Shown here: positions 1 to 42,843 of the stretch, piece by piece | How the letters are laid out: every line of letters begins with the position of its first letter | Position numbering within the stretch: the first letter of the stretch is position 1 | Source of the DNA: a virus | Length of the DNA: 42,843 nt | Reading direction: 5' to 3' (one strand) | IMG/VR virus record: IMGVR_UViG_3300023700_000002 | Coordinates: 1 to 42,843 of that record | The notes under the pieces: generated by a model | The model's input: only the letters and a program-made list of their open reading frames with translations | The model's database searches: none | What the model was told of the DNA's origin: nothing | Position numbers and translations under genes: made by a program

Positions 1-123
1 TTCGGTCGTAGTGATGAAGCGTGCGCCGAGCAATTCAAAGACTTGACCTTGCTTGTATTCTTCGGAGCCGTAAGCGCCGCGATACAGCAACTTGAAGTCG
101 CCATCTTTGAACAATCCGAGCAA
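1..123. repeat. Terminal direct repeat, left copy
   Basis: These 123 bases are identical to the last 123 bases of the window (42721-42843). The repeat lies inside one gene and joins its two halves in frame, so it is best read as the overlap left when a circular or circularly permuted genome was assembled, not as a biological terminal repeat. The true circle would be 42,720 bp. Confidence 0.95.
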
Positions 124-996
124 CTGGCGGTCGTCCAAGTAGCAGTTGTATGCACCGTTCACGTCAGGCACGTTGTTGCTGCGAAGCGTTGCAACAGCAG
201 ACAAAACGTCTTGCATGGTCAGCGTATCGGTGGACTGCAAGGCTGCAGTAGTCGCGCGTGCATTCGGACGAATGACGTAAGGAGCTACGGAAGCCACCAC
301 AGCGTTGCCGGTTGTGCCGTTTGCCACAGACACGTTGGCTGAGAAGGTCAATGTGCCGGACACGCCGTTTGGTGCGGTTGACACGTTGGTGCCATCAGCG
401 GTTGCTCCAGTCAACGTGTAGGTGCCAGCGCCAACGACCAAGGTCATTGTGTTGGAAACCGACACAGGAACCATCACGCCGTTGCTGGTGACGTATTGGA
501 AGCCGCGAATGTCATCAACAGCGATAGTCGTTGCAGGTGCGCCCAAGGTGGCCGTCACGCGAGTGTTACCACCCAAATAAGCACCGTAGAGCGCATTGCG
601 GGCCAAGCGGTCCAGCGACTGGATAGATTGGACACCATTGACTTTGGCGTTTTGCAGGAATTGCGATGCAATACCCACACGCGAAGTCACCATGTTCAGG
701 TCGATGGTGTCGCCGTACATATTGACCGCCAGCGTGTACTGTTCAACAGTCCAACCCGAGGGGGTCATGCCGTTGTCTAGGTTGGTGTTGGTCGAAGGGT
801 TCAGCGGCGTAGTGACGGGAGCCTTCAAGCCACGGCGGGTCTTGGTCAGCGTTTCACCGATTGCAGCGGGGAACACTTCGCGGTCAGCGATGGCGCGGAA
901 GCCCAAACGCGACTGGATGCCCTCTTGAAACTCGCGCTCCAAGAAGTTCTGTTGGATGATGGCCTGCAACGAGGCCGGAAAAGCTTGAATACCCAT
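1..996 (-). CDS. Major capsid protein, N-terminal part (gene continues across the circle junction)
   Basis: The ATG at 996-994 follows a strong ribosome site (GGAGG, about 8 bases upstream). The frame is open to base 1 and continues without a shift in the piece 42409-42843; the joined protein is 435 residues, the right size for a phage coat protein. This part holds residues 1-332: an N-terminal region rich in helix (GIQAFPASLQAI...), a segment with LDNGMTPSGWTVEQY near residue 80, and a beta-rich, Thr/Val/Gly-rich insertion at about 185-265 that may be an inserted surface domain. It lies directly downstream of the scaffold gene, the usual scaffold-coat order. I assign it by position, length and general similarity to HK97-fold coat proteins; no short catalytic motif exists to confirm it. 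It should assemble the icosahedral shell. Confidence 0.85.
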   Translation of the reverse strand, partial: MGIQAFPASLQAIIQQNFLEREFQEGIQSRLGFRAIADREVFPAAIGETLTKTRRGLKAPVTTPLNPSTNTNLDNGMTPSGWTVEQYTLAVNMYGDTIDLNMVTSRVGIASQFLQNAKVNGVQSIQSLDRLARNALYGAYLGGNTRVTATLGAPATTIAVDDIRGFQYVTSNGVMVPVSVSNTMTLVVGAGTYTLTGATADGTNVSTAPNGVSGTLTFSANVSVANGTTGNAVVASVAPYVIRPNARATTAALQSTDTLTMQDVLSAVATLRSNNVPDVNGAYNCYLDDRQLLGLFKDGDFKLLYRGAYGSEEYKQGQVFELLGARFITTTE

Positions 997-1073
997 TTGG
1001 GATACCTCCAAAAAATAAAGATTCGATTTTCACTTACCCGTGGAGGCCTGCTCCCGATGGTTTACGGTTGTGT

Positions 1074-1646
1074 TTAGCGACCAGCCTTTTTTAAGGCTTC
1101 GGCTTTCGCTTTGGCGTACTCTTCCTTAGACATTTCCGTCGCCTTCTTGGTCGATGGAGGGTCTTTCGGCGGTGTACTACCAGAGTGGCTTGTGTTAGCC
1201 GTACCAAAAAGGTAAGGCTTGGCCTTTTTCAATTCTTCCATGAGAGCGTCAGCGCCTTCGACTTCACCGGCTTCGTTCAACTTCACGTTGGACAAATCGG
1301 CTAGTTTTAAGCCGTCCAAGTCAACCATGCCCGCTTTCAAGGCGGCGGCTTTCAGTTCGGCGCGAATGATTCGTGCCTCTGCTGCTGTGGTCGCTTCCTT
1401 GACTTTGGATTCGGATTCTTCGGCGGCTTTCTTCGCGCGGTCTTCGGCTTCCTGAGCCTTGCGCTCGGCCTCCTGCGCTTTGGTGCGGTAGTTCGCCGAC
1501 TCGTGGCGCAATTCCTTCACGTATTCACGCGAAAACACTTCTGGCTCGGGGGGCTTGGGGGGTGGATTACCACCACCACCGCCGCCACCACCGGAACCGT
1601 CATCGTTCGCGTTTTGCAGGGGGAACATTTTTAGAAATCTAGGCAT
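1074..1646 (-). CDS. Head scaffolding protein
   Basis: A 190-residue hydrophilic protein. After a short leader come eight consecutive glycines and a Pro/Glu-rich stretch (about residues 18-37), then a long charged coiled coil (about 42-100, KAQEAERKAQEAED), a short domain with LKAGMVDLDGLKLADLSNVK (about 107-127) and a Lys/Ala-rich basic tail. This layout matches phage scaffolds of the DUF4355/GP20 type: coiled coil plus a basic C-terminus that binds coat protein. It sits between portal/nuclease and coat genes, where scaffolds are normally found. The start codon follows GAGGG with the same 13-base leader as the small terminase gene. No protease gene is evident nearby, so the scaffold may exit intact. 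Confidence 0.8.
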   Translation of the reverse strand: MPRFLKMFPLQNANDDGSGGGGGGGGNPPPKPPEPEVFSREYVKELRHESANYRTKAQEAERKAQEAEDRAKKAAEESESKVKEATTAAEARIIRAELKAAALKAGMVDLDGLKLADLSNVKLNEAGEVEGADALMEELKKAKPYLFGTANTSHSGSTPPKDPPSTKKATEMSKEEYAKAKAEALKKAGR

Positions 1647-1661
1647 CTGGCCCTCTCATGG

Positions 1662-1709
1662 AAAAAAACAGGCATCAAGCCTGTCGGTTGTGTTCCGGCA
1701 TCAAGCCGG
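1662..1709 (-). terminator. Intrinsic terminator with duplicated hairpin, after the PLD gene
   Basis: Reading the minus strand, a stem CCGGC/GCCGG (1709-1695) is followed by ACAGGC-TTGAT-GCCTGT (1684-1668) and then seven T residues. Both hairpins have the same loop TTGAT and look like a duplication. The second is a canonical rho-independent terminator between the PLD nuclease gene and the scaffold gene; late transcription must read through it or restart beyond it. Confidence 0.85.
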
Positions 1710-1716
1710 GGGGAAA

Positions 1717-2226
1717 TCATTGTTTTACGCTATGCGATTTGTGCCTTTGAAAATCAGCTTCGTAAATCGCGGCACCTTGTGTGCTGTGGCAAACAAGCGC
1801 GTTTTCGCCGTTGCTATTTTCAGCAGAATTTGTGTAATTGAACGAGCCGTTCTCAATCAATGCACCATCCACAATCATCACTTTGTTGTGTGCAATGGCA
1901 TGGGTTGCATCAATCCATACTGGAATGCCTGCCTTAATCAGGTCTGGCATCTTGCTCGATGGTGCTGTTTTATTGCTGCGGTCAAGAACCACCAGCACTT
2001 CGGCACCGCGAGCATGTGCGCGAATCAGTGCATCGGTAATCGGCTGACTGGTGAAGCCATAGGCCAAAACGTGGACGCTTGACTTAGTGCCGTCCACAAT
2101 CTGCACCACAGCCTCAGTAGCGCCGCCTTTTGGGGAAAAATGCACATCGCAGCCACTGGCATCGACACTGAACGACGCAGCAAAAACCGACTGACAGAAG
2201 GCCAGTAAGAAAAACAGCTTTTTCAT
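1717..2226 (-). CDS. Exported phospholipase D-family nuclease (Nuc-like)
   Basis: A 169-residue protein with a Sec signal peptide (MKKLFFLLAFCQSVFAA, cut near residue 17) and one PLD/HKD motif: H113-x-K115-x4-D120 followed by GSFN (127-130). Single-HKD proteins of this size belong to the Nuc/EndA endonuclease group, which act as dimers on DNA or RNA without metal; they were first known from conjugative plasmids. The ATG at 2226 has AGGAG six bases upstream and follows the portal stop by three bases, so it is translationally linked to portal. A strong terminator follows. A secreted nuclease between portal and scaffold is unusual: it may cleave incoming or released DNA in the periplasm (superinfection control) or scavenge nucleotides. 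Family assignment is firm, the role is not. Confidence 0.85.
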   Translation of the reverse strand: MKKLFFLLAFCQSVFAASFSVDASGCDVHFSPKGGATEAVVQIVDGTKSSVHVLAYGFTSQPITDALIRAHARGAEVLVVLDRSNKTAPSSKMPDLIKAGIPVWIDATHAIAHNKVMIVDGALIENGSFNYTNSAENSNGENALVCHSTQGAAIYEADFQRHKSHSVKQ

Positions 2227-2229
2227 CAA

Positions 2230-3669
2230 TTACTCCTGAATGTTGATCTTCTTCTGCGCGTCGGCTTCACGCGCCACCAGTTCGGCAGCAGCCAACGCAG
2301 CCTCGGCCTCAACATCTTCAATGTCGTAGTCGGCGGCGATCACCTTCAAAGCCGTCTGACGACTGATGACACCGGCATCGATCAAGATGCGCAGTGTAGT
2401 CGCTGTCTGTTGCTTATCTGATGCCGTGGGTTGGTACCAAGCAGGCCAGCGCAAGGCGATTTGCGTGCTCGATTCAAATTTGCCGACCTTGGTTCCGTCC
2501 TTGTAGGTCAAGGGCAACTTGTCCGAGGCCTTGATGACCATCATCAGCAGTTGACGCAACGCGCCTTCGCCGTAGCTGATGCGCAGCTTGTCCGCGAGCC
2601 ACACGAGTGACTGGTTCATCAACTCCATCGCGCGACCGGATTGCGCCGCGCTGATCTTGTCAGCGTTGGCGCGGTTGCCATGCATGGTTTCCAAAGCCAA
2701 CTCGCGCAGCTTGGTCACGTATTCCATGACCGCTTCGATTGCGGTGCCGTTGATTTCGAGCAACTTGGCGTCACCCTCGGCACTTACCTTGATGGCGTTG
2801 GAGGCAGAGCGCACCATGGTGCCGTCAGAGAACGCGGGTTCTTTGATCAACAGCGTGGGGTCAGCCGAGTATTTCAGACCGCGACCGGCTTGCGAAAGCT
2901 GATAGTCAATCTCGATGCTGGTATCAACCGCCTCGTTGGGGAACGTGCAAGCGCCGTCGATAGCGTCGCCACCTGGCAGGTTCTTGACCCACACAACGGG
3001 TACGAAACCGAGCGCGTGGTTGACGGTGCGCGGCGTATCAATGGCTGGCACAGCCTGCTCGTCGTTGACCTTCCAAGGCAAGAACCACGTTTCCGAGTTC
3101 TCATCCCAGACGCGGCGAAACCAATACTCGGTGTTGTCGTTGTCCACCGCATAGCCCAAGGCTTTCAGGGTGGAACCCTTGACCTTGTATTGCTCGGTCA
3201 CGCTCTCTAGCGTGTCGGGGGCCTTGTCCTTCCATGTGGGCGTCAGGTACGCGGTGTCCATCGCATCGAAGAACACGCGCCCATCGAGCACACGGAACAG
3301 AATAGCCACTGAGCCAACGCTACCGCGCGTGGCGGCGTCCACCATCAACTCGTTGAGCTTGGTTTCTTTGATCAGCCGTTGCAGCGCTTCACGCACTTTT
3401 TCGTCGGCGTCAACGTCTGGGAAATGGCCTTCTGAGAACAGAAGAGACACGGAGTCATCCACCACGAGCTTGCACAGGCCGTAGCGTACGGACGGGCGGC
3501 GCTCGCGAAGCGGGATGTATTCGCCTGCCGGACTTTTTTCGTCGTGAAATGCATACGGCAGGTTGTCGTAAATCTCGCCGCGCAATACCCGCGTCAGGAT
3601 TGACAGCCGGTACGTGCGCTCCGGCAGGTCTTTATCCTTCGGAAAGGTGGTTTGCAGCGTCTTAAACAT
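2230..3669 (-). CDS. Portal protein
   Basis: A 479-residue protein located directly downstream of the large terminase (stop and start adjoin at 3669/3670). Length and order fit the SPP1 gp6-type portal family, which forms a twelve-subunit ring at one capsid vertex and is the DNA entry point for the terminase motor. Visible features: charged N-terminal region with LRGEIYDNLPYAF (about 30-42), a middle segment rich in acidic and aromatic residues, a helix-forming region around ETMHGNRANADKISAAQSGR (about 329-348) and a C-terminal alanine-rich helix. The ATG at 3669-3667 is used. No unusual composition. Identification rests mainly on context and size. Confidence 0.85.
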   Translation of the reverse strand: MFKTLQTTFPKDKDLPERTYRLSILTRVLRGEIYDNLPYAFHDEKSPAGEYIPLRERRPSVRYGLCKLVVDDSVSLLFSEGHFPDVDADEKVREALQRLIKETKLNELMVDAATRGSVGSVAILFRVLDGRVFFDAMDTAYLTPTWKDKAPDTLESVTEQYKVKGSTLKALGYAVDNDNTEYWFRRVWDENSETWFLPWKVNDEQAVPAIDTPRTVNHALGFVPVVWVKNLPGGDAIDGACTFPNEAVDTSIEIDYQLSQAGRGLKYSADPTLLIKEPAFSDGTMVRSASNAIKVSAEGDAKLLEINGTAIEAVMEYVTKLRELALETMHGNRANADKISAAQSGRAMELMNQSLVWLADKLRISYGEGALRQLLMMVIKASDKLPLTYKDGTKVGKFESSTQIALRWPAWYQPTASDKQQTATTLRILIDAGVISRQTALKVIAADYDIEDVEAEAALAAAELVAREADAQKKINIQE

Positions 3670-4956
3670 TTATCGAGCCATGTGAATGATTTGTGTGCCA
3701 TGCGTTGCGACAGGCCTCACGATAGGCCAGCGGAAATGCACGAAATACCCAAGCGCATCTGGCGCGTGATCTTTACCGGCGGTCTTGTCAGGGTCGCCGT
3801 TTTGGTCATAGACCTGCTGTTCTAAGCACTCCGTCAAAACAGGACAGTTGCGCGTGTTCACCAACAGACTGCGAACACCTTTGGCGTTCAGGACAGCGGC
3901 ATTAACCGCCGCCACGCGGTCTTTCACAGCAGGGTTGGTGCTATTCGCGCAGATTGTAAGTCCGGCATCCTTCATGATTTGCAGGTCAGACAAAGCGGCG
4001 TTAACCGACTTGTGCCCTTGCCCGCTTGCATCGGGGTAGACCGTGACGTGGTGGCCTTGCGACTTGTAGCGGTCAACCAGCTTCTTCGCCATGTCTGGCG
4101 TGTCACGCATTCCGGTCAACTCAGCCACGATCACGGGCTTGTTGTCACGAATCACGCCGACCATTGCCGTGCAGTTGTAGACGTTGAAGTCAACGCCCAC
4201 ATGCACAGGCTCGCCGTGTTGCAACTCAGCGTCGGTGTGGTTCAGCGCCCGTGAAAACTCGGGGTAAACCGCGCCGCTTGTCAGGTTGACGAATTCCCCG
4301 TTGAGGTACGCGTCAATCAGTTGCGGCGGGTATGAAGCCAGCAGCGACGGAATGTAGTCAGCGGGAAGGAATCGCTCGTTTTCGTAGGTGCTGGCCTGAA
4401 TCAGGCCGTACATCTTGCGAAGGTCGGGCTTTTCGTTTGGCAGCTTATAAAACTGCTCGTAGACGAACTTGAACCCCTCGGGAGTCGTTGCAACGTCGAT
4501 GCCGTTGCGCAGCCCGTCCACGTTGTAGCGCATACGCGCAATGATCTTGCGCCAAGAAAGCTTCGCCTTCTCGTGCTTCATCACGTCCAACTCGTCAACC
4601 AGCGCATTGCCGATCTTGAAGCCCACGATTTGCTCGGGATGGTCCATCGACCGGCAAATCACCGTGCCACGCGACCGGTTGCCGTCAAAGAAGTGAACCT
4701 CTTTGTTCGACTGGTTGATCTTGACGCGCAGGCCCATGCCTGCGGCGACTTCCTCAATCGTCGGGTAAAAAATATCCCGAATCTGTGGATAAGTCGGCGC
4801 GAAGTAGCCTTGGTTGATGCGCGGGTGTGCCCACAAGTGCTCGCAGATCGCAGTGCTGCCCACCCATGTCTTGCCGGAGCCGAACCCGCCTACATAGGCG
4901 CGGAACTTGTGGGGCAGTTGAAGGAATTGGGCCTGCGGTCTAGTCAGCGTCGGCAT
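3670..4956 (-). CDS. terL: Terminase large subunit (packaging ATPase/nuclease)
   Basis: A 428-residue DNA packaging motor. The N-terminal ATPase has Walker A GGFGSGKT (residues 23-30), Walker B ALVDELD (118-124) and coupling motif TTPEGF (157-162). The C-terminal RNase H-fold nuclease shows the expected acidic residues in GVDF (D256), YPDASG (D309) and HAPDALGY near the C-terminus. It cuts concatemeric DNA and drives it through the portal. It overlaps the small terminase gene by 17 bases, and the portal gene follows immediately. All key motifs appear intact. The sequence alone does not show whether packaging is headful or cos; the assembly circularising inside the coat gene is compatible with a permuted headful genome. 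Confidence 0.95.
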   Translation of the reverse strand: MPTLTRPQAQFLQLPHKFRAYVGGFGSGKTWVGSTAICEHLWAHPRINQGYFAPTYPQIRDIFYPTIEEVAAGMGLRVKINQSNKEVHFFDGNRSRGTVICRSMDHPEQIVGFKIGNALVDELDVMKHEKAKLSWRKIIARMRYNVDGLRNGIDVATTPEGFKFVYEQFYKLPNEKPDLRKMYGLIQASTYENERFLPADYIPSLLASYPPQLIDAYLNGEFVNLTSGAVYPEFSRALNHTDAELQHGEPVHVGVDFNVYNCTAMVGVIRDNKPVIVAELTGMRDTPDMAKKLVDRYKSQGHHVTVYPDASGQGHKSVNAALSDLQIMKDAGLTICANSTNPAVKDRVAAVNAAVLNAKGVRSLLVNTRNCPVLTECLEQQVYDQNGDPDKTAGKDHAPDALGYFVHFRWPIVRPVATHGTQIIHMAR

Positions 4957-5485
4957 CTGCTGACTTTCTGCCGTCCACCACGTTGTACGTGAAGGTCTTG
5001 GATTCTGGCGTTACATCCAAATCATCGTCAGCGCCCTTGCGCTCCAACTCGGCGCGTGTGCGCTCAAGCGATTCGATGCGGGCCGTTACTGAATCAATGA
5101 TCTTGGTGTAGTCGCGGCGCTTGAGTGTTACCTCTTTGGCGACCGTGCTCGGGCCACCGCCTTGGCGTTGAGTGACCGAATCAAGCTCGGGCTTGTTGGC
5201 ACTCTCTTCCTCGGCCTTCAAAGCCCGCGCCAATCGGATGCGCATCAAACGCAACTCGTCGTCTACGCGTCCGAGTTCAAGCGCGTCAAACGCCTCTTGT
5301 TCTTCGGGTGTGAGAAATTGGCTGTAGATGCTCCCCGGCTTCGCGGCGTTCTTGTTGCCTACGGCTGGTTTCTTTGGGCCGGTACTTGCACCCCCGTGCA
5401 GCTTGCAGCGTTTCTTCCCCTCCATGGGTGCCTTCTTACAAGGCTCACCGCTGCGTGTCTTGGCCCCGCATGATTTTTCGGGCAT
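4940..5485 (-). CDS. Terminase small subunit-like DNA-binding protein
   Basis: A 181-residue protein. The N-terminus has a cysteine/histidine cluster (C6, C16 and CKLHGG near 27-32) followed by a Gly/Lys/Asn-rich basic stretch (GASTGPKKPAVGNKNAAK), the HGG-type start seen in many phage proteins encoded just before TerL. A central helical domain contains FLTPEEQEAFDALELGRVD and RLMRIRLARAL (about 58-90), typical of small terminases that recognise pac/cos DNA and regulate the large subunit. The C-terminus is charged and likely coiled. The start follows GGAGGG with a leader also found before the scaffold gene. First gene of the structural series; family assignment is moderately sure. Confidence 0.75.
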   Translation of the reverse strand: MPEKSCGAKTRSGEPCKKAPMEGKKRCKLHGGASTGPKKPAVGNKNAAKPGSIYSQFLTPEEQEAFDALELGRVDDELRLMRIRLARALKAEEESANKPELDSVTQRQGGGPSTVAKEVTLKRRDYTKIIDSVTARIESLERTRAELERKGADDDLDVTPESKTFTYNVVDGRKSADADAD

Positions 5486-5677
5486 CTGGCCCTCCGTTCA
5501 TCGGGTTGGTTTTTTGAAAATCGACCAAGTCTGAATCGAAATCCGTTCAATCCTTACTTGGCCTTGATGTTTGTTTGTCGCTTTTCGTCGTTTTCCGTGA
5601 AGAAAATCGGGATTCTCACTTGAACCAATGCGGCAGTCATACCAAGATGCGCATAAGCCCAAAACAAGGAAAACCAC

Positions 5678-5902
5678 ATGCGAACAAAACTCTCAGTCGT
5701 AAAAGACCACATGGCCTCACAGCGTTGGCAGGACGCCATACGCATTGCGGCGCGATTCCCTCAGCTTGGGGAGCAGCGCAGCGCCATTCTTGACGCCCAC
5801 ACCGCTTACACCAACCCGCGCTGGTCGCTCGGGCTTGGTCATGACCTAGCGGCGTTGAAGGAAGCCGGTCGGCTAGCCCTCATCGCCCGCTTCGGCGAAT
5901 AA
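5678..5902 (+). CDS. Small conserved phage protein, plus strand, unknown function
   Basis: A 74-residue protein starting at the ATG after AAGGA (7-base spacing). It reads as a compact helical protein (KDHMASQRWQDAIRIAARFP, then HTAYTNPRW near 46-54). I recognise this as a type of small protein common in proteobacterial phages near terminase or methylase genes, but know no function. It stands alone on the plus strand between two minus-strand genes and its last 30 bases overlap the 3' end of the methyltransferase gene. Any transcript would be antisense to the methyltransferase end and then to its coding region. No convincing promoter was seen upstream. Confidence 0.7.
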   Translation: MRTKLSVVKDHMASQRWQDAIRIAARFPQLGEQRSAILDAHTAYTNPRWSLGLGHDLAALKEAGRLALIARFGE

Positions 5903-7291
5903 TTCCTCATCAATCTCAACGTCCCCGCACGCTTCGACGGCCTTCTTCGGGTCGCCCTTGCAGAAAACGAGAATGTTTTGATGCGTTTTGCCTAGCTTTC
6001 GGCTGGCGCTGAATTGCTTTCCTGCGCGGATTGGCAGGCTACCTGCCACCGTCACAAGGATGGCTTCGTTGTAGTAGTCCAACCCGGCATCACGGAAGGC
6101 CTGCACGGTGTCGCCGATGAAATCGTAATACGCCCCGCGCTTGTCTCTCACCTCGCCCACCACAAAGCAGGCGAAGCGGTCAGGCTTCAACAGGCTGCAG
6201 GTCTTGTGGATGATCTGAAGGTAGGCGTCCCGAAATTCGGGGTAGTCCAACGTCGAAAGGTCTGCCGGGTCGTCCGAGTAGACCTCAAGGTCTGCATACG
6301 GCGGGCAGGAAAACACGAAGTCGGCCTGCGTGCCCTTGCACAGCTTGTCGATGTTGCGTGAGTCGCCGGTAATCCATACCGGCTGAATCTCTTGGCACAG
6401 GCTCGCGGCTTGCACCCGGTTGGCCTCAACCTGCTCATCGCGCAGGTCAACGCCGATGTATTCGCGGCCCAACTTGGCGGCGACGATGCCACGCACGCTG
6501 CCACCGGCAAACGGGTCAAGCACCAAGCCACTCGGCGGGCAAAACCAACGGTAGGCAACCTCGCACAACGTGGGGTCGAAGATGCTGGTGCCCTTCTGAA
6601 CGATTGCGTCCGGTCGGGCCTCGACAAACTCAGCCCATGTGACCTCGCGGCCCACCTTGGCCTCGTATTCGTTTTTCGCGCGGTAGGTGGCTGGCGGTTG
6701 CGACGATACCGAGAACGTCAGCGTTTCATCGCGCCCAACCTCGGAGCGCAGCCCCATGTCTATCCAGCCGCGCTTTCGGTCTTGCCACCAGCCTTCGCGG
6801 GCGTTGAGCACGGAAAACGGCGGTATCAGGAAGCGGTCAGACAGGCTCACACCATCGCCGAAGCCCTCGGCCCCAACGCTGTTGAGCAAGTCGTCTAGTT
6901 CTTCCTGCGAAAAGCCGATCAGGTCAATGTCGAAGCCCTCGGCCTGCAGGTCGCCCAACTCAAGCGCCAGCAATTCTTCATCCCACCCGGCGTTCAGCGC
7001 CAATTTGTTGTCGGCGATTATGTAGGCACGTTTCTGCGCCTCGCTCATGCCTTCCAGTTGGATGCAGGGCACCTGCTCGATGCCGAGCTTACGTGCGGCA
7101 AGAACTCGCCCATGTCCGGCGATGATGCCGTTGCCGCCATCGATGAGCACCGGATTCGTCCAGCCCCATTCCTTGACACTCGCGGCGATCTGCGCGATTT
7201 GCGCGTCTGAATGCATCCGGGCGTTTTTGGCAAACGGAATCAGCGACTCGACGGCGCGGTATTCAATGACTAGCCCGCTGGCTTCTGTCAT
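5873..7291 (-). CDS. ParB-domain DNA methyltransferase (N4/N6 type)
   Basis: A 472-residue fusion. Residues about 11-105 are a ParB/Srx-like nuclease-fold domain (NPVLIDGGNGIIAGHGRVLA, then KRAYIIADNKLAL). The C-terminal part is an AdoMet-dependent methylase with DPFAGGS (259-265) and CPPY (329-332, in place of DPPY or NPPY). Such proteins methylate adenine-N6 or cytosine-N4 in phage DNA, often to escape host restriction. The cysteine in CPPY is less common than Asp/Asn/Ser. The ATG at 7291 is preferred; a TTG at 7312 in the same frame lies right at a terminator T-run. Two intrinsic terminators precede the gene, so its expression likely depends on antitermination or an adjacent promoter. Confidence 0.9.
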   Translation of the reverse strand: MTEASGLVIEYRAVESLIPFAKNARMHSDAQIAQIAASVKEWGWTNPVLIDGGNGIIAGHGRVLAARKLGIEQVPCIQLEGMSEAQKRAYIIADNKLALNAGWDEELLALELGDLQAEGFDIDLIGFSQEELDDLLNSVGAEGFGDGVSLSDRFLIPPFSVLNAREGWWQDRKRGWIDMGLRSEVGRDETLTFSVSSQPPATYRAKNEYEAKVGREVTWAEFVEARPDAIVQKGTSIFDPTLCEVAYRWFCPPSGLVLDPFAGGSVRGIVAAKLGREYIGVDLRDEQVEANRVQAASLCQEIQPVWITGDSRNIDKLCKGTQADFVFSCPPYADLEVYSDDPADLSTLDYPEFRDAYLQIIHKTCSLLKPDRFACFVVGEVRDKRGAYYDFIGDTVQAFRDAGLDYYNEAILVTVAGSLPIRAGKQFSASRKLGKTHQNILVFCKGDPKKAVEACGDVEIDEELFAEAGDEG

Positions 7292-7310
7292 GCGTGCGGT
7301 TGAAACCCTC

Positions 7311-7344
7311 AAAAAAATACCCGAGCAGCGTTAGCCACTCGGGT
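7311..7344 (-). terminator. Intrinsic terminator just upstream of the methyltransferase
   Basis: On the minus strand ACCCGAG (7344-7338), a 12-base loop, CTCGGGT (7325-7319), then A and seven T residues (7317-7311). It ends only about 20 bases before the methyltransferase ATG. It is the second of two terminators in a row and may act as an attenuator or antitermination target. Confidence 0.8.
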
Positions 7345-7364
7345 AAATCACCCTCAGGAGACAC

Positions 7365-7406
7365 ATGAAAAACCACGAAACACAACAAAAGCCACGGTAC
7401 AAATGA
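7365..7406 (+). CDS. Possible 13-residue leader-type ORF
   Basis: An ATG placed four bases after CTCAGGAG, the same ribosome site used by several real genes of this phage, opens a 13-codon frame (MKNHETQQKPRYK) that stops right before the hairpin at 7409-7430. It lies on the plus strand between two minus-strand terminators. The match to the phage's own ribosome site is the only support; no plus-strand promoter was identified with confidence. Confidence 0.25.
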   Translation: MKNHETQQKPRYK

Positions 7407-7430
7407 AAAAGCCGCCTGTTGAGGCGGCTT
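7406..7430 (-). terminator. Strong intrinsic terminator after the Q-position gene
   Basis: Nine-base stem AAGCCGCCT/AGGCGGCTT (7430-7422 and 7417-7409) with a four-base loop; on the minus strand it runs into five T residues (7410-7406). It would end transcription coming from the early operon or from the candidate promoter at 7488-7460. On the plus strand the tail is poor. Confidence 0.85.
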
Positions 7431-7459
7431 ATTCGGTACTGATGGCTAGAGTGACATAA

Positions 7460-7488
7460 ACGATAACACCTTGTATCAAAAGCGGCAA
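7460..7488 (-). promoter_or_regulatory. Candidate late promoter (PR'-like)
   Basis: Minus strand: TTGCCG (7488-7483), 17-base spacer, TATCGT (7465-7460). The start would be near 7452, with the two terminators directly downstream. This order (Q-like gene, promoter, terminator, late genes) is that of lambda PR'/tR'. The boxes are imperfect, so this is inferred mostly from position. Confidence 0.45.
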
Positions 7489-7521
7489 GGCCTCAGAGCG
7501 AATAAAAACAACCATGAAATG

Positions 7522-8121
7522 TCATTGGCATTCAATTACGCCGTCGCGCTCAAAGTACGGGGTTAGCCGGTCAAACGCCAAGGTTTCAAGCTCGCGCAAG
7601 CGGTGGCTGATCTTCTTGGCGTGACGGCACAGCGTGTCCTTGTTGCAGCCGGACTTCTCCGAAATGGCGCGAAAGGTCGGGCGCATCCCCTCGACGTTTG
7701 ATGTGGCGCGAATCACCAGCAGCTTCAATACCTCGGGCGGCAAACTAGCGTGCTCGGCGGTCAGCCAACCGGCAAGGCTGTCCAGCGCCTCGGCTTTTTC
7801 TGGCGGTAGGTAGTAGGCCGTCTCGCCATCGCGGGTCTTGCCGACCTTGACCATGCCGTAGCGGGAAACGATCACCCAGAACTCGGGGCCGAACAGCTTG
7901 GTACGGCACGAGGCGCGAATCATGGCGCATTGCCCGCGAATCTCAAGCGAAGTCAAGCCGCCGAAGTTGATGCTGCCAGGTTCCGATTTCCAAAGACCCA
8001 ACGACATGAGGTGTTCGCGCAGCATCTTCGCCATGACGCTTTCGCTAGATGCCTCAAGCGACTCCATGATGAAGGAAAAATGAACCGCTTGGCTCGTGCT
8101 CTTGAAAATCGCCTTGTTCAT
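7522..8121 (-). CDS. Phage regulator at the Q position, with C-terminal helix-turn-helix
   Basis: A 199-residue protein; the ATG at 8121 overlaps the stop of the preceding gene as ATGA, so longer upstream frames are rejected. The N-terminus (MNKAIFKSTSQAVHFSFIME) and a central LTSLEIRGQCAMIRAS are typical of a conserved phage family found at the end of early right operons. The C-terminal third (about 130-175: RATSNVEGMRPTFRAISEKS then GCNKDTLCRHAKKISHRLRE) reads as a helix-turn-helix. It is the last gene of the cro-replication operon, and a candidate promoter and tandem terminators follow, which suggests a late activator or antiterminator. That role is inferred from position, not shown by a known antiterminator domain. 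Confidence 0.7.
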   Translation of the reverse strand: MNKAIFKSTSQAVHFSFIMESLEASSESVMAKMLREHLMSLGLWKSEPGSINFGGLTSLEIRGQCAMIRASCRTKLFGPEFWVIVSRYGMVKVGKTRDGETAYYLPPEKAEALDSLAGWLTAEHASLPPEVLKLLVIRATSNVEGMRPTFRAISEKSGCNKDTLCRHAKKISHRLRELETLAFDRLTPYFERDGVIECQ

Positions 8122-8330
8122 CGCGCCCCCGTGTTTTGGTACTGACCACAGCGGCGCATGTTGACGATGCCCGGTTTGGTGTTGCTCAACTTGCAATACG
8201 CCATGCCCCACAACTCGGATTTATGGACGCAGCCCATGCACCCGCTTTTCTTGGCAAACCGCGCCTCGCGCATTTGTTTGGCCTCAAGGACCAACATAGG
8301 GTCACGATATTGATGTGAATCAAATGCCAT
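8118..8330 (-). CDS. Small cysteine-rich phage protein
   Basis: A 70-residue protein with four cysteines arranged as a possible zinc site: CMGC (31-34), then YCKL near 46 and RRCGQY near 61. It begins with an acidic/hydrophobic segment (YRDPMLVLEAKQMREARFAKK). Similar Cys4 proteins are frequent in lambdoid nin-type regions; function unknown. Its start lies 11 bases inside the end of the VRR-NUC gene and its stop overlaps the next ATG, so it is one link in a tightly coupled operon. Confidence 0.75.
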   Translation of the reverse strand: MAFDSHQYRDPMLVLEAKQMREARFAKKSGCMGCVHKSELWGMAYCKLSNTKPGIVNMRRCGQYQNTGAR

Positions 8331-8691
8331 GCGCGGCCTCCAACTTCAACATGCCTGCATAGCCTTGCATCACACGGGCTGCAGCCTGCCAAGACCAGCA
8401 AACCGTTACCATCCAGCCTTCTTGCTGCATCCGGTCGATGCGCTCGCGCTGCTCCTTGCTCGGGTTGCCGTCGCCGTGCTTGAACTCGATGGCTAGGCCC
8501 ACATACCCACCACGGGCAACGGGCCACGATACATCGGGGACGCCAGCTTTGACGCCTTCCTTTTTCAGCTTTGCTGCGACGGCTGGATGGCGTGCACCGC
8601 CGTTTGGTGTCGCGTGCAACAACTCAATGCCCGGAAACCGCTGATAGTTCGCCCATTCAAAGAATGCCGATTGGGTGTCATGTTCGCTCAT
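8320..8691 (-). CDS. VRR-NUC domain endonuclease
   Basis: A 123-residue protein covering essentially one VRR-NUC domain, a PD-(D/E)xK nuclease fold. Visible are E3 and H4 with Q7 at the N-terminus, the HATPNGG segment, GVKAGVPDV (about 46-54, catalytic Asp) and GLAIEFKHGDGNPSKEQRE (about 64-82, catalytic E-x-K). In phages these act as Holliday-junction or structure-specific nucleases and fill the RusA/RuvC slot. It would resolve recombination or replication intermediates before packaging. The ATG overlaps the stop of the 37-residue membrane protein upstream (ATGA). Confidence 0.9.
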   Translation of the reverse strand: MSEHDTQSAFFEWANYQRFPGIELLHATPNGGARHPAVAAKLKKEGVKAGVPDVSWPVARGGYVGLAIEFKHGDGNPSKEQRERIDRMQQEGWMVTVCWSWQAAARVMQGYAGMLKLEAAHGI

Positions 8692-8801
8692 TCGCTCAAT
8701 CTTTCAACTTCATCTTCTGACCTCGGGCGTGTCGCCCACCACGCACCGACAATAAAACCCACTGCGAGGGCCAGCCACGCCACCACGATGACCTCAATCA
8801 T
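8688..8801 (-). CDS. 37-residue single-span membrane protein
   Basis: A very short gene with its own ribosome site (GAAGGA, nine bases before the ATG at 8801). The product has one strongly hydrophobic helix (VIVVAWLALAVGFIVGAWW, about residues 4-22) and a charged cytoplasmic tail. Its stop codon overlaps the VRR-NUC start as ATGA and its start is overlapped by the end of the preceding small gene, so both borders are coupled. Function unknown; in this position lambdoid phages often carry small membrane proteins of the early operon. Confidence 0.7.
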   Translation of the reverse strand: MIEVIVVAWLALAVGFIVGAWWATRPRSEDEVERLSE

Positions 8802-8949
8802 TTGTGTGATTCCTTCGATCTTTGAGTTGACCCACGGGGCCACCATGTGGCGGTTTGTGCGGAATAGGTTTGCCGTTCACCAATGACGGCTTGGTGAATG
8901 CGTCCTGCGAGCCGGGGCGCACTGGTGGCTGTTTTGGCTTGTAGGTCAT
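8794..8949 (-). CDS. 51-residue proline-rich hypothetical protein
   Basis: Starts at the ATG at 8949, which overlaps the stop of the HTH gene upstream as ATGA; its own stop lies inside the start of the next gene. The product is hydrophilic and rich in proline, lysine and glycine (YKPKQPPVRPGSQ, KPIPHKPPHGGPVGQ), with no predicted fold that I can name. Coupled overlaps at both ends are the main evidence that it is translated. Confidence 0.6.
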   Translation of the reverse strand: MTYKPKQPPVRPGSQDAFTKPSLVNGKPIPHKPPHGGPVGQLKDRRNHTND

Positions 8950-9197
8950 GCCGCGAGCCTTTCCTGTGCTTCTTTGGTTGGCGTCACCAGCGTGTAGCTC
9001 GCAACGTGACAGCCCTCGCCGAATCGGTTGAACACTTCAATCATTTTTTTCTCAATCCTATGTCCGTCGCGCTTGAGGTCGCTGATGCGCGATGCCAGCC
9101 GCATGATGCCGAGGTCTTGCAATGCCTCAAACTGGGTCAATTGTCGCCCCGATTTCAGGTGGTCGAGGATTCGTTCCGATTGTGTCTTGTGGGTCAT
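8946..9197 (-). CDS. Small winged-helix/HTH phage protein
   Basis: An 83-residue protein of the short helix-turn-helix family common in phage early operons. The N-terminus ERILDHLKSGRQLTQFEALQ followed by DLGIMRLASRISDLKRDGH (about 27-45) is a clear helix-turn-helix/winged-helix pattern, and the Arg/Lys-rich helix RLASRISDLKR would contact DNA. It may help regulate early or replication functions. It is coupled by 4-base overlaps to both neighbours and has AGGAGC before its start. Confidence 0.8.
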   Translation of the reverse strand: MTHKTQSERILDHLKSGRQLTQFEALQDLGIMRLASRISDLKRDGHRIEKKMIEVFNRFGEGCHVASYTLVTPTKEAQERLAA

Positions 9198-9400
9198 GTC
9201 TTGCTCCTTTTACTGCTTAACCATTCGCGCCGTGTCGTGACGGCTTCTGTTTTTTCTTGGATGAAGTGCGTGCACTCCCTCGGGTAGACCGCACTCTTGT
9301 AAACGCTTCGCGGCTGCAACTCGCAGCAGCCAAACCCAAGCGAGGCCATGGCTTTTGCATCGCGCAGGTTGAAACGCTTGCAGGCGATGCACTCGGTCAC
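9194..9400 (-). CDS. Small cysteine-containing phage protein
   Basis: A 68-residue protein with CIACKRF near the N-terminus, FGCCEL in the middle and RECTHFI further on, five cysteines that could bind one zinc ion. This short family is common just downstream of phage replication genes; its function is not known. The ATG at 9400 overlaps the stop of the replication gene (ATGA), and its own stop overlaps the next start. Confidence 0.7.
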   Translation of the reverse strand: MTECIACKRFNLRDAKAMASLGFGCCELQPRSVYKSAVYPRECTHFIQEKTEAVTTRREWLSSKRSKT

Positions 9401-10320
9401 CGCGCAACACCCGCAATGAGTTCAGCTACGCGCTTTTGTCCGGCCTTGTCGGGCGCACCGCCTTCCAACTCCAAAACGCGCCTCTCAACCCGTGCACGGT
9501 AAGCAGGGAAATGCTCTCGGTTGGCGCTCAGGTCGTGCTCATTCCAGTCACCGACACCGATTTCAATGCCCTTGGCACGAATGCCCTTGGCTGTCTCACG
9601 CCAGTCCATCGGCTCTGCGCCGCCATCAGCCTCAGGCACTACGCCGTCAAGCCAGCGCTTGCCGCGCAGGTAGACCAACGGAGCTTCCACAAAGCCCTCG
9701 GCCCATTTCTTGGTGCCCCGCTTCGTTCGCACGTCGCCCAAGATCGCCTCGGCCTTCTCGTCAAGCTGGTTTCGTTTCCAGTGGTCAAGGCACTTGGCCT
9801 TGTCCTGCTTTCGCTCGCCCTTGGGCCATGCCAACCAGAAATCATCAAAGCGATTTGCAGCCGCCACCCGCTTGCGGGGGGTAGGGGGGGTATCTTTTGG
9901 TGTTGGTGTTGGTGTTGGTGTTGGTGTTGGTAGCTCAACATCCGTTTGCGCGTCTTGTTGAGCGTCCGTTGAGCGTTCGTTTAACGGACGTTGAGCGTTC
10001 GCTCTGCGGGCGTTGACCGATGCTTGAGCCGACGCTCTGGCTTTAATCTGCTTGTCCTGCATACGCTCGATTTCGTCGTTGCATCGGTCGTGATACCAAC
10101 CGTCAACGCCTTGAGCAAAGAATTCGCGCACAACAGCCGCCACGGTGTCGGCGTGGTCACGCATACGAATAAGGCGGGCCACCTCTGCCAAATCAAGCGG
10201 CAAAGCCTTCTCATGGAGGTAGTAAAGGTCAATGCAACGTCGGTATGCAATGTCCTCAATGGGGCTAAGGTGCGCTGTGTGCGCCGCATAGTCCCCGATG
10301 TGGAACGGGTAATAGTTCAT
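9397..10320 (-). CDS. Replication initiation protein (DUF1376 N-terminal domain)
   Basis: A 307-residue protein. Residues 1-85 match the DUF1376 winged-helix domain of phage initiators (MNYYPFHIGDYAAHTAHLSP..., IEDIAYRRCIDLYYL). A flexible linker (about 100-150) follows, with a (TP)n stretch, then a conserved C-terminal region (FDDFWLAWPKGERKQDKAK and RTKRGTKKWAEGFVEAP). Such proteins occupy the position of lambda O. The linker DNA carries 12-base repeats at 11- and 22-base steps that look like origin iterons. It overlaps the Cro-like gene upstream by four bases, so PR drives it. No separate helicase loader gene is seen next to it, so the host helicase route is unclear. Confidence 0.85.
   Translation of the reverse strand: MNYYPFHIGDYAAHTAHLSPIEDIAYRRCIDLYYLHEKALPLDLAEVARLIRMRDHADTVAAVVREFFAQGVDGWYHDRCNDEIERMQDKQIKARASAQASVNARRANAQRPLNERSTDAQQDAQTDVELPTPTPTPTPTPKDTPPTPRKRVAAANRFDDFWLAWPKGERKQDKAKCLDHWKRNQLDEKAEAILGDVRTKRGTKKWAEGFVEAPLVYLRGKRWLDGVVPEADGGAEPMDWRETAKGIRAKGIEIGVGDWNEHDLSANREHFPAYRARVERRVLELEGGAPDKAGQKRVAELIAGVAR
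9899..9930. repeat. Hexanucleotide tandem repeat in the replication gene
   Basis: Five full copies of GGTGTT plus two bases. On the coding strand it encodes alternating Thr-Pro in the linker between the two domains of the replication protein. Copy number could slip, but any six-base change would only lengthen or shorten the linker by two residues. Confidence 0.9.
9957..10023. other. Candidate replication origin: iteron array inside the replication gene
   Basis: Three copies of GTTGAGCGTYCG begin at 9957, 9968 and 9990, and a degenerate copy (GTTGACCGATGC) begins at 10012. The steps are 11, 22 and 22 bases, one or two helical turns, and place copies in different codon phases, so protein repetition does not explain them. 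An inverted pair CGTCCGTT (9963-9970) and AACGGACG (9983-9990) is embedded. Lambda-type phages keep the origin at this very place in gene O. No obvious AT-rich melting region was found close by. Confidence 0.55.
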
Positions 10321-10544
10321 CCCGCGTCCTTCACCCGAAGCTCGGCACGCTTCGCACGCTTGATGATTTCAAGCTGCTGGTCAGCAAAGGCCTCCATCTT
10401 GTCCACCACGGTGACTTTGGCATCACCTTGGCCTCGCAAAAATCGGCTGACGCTGGCTTGTCCTATGCCAGTCGATGCCGCGATCTGCACCTGTGTTGCG
10501 CCCGTCTTGATCAACTTTTGGCGCACGCGTTCTGCTGTACTCAT
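10317..10544 (-). CDS. Cro-like repressor
   Basis: A 75-residue protein with a helix-turn-helix near residues 15-36 (TQVQIAASTGIGQASVSRFL) and a basic C-terminus (IIKRAKRAELRVK). It is divergent from the CI-like gene, is the first gene of the replication operon and overlaps the replication gene by four bases, all as for lambda Cro. The ATG at 10544 has GGAAG upstream; an in-frame extension to 10661 is rejected because it would read through the promoter. It should bind the operator at 10582-10597 and turn down early transcription. Confidence 0.85.
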   Translation of the reverse strand: MSTAERVRQKLIKTGATQVQIAASTGIGQASVSRFLRGQGDAKVTVVDKMEAFADQQLEIIKRAKRAELRVKDAG

Positions 10545-10574
10545 CACACTTCCTTGCTTGTTGTTTCTGTGGTG

Positions 10575-10604
10575 AGTATATATCCATTTTTGGCTATTAT
10601 GCAA
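10575..10604 (-). promoter_or_regulatory. PR-like promoter with embedded operator
   Basis: Minus strand: TTGCAT (10604-10599), 18-base spacer, TATACT (10580-10575). The spacer holds ATAGCCAAAAATGGAT (10597-10582), an imperfect inverted repeat whose core recurs at the PL-like promoter. Repressor bound here would block the promoter of the Cro-like gene. On the plus strand a weak TAGTAT (10619-10624) could be the -10 of the repressor's own promoter. Confidence 0.6.
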
Positions 10605-10642
10605 AATCGGGGAATCCCTAGTATTTCTATTTGGATTTGGAT

Positions 10643-11131
10643 ATGCTTCGCCGGATGGCAAAGCCGATCAGAGAGCGCGTTGCAGAGGCCTTACGCGCAT
10701 GGATGAAAGCGCGGCCCGACCTCGACACTCAGGTGAAGGTGTCAGAGAAGACAGGTATTGGTCAGTCCAGCATCAGCCGCATACTTCGCGCACGCACCGG
10801 TACCAACATCGACAATCTTGATGCAATTGCACAAGCATTCGGACGCGACCCTGTTGAAATGCTTTCACCGGGCATGAGTGTTGCGTTGCAAAAAGTAGGT
10901 GCGCTTCCCGAGGCAGAACAGTCAAAGATTGTTGCGTTCATTGAGTTCACTTTGGCTCAACAATCCACACTCAGTTTCAATGAAGAACACCCGGCCCAAC
11001 CCGCCATGCAACAAGCTATGCGCAGGGCGGCAGGCCGTTCACCAACAGCATCACGACAGAGGAACCATGGAAAGAAAGACGCAGGTAATACAAATCCACG
11101 CCGTGCCCGGAAGTTGGGCGGCAACCAATGA
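10643..11131 (+). CDS. CI-like repressor without peptidase domain
   Basis: A 162-residue protein. A helix-turn-helix lies around residues 27-55 (TQVKVSEKTGIGQSSISRIL), followed by NIDNLDAIAQAFG; the recognition helix GIGQSSISRIL is nearly that of the Cro-like protein (GIGQASVSRFL), so both may read the same operators. The remainder is a basic, low-complexity tail with no LexA/S24 peptidase motifs, so RecA-triggered self-cleavage is not expected and induction must work another way. ATG 10643 is chosen; TTG 10631 and ATG 10655 are alternatives, and none has a good ribosome site. Transcribed toward a terminator at 11399. Confidence 0.75.
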   Translation: MLRRMAKPIRERVAEALRAWMKARPDLDTQVKVSEKTGIGQSSISRILRARTGTNIDNLDAIAQAFGRDPVEMLSPGMSVALQKVGALPEAEQSKIVAFIEFTLAQQSTLSFNEEHPAQPAMQQAMRRAAGRSPTASRQRNHGKKDAGNTNPRRARKLGGNQ

Positions 11132-11378
11132 ACGCAAGATGATCGTGCGTGAGGGCTGCATAGGAGAAATCGACTGTCAACCTAACCGACAGGGAGTCGC
11201 GTGCATTTGCGTCATGGTTACGGAAGATGGCGACATTAGGTCACGCGCAGTCAATGTCGAGCCTGAGCATGTATTGCCCATCAATGCCGTGTTGACGCGC
11301 ATCAAGACCAAGCTGCGCACCTTCGCCAGCCGCGCTAAATCGAAACACCCGCTGGCAGAAGTCATCAACATCAAGTAA
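11067..11378 (+). CDS. Repressor-operon companion protein, unknown
   Basis: A 103-residue protein whose ATG follows AGAGGAACC and lies inside the end of the repressor gene, so it is co-transcribed in the lysogen. It holds the position of lambda rex genes. Sequence: beta-rich N-terminal half (VIQIHAVPGSWAATNERKM, then CICVMVTEDGDIRSRAVNV) and a basic C-terminal helix (RIKTKLRTFASRAKSKHP). I do not recognise a family. A strong terminator follows 20 bases after its stop. It might be a lysogeny-expressed accessory gene; exclusion activity is only a guess. Confidence 0.7.
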   Translation: MERKTQVIQIHAVPGSWAATNERKMIVREGCIGEIDCQPNRQGVACICVMVTEDGDIRSRAVNVEPEHVLPINAVLTRIKTKLRTFASRAKSKHPLAEVINIK

Positions 11379-11398
11379 GCCCTTTCCACGTACCAATA

Positions 11399-11424
11399 AC
11401 CCGGCCTGATGCCGGGTTTTTTTT
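11399..11424 (+). terminator. Intrinsic terminator of the repressor operon
   Basis: ACCCGGC-CTGAT-GCCGGGT followed by a run of eight T residues (11417-11424). A textbook rho-independent terminator closing the repressor operon before the PL-like region. Confidence 0.95.
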
Positions 11425-11442
11425 CGCCTATCGTTTCCATTT

Positions 11443-11521
11443 AGCCATTTTTGGCTTGGCGAAGTATTGATTTTTGGATATAGTCGGCAGACCGCAGACA
11501 ATCAAAGCCAATAGCCAAAAC
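11443..11521 (+). promoter_or_regulatory. PL-like promoter with three operator-like sites
   Basis: Promoter TTGGCG (11456-11461), 17-base spacer, TATAGT (11479-11484). Operator-like sequences surround it: AGCCATTTTTGGCT (11443-11456, inverted repeat), GATTTTTGGATATAG (11469-11483, over the spacer and -10) and ATAGCCAAAAC (11511-11521, start region). The same TTTTTGGMTAT core lies in the PR-like promoter, so the two promoters are probably repressed together, as OL and OR are in lambda. Confidence 0.65.
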
Positions 11522-11565
11522 CTATGACGTTTCGCAAACCATTAGAAATATATTTGTTGTCGTTG

Positions 11566-11594
11566 GCTGTCTTCTATTCCGATTGCGGTATAGT
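11566..11594 (+). promoter_or_regulatory. Recurrent promoter motif, copy 1
   Basis: TTCTATTCCGATTGCGG followed by TATAGT (11589-11594). The -35 position (11566-11571, GCTGTC) is poor. The same block, including CCG-N4-CGG, returns at 17629-17651 and in part at 24040-24056, each time just upstream of a gene. It stands about 40 bases before the first gene of the recombination operon. Confidence 0.6.
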
Positions 11595-11631
11595 TAAGCC
11601 ATCGACAACGAAACACCTCAGGAGTAACAGC

Positions 11632-11931
11632 ATGATCACCAAGACAAAACAAAACTGGACAGTCGGCGCAACAGTGAAAGTTGGCTTCCTCTCATTGGTC
11701 GTGAAGGCTGCAGTTGCAACACCCGGCGACTACATGCCTGATGCCTACATCCTGACAAACCAAGCAGGCACACAACTCTACAAATTCGTTCCTCACAACG
11801 GCGTCGAAAAAATCAGCGTTGAGGAAGCCCGCGAAATGTTGGCAGAAGCCCAAGAACGCGCCGCACGCCTTGCTGCTCAAGCAATTGCCAAAGCTGCAGC
11901 GGTCAACGAAATCGAATCCCTCTTTGCATAA
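11632..11931 (+). CDS. First gene of the left early operon, unknown
   Basis: A 99-residue protein starting at the ATG after CTCAGGAG, the best ribosome site type in this genome; longer upstream frames would cross the promoter and are rejected. The N-terminal half is beta-rich (WTVGATVKVGFLSLVVKAAV, ending in YMPDAYILTNQAG), the C-terminal half a long alanine-rich helix (EEAREMLAEAQERAARLAAQ). No family recognised. Its place directly after PL is that of lambda N, but it lacks an arginine-rich RNA-binding N-terminus, so an antiterminator role is not supported. Confidence 0.75.
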   Translation: MITKTKQNWTVGATVKVGFLSLVVKAAVATPGDYMPDAYILTNQAGTQLYKFVPHNGVEKISVEEAREMLAEAQERAARLAAQAIAKAAAVNEIESLFA

Positions 11932-11956
11932 ACACAACCAACCTCAGGAGTAAACC

Positions 11957-12823
11957 TTGAACGCAATCACTACACAGGAAACGACAATGCTGCCCGCGCT
12001 GCAGATGAGCGAAGCCGAGCTTATTGAAGTCTTAGCCACCAGTCTGTATCCCGGTGCTCAAGTCACGAGCATCAAAATGGTCTTGGGCTACTGCAAAGCC
12101 GCTGGCCTAGACCCGATGCAAAAGCCCGTGCACATCGTCCCCATGTGGGACAAGAACACCAAGTCGATGCGCGACGTGGTGATGCCCGGTATTGGCCTTT
12201 ACCGCACTCAGGCTGCACGCTCCAACGCGTACGGCGGCATCGATGAGCCGATTTTTGGCCCTGACGTGACCGAGAAGGTTGGCGGCGTTGAAATCACCTA
12301 CCCACAGTGGTGCAAGGTCACAGTCAAGCGCCGATTGCCTGACGGTGTCACCGCTGACTTCACCGCCGTTGAGCGATGGAAAGAGAACTACGCCACCGCA
12401 GGCAAGGACACCACCGCGCCAAACGCAATGTGGAAGAAGCGCCCCTACGGTCAGCTTGCCAAGTGCGCCCAAGCCCAAGCCTTGCGCATGGCATTCCCCG
12501 AAATCGGCGCAGAGGCCACCGCAGAAGAAATGGAAGGCAAAGCATTGTTCGACGGCGAAACCATCGAGGCCGAAGCGACCCCCCGCGTGGCTATGCCCAA
12601 GCCCAAGACCGAAGCCGCGCAGACGGTTGAGCAAAAGCAGACCACCCAGACCGATGCCGCACCCAAGCCAGTCGCCGCAGGCCAACTCAAGTGGATTGAG
12701 AACAAGTGCAAGGCGCTTGGCCTTGAGGTTGATTCCGTGCTCAAAGAAAAGGGCGTTGAATCCCTCGATACGATCACGCCCGAGCAGTTCGATACCGTCA
12801 AAGCTCACTTGATGGCGGCGTAA
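11957..12823 (+). CDS. bet: Redbeta/Bet-family single-strand annealing protein
   Basis: A 288-residue protein. Residues about 20-190 match phage Bet recombinases: YPGAQVTSIKMVLGYCKAAG, LDPMQKPVHIVPMW, VVMPGIGLYRTQAARS, and the conserved QLAKCAQAQALRMAFPE near residues 165-180. The C-terminal 90 residues are a linker plus a small helical domain (LKWIENKCKALGLEVDSVLK) that in this family binds SSB or the exonuclease. It anneals complementary single strands during phage recombination. The start is TTG at 11957, placed exactly as ATG is elsewhere after CTCAGGAGTAAACC. The exonuclease partner follows two bases after its stop. Confidence 0.9.
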   Translation: MNAITTQETTMLPALQMSEAELIEVLATSLYPGAQVTSIKMVLGYCKAAGLDPMQKPVHIVPMWDKNTKSMRDVVMPGIGLYRTQAARSNAYGGIDEPIFGPDVTEKVGGVEITYPQWCKVTVKRRLPDGVTADFTAVERWKENYATAGKDTTAPNAMWKKRPYGQLAKCAQAQALRMAFPEIGAEATAEEMEGKALFDGETIEAEATPRVAMPKPKTEAAQTVEQKQTTQTDAAPKPVAAGQLKWIENKCKALGLEVDSVLKEKGVESLDTITPEQFDTVKAHLMAA

Positions 12824-12825
12824 TC

Positions 12826-13392
12826 ATGCTGACGTTTGACGAAGCCACGCACACCTACTATTGGCACGGCAAGCGCGTGCCGGGTGTGACTGGCCTGCTC
12901 AAGACCCTGCACAACTTCGACGGCGTGCCTACCGATGTGCTTGAGGCCGCATCACAGCGCGGTACCGCCGTGCATTTGGCCTGCGAATACCTCGACAAGG
13001 GCATTCTCGATGAGGACAGCGTAGACCCTGCAATCGCAGGCTACGTCAACGGCTGGCGTCTGTTCATGGCTGAGAAGAAACCAGCATGGAGCGCGATTGA
13101 GCAGATGTTCTACCACCCCGCGCTTGCCTACGCTGGCACGCTCGACCGCGAAGGCCTCATGGAGGGCGACGAGTGGACGCTGGACATTAAGACTGCCGCC
13201 GCATCACACCCCGTTTGGGGCATCCAAACCGCCGCCTATGCAAATGGACGCGGCAAACCAAAATCACGGCGCGGCACCGTGCAGCTTCGCGCTGACGGCA
13301 CCTACCGCCTGATCGAATGGAAGGCCAGCACAGATTGGCCCGTTTTTGTATCTCTCATCACCATCACCTCATTTTTGGAGCAACACAAGTGA
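12826..13392 (+). CDS. RecB-like PD-(D/E)xK exonuclease, partner of Bet
   Basis: A 188-residue nuclease. Motifs: RGTAVHLACEYLDKG (about 45-59), GTLDREG (about 106-112, catalytic Asp), WTLDIKTAAA (about 118-127, D-x-K) and GIQTAAYA (Q-x3-Y) shortly after. This is the PD-(D/E)xK layout of RecB/Cas4-type exonucleases that pair with Redbeta proteins in the way lambda Exo does, degrading one DNA strand to expose substrate for annealing. Start at ATG 12826, three bases after the bet stop; its stop overlaps the next gene's GTG. Confidence 0.85.
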   Translation: MLTFDEATHTYYWHGKRVPGVTGLLKTLHNFDGVPTDVLEAASQRGTAVHLACEYLDKGILDEDSVDPAIAGYVNGWRLFMAEKKPAWSAIEQMFYHPALAYAGTLDREGLMEGDEWTLDIKTAAASHPVWGIQTAAYANGRGKPKSRRGTVQLRADGTYRLIEWKASTDWPVFVSLITITSFLEQHK

Positions 13393-14165
13393 CAACAGAA
13401 AACATCTTCGCGCCGCTGGCGACAATCGCCGCGCCCGACGCGAACCAACTCAACACCCGCGCACAATCCGCGCTGGCAATGGTCGAGTCGATGGTCATCG
13501 ATTCGCAGGAAACCTACGACCTCGCAGCCGACGAACTGAAAGCGATCAAGTCCAAGGCCAAGACGCTTGAAGAACAGCGCACCGCCATCACCGGCCCGAT
13601 CAACAAGGCGCTTAAAGCTGTCAACGACCTGTTTCGCGCACCTGGCGCATACCTTGAACAAGCCGAGGCGATCATCAAACGCAAGATGATCGGCTACACC
13701 ACGGAGCAAGAGCGCATCGCCGCCGAACAACGCCGCAAGGCAGAGGCCGCGATTCGCGCCGAGCAAGCCCGCATTGCCAAAGAAGCCGCCGAGCGTGAAG
13801 CCGCAGCCCAAGCCGAAGCCGCCAAGCTGATCGAAGCAGGGGACGCCGAGAAAGCCGCCGAGGTGCAAGCCGAAGCAGCCATTGAAGCCGCCAGCCTCGC
13901 CGCCACCGCGCAAGTGATGACCGCGCCAGTCGCAGCGCCAGCCGTTGCCAAGGTGTCCGGCGTTTCAATGCGTAGTGCGTGGAAGGCCGAGTGCACCGAC
14001 AAAGCCGCGCTGGTGGCCTTCGTTGCCGCCAACCCGCAATTCCTCAACCTGCTCGATGTGAACACCTCCGCGCTCAACCAAATGGCGAAGGCCATGCGCG
14101 AAACAATGAAGATCGACGGCGTGCGCGTCTACGAAGAAAAGCAACTCGCCAGCCGTTCGGCCTAA
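13389..14165 (+). CDS. Coiled-coil protein of the recombination operon
   Basis: A 258-residue protein starting with GTG at 13389, overlapping the exonuclease stop (GTGA). A long alpha-helical coiled coil spans about residues 30-180: first a Glu/Ala/Lys-rich helix (ETYDLAADELKAIKSKAKTL), then EQERIAAEQRRKAEAAIRAE with Ala-rich repeats. A short conserved C-terminal domain follows (SMRSAWKAECTDKAALVAFV, ending NQMAKAMRETMKIDGVRVYE). The type is frequent beside exonuclease genes in proteobacterial phages. It could serve a Gam-like or scaffolding job in recombination, but nothing in the sequence shows it. Confidence 0.75.
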   Translation: MTTENIFAPLATIAAPDANQLNTRAQSALAMVESMVIDSQETYDLAADELKAIKSKAKTLEEQRTAITGPINKALKAVNDLFRAPGAYLEQAEAIIKRKMIGYTTEQERIAAEQRRKAEAAIRAEQARIAKEAAEREAAAQAEAAKLIEAGDAEKAAEVQAEAAIEAASLAATAQVMTAPVAAPAVAKVSGVSMRSAWKAECTDKAALVAFVAANPQFLNLLDVNTSALNQMAKAMRETMKIDGVRVYEEKQLASRSA

Positions 14166-14196
14166 CCACAATTTCAACCACCCTCAGGAGTAAACC

Positions 14197-14484
14197 ATGA
14201 CCAAAACCTACATAGAGCCAGCAGCGTACACCGACGCGCCACGCCCTCACATTGAACTCAAGCCTGTCGAATCCTCGCAGGTCAAAGCCATCGGCTACGA
14301 CGAGGCCACACAGACGCTCGCCGTCACCTTTACCCGTGGCGCGGGCGCGATCTACCACTACCCGAACGTGCCCAAGGAAACCTACGACGCGTTCATTGCC
14401 AGCGAGTCGATTGGCAAGTTCTTCGGTCAGCACATCAAGCAACTGGCCTTCACCAAGTTTCCGGCAGAAACCGCTGAGGCATGA
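14197..14484 (+). CDS. KTSC domain protein
   Basis: A 95-residue protein after a CTCAGGAGTAAACC ribosome site. The KTSC domain is recognisable: PVESSQVKAIGYDEATQTL (about 23-41), then TFTRGAGAIYHYPNVPKETY and FIASESIGKFFGQHIK. The family is named after lysyl-tRNA synthetase C-terminal domains and small phage proteins; its biochemical job in phages is unknown. The stop codon overlaps the NinB start (ATGA). Confidence 0.85.
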   Translation: MTKTYIEPAAYTDAPRPHIELKPVESSQVKAIGYDEATQTLAVTFTRGAGAIYHYPNVPKETYDAFIASESIGKFFGQHIKQLAFTKFPAETAEA

Positions 14485-14867
14485 TGAAGCGGGTTTTCAT
14501 GCTGGTGCATCAAGCGGCGCGTCAAAACGCCGTGGACGCCGTGCGCACTGCGCCCGATGACTACATGGTCACGATCAGCCAGAAAACCCGCACGCTTGAC
14601 CAAAATGCGAAGTTTCACGCGATCTGCACCGACCTTGCTAAGGCAAAAGCTGAGTGGGCGGGTAAGCCTCGCACAGCGGCGCAGTGGAAGGTCTTGCTTG
14701 TCTCAGGCCATGCAGTAGCAACTAAAGAAGACGCAGAAATTGTCCCCGGCATCGAAGGCGAGTTTGTCAACATCAGAGAGAGCACGGCGCTAATGAGCAA
14801 AAAGCGCGGCTCTAGCCTGATTGAGTACACGCTGGCCTTCTGCGCTGGTCTTGGAATTGAGGTTTAG
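14481..14867 (+). CDS. ninB: NinB recombination protein
   Basis: A 128-residue protein of the NinB (lambda Orf) family, a mediator that binds single-stranded DNA and SSB and substitutes for RecFOR. Signature segments: VTISQKTRTLDQNAKFHAIC (about 30-49), AAQWKVLLVSGHAVA (about 66-80), and IRESTALMSKKRGSSLIEY (about 97-115). Length is close to lambda Orf (146). It sits with bet, the exonuclease and SSB, a full phage recombination set. Two in-frame ATG codons start the gene; the first overlaps the upstream stop. Confidence 0.85.
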   Translation: MMKRVFMLVHQAARQNAVDAVRTAPDDYMVTISQKTRTLDQNAKFHAICTDLAKAKAEWAGKPRTAAQWKVLLVSGHAVATKEDAEIVPGIEGEFVNIRESTALMSKKRGSSLIEYTLAFCAGLGIEV

Positions 14868-14873
14868 CGATCA

Positions 14874-15140
14874 ATGCAATCAAAAAACAAAAAAACAACT
14901 CAAGCCGAGCGTGATTACATTGCCAAAGTGAAAGACCTGCCTTGCAGTGTATGTGATGCACCGCCACCAAGCGACGCGCACCACATCAAGCAATCATCAG
15001 CCTACACATGCGTGGCGCTTTGCAAAGAGTGCCACCAAGGGCCGTTTATGGGATGGCACGGTCAAAAACGAGCATGGGCACTGCGCAAGATGGACGAACT
15101 CGACGCGCTCGGCGTGACCGTGGAGAGGCTACAAGCATGA
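14874..15140 (+). CDS. HNH/Ref-like zinc nuclease candidate
   Basis: An 88-residue protein with two CxxC knuckles (CSVCD near 24-28 and CKECHQ near 50-55) enclosing DAHHIKQSS (about 35-43), then GPFMGWHGQKRAWA. This is the metal-binding layout of a small beta-beta-alpha (HNH-type) nuclease such as Ref or NinG, with HH as general base. It could cut recombination intermediates or displaced strands. The family is likely, catalysis unproven. It overlaps the following gene by four bases. Confidence 0.7.
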   Translation: MQSKNKKTTQAERDYIAKVKDLPCSVCDAPPPSDAHHIKQSSAYTCVALCKECHQGPFMGWHGQKRAWALRKMDELDALGVTVERLQA

Positions 15141-15334
15141 GGACAATCTGTGCGCTGTGTGGTCGCAAGACCATGCCAGCCGTCTACATTGGAAACGAGG
15201 CCATTGGCCCAAAGTGCGCCAAGCGTGCAGGGTTGCTCGTTACCAAGATTACAAAGGGTAGCCGCCTACGATTCATGGGCCGCTATTCAAATCAAAACCG
15301 TGACCCAAAAACCATCGACATGTTCGATAACTAA
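15137..15334 (+). CDS. Small zinc-ribbon protein
   Basis: A 65-residue protein whose ATG overlaps the stop of the HNH-like gene. It has CALCGRK at residues 5-11 and GPKCAKRAG (about 27-35), a three-cysteine pattern that may be completed by another ligand. The C-terminal half is basic. It resembles small zinc-finger accessory proteins of phages; no function is known. Coupled translation supports expression. Confidence 0.65.
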   Translation: MRTICALCGRKTMPAVYIGNEAIGPKCAKRAGLLVTKITKGSRLRFMGRYSNQNRDPKTIDMFDN

Positions 15335-15350
15335 GAAAGAGAGAAAGCTT

Positions 15351-15548
15351 ATGACCATCACCATTCGACCCGTTCGCGCAATCAAGCGGGAAACACGCGC
15401 AAATCCAATCTTGGTGACGAACGCCATTAATGCCGTATTGGGAGGCGATGCCTTCCACCGGATGCCTCGCCACCAAAGCGTTGATCGAATGCTTGGCAGT
15501 CTGTCGAAGCCACAACTTGAGCGTGTTCTAGCTCGTGTTTCCAACTAA
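15351..15548 (+). CDS. Small hypothetical protein
   Basis: A 65-residue protein starting at the ATG after AGAGAG. Sequence is basic and helical (RPVRAIKRETRANPILVTNA and SVDRMLGSLSKPQLERVLAR). No family recognised. It lies between the zinc-ribbon gene and ssb, in the same direction and close spacing, so it belongs to the recombination operon. Confidence 0.6.
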   Translation: MTITIRPVRAIKRETRANPILVTNAINAVLGGDAFHRMPRHQSVDRMLGSLSKPQLERVLARVSN

Positions 15549-15558
15549 GGGGCAAGCA

Positions 15559-16017
15559 ATGGCATCAGTAAACAAAGTCATCTTGGTAGGCAACTGCGGG
15601 CGCGACCCTGAGTTGCGTTACATGGCCTCTGGCAAGGCCGTGGCAAACATCAGCATTGCCACATCAAGCCGCCGCAAAGACCGTGAAACCGGCGAAGTCA
15701 TCGAGGACACCCAATGGCACCGCGTCACCTTCTACGAGCGATTGGCTGAAATCGCGGGCGAGTACGTCAAGAAGGGAAAGCCGATCTACGTCGAGGGCCG
15801 CTTGAAATATGGCGTCTACACCGACAAGACCACGGGCGTGGAAAAGAACACCGTCGAAATCATTGCGACTGAGCTGCAGTTGCTTGGTGGGCGTGAAGGC
15901 TCCGAAAATGGCGAGCGCCAAGCACCCGCACAGCGCCAGCAACAACCAACACCACAGCGTCAGCCAGCACCCGCGAAGGGCGGCTTTGACGACATGGACG
16001 ACGACATTCCATTTTGA
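15559..16017 (+). CDS. ssb: Single-stranded DNA-binding protein
   Basis: A 152-residue SSB. The OB fold spans residues 1-105 with the classical ASVNKVILVGNCGRDPELRY start and WHRVTFYERLAEIAGEYVKK. A Gln/Pro-rich linker leads to the acidic tip DDMDDDIPF, the docking tail used by bacterial SSB to recruit repair and replication proteins. The tail is intact, so it can likely contact host partners and the phage Bet/NinB proteins. The ATG at 15559 is preferred over an upstream in-frame one because the conserved protein starts there. Confidence 0.95.
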   Translation: MASVNKVILVGNCGRDPELRYMASGKAVANISIATSSRRKDRETGEVIEDTQWHRVTFYERLAEIAGEYVKKGKPIYVEGRLKYGVYTDKTTGVEKNTVEIIATELQLLGGREGSENGERQAPAQRQQQPTPQRQPAPAKGGFDDMDDDIPF

Positions 16018-16047
16018 CGCAGCACAAAGAAGTAACGAAAGAAACCC

Positions 16048-16920
16048 ATGTTCAAGAACATAATCATTTACCGCTTTAAAAAGCCCGACAACGACATATC
16101 GCCAACCCTCGATGAATTCGTGCCCTGTGGATCAACTCAAGAAAAATCGTTGGGATGGGTGCCGCCACGCGAGGCACACGGAAAGCTTATCGAAGTAATT
16201 GGCGGCAACTCCATTCTGAAACTCCTGACGGAGACAAAGAGCGTCCCAACTGATGTGCTCACGCGCAAAGCGGCGGAGCGTGCCCGCGAAATCAATCACA
16301 ACGAGGGCCGCAAGCCTAGCAAGAAAGAAATGCGGGAAATCAAGGAAGACATGAAACTTGCCCTCCTGCCGCACGCATTTGCCAAGCGCACAGCCACCAC
16401 AGTGATGTTCACCAAGGATGGCTTTTTGTTGATAGACGCATCTAACCAATCCAAAGCGGACGACGCCATAACTATGCTCGTTCGTGCTTTCGACGGACTT
16501 GTGGTTACGCTTATCAACACCAACAAATCGCCAGCAACCTCTATGGCTAATTGGCTCATTGAACAGGAGCCACCCCACGGTTTCAGCATTGACCGCGAGT
16601 GCGAATTAAAGGCGGCTGATGAAAGCAAAGCCGTGGTTAAGTATGGCCGTCACCCGCTGGACATTGACGAGGTTAAGGCCCACGTAGAAAGCGGCAAGTT
16701 GCCCACCAAGTTGGCGATGACCTACAACGCCCGAACATCGTTTGTGCTGACCGAGGCGATGACGCTCAAGAAAGTGCAATTCCTTGACGTGGTGTTTGAA
16801 GACCAATCCGGCGAAGGCCACGAAGATGGTTTTGATGCAGACATGACCATCATTGCTGGAGAAATGCAGCCCCTCTTGAATGGGCTTATTGAGGTGTTGG
16901 GCGGGGAGATGGAGATATGA
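16048..16920 (+). CDS. rdgC: RdgC recombination-associated protein
   Basis: A 290-residue homologue of RdgC (about 303 in E. coli), a ring-shaped DNA-binding protein that limits RecA. Diagnostic stretches: MFKNIIIYRF at the N-terminus, LGWVPPREAH (about 36-45), VLTRKAAERAREI (about 70-82), RKPSKKEMREIKEDMKLALL (about 88-107) and MTYNARTSFVLTEAM near 228-242. Carrying rdgC together with bet and exonuclease suggests the phage shifts recombination from host RecA to its own annealing route. It overlaps dut by four bases. Confidence 0.9.
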   Translation: MFKNIIIYRFKKPDNDISPTLDEFVPCGSTQEKSLGWVPPREAHGKLIEVIGGNSILKLLTETKSVPTDVLTRKAAERAREINHNEGRKPSKKEMREIKEDMKLALLPHAFAKRTATTVMFTKDGFLLIDASNQSKADDAITMLVRAFDGLVVTLINTNKSPATSMANWLIEQEPPHGFSIDRECELKAADESKAVVKYGRHPLDIDEVKAHVESGKLPTKLAMTYNARTSFVLTEAMTLKKVQFLDVVFEDQSGEGHEDGFDADMTIIAGEMQPLLNGLIEVLGGEMEI

Positions 16921-17366
16921 AACTAAGTATCAAAAAACTACACCCTGACGCAATCATTCCGCGCTACGCCACCAAGGGCGCGGCATGCTTTGACTTGCAC
17001 GCACTTTTCGACAGCGAAACGGCGCTGGATAGCACCCAAAGCGTCACCACGCTTCGCACGGGCCTAGCCGTTGAAATTCCCGAAGGCTACGCCATGATGA
17101 TCTATTCGCGCAGCGGTCACGGCTTCAAGCATGGCGTCAGGCTGTCGAACTGCGTGGGCGTGATCGACGCCGACTATCGCGGCGAAGTGATGGTGAAGCT
17201 CACGCAAGACGAACAGGGGTATTTCATCGTGAACAAGGGCGACCGCATTGCGCAGGCCATGATCGTTCCGGTTCCAGCCGTGGAATTCATTGAGGTTGAC
17301 GAACTGAGCAGCACCGAGCGCGGCTCTGGAGGTTTCGGTTCAACAGGACAAGGAGAGGCCAAATGA
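16917..17366 (+). CDS. dut: dUTPase
   Basis: A 149-residue trimeric dUTP pyrophosphatase. All five motifs are visible: AACFDLHA (about 21-28), SRSGHGFKHGV (about 64-74), GVIDADYRGEV (about 80-90, catalytic Asp), GDRIAQAMIVP and the C-terminal RGSGGFGSTG (about 136-145) that closes the active site. It converts dUTP to dUMP, keeping uracil out of phage DNA and feeding thymidylate synthesis. Overlaps rdgC upstream and the excisionase-like gene downstream, both by four bases. Confidence 0.95.
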   Translation: MKLSIKKLHPDAIIPRYATKGAACFDLHALFDSETALDSTQSVTTLRTGLAVEIPEGYAMMIYSRSGHGFKHGVRLSNCVGVIDADYRGEVMVKLTQDEQGYFIVNKGDRIAQAMIVPVPAVEFIEVDELSSTERGSGGFGSTGQGEAK

Positions 17367-17560
17367 GCCAGTGGGTCAAATTGAAGCACTACTGCGAGCA
17401 GACCGGCGACACCAGCGATGCCGTTCACGCGAAGCGCCGCAAGGGGCAATTCATCGACGGCGTGCACACCAAGATCGCGCCCGATGGCAACCTTTGGGTG
17501 AACGTCGAAGCTGTGAATCGTTGGGTTTCAGGCGAACAGCCAGCCGAAGCACCGCAATAG
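17363..17560 (+). CDS. Excisionase-like protein (Exc family)
   Basis: A 65-residue protein of the Exc-type winged-helix family: WVKLKHYCEQTGDTSDAVHA (about 4-23), RRKGQFIDGVHTKIAPDGN, and WVNVEAVNRWV near the end. These small DNA-binding proteins bend attachment DNA and direct integrase toward excision, as P22 Xis and HK022-type Xis do. It lies far from int but is the last gene of the first early operon block, so it would be made on induction. A second candidate directionality factor lies at 24079-24267 next to attP. Confidence 0.75.
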   Translation: MSQWVKLKHYCEQTGDTSDAVHAKRRKGQFIDGVHTKIAPDGNLWVNVEAVNRWVSGEQPAEAPQ

Positions 17561-17579
17561 GTAAAAGCTAACACCACCG

Positions 17580-17620
17580 AGGGGCCGATAGAAATATTTT
17601 CAGGGTATTTCTCGGCTCCT
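17580..17620 (+). terminator. Long stem-loop closing the recombination block
   Basis: AGGGGCCGA (17580-17588) pairs with TCGGCTCCT (17612-17620, one G-T pair), and GAAATA (17591-17596) with TATTTC (17606-17611), loop of nine bases. TTTG then a T-rich stretch follows. Likely terminator or strong attenuator right before promoter copy 2. Confidence 0.7.
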
Positions 17621-17622
17621 TT

Positions 17623-17651
17623 GTCGTTTTCTATTCCGTTGGCGGTATAGT
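17623..17651 (+). promoter_or_regulatory. Recurrent promoter motif, copy 2
   Basis: TTCTATTCCGTTGGCGG followed by TATAGT (17646-17651), then AAAGCCA. Almost the same block as 11572-11600 and 24040-24060. It starts the accessory block of small genes; the first ATG is 34 bases downstream with AGGAG before it. Confidence 0.65.
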
Positions 17652-17684
17652 AAAGCCACTCAACGACAACAGGAGAAACGACAA

Positions 17685-17840
17685 ATGCAATTCAGTCAAC
17701 ACCGCCAAAACTACATCCCCACCATCGAGAACCGCTTGCGCGAAATGCGCCGCGCCAAGATCAAGGCTTGGGCATTTTCACTTGTGTGCGCCGCTGGCTT
17801 TATCGTCACCGCCCTCGACTTGTTTGTTTGGAGGGCTTGA
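17685..17840 (+). CDS. 51-residue single-span membrane protein
   Basis: The first gene after promoter copy 2, with ACAGGAGAAACGACAA before the ATG. A basic N-terminus (NYIPTIENRLREMRRAKIK) precedes one hydrophobic helix (AWAFSLVCAAGFIVTALDLF, about 28-47). Positive-inside rule puts the N-terminus in the cytoplasm. No family recognised. The strong ribosome site and dedicated promoter make it a real gene despite its size. Confidence 0.7.
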   Translation: MQFSQHRQNYIPTIENRLREMRRAKIKAWAFSLVCAAGFIVTALDLFVWRA

Positions 17841-17842
17841 GC

Positions 17843-18190
17843 ATGACCACGAAACACACACCGGGGCCGTGGCTTATTCGCAAGCACCCCGAAGCGGCCT
17901 GCATTGATATTTCAGACAACCCAAATTCTTCGGTTGGGTTTGCGACAGTCTGGGGTTTTGGTGCCAACAACGTCAACCTGATCGCCGCAGCGCCTGAGCT
18001 GTTGGATGCTCTGCAAGGAATGGTAGACCGCTTCCACAGCCATTCCACCGACCACGATGAGAAGCCAAAAACTTTCGGGTGCAACCACATGGCAGAGACT
18101 TGCCCGATGTGTGAGGGGTTAGTCACCGGCTGGAAAGCAGTTCGTGAAGCCCGCGCCGCCATCGCCAAAGCGACAGGAGAACAAGCATGA
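17843..18190 (+). CDS. Conserved phage protein, TPGPW type
   Basis: A 115-residue protein with the N-terminal TKHTPGPWLI and the segment NNVNLIAAAPELLDALQGMV (about 48-67), a pair of signatures seen in many phage and prophage proteins of unknown function. A CNHMAETCPMCEG stretch near 86-98 adds a possible metal site. The ATG at 17843 is chosen because the family starts there; a longer frame would overlap the membrane-protein gene. Its stop overlaps the next start (ATGA). Confidence 0.75.
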   Translation: MTTKHTPGPWLIRKHPEAACIDISDNPNSSVGFATVWGFGANNVNLIAAAPELLDALQGMVDRFHSHSTDHDEKPKTFGCNHMAETCPMCEGLVTGWKAVREARAAIAKATGEQA

Positions 18191-18408
18191 GTGAAGAAAC
18201 AAACCGCGACGTGATCTTGCGCCGGGCGGTGGCCCTCGTTGAACTGGCACGCGAGTGCGGATTGGTTCTCACCATCGAAACACAGCCACGCCAGCCGTTG
18301 AAGATTGGGCACTACGACATGGTGGTGGGTGTGCGCCCTGCACGCCAACCAGCCGAGCAAAGCATCAAACACCTGCCGTCTGATGACACCGAAGGGGGTG
18401 CTGTATGA
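18187..18408 (+). CDS. Small hypothetical protein
   Basis: A 73-residue protein coupled to both neighbours by ATGA overlaps. A helix (VILRRAVALVELARECGLVL) is followed by a strand and a likely disordered C-terminus. No cysteine or membrane features. Typical of short accessory genes of phage early operons; unknown function. Confidence 0.65.
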   Translation: MSEETNRDVILRRAVALVELARECGLVLTIETQPRQPLKIGHYDMVVGVRPARQPAEQSIKHLPSDDTEGGAV

Positions 18409-18665
18409 CCCTAGTCGCACGTAAACCTGCACGCAAGCACGTCATTGACTTGAATGGGCCGGAAGGCAACGCGTGGAGCGTGCTTGGTATTGGCAGCAAT
18501 TTGGCTCGCGCGATGAATATCGATTTCGAGCCTATCCGAAAGGAAATGATGTCAGGTGACTACCGCCATTTGGTCGAAACCTTTGACAAGCACTTCGGTG
18601 AGCACGTGGATTTGATACTGCCTAACAACTGGGATGACTACCGAAAAGAAGGCGGTGCCGCATGA
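18405..18665 (+). CDS. Small hypothetical protein
   Basis: An 86-residue protein with the distinctive start KHVIDLNGPEGNAWSVLGIG (about 11-30) and a helical, acidic C-terminal half (HLVETFDKHFGEHVDLILPN). I have seen this kind of LNGPxGNA start in other phage proteins of unknown function. Coupled by four-base overlaps on both sides. Confidence 0.65.
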   Translation: MTLVARKPARKHVIDLNGPEGNAWSVLGIGSNLARAMNIDFEPIRKEMMSGDYRHLVETFDKHFGEHVDLILPNNWDDYRKEGGAA

Positions 18666-18790
18666 ACGACGACGACGATGAATGGACTTGCCCCGCGTGT
18701 GGTGGACCTATGTACCGCCAGCCGCATTGGAACTATGGACAGTGCGACGACTGCGGGCGCAAAGAAGAACTAGAACCGGAGGAACCATGA
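18662..18790 (+). CDS. 42-residue zinc-ribbon protein
   Basis: A tiny gene between two coupled genes: its ATG overlaps the upstream stop and its stop overlaps the next ATG. The product has an acidic start (NDDDDEW), a CPACGG knuckle (about 10-15) and a CDDCGR knuckle (about 28-33), a four-cysteine zinc ribbon. Acidic C-terminal tail. It may be a DNA or protein-binding module; unknown. Confidence 0.65.
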   Translation: MNDDDDEWTCPACGGPMYRQPHWNYGQCDDCGRKEELEPEEP

Positions 18791-19005
18791 GCGAATTCGA
18801 TTTTCGTACATGCCCGCGCTGCAATGGCTACGGCATCTTAGACAACGGGTACAACTGCACAAACTGCGGAGGCAGCGGGACACATGGGCTGCGCTCCAAA
18901 GATGGCGTCATTGGCAGCGGTGAAATCATCATTGACAAAGCAACTGGACGCCAAATTTCGCACGCCGACTTTCTTGAACGCATCCGTGCAAAGGGCCAAG
19001 CATGA
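18787..19005 (+). CDS. DnaJ-type zinc-finger small protein
   Basis: A 72-residue protein with CPRCNGYG (about 8-15) and CTNCGGSG (about 23-30), the CxxCxGxG repeats of the DnaJ cysteine-rich domain, here two repeats binding one zinc ion. The rest (GEIIIDKATGRQISHADFLE) reads as a small mixed fold. It probably binds a protein partner. The ATG at 18787 follows GGAGGAACC and overlaps the preceding stop. Confidence 0.75.
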   Translation: MSEFDFRTCPRCNGYGILDNGYNCTNCGGSGTHGLRSKDGVIGSGEIIIDKATGRQISHADFLERIRAKGQA

Positions 19006-19505
19006 CCCGCCGCATCACATACCACACGCCCGAAAGCCTGCAAGCTCGCACGATTGAAGTCGGCGACTGTTGGGAATGGCAAGGCTACTTCGGCAACAAG
19101 GTGCCGCAGGTTTGCCATGGCGGGAAGATGATTTCCGTGCGCCGCCTGTTTGTCGATTTGCTTGAGCGCGGCTACCCAGAGGGCGGCTACATCGTGACCA
19201 AGTGCGACAACCCCGCGTGTGTATATCCAAACCACCTCAAACACCTCACAAAGCAAAAGTTCAGCGTCCGCATTGCAAAGAAAGCGGCAGGCAACCCGTT
19301 GCGTGCAGCCAAGGTGCAGGCCCACAAACGCGCAACATCGGCAAAGCTAACGCAGGAAATTGCAGACGCCATCCGTTTGTCGAACCGTCCAAGCCGCGAG
19401 GAAGCCGCCAAATATGGCGTTGACAAGACCGTGATTTGCCGTATCCGTGCTGGCAAGTCTTGGGTGAATCTTTCTGGCAATCCGTTCTTGGGGCTGATGC
19501 GATGA
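19002..19505 (+). CDS. HNH-like endonuclease with C-terminal HTH
   Basis: A 167-residue protein. The N-terminal half resembles phage HNH_3-type nucleases: DCWEWQGYFGNK (about 22-33), VRRLFVDLLERGYPEGG (about 46-62), then KCDNPACVYPNHLKHLT (about 67-83). In that family the CVNPxHL block is the active site; the first catalytic histidine is not evident here, so activity may be lost. The C-terminal half has a helix-turn-helix (PSREEAAKYGVDKTVICRIR, about 129-148), as in homing nucleases that recognise DNA. It could be a free-standing mobile nuclease or a regulator derived from one. Confidence 0.65.
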   Translation: MTRRITYHTPESLQARTIEVGDCWEWQGYFGNKVPQVCHGGKMISVRRLFVDLLERGYPEGGYIVTKCDNPACVYPNHLKHLTKQKFSVRIAKKAAGNPLRAAKVQAHKRATSAKLTQEIADAIRLSNRPSREEAAKYGVDKTVICRIRAGKSWVNLSGNPFLGLMR

Positions 19506-19606
19506 GCCGCGATCATGCCCACAAAATTCTCGACGCAGTGCGTGCCGGTGTCAGGTACCCGCTGCACATCATCAATCACGCCTTGGCAATGACCGGCGAT
19601 CTGTGA
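19502..19606 (+). CDS. 34-residue hypothetical protein
   Basis: The ATG overlaps the stop of the HNH-like gene. The product (SRDHAHKILDAVRAGVRYPL then HIINHALAMTGDL) reads as two short helices ending in TGDL, a pattern I recognise from very small phage proteins near the same genes. Nothing is known of its role. Too short for most gene finders but well supported by coupling. Confidence 0.6.
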   Translation: MSRDHAHKILDAVRAGVRYPLHIINHALAMTGDL

Positions 19607-19618
19607 AAGGGGTATCGA

Positions 19619-19861
19619 ATGAAACGACTTATTGACTGGCTGATTGCCGCCGCTGTTATCGTCGCCGTGGGCAGCGCCTACATGCTTGACGGGCACGCGA
19701 TGAAAATAGAAGCCTTAACGCCGCGCCCAACGGACGCCACCGCATACCGACTGTGCGCCGCCATCGGTGGCCCGAATGCGTGGTTCGTCTACACGGACAG
19801 CGGCAAACTCGTATGCGTGAACAAGCGCGGAAACAAACTCAAGGAGCAACCAGCAATATGA
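19619..19861 (+). CDS. Small membrane-anchored protein
   Basis: An 80-residue protein after AAAGGGGTATCGA. Residues 5-24 (IDWLIAAAVIVAVGSAYMLD) form one N-terminal membrane anchor or uncleaved signal; the rest is soluble and probably periplasmic, with two cysteines (RLCAAIGG and LVCVNKRG) that could form a disulfide. Such short envelope proteins in early accessory regions are candidates for superinfection exclusion, but nothing here proves it. Its stop overlaps the next start. Confidence 0.65.
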   Translation: MKRLIDWLIAAAVIVAVGSAYMLDGHAMKIEALTPRPTDATAYRLCAAIGGPNAWFVYTDSGKLVCVNKRGNKLKEQPAI

Positions 19862-19995
19862 ACGACGACACACGAAGCCTGCTAACTCTGCTGGCGCTGA
19901 TTTTCGGGAGCATCGTGCTCTTTGTCGGCGTGATGCTGTGGTGGCTGCGCGATGCGCTGGCTGACCCATTCGACGTGGAAGGCAACCATGAATGA
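19858..19995 (+). CDS. 45-residue single-span membrane protein
   Basis: Coupled to the anchored protein upstream by ATGA. One hydrophobic helix (LLTLLALIFGSIVLFVGVML, about 8-27) ending in WWLRDA, then a short acidic tail. No family recognised. It and its upstream neighbour may form a small membrane pair. Confidence 0.65.
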   Translation: MNDDTRSLLTLLALIFGSIVLFVGVMLWWLRDALADPFDVEGNHE

Positions 19996-20185
19996 CGTGA
20001 CCATTTCCTACGTCAAGCTGGTGCGCGATGACAGGGGCGTGATCGTGCACAGCGAGAACGCCAACCACCTCATTCGCAAGCCGTTGAAGGCGTCAGTCAT
20101 TCGCAACCTATACGCAAAACATAGCGGCCCCGTGGAATTCGCACGCGCTATCGAGGCGCTGCACAGCATCAAGGAATCACCATGA
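19988..20185 (+). CDS. Small protein with FARAIE...IKESP tail
   Basis: A 65-residue protein starting inside the end of the membrane-protein gene. The C-terminal segment FARAIEALHSIKESP is nearly repeated at the ends of the next gene (FARAIEDAHGIKEQP) and, in part, of the one after (AHGIKGNA). This points to duplication of a short C-terminal module. N-terminal half is beta-rich (TISYVKLVRDDRGVIVH). Unknown function. Confidence 0.65.
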   Translation: MNDVTISYVKLVRDDRGVIVHSENANHLIRKPLKASVIRNLYAKHSGPVEFARAIEALHSIKESP

Positions 20186-20820
20186 GACAGAAACAATCAA
20201 ACAAGCAGCCTGTGACGCTGGAAGGTTACAAGGAACGGTGTGACCACGGAGTGCGATGGGAAAACCGCTGTTCTGTTTGTGATGCACCACCCAAGCAAGA
20301 GCAGCCAGCCGCAGAGTTTTGGCAAGGTGTTTACCCAGACGGTTGGACAGCCGAGCGCGTAGAGGCTGAAATGTCTGATTACCACATGGTCTTGGATGGC
20401 TTGTCTGCCTTGATCGACCATGTCACTGGCGGCAAATGCAGCAAACCAAACACCGATAAAGCAGTCATTAAAGCGTTATTTGATGACTATGTCACCGAGT
20501 GCATCGAGAAAGCCCTTGCAGAAGAAAAGCAAGAGCAGGGTGAGCCTGTGGCGTGGCGCTGGATGCCTGCGCCGTATTGGAAGCAGTGGGTTTATTCCGA
20601 TGATGGTGAGCGTGTTGCAGAAGCAAAGCATTTCATGAGCGATGGCGGCGTTCAGCCTCTCTACACCACACCACAACAACGCGAGCCGCTTCATCAAGAA
20701 CACATTTTTGAAGCATATCGAAAAGCTCTAAATCAAACAGTTCGCATTCAAGACGAATATATTGTTTTAAAGTTTGCCAGAGCCATCGAAGACGCCCACG
20801 GCATTAAGGAGCAGCCATGA
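20182..20820 (+). CDS. Mosaic accessory protein
   Basis: A 212-residue hydrophilic protein. It has CDHGVRWENRCSVCD (about 20-34), a possible zinc site; a helical middle (AEMSDYHMVLDGLSALIDHV); then the block GEPVAWRWMPAPYWKQWVYS (about 119-138) with VQPLYTTPQQREPL near 165; and the FARAIEDAHGIKEQP tail. Blocks of the type EPVAWR and VQPLYTTPQ recur in many phage accessory proteins and look freely exchanged between phages. No enzymatic motif seen. Start and stop overlap neighbours by four bases. Confidence 0.65.
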   Translation: MRQKQSNKQPVTLEGYKERCDHGVRWENRCSVCDAPPKQEQPAAEFWQGVYPDGWTAERVEAEMSDYHMVLDGLSALIDHVTGGKCSKPNTDKAVIKALFDDYVTECIEKALAEEKQEQGEPVAWRWMPAPYWKQWVYSDDGERVAEAKHFMSDGGVQPLYTTPQQREPLHQEHIFEAYRKALNQTVRIQDEYIVLKFARAIEDAHGIKEQP

Positions 20821-21347
20821 ATAGAAACGCAATGGAAAAACTACTTAATGCGACTTTTGAATGCGATCACTCAAATCAAAAAATGACGCACTACTCAAAT
20901 CTTACATGGGAACAAACGTGTGAAGAGTGCGGTGAGATTATCAAGAGTGGTACGTACGAGAAAAGCGAGCGTGGACAAATACTCACCTCAACTCCACAGG
21001 ATGAGCCTGTGGCGATGCGTTACGACTTCGACGGGTACGGCTACAAATACATCGACAGCGGTAGCGGCAGCGACTGGAGGACACGCATCAAGGACGCAGA
21101 GCCAGTGTTCGACAGGCCACAACAACGCAAGCCGCTGTGGATTGACCCAAACGACAAAACACAAGCGCAATTCTTGCCACACATCGGCGAGCCTGTTTTG
21201 TTTTGCCACGGCGGTAAGACGTACTACGGACGACACACAGGCGGGTCATTTCAGTATGGCGCGGGAGTGACTAAACGTGACTTCAACACATGGGAATGTC
21301 ATTGGATGCCTATTCCTGCCGCCCACGGCATCAAGGGGAACGCATGA
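20817..21347 (+). CDS. Mosaic accessory protein, paralogue of neighbour
   Basis: A 176-residue protein with an N-terminal zinc-ribbon-like segment (FECDHSNQKM, then CEECGEIIKSGTY), the block DEPVAMRYDFDGYGYKY (about 62-78) that parallels GEPVAWR in the preceding protein, RPQQRKPL, and a C-terminal domain (PHIGEPVLFCHGGKTYYGRH, ending ECHWMPIPAAHGIK). The C-terminal domain resembles a small beta domain seen in phage proteins of unknown function. The AHGIK ending links it to the two genes before it. Confidence 0.65.
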   Translation: MNRNAMEKLLNATFECDHSNQKMTHYSNLTWEQTCEECGEIIKSGTYEKSERGQILTSTPQDEPVAMRYDFDGYGYKYIDSGSGSDWRTRIKDAEPVFDRPQQRKPLWIDPNDKTQAQFLPHIGEPVLFCHGGKTYYGRHTGGSFQYGAGVTKRDFNTWECHWMPIPAAHGIKGNA

Positions 21348-21520
21348 GCGAAAGAACATGCGCAGAGCTTGGCGCTTGTCAGTCTCGCAAAATGGCTTGT
21401 CCAGACTGTCCGAATCATACCTACATGAGTTGGAAGTGCACAAAGTGCGGAATGGTGATCGGTTTGCTGATGTACGCAGACCGAACCCACGACGACTGCA
21501 AGCAGAAAGACGCAGCATGA
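21344..21520 (+). CDS. 58-residue cysteine-rich protein
   Basis: The ATG overlaps the upstream stop. The protein carries eight cysteines in 58 residues, with CPDCPNH (about 19-25) and CTKCGMV (about 32-38) as clear knuckles, enough for one or two zinc sites. Basic and acidic residues are balanced. Unknown function; part of the zinc-ribbon run of this operon. Confidence 0.65.
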   Translation: MSERTCAELGACQSRKMACPDCPNHTYMSWKCTKCGMVIGLLMYADRTHDDCKQKDAA

Positions 21521-21789
21521 CAGTTGTCGAGCTATTCCCCAAGCGTGAACAGCACGCGCACGGCAACGCGTTCTGTCTTCAATGCAGCCACGAGTGGGTA
21601 GCTGTTGCGCCAACCGGAACGGTGCAGCTTGAATGCCCCGAGTGCAAAACGATGAAAGGCCTGTTCAAGTTCCCTTTTGCCCCTGCAACAGGCGAATTGG
21701 TGCGCGAATGCAACTGCGGCAACCAACTGTTCTATCTCACGCCAGAAGGCCACCTATGCACGAATTGCGGCATTTACCAGCGGTACTAA
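21517..21789 (+). CDS. Zinc-ribbon phage protein
   Basis: A 90-residue protein with four cysteine pairs: CLQCSH (about 20-25), CPECKT (about 41-46), CNCGNQ (about 65-70) and CTNCGI (about 82-87), most likely two zinc ribbons. Phage proteins of this design are common but unassigned. Coupled to the previous gene by ATGA; three bases separate it from the next. Confidence 0.7.
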   Translation: MTVVELFPKREQHAHGNAFCLQCSHEWVAVAPTGTVQLECPECKTMKGLFKFPFAPATGELVRECNCGNQLFYLTPEGHLCTNCGIYQRY

Positions 21790-21791
21790 GC

Positions 21792-22022
21792 ATGACATTT
21801 TCTGACCGACTCAAAACCGCCATGGGCAAGCTGCCACCAATCGACGTGCGCGAGGGGCGCGGGCGGAAGCCGTCGCGGGTGACGCAGCTAGCAAAGCTCG
21901 CCGCCATCGACTACTCAGCCATGCGAAAGATCGTCGTCAATGGTGAAAGACCGGGGAAAAAGCGCGTCGAGCGCATCGCCAAGGCTTGCGGGGTCGAGGC
22001 GAATTGGCTTTTCTATGGGTAG
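21792..22022 (+). CDS. Small HTH transcription regulator
   Basis: A 76-residue XRE-type helix-turn-helix protein: VTQLAKLAAIDYSAMRKIVV (about 30-49) then KKRVERIAKACGVEANWLFY. It is the last gene of the plus-strand early operon and its final 10 bases overlap the 3' end of the HEPN-like gene on the other strand. It may control the integrase side or the accessory promoter. Its target is unknown. Confidence 0.75.
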   Translation: MTFSDRLKTAMGKLPPIDVREGRGRKPSRVTQLAKLAAIDYSAMRKIVVNGERPGKKRVERIAKACGVEANWLFYG

Positions 22023-22489
22023 TTAGCGAACCATTTAGGCCGCAGCGTTCTGGTGTGCTGCTGGCAAGCCCAAATCATGCGCCCAAGAAACCGACTGTCG
22101 ATGCTTATCTTCTTGGCCTCATGTAAATACCGCCACTCGACAAAGGCATTGTCCATCAGCTTGAGCCGATCATCTATAAAAGAGAGAGGCACGGACTGGT
22201 CACGATATACCTTGCGAATGTGCGCCAAAATGCCGTCCTTGTCAGCGCGTGGCAGCTTGCCGAATAGAACCGTCATCCTGTGGCCTGTGACGTGATTCCC
22301 GGTGGCAATGGCAAGCAGGCATTTCAGGTGCAACTCAAGCGCGAAGGTACCGCAGGTGATGAATGGCTGAACGCCCAACCCGGCGTGATAGTTTTTGACG
22401 CTGATGTTTTTCTCTAGCAGACTCGCGGCCCGTTCAAACTGTTGGGCAGACACAAACATACGCTTGGCAATTTTGTTGTCGGGCGTCAT
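22013..22489 (-). CDS. HEPN-like domain protein downstream of integrase
   Basis: A 158-residue helical protein. The block FITCGTFALELHLKCLLAIA (about 43-62) followed by GHRMTVLFGKLPRADKDGIL is typical of HEPN-fold proteins. The catalytic R-x4-6-H of HEPN RNases is not clearly present, so it may be a non-catalytic HEPN or have a diverged site. It starts directly after the integrase stop (TAA then ATG), so both are on one transcript and could be expressed in the lysogen. HEPN genes near int are often exclusion or toxin-type cargo; that role is inference only. Confidence 0.65.
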   Translation of the reverse strand: MTPDNKIAKRMFVSAQQFERAASLLEKNISVKNYHAGLGVQPFITCGTFALELHLKCLLAIATGNHVTGHRMTVLFGKLPRADKDGILAHIRKVYRDQSVPLSFIDDRLKLMDNAFVEWRYLHEAKKISIDSRFLGRMIWACQQHTRTLRPKWFANYP

Positions 22490-23515
22490 TTACCCTGCAT
22501 TCTGCCCCTTCTTGGCGACCTTTGCCGGGTCAAGGTTGGTGTACCGTTTGAGGTTGCGCCAATCCTTGTGGCCCGTCACCACGGCGACCTCGGGCACGTT
22601 CCAACCGGCCTCAAACAGCGCACTCGTCGCCTCGTGGCGCAGGTCGTGCAGCCGCAAATCCTTAATGCCGCAGGCGTCACAAGCCCACTTGAAATACTTG
22701 GACGCGGTACCGGGTTCATGGGGGAAGATTCGTACATCTACACGCCGCTGGCGCATGATCACGTCGAGCGAATCGCCCACCAAAGGCACAAGCTCATGGT
22801 TGCCGACCTTACGGCGCGGGTCTTTGCGGTCGCGCACCAAGATCAGCCGCTTTTCAATGTCCAAATCTGACCACAGGATGCGGAATACCTCGCCGCGCCG
22901 CAGGGCGCATTGCATGGCGACCTTGACCACATCGACCATGGGCAGGCCGTATTGTGGGTTGGCGGCGAACCACGCGAACAAACGCCCGATTTCGTCAGCC
23001 GTTGGGCGTCTGTCCCTCTCCCCACCCTGCCCAATGAGGTGCAGGTGATGCAGCAGAGGCCTCGCCTTGCCGATGCAATCCGGTAGGTCAAGATCGAGCA
23101 GGCTTGACGTATGCCGGATGACGGTACCGAGCTTGGAAATCTCCATGTTGACCGTGTAGCCGCCGACACCGGATTTTCGGCGGGCCTGAGCGTAGGCCAC
23201 GATGCGCTGCGATTTGAGGGTGGCGACCTTTTCGCCGGGGAAGGCTGCAGCCAGGTTGTTGAGCATGTAATGCTCGTTGGACTTCGGATTGATCGGACGG
23301 CCTGACTTTTCCCGCGCTTGCCGATAGTGGGCAATCATGTCCGACACGGTGACTTCGGACGGTTTGAGGGGCTTTCCCTTGTCGAAATCGGCCTCAACCT
23401 TTCGCGCCCATTTCAGCGCCTCGGCCCGAGTAGGAAATGACTGTGCTGTGCTAGCATGACCCGCCTTACGGACCTGCGCACGCCACAGGCCCTTCACTTT
23501 CAGGATTGACGCCAT
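22490..23515 (-). CDS. int: Tyrosine site-specific integrase
   Basis: A 341-residue tyrosine recombinase. N-terminal arm-binding domain (WRAQVRKAGHASTAQSFPTR), core-binding domain (about 55-150), catalytic domain with Arg in ALRRGEVFRI (about 203-212), HDLRHEA (about 290-296, H-x2-R), TGHKDW (about 313-318) and the nucleophile Tyr in KRYTNLD (about 322-328). It integrates the phage at the attachment site just upstream. The ATG at 23515 abuts a 19-base palindrome and has no Shine-Dalgarno, so its translation is probably controlled. Confidence 0.95.
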   Translation of the reverse strand: MASILKVKGLWRAQVRKAGHASTAQSFPTRAEALKWARKVEADFDKGKPLKPSEVTVSDMIAHYRQAREKSGRPINPKSNEHYMLNNLAAAFPGEKVATLKSQRIVAYAQARRKSGVGGYTVNMEISKLGTVIRHTSSLLDLDLPDCIGKARPLLHHLHLIGQGGERDRRPTADEIGRLFAWFAANPQYGLPMVDVVKVAMQCALRRGEVFRILWSDLDIEKRLILVRDRKDPRRKVGNHELVPLVGDSLDVIMRQRRVDVRIFPHEPGTASKYFKWACDACGIKDLRLHDLRHEATSALFEAGWNVPEVAVVTGHKDWRNLKRYTNLDPAKVAKKGQNAG

Positions 23516-23534
23516 AACTGCTACGGTAGCAGTT
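23516..23534. promoter_or_regulatory. Perfect 19-base palindrome touching the int start codon
   Basis: AACTGCTAC-G-GTAGCAGTT, nine-base arms with one central base, ending at the base next to the int ATG. A further direct copy of GGTAGCAGT is at 23537-23545, 12 bases from the one inside the palindrome, and CGTAGCAGT occurs near 23732. It may be an operator, an integrase or excisionase arm site, or an mRNA hairpin that hides the int start. Confidence 0.8.
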
Positions 23535-23563
23535 TTGGTAGCAGTGAGGCAAGTTTGCGTTGA

Positions 23564-23591
23564 TTGTCGTAAATCGAAGTGCTGATATAAG
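23564..23591 (+). promoter_or_regulatory. Promoter reading toward the attachment core
   Basis: TTGTCG (23564-23569), 16-base spacer, TATAAG (23586-23591), close to the bacterial consensus. The next feature downstream is not a gene but the tRNA-like attachment core about 65 bases away, in the same orientation. After integration it could drive the interrupted host tRNA. Confidence 0.5.
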
Positions 23592-23656
23592 GCCCGGATT
23601 TATTTGACGTTTACCACCAGAGCCAACAGGCGGCAACCACCGCCAACCCCATCACC

Positions 23657-23678
23657 TCCCCGTAGTTCAATGGATAGA
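23657..23678 (+). other. Candidate attP core: 5' end of a tRNA-Arg-like sequence
   Basis: TCCCCGTAGTTCAATGGATAGA matches, as I recall it, the acceptor/D-arm start of betaproteobacterial tRNA-Arg (CCT anticodon) genes. The sequence after it does not continue as a tRNA, so this is a fragment, as expected at an attachment site next to int. Using the 5' end rather than the 3' end of the tRNA is less common. Confidence 0.5.
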
Positions 23679-23925
23679 TGGAGCGCTTAACCGGTTGATT
23701 CGTCACGTAGCGCGGCTCTCAGATAGCAACTCCGTAGCAGTGGTTGATGGTGCAGGGGATGATCCTGCGGCATCGTGTGGGGCCGGTACTGTTTTCATTG
23801 ACCCGTTGGCGTACTCGCGTCGCTTCCACACGTTCGGATAGCCCGATCCAGCTAGTTTGTTTCGCGCCTCCGAGCGTTTCCGGTCACTCGGTCTTGCTAT
23901 TGATTTCGCTTATCACCATCACGAC

Positions 23926-24006
23926 TGAGGACTACTCGCATAAAGCAGCGTTGTCCGTGTAGCTCTGCATAAAAGCAGGACGGCGCTAACCCGTCCCTAG
24001 TCCTCA
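23926..24006. other. 81-base structured element, candidate ncRNA
   Basis: Outer nine-base inverted repeat TGAGGACTA (23926-23934) and TAGTCCTCA (23998-24006). Inside are hairpins CTGC-ATAAAA-GCAG and GGACGG-CGCTAAC-CCGTCC, and a near-direct repeat CGCATAAAGCAG/TGCATAAAAGCAG. It lies between attP and the small HTH gene and codes for nothing evident. It may be a structured RNA or a recombination-associated DNA element. Confidence 0.45.
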
Positions 24007-24027
24007 TGCGTCATGGCGCTGCGAAAA

Positions 24028-24056
24028 TTATACAAGGCTTCCGTTTGCGGTATAGT
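24028..24056 (+). promoter_or_regulatory. Recurrent promoter motif, copy 3
   Basis: TTATAC (24028-24033), 17-base spacer ending TTCCGTTTGCGG, TATAGT (24051-24056), then TTGAGC. Shares TTCCGNTTGCGGTATAGT with the copies at 11577-11594 and 17634-17651. It drives the small HTH gene at 24079; this copy has the best -35 spacing. Confidence 0.65.
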
Positions 24057-24078
24057 TGAGCACAAAAAAAGGAAAGCA

Positions 24079-24267
24079 ATGATTTCGCTCAAAGACGCGG
24101 CAAAAAAACTAGGGGTGACTGAGCGCCGAATGCGCACGCTATGTGCCGAAGGCCGCGTGGTGGGTGCCAAGAAGATCGGGGGCAGTTGGATTTTGCCAAC
24201 TTCCCCGCAAGTGGTCGCGGGTGCGCGTGTGCGCCCCGGAATATTGAAGTTCAAGCGGAAGAAATAA
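24079..24267 (+). CDS. Small MerR/excisionase-type HTH protein
   Basis: A 62-residue protein with the ATG after AAAGGAAAGCA. The first 45 residues are an HTH_17/MerR-type winged helix: ISLKDAAKKLGVTERRMRTL (2-21), then GRVVGAKKIGGSWILP. The tail is basic. Proteins of this size and fold serve as excisionases or as small regulators; lying beside attP and int, it is a good candidate for the recombination directionality factor. Its promoter carries the CCG-N4-CGG palindrome shared by two early promoters, so it could also be their regulator. It converges on the Rz gene, six bases away. Confidence 0.75.
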   Translation: MISLKDAAKKLGVTERRMRTLCAEGRVVGAKKIGGSWILPTSPQVVAGARVRPGILKFKRKK

Positions 24268-24273
24268 CCCGCT

Positions 24274-24759
24274 TCACTGGGGATGGGTGGACCGTATCCA
24301 GTCCTGCAACGCTTTCAGTTGCTCTGCGGTTTCGTGACAGGTGCCGTAGTTGTCGGCAACGGTTGAGGCGACGGTAGAGAGCGCAACTCCGCTGGTGGCC
24401 TCATCAAGATTTCCGGTGGCATCGGGCACACCGGTTGCAGCTTCGTTGTGGACGCGCACGAAGCCAGCAGGAATGACGCACAGAGCGTCAGCAGTAGGCG
24501 GGACATTGGTTGATACCTCCGAGGCTATTTTCTGGCTTTGATTGCGCACCACGCGCACGCGGTCAACGTACTTTGTGACCACCTTCACCGTTTCCTCGGC
24601 TTGATGGGTCTTTAGGTCGGCAATCTGCCTGTTCTGCTCGGCAATGTCTTCCTCGTACTGCATCACCGTGTAGTGCCGCCCAAACCAAGCGGCAAACACG
24701 ATGGCGGCGGCAATCGCAGCCATCTTGATATAGGTCAAATACGGTTCAAGAAACTTCAT
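24274..24759 (-). CDS. Rz: Rz-type inner-membrane spanin
   Basis: A 161-residue protein with one N-terminal membrane helix (IKMAAIAAAIVFAAWFGRHY, about 11-30) and a periplasmic coiled-coil domain (EEDIAEQNRQIADLKTHQAE, about 36-55, then DRVRVVRNQSQKIAS). This is the i-spanin plan: together with Rz1 it fuses inner and outer membranes in the last step of lysis. It lies directly downstream of the endolysin (four-base overlap), the usual lysis order, and encloses the Rz1 gene in another frame. The C-terminal domain ends with HETAEQLKALQDWIRSTHPQ. Confidence 0.9.
   Translation of the reverse strand: MKFLEPYLTYIKMAAIAAAIVFAAWFGRHYTVMQYEEDIAEQNRQIADLKTHQAEETVKVVTKYVDRVRVVRNQSQKIASEVSTNVPPTADALCVIPAGFVRVHNEAATGVPDATGNLDEATSGVALSTVASTVADNYGTCHETAEQLKALQDWIRSTHPQ
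24315..24506 (-). CDS. Rz1: Rz1-type outer-membrane spanin lipoprotein, embedded in Rz
   Basis: A 63-residue lipoprotein encoded in a different frame entirely inside Rz. Signal peptide LLLTLCASFLLASC with lipobox LLASC (Cys17 lipidated). The mature part is short and proline-rich (LQPVCPMPPEILMRPP, LPSPQPLPTT), typical of Rz1. It would sit in the outer membrane and pair with Rz. The full nesting matches lambda Rz/Rz1. Confidence 0.9.
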   Translation of the reverse strand: MSRLLLTLCASFLLASCASTTKLQPVCPMPPEILMRPPAELRSLPSPQPLPTTTAPVTKPQSN

Positions 24760-25418
24760 GCTGAAAGCACCGAAAAAGTGGCGTCTGTCTTCGCCAAGCG
24801 GTCATCAAGACCAAGCGAGCCGCCTTGGATGCGCTTTGTGATGGTGGTGTTGTCGCGGGCGTCTGCCAGCTCGTTGAGGCCGTGCATATTCCAAAACCAA
24901 CCAGCCGTCAAAGCCGCATAGCGCGGGCTTGATACCAACTCGGGACTGCTCACAAAGTCCACGCCCAAGGCGTCGGATGCAGCTTGGTAATTGACCTTGC
25001 CAGTCAATTGAATCAGGCCGCGCCCGTAGTATTTCCACCCGTCGCCAGATTCCTCAGGGCCGTTACCCATGCGCCCGCCATAGACGCTATTTGCGATTTT
25101 TTCAGGTTGGCGCTCGATGGCGCAAGCATGTTCGTCGGGGCTGTATCGCCCCTTTTCGTTCTTGACAGGCTTGCCGTCAGCGCCTTTGATAGCAAAGCGT
25201 GCGGGCCATGTGTTCGCCAAGCCATCTGCGCTGTAGTTTAGGTTCTCAGCAAGCGCGGTGAAATTGACCGACTCATGTGCACACTGACCAATGAATGCCG
25301 ATTGACGTGCAACGGTGTTAATGTCGAAGCGATCAAATGCCTCTTGCAATGGCGCAAGCCATTCCTCTGCTTTGGCTGGCGTTATCTTCAACGCTTGGGC
25401 CAATTGCTCACTGTTCAT
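24756..25418 (-). CDS. Endolysin, GH19 (chitinase-like) family
   Basis: A 220-residue muramidase-type endolysin of glycoside hydrolase family 19. Motifs: FIGQCAHESVNFTALAENLN (about 42-61, with catalytic Glu in HES), YSADGL, then YYGRGLIQLTGKVNYQ (about 129-144), the GH19 substrate-binding motif, and AALTAGWFWNMHGLNELAD. No signal peptide or SAR anchor is seen, so it needs a holin. It cuts peptidoglycan glycan strands. It overlaps the holin candidate's stop and the Rz start by four bases. Confidence 0.95.
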   Translation of the reverse strand: MNSEQLAQALKITPAKAEEWLAPLQEAFDRFDINTVARQSAFIGQCAHESVNFTALAENLNYSADGLANTWPARFAIKGADGKPVKNEKGRYSPDEHACAIERQPEKIANSVYGGRMGNGPEESGDGWKYYGRGLIQLTGKVNYQAASDALGVDFVSSPELVSSPRYAALTAGWFWNMHGLNELADARDNTTITKRIQGGSLGLDDRLAKTDATFSVLSA

Positions 25419-25642
25419 GGCGTGGGTTCCGTATCAGCTTTGAGTTTCAACATGGCACCAACGCCAGCCGCGAGAGCGCCAGCGCCAATGCCAAATTCCT
25501 GCATCGAGAAGGCGGCGTGATGCACGATCACAGACCAGCCTTGGAAGAAGATGCCAGACGTGCCAATCAGCGCGGCAAGCCAGCGTCCAATGTCCTGAGT
25601 CTTGTTGTCTTTGCCGGTGAGAAGATGCAAAAGCCAATCCAT
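25415..25642 (-). CDS. Putative holin
   Basis: A 75-residue protein; the ATG at 25642 follows GGAGGG. A polar N-terminal segment (DWLLHLLTGKDNKTQDIG) is followed by two hydrophobic stretches (WLAALIGTSGIFFQGWSVIV and FGIGAGALAAGVGAMLKL), the size and topology of a class II holin. It lies directly before the endolysin. Holins have no conserved motif, so the neighbouring membrane proteins at 25644 and 25991 are alternatives. Confidence 0.65.
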   Translation of the reverse strand: MDWLLHLLTGKDNKTQDIGRWLAALIGTSGIFFQGWSVIVHHAAFSMQEFGIGAGALAAGVGAMLKLKADTEPTP

Positions 25643-25643
25643 T

Positions 25644-25982
25644 TCAGCCCTCCGCGCAGTGGCAACCACTGGGGTCAAATTTGTCCAGCAGGTTGATGCA
25701 AACCCAAGCGGCGACGATGCCGCGCCATCCCGCGTCGTGGTTCTTCAAGCGCGTCAGGCGGGCCGTCACCGTCCACTCATTCGGCAGCTCTAAAAAGAAC
25801 ACCGTGCCGATGGAAACGTTCACGCAAACGTCGAGCGAGTAGCCAATCAACAGGATTGGCACACCCAATACGTAGGCGGGGCGGCTGAGTGCCCCCGCAT
25901 CGGCTGCGCGTTTCAGGTTCATCACGGCTAAGAAAAATAGCCACAGGGCATAGACCGCCAAAATCGGTGTGAGGTAGTTCAT
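25644..25982 (-). CDS. Lysis-region membrane protein
   Basis: A 112-residue protein with two membrane helices: LTPILAVYALWLFFLAVMNL (4-23) and YVLGVPILLIGYSLDVCVNV (about 37-56), then a soluble part with FFLELPNEWTVTARLTRL. The pattern LELPxEWxVTARL is one I recognise from a membrane protein widely found just before phage holin/endolysin genes. It may be an antiholin, pinholin or unrelated envelope protein. The stop is one base before the putative holin start. Confidence 0.7.
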   Translation of the reverse strand: MNYLTPILAVYALWLFFLAVMNLKRAADAGALSRPAYVLGVPILLIGYSLDVCVNVSIGTVFFLELPNEWTVTARLTRLKNHDAGWRGIVAAWVCINLLDKFDPSGCHCAEG

Positions 25983-25990
25983 CTTTGAGT

Positions 25991-26161
25991 TCAGTTTATG
26001 TGCGCAATTGATGCATAGATGACGCCACTCATAGACACCAGCAACAAACCGCAGGTCTTCATCAAGATGCCCTCAAGCCGTTTCAAACGGGCGTTGATCT
26101 GATCGTAGCGCTCGGCGCATACGGCTTCGTGGGCATTTAAGCGTGCTTCTGTTTCTGTCAT
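25991..26161 (-). CDS. 56-residue coiled-coil/membrane protein
   Basis: A short gene between the tail-collar protein and the lysis membrane protein, with AAGG before the ATG. The first 30 residues are a charged helix (TETEARLNAHEAVCAERYDQ, INARLKRLEG), followed by one membrane helix (ILMKTCGLLLVSMSGVIYAS). This plan recalls hemolysin-XhlA-type accessory lysis proteins. No direct evidence of a lysis role other than place. Confidence 0.65.
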   Translation of the reverse strand: MTETEARLNAHEAVCAERYDQINARLKRLEGILMKTCGLLLVSMSGVIYASIAHIN

Positions 26162-26166
26162 GGTGC

Positions 26167-26967
26167 TTATGCCTTGATGAGCCAGTTGACGCCGTTGAAC
26201 GGCTGCATGACGTTCATCGCTGCGTTGCCGCCTGTTGAGTTACTTGTCTGCGTAGAGTTGCCGCTTGCTGTCGAATCCATAACGGCTGAACCTGCGCCGG
26301 GGTTCGGGTTTGTTTGAATGGTTAACGTATGCGTGTGCGCCAGCAATTCGGTGCTGCTCATGGCGTGCGCTTCTTCACCGCCCGACTCGCCCAATGTGCG
26401 TGCGGTCAGTGTCGTTGTGATCGTGTGGTTGCCTGAGCCTTGGCTAGTGATATCGATCACCGTGCCGTTTTGCGCGTTGGCAAGCGACGATGCCAGCTTG
26501 ATCGAGGTGCTGTTGATGCGCACAACGTAGTACGTTGTGCCAGCCGTCAAACCACCGGGAGCCGAGCCGCTGGTGGTCAAGACTACCGGCATACCCGTGA
26601 CCCACTTGGTGTTGTTGCTGCCGAGCGTGATGAGGTCGGTCGCAATCGTGACTGCAGCAGCGGCAAAGACCTCGGCAATGGTGCCGGTACCCGCGCCCAC
26701 AGGCACGCGACCGTTCATCTGTGGCACACGGAAGGTCGTAGAGCCGTCACCCGGCGAATACTGACCTGGCACCCAAGCGGCATCGCTGGCGGCTAGGTTG
26801 CCACTCAGGTTTTGCACCCAGTTCCACAGGTTTGCGTAGGTGGTACGGCTAACGAGTGAGCCGTCTGCGAGCACTGTTCCTACTGGCGCTGTGTTGCCCG
26901 TGTAGGGAATCAATGCGCCGGTTAAATCAATCGCCATTGCAGCGAGTAGTTCGGTTTTATCTGTCAT
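26167..26967 (-). CDS. Tail-collar domain tail fibre/tip protein
   Basis: A 266-residue protein. N-terminal collar domain: GALIPYTGNTAPVGTVLADG (about 17-36), YANLWNWV, then FRVPQMNGRVPVGAG (about 79-93). The centre has an inserted beta-rich Thr/Ser region (TAGTTYYVVRINSTSIKLAS). The C-terminus ends in GGNAAMNVMQPFNGVNWLIK, the typical close of collar-type fibres. Probably a distal host-recognition or tip protein, second to the large fibre encoded upstream. Confidence 0.85.
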   Translation of the reverse strand: MTDKTELLAAMAIDLTGALIPYTGNTAPVGTVLADGSLVSRTTYANLWNWVQNLSGNLAASDAAWVPGQYSPGDGSTTFRVPQMNGRVPVGAGTGTIAEVFAAAAVTIATDLITLGSNNTKWVTGMPVVLTTSGSAPGGLTAGTTYYVVRINSTSIKLASSLANAQNGTVIDITSQGSGNHTITTTLTARTLGESGGEEAHAMSSTELLAHTHTLTIQTNPNPGAGSAVMDSTASGNSTQTSNSTGGNAAMNVMQPFNGVNWLIKA

Positions 26968-26973
26968 GCGGTG

Positions 26974-27057
26974 TTACCAGAATGAAGCGGAGAGGGAGTA
27001 GCCCACCACAGAGAAGTGGCGGGCGGCGAGACTTGCGCGAAGCGAGTAGAAGATCAT
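26974..27057 (-). CDS. Possible 27-residue protein
   Basis: A tiny frame in the gap between the fibre assembly protein and the collar protein: AAGGAATAAGGCA precedes the ATG at 27057, and the stop is seven bases before the next start. The product is hydrophobic and aromatic with few charges (FYSLRASLAARHFSVVGYS). The good ribosome site and its filling of the gap are the evidence; composition is not decisive. Confidence 0.35.
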   Translation of the reverse strand: MIFYSLRASLAARHFSVVGYSLSASFW

Positions 27058-27061
27058 TGCC

Positions 27062-27322
27062 TTATTCCTTTGGGAATCGAGCCTTAATTTCTGCGACTTT
27101 GGCTTTCCATTCGTCCATCGTGGCTTCGCCGCGTTGGGCTTTGAAGAAAATCGGGTCGGATTCTTCGCGGTAGGCAGATTCTCGTTGCTGAACCGCCATT
27201 TCTACCAGATCAGGCTGAATAGGATCAGGCTGCACTTCTGAAAATGTTTCTTCTTTGGTGCAATCGGATTTTGAATTTACGGCACGCCAACTTTTGCCGT
27301 CTTTACGAATTGCATAACTCAT
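27062..27322 (-). CDS. Tail fibre assembly protein (XkdW-like)
   Basis: An 86-residue protein whose ATG overlaps the end of the large tail fibre gene (ATGA). N-terminus SYAIRKDGKSWRAVNS, C-terminal half YREESDPIFFKAQRGEATMD then EWKAKVAEIKARFP. The C-terminal motif of the type REESDPLFFKxxRGExT...W is that of short chaperones found after tail fibre genes in many phages. It likely helps fold or attach the fibre. Confidence 0.8.
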   Translation of the reverse strand: MSYAIRKDGKSWRAVNSKSDCTKEETFSEVQPDPIQPDLVEMAVQQRESAYREESDPIFFKAQRGEATMDEWKAKVAEIKARFPKE

Positions 27323-29358
27323 AGATTGTCCTCCCATCCAATACACGACAAATAACCAGCCGCACTAGAAGCCCAATAAATATTTGAGCTTTCCAGCGAC
27401 ATTTCAAAAGCAAACGAATCATTTGCAAGATTGCCCGAAGGGTACGAAAACGCGATTTGTGGCGGGTTTGAAGCAGAACCAATCGCCCCATAAGACGAGT
27501 TAGGTGCCGCCATCCATATCCCGGTTACACCATTTCCCATAAGAGACGCTTTTATTGCCGATGCAGTGCTTGGCACAAAATTGCCTACGGCAACAGCAAC
27601 CCATGTCGGAGTTGATGTACTACCAGCAGCTCCACTAGCCATTAGAGGCAATCCGGCCACGTTGCTGCCTGCTGCTACCGAATACTGCACGCGGCGACCA
27701 TATTGCTTGAACGACAGCGGATATTTGTTTGCTGTTGAATCCGTGCGAATCCAGCCGACGCGAGCCTTGTGCGTGTAGCCGCTTGGAAGCGTTGGAGCCG
27801 TGGTAGATAGCGAGAGCAGACCAGCAGTGGTTGTACCGTTCCAAATTACCCACAGAGAGTACCAAGTCGAGGTAGCGATGGTACCGGTGTCGAGTGCGTT
27901 AGCGCCGGTCGTTGTTCCTGCAATAGTCAGGCTGACAGAGCGAAGCGCCTGATATTGGTTGCTTCCATTTTCGACAACAATTTCATCGGCGCTGACGCTG
28001 ACGTTTGCATTCAGGCCTGTGGCAGACACGACTAAGTTCTTGAATGCGCCCTGCACTGTTGCGATAGCACTATCAACATACTGCTTCGGAGCAGCGTGCA
28101 GGTTGTTAGTCGGGTTGCCAGCAAGAGTCAGCGGCCCCGTAAGCGTGCCACCAGCTAGTTGCAGGTAACGCAGATCACCAGTGGCTTGCGTCAGCGCATT
28201 CGCCACCGTGAACGATGTGAAGGCGTACACCACTACCACGTCGCCCGCGTTGCAAGCGGTTGCCAGCGTGATACTTGAGCCGTTTGTTGCGGTGAATGCC
28301 GAAGGCGACAGCGTTGAGCCGTTCTTGACGACTGTGATGTTTCCGGGCGTGTAGCCGACCGTGAACACCGTTTGGCCTGCGGTCGCAGTAAATGGCGTCG
28401 GGGTAAAGCTTGATTGGTTTGCTGCACCCGCCGCAATGACGTTTACGCCATCGCAATACAAAATCATCGACTGACCTTGAGGAATCAAGATGCCGGTACC
28501 GGCTGCGGTCTTGACGGTCAAGCTGTACGCGCCGCTTGTGTTGTTGCTCACAATCCACTGATGCGAAGCGGCGGGCACGATCACGTTGATGTTGGCGCTC
28601 AACGTGCCAGAGAAGCCGATGATCGGATTTGCGGCTTCTTGAGTGGTCAATGTCACATCGGAGCCACCGGCTACGCTCTTGGCATACAAGGCGTTGTGCA
28701 AAGCCGAAGCGATGCCCGACGATGGCACGGATGGGTTGCCAGAATACGTGCTGATGTTGCCAGCGGTGATGGTGGTCTGACCGTAGGCCACAGTGACCAC
28801 ATACAAGCCCACGTTGCCCGAATCAGGCGATGGCGTGGTTTGGCTACCTGTGGTCGCAGCGGTACCGGCCTTGACGGTCACAACGCACTGATCGGCGCGG
28901 GTCGTGACGCTGGTCGAGCCTGAGTTGTTCGGGCCGTTCCAAGCTTGCGAAGGGTTGCTTGCGTTGTAGAACGGCAGCACCGTGGCGTTGGTGTCGGTTT
29001 CGGCGAATGCGGCCTGCACCAAGTAGTTGATGCTTTGACCGGTGGTGCCGGGAGCAGGGCAAGACAACGTGACCGCATCGAGCAAGATGCCTTGCTTCAA
29101 GATTTGATGCGTGGTGTCAGCCGCCAGCGAGGAATACGCGGTGTCGTCAATGTTCTTGAGCGCGTAGATTTCGCCTGCACCCACGGAAACCTGCAAGGAT
29201 GCCGGAGCAGTTGCACCGCAAGACAGGCCGTTGATGGTGGTGCCGCTACCTAGCAGCGCGGCGGCGAGCTTTGCAATGGAAACCATCGCATTCTTGTTGG
29301 TGTTGAGTAGGTCTGTCTCCAGCGGGATAGCGCCGGGCCAAACAATATTGCGATCCAT
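27319..29358 (-). CDS. Large tail fibre protein
   Basis: A 679-residue protein, nearly all beta-rich and Thr/Ser/Ala/Gly-rich. N-terminal baseplate-attachment segment (MDRNIVWPGAIPLETDLLNT, then NKNAMVSIAKLAAALLGS). A middle shaft includes LQLAGGTLTGPLTLAGNPTN and LHAAPKQYVDSAI (about 405-435), the signature repeat of phage fibres. The C-terminal part (about 460-679) is likely the receptor-binding tip, with many aromatic residues. It determines host range. A hairpin terminator lies just before its start, separating it from the baseplate genes. Confidence 0.85.
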   Translation of the reverse strand: MDRNIVWPGAIPLETDLLNTNKNAMVSIAKLAAALLGSGTTINGLSCGATAPASLQVSVGAGEIYALKNIDDTAYSSLAADTTHQILKQGILLDAVTLSCPAPGTTGQSINYLVQAAFAETDTNATVLPFYNASNPSQAWNGPNNSGSTSVTTRADQCVVTVKAGTAATTGSQTTPSPDSGNVGLYVVTVAYGQTTITAGNISTYSGNPSVPSSGIASALHNALYAKSVAGGSDVTLTTQEAANPIIGFSGTLSANINVIVPAASHQWIVSNNTSGAYSLTVKTAAGTGILIPQGQSMILYCDGVNVIAAGAANQSSFTPTPFTATAGQTVFTVGYTPGNITVVKNGSTLSPSAFTATNGSSITLATACNAGDVVVVYAFTSFTVANALTQATGDLRYLQLAGGTLTGPLTLAGNPTNNLHAAPKQYVDSAIATVQGAFKNLVVSATGLNANVSVSADEIVVENGSNQYQALRSVSLTIAGTTTGANALDTGTIATSTWYSLWVIWNGTTTAGLLSLSTTAPTLPSGYTHKARVGWIRTDSTANKYPLSFKQYGRRVQYSVAAGSNVAGLPLMASGAAGSTSTPTWVAVAVGNFVPSTASAIKASLMGNGVTGIWMAAPNSSYGAIGSASNPPQIAFSYPSGNLANDSFAFEMSLESSNIYWASSAAGYLSCIGWEDNL

Positions 29359-29370
29359 TTTTGCTCCTAG

Positions 29371-29419
29371 AAAAAAAGAAACCCGCCGGGGTGCGCATCG
29401 TTGAGAGGCGTAGCGGGTT
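29371..29419 (-). terminator. Intrinsic terminator between baseplate and fibre genes
   Basis: Minus strand AACCCGC (29419-29413) and GCGGGTT (29386-29380), 26-base loop, followed by TC and seven T residues (29377-29371). Read-through or a local promoter is needed for the fibre gene. Confidence 0.7.
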
Positions 29420-29441
29420 GATTGTACTTACCGATGCTCAG

Positions 29442-30101
29442 TTAACCAGTAATGCGTGCCCAAATTGTCGTGCCAACCGGTTTCACTCCGTCAATCGCGG
29501 CGTAAATGTCGGCGTCACTCACACCGCCTTGCACCATGTTGAGCGAGGCATAGACAGCGCGTGAAGGCACGCCATAGCCACCAGCAGGGTTTCCGTAGCC
29601 GTTGACATAGGGAATACCCGTTCCAAGCGGCCTAAATGCTGTGACCCAAGCTTGAAACGGCCCGACGACTTTGGAGCCGTATGCACCAGCAACGCCGTAG
29701 CCGCAGGCAATGCCATAGCCGCCCGTATCGCGCGCGCGCAGCGGCTCGTAGATGATCGGCGTGCGCCCAGTCAGGTCTTGCAACACCTTGACGATTGCAT
29801 TGCGGGTCGCACGTTCTCGAAAGATGTTGATGACGATCTGATTGCGAAACGATGCGTCAGACTGGTTGGTCTTGCGCAGCAGGTTCGTGCCGAAGAAATC
29901 GGCGGCGATCACATCAAGCCAGCCATCCGTAGCCGTCAGGATGCGCGTTTGCAGAACGGCGTAGGCGTATAGGGAATAGATGAAGCTGCCCGCCCATGCA
30001 AGGCCTTGCAATACCGCGTCCAAGAACGGGGACGAATCCCCGAACCATGGTGGAAGGGCCGACTTGAGCCGATTGAATACGTCTTGTTGGTCACCGGTCA
30101 T
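29442..30101 (-). CDS. Baseplate protein, Mu gp48/P2 gpI-like
   Basis: A 219-residue protein directly downstream of the J-like baseplate protein, the position of Mu gp48. N-terminal helix region (DVFNRLKSALPPWFGDSSPF, then YSLYAYAVLQTRILTATDGW, about 41-60), a central LDVIAADFFGTNLLRKTNQS, and a C-terminal Gly/Tyr-rich stretch (GGYGIACGYGVAGAYGSKVV). The first part is that of wedge proteins which connect the baseplate to tail fibres. The glycine/tyrosine repeats may form the fibre-docking surface. Confidence 0.7.
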   Translation of the reverse strand: MTGDQQDVFNRLKSALPPWFGDSSPFLDAVLQGLAWAGSFIYSLYAYAVLQTRILTATDGWLDVIAADFFGTNLLRKTNQSDASFRNQIVINIFRERATRNAIVKVLQDLTGRTPIIYEPLRARDTGGYGIACGYGVAGAYGSKVVGPFQAWVTAFRPLGTGIPYVNGYGNPAGGYGVPSRAVYASLNMVQGGVSDADIYAAIDGVKPVGTTIWARITG

Positions 30102-30104
30102 GGA

Positions 30105-31229
30105 TTAGCTCACCGTCACGGTGCCCGATTTGATTACTTGCTTATTGGTCGCTGTCACATCTGTGGTTCCGCTGTTCAAGGTCAACCCCGACACGTTGGT
30201 GACACCGGGCGAGGCGTCATAGGCCACCTGAGCCAAACGGGTGTAGGCCAGTGAATTGCCCAAGCCAAGACCGTTGATGTAGGCCTGAATTGCGGCCTTC
30301 ACGGTCGCCTTGGTTGCGGTTGCATCGTAGCCAGCCGCCACGGTGACAGTTGCCGCCACGTTTGCCGTCACGATGACGGGTGAGTACACGCTGAATGTCG
30401 AGGTGACGGGTCGCACGGCGTCAATGGCATTGGTCACTGCGTTGGTGAAGCTGCTCGGAGGCGTGCCGCTTCCGTCATCGACCACCACGTAGAAGAAACC
30501 CAACTGCGCCGCGCCTGCATAGGTCGCATTTTCGACCAATGTGTAGCTCACGCCGATCTGCAGCGATGTGATTGCATAGGCCACGGCGTTTTTGGTGGCC
30601 TTAGACAGGCTGGCAACGTACTGAACGAAGCGCGAGCGCAAAGAAGCATCCGATTCGGCGTCCGAGCCGTTGGTGAACGTCGATGGGTTGATGACCGTGT
30701 CCACACCTGGCATCGCCTGAGTGATGGTGTTGATTTGTCCGGCTTGGGCGTTGCCTGCAGCTCCCGCGACGTTCGCAAGCACCGGTACCGCAACGCTTCC
30801 CACCCCTGCGGCAATCACGTAGCCGCCCAATGTTGCGTTGTACGCCGCATTGCTGGTATCCACCTGCACCGTGTAGGTCTGCGTGCCGTCCGTGGTCTGC
30901 ACCTGCCCGCCGATTGGTACCACCACCTGATTGGTCGTGGTGAATCGGGAAAACGTGACGTTGCCGCTTGCCGCTACCGCAGGCAGGCGCGTGACGCCGT
31001 AATCAGCCATCCAAGTGTCCAAATCGTTGCCGGTGGACGTTGAGGCCCGAGTCGCTGACAGCAGCGTCAGGATGAGGCCTTGCAGCCACAGCGCAACCGA
31101 GGCGTTGGCCTCGACCACTGAGCGCAGGATAGAGCCGACCGTCAGGTCAACGAGCCGAGAAGCCGCGCCTTGAATGGCAGCTACTTGGTTGCGTACCAGC
31201 GTTGTGAAGTCTTGGGTGGAAATCGCCAT
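30105..31229 (-). CDS. Baseplate J-like wedge protein (Mu gp47-like)
   Basis: A 374-residue baseplate J family protein. N-terminus DFTTLVRNQVAAIQGAASRL, DLTVGSILRSVVEANASVAL (about 28-47), then DLDTWMADYGVTRLPAVAAS (about 70-89), the conserved start of the family. The middle is beta-rich; the end has VKAAIQAYINGLGLGNSLAY and LAQVAYDASPGVTNVSGLTL, typical of the J C-terminus. It forms the wedge ring of the contractile baseplate. Confidence 0.9.
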   Translation of the reverse strand: MAISTQDFTTLVRNQVAAIQGAASRLVDLTVGSILRSVVEANASVALWLQGLILTLLSATRASTSTGNDLDTWMADYGVTRLPAVAASGNVTFSRFTTTNQVVVPIGGQVQTTDGTQTYTVQVDTSNAAYNATLGGYVIAAGVGSVAVPVLANVAGAAGNAQAGQINTITQAMPGVDTVINPSTFTNGSDAESDASLRSRFVQYVASLSKATKNAVAYAITSLQIGVSYTLVENATYAGAAQLGFFYVVVDDGSGTPPSSFTNAVTNAIDAVRPVTSTFSVYSPVIVTANVAATVTVAAGYDATATKATVKAAIQAYINGLGLGNSLAYTRLAQVAYDASPGVTNVSGLTLNSGTTDVTATNKQVIKSGTVTVS

Positions 31230-31231
31230 GA

Positions 31232-31603
31232 TTAAGGTGTCACATCAAATTGAAGGGTTTGCGGGGTGTTGGAAAGCGCGTCGGTGTAAAGAATCGACAC
31301 GCTTAGGCCGTTTGCAATTTCCTGTGCCGTGATTTGTGGCTCGGGGATTTTCGCCACCACATCCTCAAGCAGCATTTGCCCACGAATGAGCGAAACGATC
31401 TTGGGAATGTCGATGGTCTTGCCAATCCACTGAGGCACACCGGCACCGTATTCTGGGTTCCACACGTAGTCACCCGGATTGGTGAGCAGTCGGCGCAAGA
31501 TGCGCTGCTGGCCTTTGGTGGTGGCATCGACTGGCTGCAAATCGCCGGTTGGCGATACGCTCAAGTCCGAGCCGAAGTAGTGAAAAAGGTCGTCCATGGT
31601 CAC
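31232..31603 (-). CDS. Baseplate wedge protein, gp25/gp46-like
   Basis: A 123-residue protein between spike and J-like protein, as Mu gp46 and T4 gp25 are. Signature: QRILRRLLTNPGDYVWNPEY (about 33-52), then GAGVPQWIG, the phage lysozyme-like gp25 fold that is structural in baseplates. The GTG at 31603 overlaps the spike stop (GTGA); an ATG two codons later (31597) is an equal choice. Confidence 0.85.
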   Translation of the reverse strand: MTMDDLFHYFGSDLSVSPTGDLQPVDATTKGQQRILRRLLTNPGDYVWNPEYGAGVPQWIGKTIDIPKIVSLIRGQMLLEDVVAKIPEPQITAQEIANGLSVSILYTDALSNTPQTLQFDVTP

Positions 31604-32220
31604 ATGCTCTGGTTAGGGGCGTTGGTATTGCCGCCTTGTGGGTCTGGGTGCGTGTGACTGTTGAAGGTGCCGCGCATACTAGACATTGTCTTGGTCCCGC
31701 CTTGGTCTGACACGTTGCCTGCGGCCTGAATGTCAGCGCCGCCAGTGATCTTCCCACTCGTTTGAAGCGTGCTATTCATACTCACGGGGCCAACAAAGTT
31801 GTGCTGCGTGGCGGTGTAGGTCATGGCTGCATGGGCGGTCAATTCAACCGTGCCATCGTTGTGGAACTTGAGCAGCGAACCGGACTTGTGCACCAGCCAA
31901 AATTCACCACCGGGCGTAGCCAAAGGCCGCTGCTTGTCGTTGTAGAACCGGCCCACGATGAAACCGGCCTCGATGCTGCCCTCTTGAAACTGCACCTCCA
32001 CCATGTCGCCCACGGCAGGCGGTGCGAACAAGCCCCACCCGTTGCCAATCCAAGGCGATGTGACAGGCAACCAGCCGGTTTCAACGTTGTCAGGCTGAAT
32101 GATGACCTTGGCGCAGTAGTTGTCAGGGTCGTAGCTGCTGACCGTGGCAATGCGCGTGCTGGCACGGTTGCCACCCGCCATTTCAGCCTGCATACGCATG
32201 ATGTTCAGCATTTTTTGCAT
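31600..32220 (-). CDS. Baseplate spike protein V (Mu gp45-like)
   Basis: A 206-residue protein; the ATG at 32220 follows the hub stop closely. OB-fold N-terminal part (IATVSSYDPDNYCAKVIIQP, ETGWLPVTSPWIGNGWG), then PPAVGDMVEVQFQEGSIEAG (about 66-85), all typical of gpV/gp45 spikes. A repetitive beta-helix follows (FHNDGTVELTAHAAMTYTAT) and a C-terminal SHTHPDPQGG where an H-x-H motif would bind the iron atom of the membrane-piercing tip. It punctures the outer membrane when the tail contracts. Confidence 0.9.
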   Translation of the reverse strand: MQKMLNIMRMQAEMAGGNRASTRIATVSSYDPDNYCAKVIIQPDNVETGWLPVTSPWIGNGWGLFAPPAVGDMVEVQFQEGSIEAGFIVGRFYNDKQRPLATPGGEFWLVHKSGSLLKFHNDGTVELTAHAAMTYTATQHNFVGPVSMNSTLQTSGKITGGADIQAAGNVSDQGGTKTMSSMRGTFNSHTHPDPQGGNTNAPNQSM

Positions 32221-32221
32221 G

Positions 32222-33334
32222 TCAGGCCTGCACAACGCTTTCTGGTGAGTGGTTCTTGCCGTGGATGGTCATTTGGTAGCCATCCGAAAGGCTCATTTGT
32301 CGAATGATGCTGTCGGGATAATACATCTGGTCAAACGCGGTACCGGTGCCCACCACCTGAATCATTTTGGTAATGTCCAAAACATTGTCGGCGGGCAGAT
32401 GGGCGGTCATCTTGACCTCGTGCGCGGTGATTTCGCGCAACAACGACTGCGCACGCTGCAACGCCTGCTCCGGCGTCAAGCCGGGGATGTTGAAGGTGTA
32501 GACCTGTGGTTCACCGATGGGCTGCGCGGCTTTTTTCAGCACCGTGTTCTTGGTGCGTGCGCTCTTGGCCTTTTGCGTGAAGCCCTGATTGTTCTTGGCG
32601 TTCCAGCTTCGCACGTATACCGTCACGTCTTTGGCAAGCGTCAAATTTCGGCTGAACATCACGCTCTTGCCGTCGAAGATCGCATGACCGCGCTCAGTCG
32701 TCGGCGCTTGCCATGTCAGCACATACGGCTCGGCATCTGGTGACGGGCGCGGCTCAAAGTGCAACTCGCGGCCCCGCACGTAGACCATGTAGCCTTCTTC
32801 GTTGGCAAGGTAGGTCAGAACATCCCACTCGCTGCGCTGTGTGCTCAGGCGGGCATGGTCAATCTCGTAATATGTGCCCACCTTGGCGGTGGTTGCCGTC
32901 ACCACAGGCGTCAAGTCGTGCGCCTTAGCGATTTGCTCGGCAATCTGTGAGGCAGTCAGGTTGGGCCACTTATCCGTGGTCTTGGTGTCCACCAAAACGC
33001 TCGTGAAATCGCGCCCAGACAGTTCAACGACCGCCTGCACGGGGTCATAGGTCACATCATCGACCAAGCCGTAAATCAGGCTTTTCAGTTCGGCTTCGGT
33101 GTAGTTCGCGGGGTCAGCAGGAAACCCGGCAAAAATCTCAACGTCAAGCTCAGAGGCCGATGCAAAGATGGTCGGGTCAGGCTGCGCCGAGAGCGCCAGC
33201 TTCACGCGAAACGTGTCGGCCTGATAGAAGGCGTTGTTGTCCAGTTCCCAAGACACCCACTGCGTGCGCACGCCGTTGATCTTAACGACGCCACGCGGCT
33301 GGCGTGCTTGGGGTTGAATCGGTTGGTTGATCAT
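32222..33334 (-). CDS. Baseplate hub protein (Mu gp44/late control D-like)
   Basis: A 370-residue protein between the LysM protein and the spike, as Mu gp44. Regions: GVVKINGVRTQWVSWELDNN (about 15-34), DTFRVKLALS, a central LSGRDFTSVLVDTKTTDKWP (about 104-123) with ASQIAEQIAKAHDL, and a C-terminal DVTVYVRSWNAKNNQGFTQK. This is the gpD/gp27-like hub that connects tube and spike. It overlaps the upstream gene by four bases. Confidence 0.85.
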   Translation of the reverse strand: MINQPIQPQARQPRGVVKINGVRTQWVSWELDNNAFYQADTFRVKLALSAQPDPTIFASASELDVEIFAGFPADPANYTEAELKSLIYGLVDDVTYDPVQAVVELSGRDFTSVLVDTKTTDKWPNLTASQIAEQIAKAHDLTPVVTATTAKVGTYYEIDHARLSTQRSEWDVLTYLANEEGYMVYVRGRELHFEPRPSPDAEPYVLTWQAPTTERGHAIFDGKSVMFSRNLTLAKDVTVYVRSWNAKNNQGFTQKAKSARTKNTVLKKAAQPIGEPQVYTFNIPGLTPEQALQRAQSLLREITAHEVKMTAHLPADNVLDITKMIQVVGTGTAFDQMYYPDSIIRQMSLSDGYQMTIHGKNHSPESVVQA

Positions 33335-34290
33335 GGAATCAAAACGCCGCCCGAATTGTCAGGCACGGACGGAACGGTAATGGTGGCAATGCCGCTGATT
33401 TGCGGGTCGCTGAGTTTGTTCGCCTTCGCCAACGTGGGCCATTGCGTGGCATCGCCGTATTGCTGCTGCGAAATCTTGTAGAGGCTTCCACCGGCTGTGG
33501 TGACGGTCTTGGTACCGCCGCCAATCGTGCCGAGGTTGGTGCTCATGCGGCCCAACACCCCTTGCAGGTTGTAGAGCTTGGGGCTTTGCGTCATTGCCGC
33601 AACTTGGCTCGACAGCTTGGAGGCTTGTTGAGCGATCGGCGTATTCGGCGCGATGCCGCCCAGTGTCCCCACGTTGGCGATGACGTTGCCAGTCGATGCA
33701 ATCAGCACCTTCACGCGGGATTGCACAGCTGCAAGCGGCGTCATCACGCTGCTGATCGTTGCCGTGGTCGCCTTGGCGAAGCTCGACACACCCTTGATCG
33801 CCGAATCCAGCGTGGCAAGCGTGCTGGACAGGGTCGAATCGCCGATATCCGTGCCGAGGCCGTTGGCGGTCGTCATGTCAGAGTCGATCAACTCGTCAAT
33901 GCCGGGGTTGGCAATGACGTTCATTGGAATCGTCAGGTCTTGCACCACCTCGCAGGTGATGCGGTAGGGAATCTGATAGAAGCGGTGGAAATCGGCCTGA
34001 AAGTCCGAAATGACCACCAAGTAGCGCAACTCGCTCCACGCAAGCTGCAAGGCCGCGCCATTGACGCGCAGCGTGTCGAGATAGCGGGCGCGGGAGAGCG
34101 CCGATTCACCCTGAAACAGCCCAGACCACGACAGCGGCATGTCTGAGCGCCCCATGGCGTCAATGACACGCACGCCGCCGACCATTTCATGCTTGGCGAG
34201 GTGCTGCGTGCCGCCGAAGGTGATCTTTTCGGGAATCTCAAAGCGGCTGAAAGCGAAATCGCCAAGCGTCAGGATGGTGTCTGGTTTCAT
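33331..34290 (-). CDS. Tail/baseplate protein with C-terminal LysM-like domain
   Basis: A 319-residue protein in the place of Mu gp43. N-terminal domain (FEIPEKITFGGTQHLAKHEM, RVIDAMGRSDMPLSWSGLFQ, about 17-55) resembles a tube-terminator/gpU-like fold. A Ser/Thr/Ala-rich helical linker follows. The C-terminal part (GGSLYKISQQQYGDATQWPT then LAKANKLSDPQISG, about 264-297) has the pattern of a LysM or gp53-type repeat, which may bind peptidoglycan or the hub. It overlaps the hub gene by four bases. Confidence 0.75.
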   Translation of the reverse strand: MKPDTILTLGDFAFSRFEIPEKITFGGTQHLAKHEMVGGVRVIDAMGRSDMPLSWSGLFQGESALSRARYLDTLRVNGAALQLAWSELRYLVVISDFQADFHRFYQIPYRITCEVVQDLTIPMNVIANPGIDELIDSDMTTANGLGTDIGDSTLSSTLATLDSAIKGVSSFAKATTATISSVMTPLAAVQSRVKVLIASTGNVIANVGTLGGIAPNTPIAQQASKLSSQVAAMTQSPKLYNLQGVLGRMSTNLGTIGGGTKTVTTAGGSLYKISQQQYGDATQWPTLAKANKLSDPQISGIATITVPSVPDNSGGVLIP

Positions 34291-36123
34291 TTAGTTTCCA
34301 ATCGGCAACATGGCACCGGGTGGCAAGAGGTTCATAAAGCCATCAACGCGAGTGGTTCCGCGCATTGGCATCGAGGCCTCTTTGCTTTGATGCTGCGTCA
34401 CGATTTCACCGACCTTGCGACCATCCATGTAGACGTTGCCGGGGCCACCCGCGCCAGCTTGTTGCTTGCTGCGAATGTATTTGTCCTCAAGGGCGAGCGC
34501 TTCCTTGGCGTCTTCGTTGCCGAAGAAGGCGAGCGTCTTGGCGATGCCACGCCCGAGACTCATGCGGGTGTTGTCGGACAAGTTTTCGCTGATCTTTTTG
34601 CCAACGTACTGACCGCCTTCATAAGCCGCCACCAGCGCCAGCAACGGGCCTGCAGCCTTGAAGATCAGGCCGAACCCTTTGGCTACGGTGCCGAGCACAC
34701 CGCCGATGCCACCAGCCGCGCCGCCGAGCGACAAGGCAAGGCCAAGCGCCTTGAATGCGGAGGTGGCGAGCATGATCGTGCCACCTGCAGCCACAAGGCC
34801 AGCCAGCACGCCAAAGGCAATGGTCAGACCCTTGGTCAGCAGCGGGAATTCTTTTGCGAAGGCAATCACGCCCTTGACCACGACAGTCAGGCCCTCAACA
34901 GCCTTGATTGCAATCGGCAGAACGCTGGTGCCAAGTTCGTTGAGCACGTCCTTCCACTTCTTCTGCAATTCCAGTTCTTTGCCCAACGCCGTGTTTTTGG
35001 CTTCGCCGGTTAATTGATCGATGTTCATCGCGCCACGGTTGAGCGCTTCGTTTTTCTTGATGTTCGCCATCTGCAAGAAGATGGTCGAAAACAAGCTAGA
35101 GGCCGTGCGGTTGGAGAAAATCAACCCCAACTCTTGCAGCACATCCTTCTCGCCCGTGATGCCCTTCTTGGCAAAGGCAGGCAGCAACACGGTTTCCAAG
35201 AAGGCCACCGGGTCGCGGGCCATCACATCGCCGCCCTGCAAACCACCGGGCAGCACGCGCTTGATCATGCCGATCTTGTTGTATTCGACGTGTTTCTCAT
35301 CGAGCAGGCCGAGCGATTGCAACTCTTTGGCGACCTGAACCGTGGTGCGACCGAGCATCAGGTTTTGGTAGGCCGACATGAGGCCGGTACCGACGCGACT
35401 GCCGCCCATTTCCTGAATCAGCGGCTCAAGCTTGTAGTAGAAAACCTCGTCGCTGATGCCCTTGGCAGCAACGCCACCGGTCTTGATCATCTGCAGGTAC
35501 TCATTGGCACCCACGCGACCACCAGTTGCGGTCAAGACCTGCTGCACCATGTTGGCTTGCTTACGAAAGGCGTCTTCCGACACCAAACCACGGCGCAACT
35601 CGATGACCTTGAGCATGTCCATAAAGGCACGCTCGCGGGTGTCAGCGCCCTCGCCGCCATACATGGCGGTGTTGGCAAATTTCATCTGTGCGAGCAGCGG
35701 GGCCACGCCCTTGGCGTGCTCATAGTCGCCCAACACGGTCTGTGCATCGCGCAACAGGCCCAAGTTTTCGCGCACGCTGGTGCCGTAGGTGTCCATGCCC
35801 TTGGCGAACTTCACGGCGTCTTGCGTGACGGCCTCACCAATGCCGAGGGCGCGGAACTTGGAAACCTCCAACTGAAACAGCTTGGCTTCTTCCAACGGGC
35901 CTGAGAACAGCGACAGGCCAAAGCCGCCAGCCGCAGCCATGGCACCGCCCACCATACCGAGCCGCTTGATTTCGAGCAGCTTGGTTTCTAATGCGTTGAC
36001 GCTCTTTTGGGTAGTATTGACGTGCTCGTTGAGCGTGCGAAACTGGCCTGCCAAAGCAGCCAAACCGCTGGCGACGTTGCTGACCAGCGATAATTTGACG
36101 GCGACCTTGTAGGCTTCAAACAT
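34291..36123 (-). CDS. Tail tape measure protein
   Basis: A 610-residue protein, largest of the tail genes after the fibre, upstream of the baseplate genes. Long helical N-terminal region (KSVNALETKLLEIKRLGMVG), then two glycine/alanine-rich hydrophobic clusters (GLTIAFGVLAGLVAAGGTIM and LALSLGGAAGGIGGVLGTVA, about 425-480) typical of tape measures that cross the inner membrane during infection. At roughly 0.15 nm per residue it predicts a tail near 90 nm. The ATG at 36123 has GAGG ten bases upstream; a TTG nine bases earlier is too close to it. Confidence 0.9.
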   Translation of the reverse strand: MFEAYKVAVKLSLVSNVASGLAALAGQFRTLNEHVNTTQKSVNALETKLLEIKRLGMVGGAMAAAGGFGLSLFSGPLEEAKLFQLEVSKFRALGIGEAVTQDAVKFAKGMDTYGTSVRENLGLLRDAQTVLGDYEHAKGVAPLLAQMKFANTAMYGGEGADTRERAFMDMLKVIELRRGLVSEDAFRKQANMVQQVLTATGGRVGANEYLQMIKTGGVAAKGISDEVFYYKLEPLIQEMGGSRVGTGLMSAYQNLMLGRTTVQVAKELQSLGLLDEKHVEYNKIGMIKRVLPGGLQGGDVMARDPVAFLETVLLPAFAKKGITGEKDVLQELGLIFSNRTASSLFSTIFLQMANIKKNEALNRGAMNIDQLTGEAKNTALGKELELQKKWKDVLNELGTSVLPIAIKAVEGLTVVVKGVIAFAKEFPLLTKGLTIAFGVLAGLVAAGGTIMLATSAFKALGLALSLGGAAGGIGGVLGTVAKGFGLIFKAAGPLLALVAAYEGGQYVGKKISENLSDNTRMSLGRGIAKTLAFFGNEDAKEALALEDKYIRSKQQAGAGGPGNVYMDGRKVGEIVTQHQSKEASMPMRGTTRVDGFMNLLPPGAMLPIGN

Positions 36124-36125
36124 TG

Positions 36126-36353
36126 ATGACAAACCTCTATAAATTGAAAATCCGCGTGCACGAATGGCTCGCAGACCGTTTCTTTTGGGTGCAATACCCG
36201 AATCTTAACGGCCCGACGCCTGAGCTTTTCCGGCATCGGATGCCCGCCAGCATTCGCATTGGCTTGGTGCTCTATGCGATGTGCATGTTGGCTGTGTGCG
36301 CGGTCGCGCTGTTCTTTCTCGGGCTGTTGGCTTACTCGGTGGTTAAGTCGTAG
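36126..36353 (+). CDS. Counter-oriented small membrane protein in the tail module
   Basis: A 75-residue protein on the plus strand, in a gap of the minus-strand tail genes. Its ATG is two bases from the tape measure ATG, back to back, and its 3' end overlaps the gene at 36332-36817. The N-terminal half is basic and aromatic (YKLKIRVHEWLADRFFWVQY), the C-terminal half one strong membrane helix (IGLVLYAMCMLAVCAVALFF, LGLLAY). No minus-strand frame in this gap reads like a protein. The upstream ribosome site is weak. It looks like an independent cargo gene (moron), possibly expressed in the lysogen. Confidence 0.5.
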   Translation: MTNLYKLKIRVHEWLADRFFWVQYPNLNGPTPELFRHRMPASIRIGLVLYAMCMLAVCAVALFFLGLLAYSVVKS

Positions 36354-36817
36354 CCCAAGGCATCAAGCGCATTGCCACCGGTCAAACCCTGCACCAAGGC
36401 TGCACCCAATATTTGCTCGATCTTGTCTTTGTTCTTGAACGCCGCTGGCCCGACGAACGGGCGTGGCGGGATGCGGTCAGTACCAAACTCTTGATAAGCG
36501 GCAATGTCGGACTTGGAGCCGATTACTGCCTCAGACCCCGACACTTCATGCTCAATCGAGTTTCGCAACTCACCTGTGCGCAATAACGGCTCGTTTTCAG
36601 AGAAGCCGTGCTTAGAGCGATCTGCCTTGGTTGAATCGGCAAGTTCAGCCCATGCGGGGAATGGCCCCACGGCGTCCTGATACGCGCCGATCTGCTCCTT
36701 GGCGTCGTGCTCGATGAGCTTGGCAACCTTCTCCAACCCTGCGTGCTCTGCTCGTTCGATGGCGCTTTGAAGCGCCACCAAATGCGCGGCAAAGGCAAGC
36801 GGGCTGTCGAAGTTCAT
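36332..36817 (-). CDS. HK97 gp10/Mu gpG-like tail completion protein
   Basis: A 161-residue protein; the ATG at 36817 overlaps the stop of the frameshifted chaperone product (ATGA). N-terminal helix (LVALQSAIERAEHAGLEKVA), then FPAWAELADSTKADRSKHGF (about 52-71), LLRTGELRNSIEHEVSG (about 78-94) and FGTDRIPPRPFVGPAAF (about 110-126). The LRTGxLRxSI and PPRPF motifs are those of gp10/virion-morphogenesis proteins involved in joining heads and tails. Its place after the chaperone is slightly unusual but not rare. Confidence 0.8.
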   Translation of the reverse strand: MNFDSPLAFAAHLVALQSAIERAEHAGLEKVAKLIEHDAKEQIGAYQDAVGPFPAWAELADSTKADRSKHGFSENEPLLRTGELRNSIEHEVSGSEAVIGSKSDIAAYQEFGTDRIPPRPFVGPAAFKNKDKIEQILGAALVQGLTGGNALDALGYDLTTE

Positions 36818-36993
36818 GTGTCGTCTTTGAAGCGCATCGCGGCCCAATCGAACTTGTTGCCCTCAATTTCGGAGAACACAATCGAGAAGGCCGTGCGGGT
36901 GGTGTCATCCAACTGAAAGGCCACGTCAAACGGAACGCCATTGCGGACAAGCCACAGGCATTCACGTATCGGCGCAGCCGTGGCTAGTTTTTT
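36814..36993 (-). CDS. Frameshift extension of the tail assembly chaperone
   Basis: From the A AAA AAC site the -1 frame continues for 57 residues beyond the normal stop (CTA GCC ACG..., giving IRECLWLVRNGVPFDVAFQL and GNKFDWAAMRF) to a TGA at 36816-36814 that overlaps the next ATG. It has no start codon of its own, its sequence is that of the T domain of tail chaperones (LWLVRNGVPFDVAF), and its end is coupled to the next gene. The fused product is about 177 residues and would recruit tube protein to the tape measure. Confidence 0.85.
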   Translation of the reverse strand, partial: KKLATAAPIRECLWLVRNGVPFDVAFQLDDTTRTAFSIVFSEIEGNKFDWAAMRFKDDT

Positions 36994-37346
36994 ATTGCGG
37001 CCTTGTCAGCGTCTGGGCTGGTCTTGCCAAAGTGCTCTTGCACGCCAGTCACCACCGCCGTCACGCCGTCTTCGTCCAAGCGTTGAATCAACGCCTCGAT
37101 TTCGCTCTTGCGTGTCGGGGTGAAAATGGCCTCGCCATCGATTGCAGAAATGAAGATCAGGGGCAAAACCATGCCCATGTAGACCTCATTCTTAGCGGTG
37201 TCGCCCAAGGCTTCGATCAAACGGAACTGCGCCAGCACGCCCGGTTTCTTGAGCGTGATAGCGCGTCCGCGTGGGTCGGTAATGGTCACATCGGCAACAG
37301 CCTTTTGCACCACTTCTTCGCTTGGGGTCTTGACTTCGACTTTCAT
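36984..37346 (-). CDS. Tail assembly chaperone (G-type, short product)
   Basis: A 120-residue protein between tail tube and tape measure, the position of lambda G and Mu gp41. Sequence: KTPSEEVVQKAVADVTITDP, RGRAITLKKPGVLAQFRLIE (about 25-44), VYMGMVLPLIFISAIDG (about 55-71). It binds the tape measure during tail assembly and is absent from the virion. At its last codons it carries ATA AAA AAC TAG, a slippery site right before the stop, so a fraction of ribosomes makes the longer GT-type product. Confidence 0.85.
   Translation of the reverse strand: MKVEVKTPSEEVVQKAVADVTITDPRGRAITLKKPGVLAQFRLIEALGDTAKNEVYMGMVLPLIFISAIDGEAIFTPTRKSEIEALIQRLDEDGVTAVVTGVQEHFGKTSPDADKAAIKN
36987..36993 (-). promoter_or_regulatory. 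Programmed -1 frameshift site A AAA AAC
   Basis: On the minus strand the chaperone reads ATA AAA AAC TAG; the heptamer A AAA AAC is a classic -1 slippery sequence, in the proper phase and one codon before the stop. Slipping continues into a 57-residue frame with typical tail chaperone sequence. Confidence 0.9.
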
Positions 37347-37368
37347 CAGGATCGTCTTTCGATTAGAA

Positions 37369-37387
37369 GCGCGGCCTCAAGCCGCGC
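37369..37387 (-). promoter_or_regulatory. Hairpin after the tail tube gene
   Basis: Seven-base stem GCGCGGC/GCCGCGC with loop of five between tube and chaperone genes. No T-run follows, so it is more likely an attenuator or mRNA-end stabiliser that keeps tube expression high and chaperone expression lower. Confidence 0.55.
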
Positions 37388-37392
37388 CGGGT

Positions 37393-37824
37393 TTAGGAAA
37401 CTTTGAATCGGCGTTGAGCCACGAAGCTCACGGACTGCTTAACAGTCTTGTCGCCGGAATAGTCACCAGCGTCATCGAGCTTGAGCAAAACGCCAGTGTA
37501 CTGGTACTGCGACACCGAACCGTTCACCTCGGTGATGGTTTCGGTGATGGTCATGCTTTGCTCGTTGAGGCCAGCGTAGTAGTTGGCTTCAAGTTGAGCA
37601 AAGTAGTCGTCAATCGTGCTGTCTTGGCGCTCAATCGACAACGAACCAGACCAGCCATCAGGGAAACGGACGTGGCGTGTGATGCCGTCCAGACCCTTGA
37701 TTTTCTGATCGGTGATTTCAGGCTTGGAACGGAAATCGGTGATCAGGTTGAATTGCAAAGGCCCGTTAGGGCCGACGAACGTGAGAGCAATGTCGCGCCC
37801 TACGGTAAAGCCGTTCAATGGCAT
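37393..37824 (-). CDS. Tail tube protein
   Basis: A 143-residue protein immediately downstream of the sheath gene, as is standard for contractile tails. Beta-rich with GFTVGRDIALTFVGPNGPLQ (about 5-24), DQKIKGLDGITRHVRFPDGW (about 39-58) and SLSIERQDSTIDDYFAQLEA. Length and order match Mu gpM/P2 FII-type tubes, which form the inner pipe through which DNA leaves. A hairpin after the gene may help raise its yield over the chaperone. Confidence 0.85.
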   Translation of the reverse strand: MPLNGFTVGRDIALTFVGPNGPLQFNLITDFRSKPEITDQKIKGLDGITRHVRFPDGWSGSLSIERQDSTIDDYFAQLEANYYAGLNEQSMTITETITEVNGSVSQYQYTGVLLKLDDAGDYSGDKTVKQSVSFVAQRRFKVS

Positions 37825-37834
37825 GGTCTACTCC

Positions 37835-39358
37835 TTAAGCCAGTTGAGTGGATTGACGGGCGATCTGAACAGACTGACCGCCTTCCACGTTGATCAAGAA
37901 CTTTTCGATGACGGACAGGTATTGCACCTTTACGTCTGCCTGCATGTAGCCCAAGGCCACGCGATTAGGCGGGTTGTTCGCATCGTTGATCTGCACGCTG
38001 TAAGGGACTGTGCCCTGAGCGTTGCCAATCATGTTTTGCTGTGCCATGCCTTGCAGGAATGCGCTGATCGTACCAGCGGCGTTGCGGCGCACGGTGGCGC
38101 TTTGCAACTGGCCCACAAACTTGCCCATGCCCGCGTTGAGCGTGTAGGCAATGTAGTTGGTCATGCGCGTGTAGTTGTCACCGTTGGTCACTGCATTGCT
38201 GCTGGTGTTGTGACCGAAGCGGGTACCGAAATACGCGCCACCTGGCACAGGGTTGGTAATGAGGTCGATACCGGCTTGGCCCAAGGTCTGCAATTCAGCA
38301 GCGGAATAGGTCAGGTTTTGGTAGCTCTTCTGCGTGCCAACGATGCCTTGCAATTGCTTGTTCAGGCTCGATTGCTCGGGCGAGAGGTTCGCCAACAAGC
38401 CAGCCACAAAGCCCTGAGGGGAAATCAAGCGCACCGAGCCGTTCACGGTGTCGTTGAAATACACCCAGTCGCCGTGCAGCAGCTTGAATGCGTAGCTGTC
38501 GATACCTGCGGTGGCTTTGACGCTCACTGCGTTGGCGATGGAATCACCAGAGGGGCCAACGCCCACCATGTAGGTGCCTTCGGACAAGCCGTATGCAACT
38601 TGGGTGCTCCAAGTGGTCGAATCGTCGCAGTCAGCGAGGAAAGCGACCGACGCGCCGGTATTGCGAAGCGCATACATGCCTTTGCGGGGCACAGTGTCCA
38701 CGCCAACCAAGACAGAGCCACTGATAGTGGTCGTGCCGTCAGTACCGCCGGTGAGCGTTGCCGTTGCAACGGTAGCCGCAGCCGCGCCGATGTTGTCGAA
38801 TACCTCGGGAACTTGACCGGGCAAGGCCACGGTGACGCGAGAGGTAGAAGCCTTGCTGCCTGCGCCGATGGCACCGACGATGGTGTTGCCCATCGAGCCG
38901 GTGTATTTCGAGGTCAGCGTGACGGTTGAACCAGTAGCGGAGGCCACCACGAAGTTAGATGGACCGCGCAGGCCGGATTGACCTTGGTTGATTGCGGCGC
39001 AGATGGCAGATGCATCACTGCTCGATGCCGCAGTCAATGTGCCAGATGCGGCGGTATCTGTGCCATCGGTGACGCGCACCACGCGCATGTTGTTTGCGCC
39101 CTGCAAGACAGCGGCGGCGACTTGCGTGCCTGCGTCGTACTTGCGAGCTTGGATTGCACCGAACTGGCGGGCATAGTCAGCCATGTTGCCAACGATGGTG
39201 GGCGCGTTGACTGGCCCCCATGTGGCGGTACCGACGATGCCGAGCACGTTGGTTGGCACGCCGTTGAGCAGCGAGACTTGCGGCGGGACGATCTGAACGT
39301 AAACGTCAGGGACGATGAGGGCCGTGGTGTTGATTTGGCCCTGTTGAACAACTGGCAT
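37835..39358 (-). CDS. Tail sheath protein
   Basis: A 507-residue contractile sheath subunit. N-terminal ALIVPDVYVQIVPPQVSLLN (about 12-31), GVPTNVLGIVGTATWGPVNA (about 32-51), a variable beta-rich centre (about 130-250), then the conserved C-terminal region with NYIAYTLNAGMGKFVGQLQS (about 404-423), FLQGMAQQNM, and NPPNRVALGYMQADVKVQYL near 465-485. The overall plan matches Mu gpL and other sheath proteins. Its presence shows the phage has a contractile tail (myovirus morphology). Confidence 0.9.
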   Translation of the reverse strand: MPVVQQGQINTTALIVPDVYVQIVPPQVSLLNGVPTNVLGIVGTATWGPVNAPTIVGNMADYARQFGAIQARKYDAGTQVAAAVLQGANNMRVVRVTDGTDTAASGTLTAASSSDASAICAAINQGQSGLRGPSNFVVASATGSTVTLTSKYTGSMGNTIVGAIGAGSKASTSRVTVALPGQVPEVFDNIGAAAATVATATLTGGTDGTTTISGSVLVGVDTVPRKGMYALRNTGASVAFLADCDDSTTWSTQVAYGLSEGTYMVGVGPSGDSIANAVSVKATAGIDSYAFKLLHGDWVYFNDTVNGSVRLISPQGFVAGLLANLSPEQSSLNKQLQGIVGTQKSYQNLTYSAAELQTLGQAGIDLITNPVPGGAYFGTRFGHNTSSNAVTNGDNYTRMTNYIAYTLNAGMGKFVGQLQSATVRRNAAGTISAFLQGMAQQNMIGNAQGTVPYSVQINDANNPPNRVALGYMQADVKVQYLSVIEKFLINVEGGQSVQIARQSTQLA

Positions 39359-39367
39359 AGCGCCTCC

Positions 39368-39532
39368 TTACTTGGTTGCTTTGGTGGATGCTTGCGCATC
39401 AGGCGCTTGCACTTTGACGGCATTGCCTGCGTTCTCGCTGTCGAGAACGTCCTGCACTGCCTTTGAATCGGTAATTTCATCGCCCGCCTTGTAATCGGCA
39501 AAGGGGGCGGTGACAACGAGTTTAATTGCCAT
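39368..39532 (-). CDS. 54-residue protein before the sheath gene
   Basis: A short gene ten bases before the sheath gene; the sheath ribosome site GGAGG begins right after its stop. Sequence: AIKLVVTAPFADYKAGDEIT, a small beta segment, then a helical Asp/Ala-rich tail (VQDVLDSENAGNAVKVQAPD). Mu-like phages often have one short protein in this position. Function unknown; it may be a minor structural or regulatory protein. Confidence 0.7.
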   Translation of the reverse strand: MAIKLVVTAPFADYKAGDEITDSKAVQDVLDSENAGNAVKVQAPDAQASTKATK

Positions 39533-39541
39533 TTTTGAGCC

Positions 39542-40399
39542 TCATAAGTTGATCGTGATGTTGGAAATTGGAGCCGTTGCGCCGTCCGGCTGGTTGGCGA
39601 CGTTCACCTGAATGTCGGTGATCTGCGAATCGGTACGGGTCTGCGTCGTCGCAAACTCCACCGAGTAGTTCATGTCGCGGCGGTAAAGCAGCGTCTTTTG
39701 GTTGGCGTCCCACACGGGGCTGTTGCGGTAAATAATCCGCGCCGCCATCTGGTCGGGCATGATCAACCGCAGGGTGTCAGCCAACGCCGCGTCAAGCGCA
39801 CGGCACACAGCGTCCCGATGGTCAGGGGTATTGCACCAAGCACTCAACATGAAAACGCGCTCTTGGCGGCGCAGCTCACGGATGCTGGTACCGGTCGAAC
39901 CCACGCGGGCCGCGCTGATTTTTGCACCTGTGGGCAGTGTGATGACCGCGCCATTGCTGGTGGTACCGGGCACACCGACTGCGATCAAAGCCGCCAAAGC
40001 GGTTGCAATGCTGGTCAGCGTGTCCGTGGACTGTGTGGCGTAGGCAAAGCTCAGGTTATTCACAGTCGCCGCCACGTTCTGTGGGTAGAACGGAGCCGGA
40101 ATTGCGCCGCCTACCGTGATGGTCTGACCCGACACAGTGAGCGTCAGCGTTGCGGGATGAACGTCCAGCGGTTGCCAGTCTTTCGAGTAGCGTGTGGTAT
40201 TGCGCTCAATCTGGGTCGGAAACACCGTCAGATGACAGGTGCCCGCCACCAAATCGGCGTCAAGCTGATTGGCTTGGGGCCAACCGGCGTAAATCTTGAC
40301 CGGCATACCCGCCGCTGAGGGCTGCGATGTGCCGTTTGGGTACATGACCTGCGCGGCAAGCGCAACGAGTGCGTTTTGCACGTCGATGAGATCAGCCAT
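39542..40399 (-). CDS. Tail terminator/neck-type structural protein
   Basis: A 285-residue protein starting at ATG 40399 (longer frames overlap the gene before). N-terminus ADLIDVQNALVALAAQVMYP then MPVKIYAGWPQANQLDADLV (about 30-49); a central beta-rich insert (VSGQTITVGGAIPAPFYPQN) and a C-terminal IRELRRQERVFMLSAWCNTP, DMNYSVEFATTQTRTDSQIT. The family is frequent in environmental myophages before the sheath gene, where tail-completion proteins sit. No experimentally known homologue is recognised, so the precise role is inferred from place. Confidence 0.6.
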   Translation of the reverse strand: MADLIDVQNALVALAAQVMYPNGTSQPSAAGMPVKIYAGWPQANQLDADLVAGTCHLTVFPTQIERNTTRYSKDWQPLDVHPATLTLTVSGQTITVGGAIPAPFYPQNVAATVNNLSFAYATQSTDTLTSIATALAALIAVGVPGTTSNGAVITLPTGAKISAARVGSTGTSIRELRRQERVFMLSAWCNTPDHRDAVCRALDAALADTLRLIMPDQMAARIIYRNSPVWDANQKTLLYRRDMNYSVEFATTQTRTDSQITDIQVNVANQPDGATAPISNITINL

Positions 40400-40407
40400 G
40401 TTTACCC

Positions 40408-41055
40408 TTAAGTCGTTGCTTGGCTGGCGGTCATGCGCCAACCCAAATCTGTTAGTTCGGCGCTGCTGATCACAAAGCGCCGAGCGTTGTTGTCGGTGAC
40501 GATATCGCCCGTGCGCAGCATGACGCCATCGTACTTGGGCAGCAGAATCGTCCACCATGGCGTGCGCGTGTCACCGGGCAACACCATGTCGGCCTTTTCG
40601 CCTTTGGAGCCTTGCAAAATCGAGCAAGGCCATTGGGTCATTAGCGGGGTTTCAACCGCAAGCGTGTTGCCGCCGTAGCCCAACGCGCCAACGCTGGCCT
40701 GCTGTTGCGGGCGCTTCACGTCAACCGTGACGTTGCACGACACGCAAATCATCGGCAGATTGGTTTGCTGCGAGGCGATGAAGAACGTGCCATCGTGCGC
40801 GTTGCTGAGGTAGTCGCCCACCTTGGTCACACGCCCATCGAACAAGCCCCACCAAGTCGGATGCCCGTACTTGTTCGGCTTACCGTATTTCATGTCCTCG
40901 GCGTTGAAGCTCGCCGGTAGGCTTGCCAGCTTGTTGCCCGAGGCCATTGGGTTGCTCGCGCTCGTGGCGCGGTACAAGTCGCTGGTGTAGCCAATGCGTA
41001 GCGCCGCCTTCGCGTAGCCTGCATAAATGCGGCTTTGAAGGGTTGCTGCATCCAT
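40408..41055 (-). CDS. Head-tail region structural protein, unknown
   Basis: A 215-residue protein between the head completion gene and the tail-terminator-type gene. N-terminal helix (DAATLQSRIYAGYAKAALRI), then YGHPTWWGLFDGRVTKVGDY (about 63-82), HDGTFFIASQQTNLPMICVS (about 87-106), and a beta-rich C-terminal half with YDGVMLRTGDIVTDNNARRF. The beta-rich design suits a neck or stopper protein. No certain family. Confidence 0.6.
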   Translation of the reverse strand: MDAATLQSRIYAGYAKAALRIGYTSDLYRATSASNPMASGNKLASLPASFNAEDMKYGKPNKYGHPTWWGLFDGRVTKVGDYLSNAHDGTFFIASQQTNLPMICVSCNVTVDVKRPQQQASVGALGYGGNTLAVETPLMTQWPCSILQGSKGEKADMVLPGDTRTPWWTILLPKYDGVMLRTGDIVTDNNARRFVISSAELTDLGWRMTASQATT

Positions 41056-41439
41056 TTACACCACCAATTCCATGTTCGGGCCTGCGCCACGCAATCCGGG
41101 GCCGGGTGGCACACCGAAGAACCGACACAACTCAATACGCCAAGTGGCGTACAAGGCCATGCGGTCGGCGACTTCGCGTTTGTTGTGCGTCCACACCGCC
41201 GCTTGGTCGGTGTCGAGGTTTGCGCTCGCCGTGGGCACCGCGGCTTCCAATGCACTCAGGTTGGTGAGGTAGCTTCGCACCACGGTTTCTTCGCTGTCCT
41301 GCATGTTGTTCATGCGGAATTCAAGCGTGCCGTACCACTGGTAAAAGCGGTGTCCGAAAGCTTGCACGGGCTGACCGCCGAACAGCGGAAATCCGCAGTA
41401 GCGGCGAACGTCCGTTTTTTCTTGTGCGGTCAGCGCCAT
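41056..41439 (-). CDS. Head completion protein
   Basis: A 127-residue helical protein with the N-terminus LTAQEKTDVRRYCGFPLFGG (about 3-22), typical of small proteins that follow coat genes and complete the connector, then RFYQWYGTLEFRMNNM and a C-terminal GVPPGPGLRG. The series of charged helices fits an adaptor under the portal (HK97 gp6-like). Assigned by family resemblance and context; the start ATG at 41439 is clear. Confidence 0.7.
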   Translation of the reverse strand: MALTAQEKTDVRRYCGFPLFGGQPVQAFGHRFYQWYGTLEFRMNNMQDSEETVVRSYLTNLSALEAAVPTASANLDTDQAAVWTHNKREVADRMALYATWRIELCRFFGVPPGPGLRGAGPNMELVV

Positions 41440-41442
41440 GAC

Positions 41443-42030
41443 TTATTCCTCAGTCCAACTAATCGTGATGTAGAGATTCAACCCTGCTGGCAGGGTCTGC
41501 CCGTTCAAGCTAATTGCAATGCTCTCGTTGGCATTGCGCAGAATGATGGGCTGATCATTTCGCACGCCGAAGTCCTCAAACCACGGTGCGCCGGGGTAGC
41601 CGGTCGATGACGCAGCCGGTAGCGCGTAGTGATCGGCGCGAATCAGCCAGCCCGCGCCCAATGCGCTCGGGTTTGCCGAATACAGCGTGACAACGCCAGA
41701 GGCGGTTGTATTCGCGCTGTCATGCTTGACAGCATAGGGATTGGTCGACGTGCCGCCTGTGTTCGCAGCAGAGCGTTTGAACACATACAAGTCGATCACG
41801 CTAGGCGCGGTCGAATCGGCGGTGATCTGAATCCGATTGATGCGAATGACCTTGCTCGATGAGCCGGTCAAGACAACCACATCGGTAGCGCCAGCAGCCG
41901 GTGCGTAATCGGCAGCGACATAGCTGTACGTTGCCCGCACGCCTTCGGTGTTCACTTGCATCGGTGCAGCGAATGCGCCGACGCAGGCCATGAGCAGCGC
42001 GAAGGCTGCAATAAATCGGTACTGCTTCAT
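41443..42030 (-). CDS. Signal-peptide-bearing beta-rich protein of the head region
   Basis: A 195-residue protein. The first 22 residues form a clear Sec signal peptide (KQYRFIAAFALLMACVGAFA, cut after AFA). The rest is beta-rich: VNTEGVRATYSYVAADYAPA, VVVLTGSSSKVIRINRIQIT (about 50-69), DLYVFKRSAANTGGTSTNPY, and FGVRNDQPIILRNANESIAI (about 153-172) ending in ISWTEE. I know similar domains, without signal peptide, from phage structural genes near the coat. A Sec signal on a supposed virion protein is odd: it may have been recruited for export, for instance as an envelope-located exclusion or adsorption factor. Confidence 0.65.
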   Translation of the reverse strand: MKQYRFIAAFALLMACVGAFAAPMQVNTEGVRATYSYVAADYAPAAGATDVVVLTGSSSKVIRINRIQITADSTAPSVIDLYVFKRSAANTGGTSTNPYAVKHDSANTTASGVVTLYSANPSALGAGWLIRADHYALPAASSTGYPGAPWFEDFGVRNDQPIILRNANESIAISLNGQTLPAGLNLYITISWTEE

Positions 42031-42033
42031 GCT

Positions 42034-42339
42034 TTACTCGTCGTAGGTAACGCCAACGAGAGGGGCTTTGCGAGCCATCAGGTCTGCGATTTGCTCGGGG
42101 TCTTTCACGACTTGTTCAGCGGCCCAAGCGTGGCTGGTGCCTTCTTCTTCGTTGATGTAGCCGTAGGGACGGGCGAGCGTCACAGATTCTGGCAATTCAA
42201 CCTTGTCGGCATCTTTGGCGGCTTTCGCTGCGGCCTTTTCAGCCTCTTTCGCAGCTTTCGCGGCCTCTTTTTCAGCGGCTTTCGCTGCGGCCTTTTCTTC
42301 GGCTGTCAATTCTGGGTTTTGTGTGTTTTCGTCTGCCAT
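42034..42339 (-). CDS. Small Lys/Ala-rich protein downstream of coat gene
   Basis: A 101-residue protein. Half of it (about residues 12-50) is a highly charged Ala/Lys/Glu helix (EEKAAAKAAEKEAAKAAKEA), the rest a compact segment with VTLARPYGYINEEEGTSHAW and EQVVKDPEQIADLMARKAPL. The design recalls small connector or decoration accessory proteins encoded just after the coat gene; the C-terminal part resembles a short domain seen in many phages at this place. Unknown function. Confidence 0.65.
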   Translation of the reverse strand: MADENTQNPELTAEEKAAAKAAEKEAAKAAKEAEKAAAKAAKDADKVELPESVTLARPYGYINEEEGTSHAWAAEQVVKDPEQIADLMARKAPLVGVTYDE

Positions 42340-42356
42340 GTTTACTCCAAGGAAAT

Positions 42357-42385
42357 GAAAAGGAGCCGCCCGAAAGCGGCCCCTT
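42357..42385 (-). terminator. Intrinsic terminator after the major capsid gene
   Basis: Ten-base stem AAGGGGCCGC/GCGGCTCCTT (42385-42376 and 42369-42360, one G-T pair), six-base loop, then TTTTC on the minus strand. It likely lets the coat mRNA be made in excess over downstream genes, a common arrangement. Confidence 0.8.
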
Positions 42386-42408
42386 GTTGGTTACAACACC
42401 AAACCGGC

Positions 42409-42843
42409 TTATGCCGATTCGATCACCACGCCACGCTTGAAGTAAGCGTTGCTTGCGGTCGGGATGATGCTGGTGTTGGCAGTGATATCGGTTGGCACTG
42501 CGTAGCCACCAATCCAGTACCAAGACTGAGCGATGATTTGTTGCAAGCGGTCAAGCGGTTCACGAGTGACCATGCAAATGTCATCGACCATCACCTTCAA
42601 GCTGTCGGGATTGTCCACATCCTCGTAGCCAGTCTCAGCATAGTTGCCTTCAACGATGGCACCCTGACCGCACACCACGGCGCGGTGAACGGCAACGCCA
42701 CTCAATGTCTGCTGAGGCGCTTCGGTCGTAGTGATGAAGCGTGCGCCGAGCAATTCAAAGACTTGACCTTGCTTGTATTCTTCGGAGCCGTAAGCGCCGC
42801 GATACAGCAACTTGAAGTCGCCATCTTTGAACAATCCGAGCAA
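42409..42843 (-). CDS. Major capsid protein, C-terminal part
   Basis: This piece continues the coat gene begun at 996. Counting the joined frame, it holds residues 292-435. Visible segments: LLGLFKDGDFKLLYRGAYGS, EEYKQGQVFELLGARFITTT, VHRAVVCGQGAIVEGNYAET and DICMVTREPLDRLQQIIAQS, then WYWIGGYAVPTD. The pattern of an F-E-L-L-G-x-R-F strand followed by a glycine-rich P-domain-like stretch is consistent with coat proteins of HK97 fold. The stop TAA at 42411-42409 precedes a strong terminator. Bases 42721-42843 duplicate bases 1-123. Confidence 0.85.
   Translation of the reverse strand: MLGLFKDGDFKLLYRGAYGSEEYKQGQVFELLGARFITTTEAPQQTLSGVAVHRAVVCGQGAIVEGNYAETGYEDVDNPDSLKVMVDDICMVTREPLDRLQQIIAQSWYWIGGYAVPTDITANTSIIPTASNAYFKRGVVIESA
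42721..42843. repeat. Terminal direct repeat, right copy
   Basis: Exact copy of bases 1-123. Joining the two copies restores one uninterrupted capsid reading frame of 435 residues, so the window is a circular genome opened inside that gene. Confidence 0.95.

Follow-up and report, generated by a model that had tools for sequence, protein, structure and literature searches.

The region between positions 7311 and 7521 of the virus record considered here (42,843 bases, all of which I will call the window) is very probably where a temperate phage controls its late genes; the adjacent gene, at 7522-8121, would then encode the phage's late antiterminator, a relative of AlpA of Pseudomonas aeruginosa. 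The reading of the region as a late switch that works by antitermination is well supported by the DNA elements present there, by their conservation and spacing in related phages, by the homology of the protein to AlpA and by synteny. Two of these elements, a sequence between -35 and -10 that resembles the AlpA-binding element (ABE) and a -10-like pause sequence, do not appear in the earlier note on this DNA, and they carry most of the evidence.

The early-side genes run leftwards on the minus strand from about 10.5 kb: a Cro-like helix-turn-helix (HTH) protein, a DUF1376 replication protein, small genes, a VRR nuclease and lastly the gene at 7522-8121, whose product, a putative AlpA-like antiterminator, has 199 amino acids and a C-terminal HTH. 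There follow about 230 bases with no minus-strand gene. The promoter and both terminators described below lie within this interval on the minus strand, the strand of the HTH gene and of the genes that come after. The first gene past the terminators encodes a fusion of a ParB-like domain and a DNA methyltransferase (5873-7291; Pfam PF01555, PHROG 498), with an ATG start at 7291 and an open frame that extends up to a TTG at 7312. Behind it are the terminase small subunit (4940-5485; PHROG 1889), the terminase large subunit (3670-4956; PF03237, PHROG 2), the portal protein (2230-3669; PF05133, PHROG 145) and a scaffold gene. The major head protein lies at the opposite end of the record, and 26-31 kb is occupied by baseplate and tail genes of the same strand, so that the map would be circularly permuted, with the late genes apparently continuing across its ends.

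Some other features of the window may be recorded here. The methyltransferase gene carries its ParB-like N-terminus as a fusion and is placed ahead of terminase. Directly behind the portal gene in the late operon, a small gene (1717-2229, minus strand) has a signal-like start and is a candidate for a secreted nuclease of the phospholipase D type. An abiF RNA (Rfam RF03085; 46.3 bits, gathering threshold 37) lies on the minus strand at 29381-29417, flanked by a baseplate-like gene (29442-30101) and a tail-fibre-like gene (27319-29358); no abiF/Abi_2 gene was found by Pfam among its neighbours, an unusual location for an RNA linked to abortive infection. The plus strand holds a block with a full-length RdgC homologue (16048-16920; PF04381, E 1e-89), RecT (11957-12823) and an exonuclease (12826-13392). 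Finally, a short (G)GTGTT tandem repeat at 9897-9932 encodes PTPTPTPTP within the DUF1376 replication protein.

The earlier note had described a candidate promoter and two strong terminators between the HTH gene and the methyltransferase and terminase genes, and these are indeed present. The promoter consists of a -35 element, TTGCCG (7483-7488; the family consensus is cTTG(A/C)), a 17-base spacer and a -10 element, TATCGT (7460-7465), all on the minus strand. A TG at 7468-7467 ahead of the latter makes it an extended -10, TGTTATCGT, and an alternative -10, TTTATGT, lies slightly downstream. Within the spacer is the ABE-like sequence TGATACAA (7471-7478), to be compared with TGnnACA[G/A] in the family and with the published ABE, GGGACG at -25 to -20 (PMC9371919). 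Transcription is predicted to start at about 7452-7453, and the region initially transcribed would contain the putative pause element CACTCT (7448-7453), which parallels the family's A+1/T+5 and the AlpA promoter. Intrinsic terminator 1 (7406-7430; stem 7430-7409, T-run to 7406, -15.4 kcal/mol) lies some 23-48 bases beyond the predicted start. Intrinsic terminator 2 (7311-7345; stem 7345-7318, then seven T as far as 7311, -20.8 kcal/mol) ends 20 bases short of the methyltransferase ATG, too small a gap to hold a promoter for that gene, in keeping with the proposal that the late genes are reached only through the terminators.

Among the 11 terminators found between 5 and 11 kb, these two are the strongest (12 and 9 pairs, as compared to 5-6 in the other nine). 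The raw count is not above chance, 7.8 being expected, and the promoter was missed by the promoter scanner, falling below its 9-of-12 threshold; its hexamers alone are not above chance either. Neither result was used as evidence. Judged by its hexamers the promoter is ordinary; its significance comes only from comparison with relatives. A search of Rfam gave no RNA element at the late control region.

The HTH protein belongs to PHROG 17923 (E 2e-30), a family whose function is listed as unknown, and it matches no family in Pfam or NCBIfam. Single-sequence searches found no relative in viral contigs or genome contigs and none in PDB, and a pairwise BLASTP against AlpA also gave nothing. Alignment-based searches brought in about 100 relatives, from phages and prophages chiefly of beta-proteobacteria: 1 of the 369 genomes in a class-wide sample had a relative, and so did 30 of 300 in a sample of Burkholderiaceae, fragments and weak matches included. 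One phage relative in GenBank comes from Burkholderia phage BgManors32 (32% identity), where the gene likewise precedes terminase.

A profile made from 49 members of the family was compared to all PDB chains and gave one clear match, AlpA of P. aeruginosa (7xya/7xyb; E 3.2e-18), which spans positions 4-207 of 212 and thus nearly the full length. The next match (E 0.22) is noise. The eight-member clade that includes the window's protein finds AlpA by itself (E 4.2e-7, versus 8.7 or worse with shuffled sequences), as do the remaining 41 members (E 4.7e-19); 50 shuffled AlpA sequences, serving as the control for the family profiles, gave E values of 0.6 or worse. The AlphaFold2 model of the window's protein (pLDDT 90.7, pTM 0.84) leads to the same place. 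With Foldseek, only the two AlpA cryo-EM chains in PDB are significant (E 1.1e-4 and 3.5e-4, probability 1.00), with TM scores (target) of 0.73-0.79. Confidence in the model is lowest at residues 21-50, within the N-terminal portion; the segment of AlpA that forms the ring belongs to the corresponding portion of that protein. Since profile and fold match while BLASTP finds nothing, the link between the two proteins is one at the level of profile and fold. At that level the HTH protein is homologous to AlpA, judging from sequence profiles and the predicted structure, and by sequence search it lies outside the known Q families: none of those in Pfam, NCBIfam or PHROGs matches the protein or its family.

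The protein had been taken in the earlier note for a conserved phage HTH protein of no known Q family, as it proved to be. The further suggestion, that it may represent a distinct family of antiterminators, holds insofar as the protein stands apart from known Q families; it fails insofar as homology to AlpA means that this is not a separate kind. In a tree of the family, AlpA sits at the end of a branch of length 3.1, and its placement is unreliable.

In order to find what is conserved near the gene, the interval from -80 to +220 around its stop codon was taken from 65 non-redundant loci and given to a motif search with no knowledge of promoters built in. The motif returned, cTTG(A/C)...TGngACAg..G...TAnATTTTcGCCAnAcTCG, is a sigma-70 promoter plus two extra conserved places. 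The one between -35 and -10 comprises T-26 (96%), G-25 (96%), A-22 (76%), C-21 (86%) and A-20 (91%). The other follows T-7 of the -10 (98%) and comprises A+1 (96%) and T+5 (96%), whose spacing is that of the A and T within a -10 element. G-16, downstream of the single TGnnACA block, is only weakly conserved (62%). Conservation is concentrated in the promoter spacer, the -10-like element and the terminator, with little in the loop, and in many phages the stop codon of the gene lies inside the -35 hexamer (cTTGA). A palindromic site was considered as well, CTGnnnCAG being present in some relatives, but the logo of the family gives no support to a complete palindrome.

Each locus was scored by a model that left that locus out, with a cut-off of 15 bits. 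A site of at least 15 bits occurs at the stop codon in 39 of the 65 loci, where the rest of the locus, on both strands, reaches at most 13.7 bits, and in 9 others it is shifted downstream, still on the strand of the gene. A terminator comes just after the site in 46 of 52 cases, as compared to 123 of 1040 random positions (12%), and mostly ends near +45 to +55. In 51 of 53 sites ABE and pause element are the same distance apart, a count somewhat favored by how the sites were selected. Conserved synteny of gene, promoter and terminator, proposed earlier as a check, is seen in most of the homologous loci. The layout likened to PR'/tR' of lambda, in which the gene is adjoined by promoter element, pause element and terminator, recurs in most relatives.

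For thirteen of the 65 relatives the DNA available contains no site, and some of these loci are incomplete or divergent (L019, for example). Six protein relatives without a recognisable same-strand site in the available DNA (L009, L014, L066, L069, L071, L086) may have a different site code or have lost the function. In five others (L011, L022, L010, L058, L065) the element lies 385 to 2412 bases past the gene, with the motif kept in all and the terminator in most; additional genes have apparently entered the space between antiterminator gene and element.

The motif also performs outside the loci it was trained on. In 14 new Burkholderiaceae loci, the site was found at the stop codon in nine and displaced in one. 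A scan of 2.9 million viral contigs with the promoter-core pattern returned four matches, and in all four the gene lies a few bases upstream. Terminase genes follow in both the window and BgManors32, and among the long genes that come after the relatives, those for the terminase large subunit and the portal predominate (counted over proteins rather than per locus).

The window's own copy is divergent. Scored by a motif built from relatives with the window left out, it ranks first over both strands of the 42,843 bases at 16.4 bits (runner-up 11.4), when the distance from ABE to pause element is held fixed and the -10 and -35 are allowed to slide by one base. That spacing rule was chosen after seeing L019, L025 and the window, and the rank should be read together with that from a stricter scan without it, in which the site scores 7.0 bits and comes about fourth to seventh genome-wide. 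The held-out Burkholderiaceae genomes provide the cleaner test of the motif. The lower rank marks the copy as divergent, and even its 16.4 bits compare to 20-43 for most relatives. The -10 is weak and one base off the family position. The distance from C7473 of TGATACAA to A7452 of CACTCT is 21, the family spacing, and the nearest relative, L019 (44% identity), likewise combines a divergent site with identical spacing.

Processive antitermination has been demonstrated for AlpA, whose site lies between -35 and -10: the protein joins RNA polymerase during a sigma-dependent pause and builds a nozzle inside the RNA exit channel (PMC7969949, PMC9371919). In its promoter every base of GGGACG is needed, and the -10-like sequence, CACGAT at -1 to +5, requires A+1 and T+5 (PMC9371919). 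The register of the family motif (C-21, A+1/T+5) is that of the published AlpA promoter, and the motif was derived before those numbers were read. The two systems share the element between -35 and -10, the -10-like sequence at -1 to +5 with A+1 and T+5, and an intrinsic terminator shortly downstream. The bases of the element are partly different: TGnnACA at -26 to -20 in the phages, with A rather than G at -20. Among the DNA contacts of AlpA (R128, K138, S139, T140 and H142), the window's protein keeps R128, K138 and T140 and has D in place of S139 and C in place of H142. The phage protein is about 25 residues longer than AlpA. AlpA is chromosomal and runs a self-lysis operon, whereas its phage relatives precede terminase and virion genes.

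By analogy with AlpA, start site, pause, binding and antitermination in the phage would come about as follows. RNA polymerase would start constantly near 7452 and be paused as sigma region 2 holds CACTCT. In the absence of the HTH protein, transcripts would end at terminator 1 or terminator 2. Once expression of the early operon has supplied the protein, TGATACAA between -35 and -10 would be bound by its HTH, and on the polymerase so loaded terminator hairpins could not form. Both terminators would be passed, and the methyltransferase, terminase, portal and downstream virion genes transcribed. The antiterminator role that the earlier note assigned to the protein gains support from the homology to AlpA and from the conserved element and terminator. 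The mechanism would be that of AlpA and, one step further, that of Q proteins, rather than a new kind of antitermination.

An HTH protein with a conserved site in a promoter might instead be an ordinary activator that recruits polymerase to the late promoter, the terminators serving only to close the early transcript or being leaky, and several members of the family do weakly match sigma region 4. I judge this unlikely, since it leaves unexplained both the strong terminator at about +45 in 46 of 52 sites and the conserved -10-like element with A+1 and T+5, and the one relative with a solved structure, AlpA, acts as an antiterminator rather than an activator (PMC7969949). It is less likely still that promoter and terminators make only a short regulatory RNA, the late genes being reached by incomplete early termination or from a promoter beyond them that escaped notice. 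In any case an RNA of about 45-50 bases, ended by the terminator, is expected, and lambda also makes such an RNA. Against this account stand the distance of only 20 bases from terminator 2 to the start codon of the first late gene, too short for a promoter, and the pattern of conservation, in which the loop has little part.

I give the least credence, indeed scarcely any, to the idea that the protein belongs, as a remote relative, to a lambdoid Q family (that of 21, 82 or lambda) rather than to AlpA's. Gene position and promoter architecture are the same as in those phages, AlpA itself has a 21Q-like fold (PMC9371919), and one weak match to a viral model carries the name antitermination protein Q (E 0.21, probability 0.87). 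However, the Q families in the three databases have no match, and the matches listed from the profile and fold searches of PDB include AlpA and neither 21Q nor lambda Q.

The preferred reading, antitermination by an AlpA relative, would place the phage close to lambdoid phages in the way late genes are controlled. In the PR'/QBE/tR' arrangement of phage 21, as in lambda and 82, the Q gene is just upstream of the late promoter, followed by the element between -35 and -10, the sigma-dependent pause element, the terminator and then the late genes, and C at -21 is essential in the QBE of 21 as well (PMC6606751). The layout works alike; it does not mean membership in a Q family. These Q proteins have no detectable sequence relation to the window's protein, and the QBE of 21 is a direct repeat of TGAGCA bound by two protomers, in contrast to the one TGnnACA of the phage family, as for AlpA, where one protomer binds. 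The two TGAGCA repeats were not found in the family motif. An AlpA of another type, that of CP4-57 (PF05930), shares only its name with AlpA of P. aeruginosa, and is an unrelated excisionase-like regulator; the window's protein has no Pfam match. GafZ of Caulobacter is an antiterminator with a putative element between the -10 and -35 of a phage-like gene cluster, acting with GafY and IHF; according to the paper describing it, GafZ resembles no known antiterminator in sequence or structure (PMC11150451).

In the published work on AlpA, no antiterminator homologous to it in sequence was found, and a prophage was the authors' guess for the origin of the system. A search of the phage literature gave no earlier report of AlpA relatives at phage late genes. 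I consider it probable that PHROG 17923 comprises widespread phage late antiterminators, equivalent to Q and unrelated to it in sequence, that rule the late operons of many beta-proteobacterial phages, and that AlpA of P. aeruginosa is a captured copy that has kept the promoter code. With the antiterminator reading, a protein family listed as of unknown function is given one, and late promoter, start and terminator are named for about 50 phages and prophages at once. The many natural pairs of protein and site may serve to examine how regulators of this type recognise their DNA, and the constant 21 bases that separate the binding element from the pause element amount to a rule open to testing. 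AlpA would gain its missing phage counterparts and join the late-gene switches of phages.

Follow-up and report, generated by a model that had tools for sequence, protein, structure and literature searches.

A putative replication origin inside a proposed DUF1376 initiator gene of a phage

The stretch of viral DNA analysed here (the window; 42,843 bases, positions 1 to 42,843 of IMG/VR record IMGVR_UViG_3300023700_000002) carries at 9897-10022 what is very probably a phage replication origin located inside its own initiator gene, as judged from comparative sequence analysis. The region combines a lattice of 11-bp direct repeats (iterons) with a short-period, A-rich tract on one side of it, and the gene belongs to the DUF1376 family. 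The initial annotation had proposed an origin at this place, and the recurrence of the array in related genes supports that reading, while the layout, the spacing, the direction of the tract and the gene neighbourhood agree with an origin inside an initiator gene, at which replication of the phage would start. The features of the region are as follows.

9397-10320, minus strand: DUF1376 gene, 307 aa, proposed origin-carrying replication initiator (Pfam DUF1376, PF07120, and PHROG matches)
9994-10320, minus strand: N-terminal part, aa 1-109, predicted winged helix and long helix, proposed iteron-binding domain (AlphaFold2 model)
9957-10022, plus strand: iteron lattice of six 11-bp units starting at 9957, 9968, 9979, 9990, 10001 and 10012, codons 100-122 of the DUF1376 gene
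Units of the lattice in order from 9957: GTTGAGCGTCC, GTTGAGCGTTC, GTTTAACGGAC, GTTGAGCGTTC, GCTCTGCGGGC, GTTGACCGATG, with 0, 0, 4, 0, 5 and 3 mismatches
9933-9939, minus strand: inverted core GCTCAAC (coding strand GTTGAGC), 24 bases away from that of the first unit
9897-9931, minus strand: short-period tandem repeat, period 6, coding strand (CCAACA)n with no G in the coding-strand unit, other strand (TTGGTG)n, proposed opening or helicase-loading region
9397-9896, minus strand: C-terminal part of the protein, modelled with low confidence and proposed to contact the helicase or a loader (PHROG replication initiation families, aa 120-231 and 88-237)
10317-10661, minus strand: small HTH gene immediately upstream of the DUF1376 gene (HTH_3, 22.5 bits, just below the cut-off of 23; PHROG transcriptional regulator)
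10631-11131, plus strand: divergent repressor-like HTH gene (HTH_3, 34.8 bits)

The phage and its DUF1376 protein

The virus record carries integrase, repressor-like, RecT, exonuclease and SSB genes, indicating that it probably represents a temperate phage. A megablast search of window positions 5800-15200 against phages gave no match, and neither did a probe from the start of the gene in E. coli genomes. Elsewhere in the window, a single frame (5873-7312, minus strand) joins a ParB-like domain and a DNA methylase, and imperfect tandem repeats of period 12-33, probably a coding repeat, lie at 42201-42304.

The 307-aa protein is a member of the DUF1376 family, with a Pfam match of 86.7 bits (cut-off 30.1) over aa 2-85; this was the only Pfam family found in it at E ≤ 0.001, and its PHROG relatives are termed 'primosomal protein' and 'replication initiation protein'. 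AlphaFold2 modelled aa 1-110 with a mean pLDDT of about 95, confidence dropping beyond, and placed helices at residues 8-14, 20-36, 44-50, 54-67 and 78-109 and short strands near 69-76. A Foldseek comparison of the whole model with solved structures returned no confident fold (best E 0.59), and the structure alignments of a second look were mostly to winged-helix DNA-binding proteins, with a middling best Z of 6.2. According to the model, the N-terminal part likely adopts a winged-helix fold with a short wing. The array follows the Pfam domain and this modelled winged-helix part, ahead of the C-terminal part. Its proposed location in a flexible linker does not hold throughout: the exact units are mostly in the low-confidence part, but codons 100-109, at the degenerate end of the array, overlap the end of the confidently predicted helix 78-109.

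The array in the window

Exact copies of GTTGAGCGTYC (GTTGAGCGTYCG) start at 9957, 9968 and 9990, and the unit starting at 10012 is a degenerate copy with mismatches at three of 11 positions, so that the steps of 11, 22 and 22 bases given in the initial annotation were all correct. The array as described there was incomplete, since gap-filling units at 9979 (GTTTAACGGAC, four mismatches) and 10001 (five mismatches) make it a full 11-bp lattice from 9957 to 10022; the range of 9899-10023 assigned to it also covers the (TTGGTG)n tract at 9897-9931, which went unmentioned there and is part of the structure. The inverted repeat said to overlap the array was found as CGTCCGTT (9963) and AACGGACG (9983), and is the variant unit at 9979 facing the neighbouring units. 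At the place of the inverted core, GTTGAGCTACCAACACC is also found in the loci L044, L091, L095, L098 and L102. The 9895-10030 strand folds into a hairpin with a z of -2.35, 3 of 200 shuffles folding equally well; this probably results from the array having repeats in either orientation.

The exact copies 1 and 3 are 33 bases apart and hence in frame, and codon repetition therefore needed testing. With the protein fixed and synonymous codons chosen at random, 84.0 ± 6.7 matches were expected at lags 11, 22 and 33 together, as compared to the 117 observed (p = 0.0002), and shuffling of codons or bases gave 55.8 and 55.4 matches (p = 0.0002, the lowest value this test can return). Locally, the highest score at lag 11 was 17, which was less extreme with the protein fixed (p = 0.004), and all 90-base stretches of the window reaching it overlap the array. 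Single 12-mers with at most two mismatches occurred in the window at chance level (13 found, 10.5 expected), indicating that the unusual part of the array is its clustering and phase. Codon repetition is thus ruled out as the cause of the array by the protein-fixed nulls, here as well as in the relatives described below, which upholds the earlier conclusion. Chance is likewise ruled out by the protein-fixed null in the window and by codon shuffling in 101 genes.

The lattice in related genes

Protein searches yielded 80 loci and then 24 more. In all, 153 DUF1376 genes were located, of which 143 were usable and 101 non-redundant; these comprised 71 genes found by protein, the window and the Rac prophage included, and 30 found by the 11-bp DNA pattern, which are biased for that reason and are reported apart. 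The units in the linkers vary while their spacing is constant, as seen for RCGAACGCTMA (L044), GTCGTTGAACA (L009), AACGGACGTTC (L008), CGGCAATGCCA (L012) and CAACGCACCTG (L032). With the protein fixed and the tract removed, lag 11 was significant (p ≤ 0.01) in 24 of the 71 genes found by protein, lag 22 in 18 and either lag in 29, as opposed to none at the control lags 8, 9, 10, 13 and 14 and five at lag 12. When codons were shuffled, lag 11 reached p ≤ 0.01 in 34/71 protein-found and 30/30 pattern-found linkers, the control lags 10 (1/71 and 1/30) and 13 (0/71 and 1/30) hardly at all, and over the 101 genes the lag-11 signal was found in 64 linkers, nine N-domains and two C-termini. Within the DUF1376 domain itself, about nt 105-150 of the gene, TTSAAC-like words stand at 11-bp steps in L005 and L009.

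No clear lattice was seen in 14 of the 71 genes, in which lags 11, 12, 21 and 22 were all without significance under codon shuffling. Among named phages, the same shuffling gave p ≤ 0.01 at lag 11 or 22 in six of 14 loci (L168, L169, L170, L172, L174 and L176) and not in the other eight, two of which (L171 and L175) reached this level at lag 21, and Rac and its relative L180 at lag 33 only. The linker of L175 (Vibrio phage 234P9) has a different geometry, with three ATGCGAACGCAT units at in-frame steps of 21 bp, or two helical turns. Eleven plasmid records, some of them chromosome-sized, also had a DUF1376 match.

Relatives were also sought by DNA pattern alone. Two adjacent RCGNACGCTNA (CGNACGCT-type) units were matched in 61 IMG/VR stretches, which are not independent (L107 and L133 share contigs with L044, L134 with L002 and L136 with L004, while further stretches are nearly identical to one another), and 47 of the 61 carry a DUF1376 gene. 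The array lies within that gene in 46 of the 47, starting 299-398 nt past the assigned start codon where a start is present; in the remaining locus, L107, the only array is ahead of the start and the gene runs off the stretch. The array is on the opposite strand in five of the 47 loci, and L089, L090, L106, L107 and L121 have an array that begins 41-63 nt upstream of the DUF1376 start codon; neither arrangement can stem from a repeated peptide. Of the 14 stretches lacking a DUF1376 gene, L085 has an apparent one that is truncated where the contig ends, L103, L132 and L141 resemble other initiators by eye (L141 has Phg_2220_C, L103 no Pfam match), and the rest look unrelated.

Arrays ahead of the start codon occupy the usual place of autoregulation, and a winged helix suits a regulator equally well; hence the array could be an operator or copy-number site for autoregulation or self-titration of the DUF1376 protein, with replication starting elsewhere. 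We consider this unlikely, since an intragenic place about 300-400 nt past the start is general in the pattern-found loci and an upstream array occurs in only 5/47, and since an operator leaves unexplained both the directional A-rich tract and the helicase and loader neighbours described below. Autoregulation and use as an origin are in any case compatible.

The spacing itself was examined with the core GTTSAAC. Three such cores at 11-bp steps were found in at least 120 viral stretches, and 82 of the 120 listed lie inside a DUF1376 frame or no more than 150 nt away from one, as compared to three of 107 stretches with 12-bp steps and none of six with 10-bp steps. An open frame runs over the array in 36 of the other 38 listed. 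Pfam (E ≤ 0.01) assigned Lin1244_N to 14 of these frames and DUF1376 to 10 (best 9.9e-7), and in counts overlapping with those, PHROGs gave 'primosomal protein' for 18, 'replication initiation protein' for 14, 'replication initiation O-like' for six and head maturation protease for two. The arrays L307:5551 and L392:46 are outside an initiator setting, and their frames look like the two head maturation protease matches. In L344:4763-6673, the frame over the array has a DnaA_N domain (8.1e-7, aa 561-621 of 637), although this long frame may include non-coding reading. The initial annotation had suggested comparing related phages for a spacing conserved despite protein drift, and such conservation is thus found in distant DUF1376 genes as well as in other initiator families.

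Pairs of CGAACGCT, scanned at distances of 8 to 38 in at least 120 loci and counted in 80 of the 120 listed, were 11 apart in seven cases, 22 in three and 32 in one within DUF1376 genes (10/11 at 11 or 22). Outside these genes, 54 of 84 pairs were at multiples of three, which is what codon repeats give, five at 11 and one at 22.

The short-period A-rich tract

Beside the lattice, a 24-nt run with a period of 6 or 7 and an identity of at least 0.75 was found in the 330 nt after the domain in 92 of the 101 genes, as against none of 101 in the first 270 nt and three of 69 in the last 330 nt. On the coding strand the tract consists of 51% A, 34% C, 6% G and 8% T. The encoded peptides differ (PTPTPT, NQEPITNNQ, NQNQNQ, EPEPEP) since the frame in which the DNA word is read varies, with 296, 67 and 62 occurrences of ACCA in the three frames. 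Among non-redundant triple GTTSAAC arrays, 54 have both flanks, and of these 50 show the run within 70 nt downstream and none within the same distance upstream; shuffling of the downstream DNA of all 56 arrays produced no run; the tract is therefore on a fixed side of the iterons.

Repeats in a linker may also be relics of tandem duplication in unconstrained sequence, or result from selection on a repetitive peptide. Linkers do tolerate repeats, (CCAACA)n is an in-frame Thr-Pro repeat, and lag 12 was significant in 15 of the 71 genes (codons shuffled), including a subgroup (e.g., L010 and L057) with an in-frame 12-bp repeat, which could be a protein-level effect. For the array as a whole, such an explanation is nevertheless very improbable, as 11 is not a multiple of three and the period holds across different units with the protein fixed, the GTTSAAC pattern with 12-bp steps is nearly absent from DUF1376 genes, the tract, where its period is 7 bp, passes through every reading frame, and arrays on the opposite strand or before the start codon are not a peptide effect.

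Proposed mode of initiation and gene neighbourhood

As an origin, the region could operate as follows. The predicted winged helix at the N-terminus of the DUF1376 protein would bind each 11-bp unit and, the units being one helical turn apart, the bound copies would stand on one face of the DNA in a compact nucleoprotein row. The resulting strain may open the A-rich tract, which lies toward the C-terminal end of the gene, and the variable C-terminal part would then pass on the replicative helicase, either that of the host or that encoded by the next phage gene.

The gene after DUF1376 encodes a helicase, loader or replication protein in six of 14 named phage loci, namely a DnaB-like helicase (L169 and L177), a primase/helicase (L168 and L171), a DnaC-like protein (L180) and a putative replication protein (L082); in the remaining eight its annotation reads hypothetical protein or endonuclease. 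In the window, a PHROG scan of 20 proteins, a subset of the frames, detected no helicase or loader; a phage without its own would use that of the host. The initial annotation had suggested cumulative GC skew as a check, and this lent no support, its minimum lying near 16-17 kb and not near 10 kb. DnaA boxes (TTATNCACA, at most one mismatch) numbered 16 in the window with 21.6 expected, which is chance level, and formed no cluster; none was within 500 bp of the array, the nearest near-match (one mismatch) being at 10597.

Iteron similarity had a median cosine of 0.34 in 398 gene pairs with a similar N-domain and a different C-part, and of 0.03 in six pairs with a similar C-part and a different N-domain (background 0.06), in a comparison that included pattern-found genes, in which ancestry is a confounder and the rank correlations were weak (0.20 and 0.05). 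The lambda family exchanges N-domain and origin together, and iterons that track the N-domain fit this habit; sites and binder carried in one gene could move together when phages recombine. The same figures, and C-parts that vary behind similar N-domains, might point to linker DNA that is a recombination junction for swapping N- and C-parts and is kept for exchange rather than initiation, and the tract has a GT-rich strand similar to the DNA favoured by RecA-type proteins. We find little to recommend this possibility and regard it as highly unlikely, because it leaves the one-turn phasing unexplained, because the unit sequence differs between subtypes whereas exchange sites would be expected to remain alike, and because the C-similar sample amounts to six pairs and the rank correlations are weak.

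Comparison with known origins

The origin of phage lambda lies in the middle of the initiator gene O and consists of iterons and an adjoining A/T-rich region, genes O and P being required (passages of PMC7466680 and PMC6022878); each of its four iterons contains an 18-bp inverted repeat, to which two O proteins bind (PMC6022878, same passages). The DUF1376 genes share with this arrangement a predicted DNA-binding N-domain, an origin-like stretch following it, a variable C-part and, in some named phages, a helicase or loader gene as the next gene; in several named phages they also follow CI/CII-type genes. In contrast to lambda, however, the lattice is formed by 11-bp direct repeats without 18-bp inverted repeats, the adjoining tract is A/C-rich with a period of 5-7 bp (CCAACA in the window, 50% GC) rather than AT-rich, and Pfam gives only DUF1376 for the window initiator, in line with the original assignment to a family other than that of lambda O. 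The relation to lambda ori and gene O that had been drawn for this array is therefore apt in layout but not in detail, as the type of unit, the type of tract and the protein family differ; the window element would work like ori-lambda but does not belong to that family.

The Rac prophage of E. coli encodes a DUF1376 protein, YdaU, adjoining a putative replication protein, YdaV. An active origin, oriJ, has been ascribed to Rac, in passages that do not place it in ydaU (PMC3945230). The lattice in ydaU is weak, with p = 0.076 at lag 11 and 0.0066 at lag 33 (L082), the corresponding values in the Rac-like L180 being 0.027 and 0.0033, and its tract is ACAGAT-like, unlike the CCAACA of the window. 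A likeness is also found in phage initiators with Lin1244_N (PF14297), in which a GTTSAAC lattice is followed by an A-rich short-period tract as in DUF1376 genes; these belong to a different Pfam family, are described in PHROGs as 'replication initiation protein', and their arrays are known from the pattern scan alone.

Iteron plasmid origins of the RepE and RepA types have direct repeats bound by a winged-helix initiator, the iterons normally lying outside the initiator gene and being accompanied by DnaA boxes. The window array likewise consists of direct repeats but differs from these in lying inside the gene and in having no DnaA box near it.

Implications

We tentatively suggest that one layout, a lattice phased at one turn with an A-rich tract of 5-7 bp period always on the same, downstream side, is common to DUF1376, Lin1244_N and other initiator families, with the GTTSAAC core recurring; this could well fall short of the truth, but it would have the initiator polymerise with one monomer per helical turn, as opposed to the paired O proteins on the 18-bp inverted repeats of lambda, and the loading machinery recognise the tract in single-stranded form in any coding frame. 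If so, the origins of a large fraction of phages with these genes would be readable directly from sequence.

In the open-access literature searched, DUF1376 is not treated as an initiator and its origin is not described, and the passages of open-access papers that name DUF1376 assign it no function. In one such passage it appears, alongside a putative helicase loader, among the conserved proteins of Acinetobacter phages (PMC5795418). Pfam lists DUF1376 as of 'unknown function', and the recurring DNA signature gives the family a testable job, that of an origin-binding initiator. The arrangement known from lambda, with the origin within the initiator gene, would thereby extend to other protein families, in which the geometry of the repeats differs, and the signature points to where the start of replication might be sought in many uncultured phages.

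Follow-up and report, generated by a model that had tools for sequence, protein, structure and literature searches.

The dusA-associated integrases enter the 5' end of dusA, with putative promoters both before and after integration (Farrugia et al. 2015, PMC4482086). One tRNA-Arg match, in Pseudogulbenkiania, was found in that survey (PMC4482086). Classical tRNA-targeting phages usually carry the 3' half of the tRNA gene, so the tRNA promoter is kept, and in the tRNA-dependent lysogeny of mycobacteriophages the whole tRNA is carried by the phage (PMC10865867). A divergent order of int and tRNA is found in two rare classes, together under 8% (PMC2951348).

The DNA analyzed here is a viral record from IMG/VR, 42,843 b in length, and this whole stretch is referred to as the window. 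We consider it highly probable that its attP serves for integration at nt 1–14 of the tRNA-Arg(CCU) gene, that the native promoter is thereby displaced to attL, and that a phage-borne promoter drives the tRNA. As for the dusA-associated integrases, related tyrosine integrases are used and the 5' part of the target is replaced by element DNA. However, the target is tRNA-Arg(CCU) (36 of 41 genome loci), and only the distant L117 and L118 are found at dusA. The substitute promoter also differs, in that it is predicted from conservation in many lineages and, in one clade, would lie antisense within int. The locus shares with classical tRNA-targeting integrases a tyrosine integrase, a partial tRNA in attP, and an intact tRNA at one junction, but here it is the 5' end that is carried and the promoter that is lost. 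The order of int and tRNA falls in the rare divergent classes of PMC2951348. As in the tRNA-dependent mycobacteriophages, the phage would offset the disruption of a host tRNA gene that is used as its attachment site; in contrast to them, no tRNA gene was found by ARAGORN over the whole window, and a promoter is apparently supplied instead. A literature search of open-licence papers gave no match in which such integration is accompanied by a promoter that is antisense or serves as a replacement.

Attachment site of the window and of related prophages

The features of the window that bear on integration are as follows.

22490–23515, minus strand: int, which encodes a tyrosine integrase and is oriented divergently to the tRNA half-site (Pfam Phage_integrase, 3e-18; PHROG integrase, 9e-39)
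23518–23544, unstranded: P-side arm-type repeats, CTGCTACG at 23518 and GGTAGCAG at 23525 and 23537
23656–23678, plus strand: attP core, tRNA-Arg(CCU) nt 1–23
23656–23669, plus strand: part shared by attL and attR in relatives (nt 1–14), from junction comparison
23722–23740, plus strand: P'-side arm-type sites, GATAGCAA at 23722 and CGTAGCAG at 23733
24079–24267, plus strand: small P'-side HTH gene, perhaps for an excisionase (PHROG excisionase, 1e-4; HTH_17, 4e-5, below Pfam's cut-off)

The sequence CTCCCCGTAGTTCAATGGATAGA occurs once in the window, and all 23 of its bases are identical to nt 1–23 of tRNA-Arg(CCU), in agreement with the original prediction that the core matches the 5' part of a tRNA-Arg gene. 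The distance from this core to the start of int is 140 bp. The encoded protein is a tyrosine recombinase, with a Phage_integrase domain and the R, K, H, R, and Y residues; the catalytic-type residues R206/R207, K231, H290, R293, and Y325 are invariant or nearly so in the alignment. Repeats of TGTAGCA or GTATCAC are found in relatives at the position equivalent to the P-side arms of the window. On the P' side the TAGCA units of the window have offsets of +67 and +78 relative to the start of the core. These offsets recur in 13 relatives, with only the first unit present in one of them. An Rfam scan of the attP region gave zero matches.

Related integrases were collected from 38 viral contigs and 41 bacterial-genome loci. 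An intact tRNA-Arg(CCT) was found on the strand opposite int, 99–285 bp away, in 36 of the 41 genome loci, as had been anticipated for prophages with this integrase, and the same divergent order was found in 20 of the 38 viral contigs, which overlap partially. The five remaining genome loci include an unintegrated attP form (L110) in addition to the two at dusA, and several metagenomic contigs are attP forms that lack the tRNA body. The tRNA pattern occurs once per genome in the 32 matching genomes of 60. When 19 of the genomes with a related integrase were searched for the core, 13 proved to have two copies of tRNA nt 1–14 on a single contig, separated by 8–54 kb; four others have copies on separate contigs or a single copy, and two have no match to the search pattern.

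At these junctions attR consists of phage leader ahead of the tRNA, and attL of native upstream DNA. The crossover of classical tRNA integrases was reportedly placed by Williams in 2002 at the anticodon loop, the T loop, or the 3' end. None of these places is used here, where attL and attR have only nt 1–14 of the tRNA in common. Because the cores are paired and, in most cases, the native promoter is left behind at the distant junction, insertion into the 5' end of the tRNA with loss of its promoter is well supported for the family. The expectation that integration cuts the tRNA off from its own promoter was thus borne out, since attL holds the native promoter in most relatives examined. The possibilities of relatives integrated elsewhere and of a chance core were both checked and neither was upheld. 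Judged by sequence comparison, the attachment site of the window is genuine.

Promoter candidate of the window

Two further features of the window concern the promoter.

23564–23591, plus strand: promoter candidate TTGTCG-16-TATAAG, the best site in the leader, with the extended -10 TGA at 23583–23585
23441–23452, plus strand: counterpart of the antisense promoter of relatives, int codons 22–25 AGC ACA GCA CAG, reading CTGTGCTGTGCT and without the motif (codon alignment)

The original prediction had placed a near-consensus promoter ahead of the core. Its hexamers (TTGTCG, 23564–23569; TATAAG, 23586–23591), the 16-bp spacer, the orientation toward the attP core, and a TG are all present. The term near-consensus was too strong: the candidate matches 9 of 12 consensus positions, is without the conserved final T, and has a score that is equaled by 18% of dinucleotide shuffles of the 139-nt leader and 31% of those of the 354-nt region. 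A strict promoter scan did not report it. The claim that it serves no phage gene is uncertain, as transcription from it in circular phage DNA would cross attP in the direction of the weakly excisionase-like gene at 24079–24267.

The antisense motif found in int of relatives (see below) is absent from the window int in the codon alignment, despite the position of this integrase inside the clade that carries it (support of 99/96 for a set of 21). The nearest integrase in the tree is from Pandoraea, with weaker support (93/75). DNA-level comparison with phage records gave no close relative of the window. Of two pattern scans for relatives, one was empty and the other returned a phage that is unrelated and encodes a tRNA-Arg(TCT) itself. 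These searches likewise gave no relative close enough for the leader site TGATATAAG to be compared for conservation. Because its score alone is not above chance, no such relative was found, and the sites of relatives lie elsewhere, this particular promoter is not supported in the form first proposed, even as the principle of a phage-borne replacement is upheld by the relatives.

It is slightly more probable than not that the candidate arose by chance, or drives rightward transcription of phage genes in circular DNA, and that in lysogens of the window phage the tRNA is transcribed from elsewhere or by read-through. The shuffled scores, the excisionase-like gene downstream on the same strand, and the missing antisense motif all favor this explanation. 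It is opposed by the rank of the candidate as the top score in the leader, in the correct orientation and with an extended -10 TG, and by the 70 nt between its -10 and the tRNA, which falls within the range of native tRNA-Arg promoters. That TGA-TATAAG at 23583–23591 is the tRNA promoter in these lysogens is put forward as a tentative assignment, slightly less likely than not.

Promoter-like elements in relatives

Empty sites mostly have TTTGNTATACT, which in most lies 50–130 nt ahead of the tRNA, and an element of the TTTGNTATACT type is found at attL, the far end of the prophage, in most lysogens examined. The 13-mer TTTGNTATACTCT (...TATACTCT) is rare, with about two copies per 7–10 Mb genome, and a reversed control gave one match in 61 genomes. 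Among 65 sampled 13-mers, 61 precede a tRNA (41 Arg-CCT, 14 Ser-GGA, and 6 Phe-GAA); three of the other four are at att cores and one is unassigned. One genome (G002) has just two copies of the 13-mer, one at attL and the other on the antisense strand of int. In Burkholderia and Paraburkholderia TTTGNTATACTCT appears to mark promoters that belong almost exclusively to tRNA genes. At L177, L178, L301, and similar loci it stands 22–26 nt ahead of tRNA-Ser(GGA) and tRNA-Phe(GAA).

TTTGNTATACT is also located antisense within int of clade 1, which is made up of prophages of Burkholderia, Paraburkholderia, Caballeronia, Pandoraea, and Collimonas. Membership of this clade was defined by AGTATANCAAA in int codons 21–24, which the window int lacks. 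In clade 1 these codons read AGT ATA NCA AAR, and the other strand reads YTTGNTATACT toward the tRNA; its interpretation as an extended -10 presumes ordinary sigma-70 recognition in the hosts. No variation is seen in AGT, ATA, or the CA of NCA, either among 31 representatives (<90% identical) or among 14 (<80%), and just AGT and ATA are codon-invariant among 158 (136) amino-acid-conserved degenerate columns, counts that overstate the independent cases because related sequences are not independent. Both codons are rare, with ATA at 6–7% of Ile codons and AGT at 11–13% of Ser codons. The residue encoded by NCA varies among Ala, Ser, and Thr, and its variable base coincides with the N of TGN. Across 1.57 Mb of phage-locus strands, the int site accounts for 65 of 70 matches to the 11-mer. 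The motif belongs to the phage, because it is carried by two viral contigs in the attP form (L006 and L037).

A second kind of element was found in the short leaders of clade 2. A -10-like hexamer lies 12–30 nt ahead of the tRNA in 22 of 35 distinct short leaders (shuffles: mean 5.2, maximum 11), an enrichment that is partly post hoc, because the zone was widened after the positions had been seen in a first zone of -32 to -16 (weaker combined p of 3e-4), and a count that, like those for the codons, includes related sequences. The best hexamer of the entire leader is inside the 12–30 nt zone in 28 of the 35. Both kinds of promoter-like element coexist in two Pandoraea leaders (L089 and L090), since these hold the antisense int motif and TAGAAT just ahead of the tRNA.

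The antisense site was also found where no integrase is detectable. Among 53 tRNA-Arg promoters without a detectable adjacent int, 14 have flanks that resemble antisense int (shuffling p ≤ 0.01; about 0.5 expected), compared with 0 of 19 Ser or Phe promoters. At L314 and L321, 67 and 63 of 80 flank bases match int, which is no longer detected, and decay is seen in reading frames such as AQSIAKTF*AKAAE of L164. These results suggest that the promoter is retained after loss of int. Some host tRNA promoters appear to be derived from phage, because decayed prophages retain the int-derived site. The Burkholderia-type leaders at 50–75 nt are without resemblance to antisense int and, since that similarity is absent, no phage origin is claimed for them.

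Proposed mechanism and alternatives

In the proposed mechanism, a temperate phage integrase would recombine within nt 1–14 of the tRNA-Arg(CCU) gene. After integration the native promoter would be found at attL, the end of the prophage away from the tRNA, whereas phage leader DNA would precede an otherwise intact tRNA at attR. Both arrangements are seen in the sequences of relatives. A phage-borne promoter would then drive the tRNA. In clade 1 the substitute would be an extended -10 promoter of the host tRNA type, antisense in int codons 21–24; in clade 2 it would be a -10 element 12–30 nt ahead of the tRNA; and for the window only, it might be TGA-TATAAG at 23583–23591. It is likely that the 5' end of int is doubly coded, specifying the integrase and, on the opposite strand, a promoter of the host tRNA type that becomes the tRNA-Arg(CCU) promoter of the lysogen. 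The promoter would outlive decay of the prophage because the host depends on it, and therefore some tRNA-Arg promoters of Paraburkholderia would be domesticated pieces of int.

A replacement promoter may not be needed at all, if tRNA-Arg(CCU) is dispensable or is transcribed by read-through out of phage genes, in which case the sites would be incidental. AGG can often be read by tRNA-Arg(UCU) through wobble, which lends this alternative some plausibility. It is nonetheless improbable, given the position-specific -10-like sites directed toward the tRNA in two clades and their retention in relics. Transcription of int cannot enter the tRNA, because int points away from it.

The conserved stretch of int could instead be bound by a recombination protein, or reflect constraint on the protein itself (Ser-Ile-x-Lys), and it does lie near the arm-type sites and inside the conserved N-terminal region. 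However, codons rather than residues are fixed, the free base is the N of TGN even as Ala, Ser, and Thr are exchanged, the 13-mer stands ahead of phage-free tRNA-Ser and tRNA-Phe genes, and the stretch is retained where int has decayed. This makes such an origin very unlikely. A chance match of the core to the tRNA can be dismissed with near certainty, in view of an identity over 23 bases located next to int, where a core is expected, the conserved arm geometry, and the many related prophages at exactly the tRNA-Arg(CCU) site.

If the replacement mechanism is correct, it would show how a tRNA gene can be entered at its 5' end by an integrase and still be expressed, and would add a place beyond the usual crossover positions. 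It would also provide a clear example of a promoter that overlaps protein-coding sequence, and a route by which prophages leave behind regulatory DNA needed by the host. Loss of such a prophage promoter is predicted to cost the host its tRNA-Arg(CCU).

Several minor observations were made. In L132, L133, and L137 the attL copy lies behind a further leader of the phage type instead of the native element, suggestive of elements inserted in tandem at one tRNA. The long leaders (alignment A2 of 26; e.g., L085:1785–1915) have conserved GCTTC-ATTTAGG-GAAGC and AAGGC...AGCC blocks; a conserved leader RNA structure, suspected by eye, was discarded when RNAalifold gave no pairs on 26 leaders. Terminators adjacent to P' were also seen by eye in relatives and are not relied on, because the scan gave one match toward int (L006) and none there in L126. 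Rfam matches beside integrases at L017:1434–1550 and L107:308–382 are to the ALIL pseudoknot (strong) and PtaRNA1 (sub-threshold), respectively. In the window, a strong imperfect inverted repeat lies at 23908–24022, between attP and the excisionase-like gene. It gave no match in Rfam, its predicted folding is stronger than that of shuffled sequence for either strand (z of -2.5 and -3.3), and the region includes a minus-strand hairpin that resembles a terminator (23997–23977).
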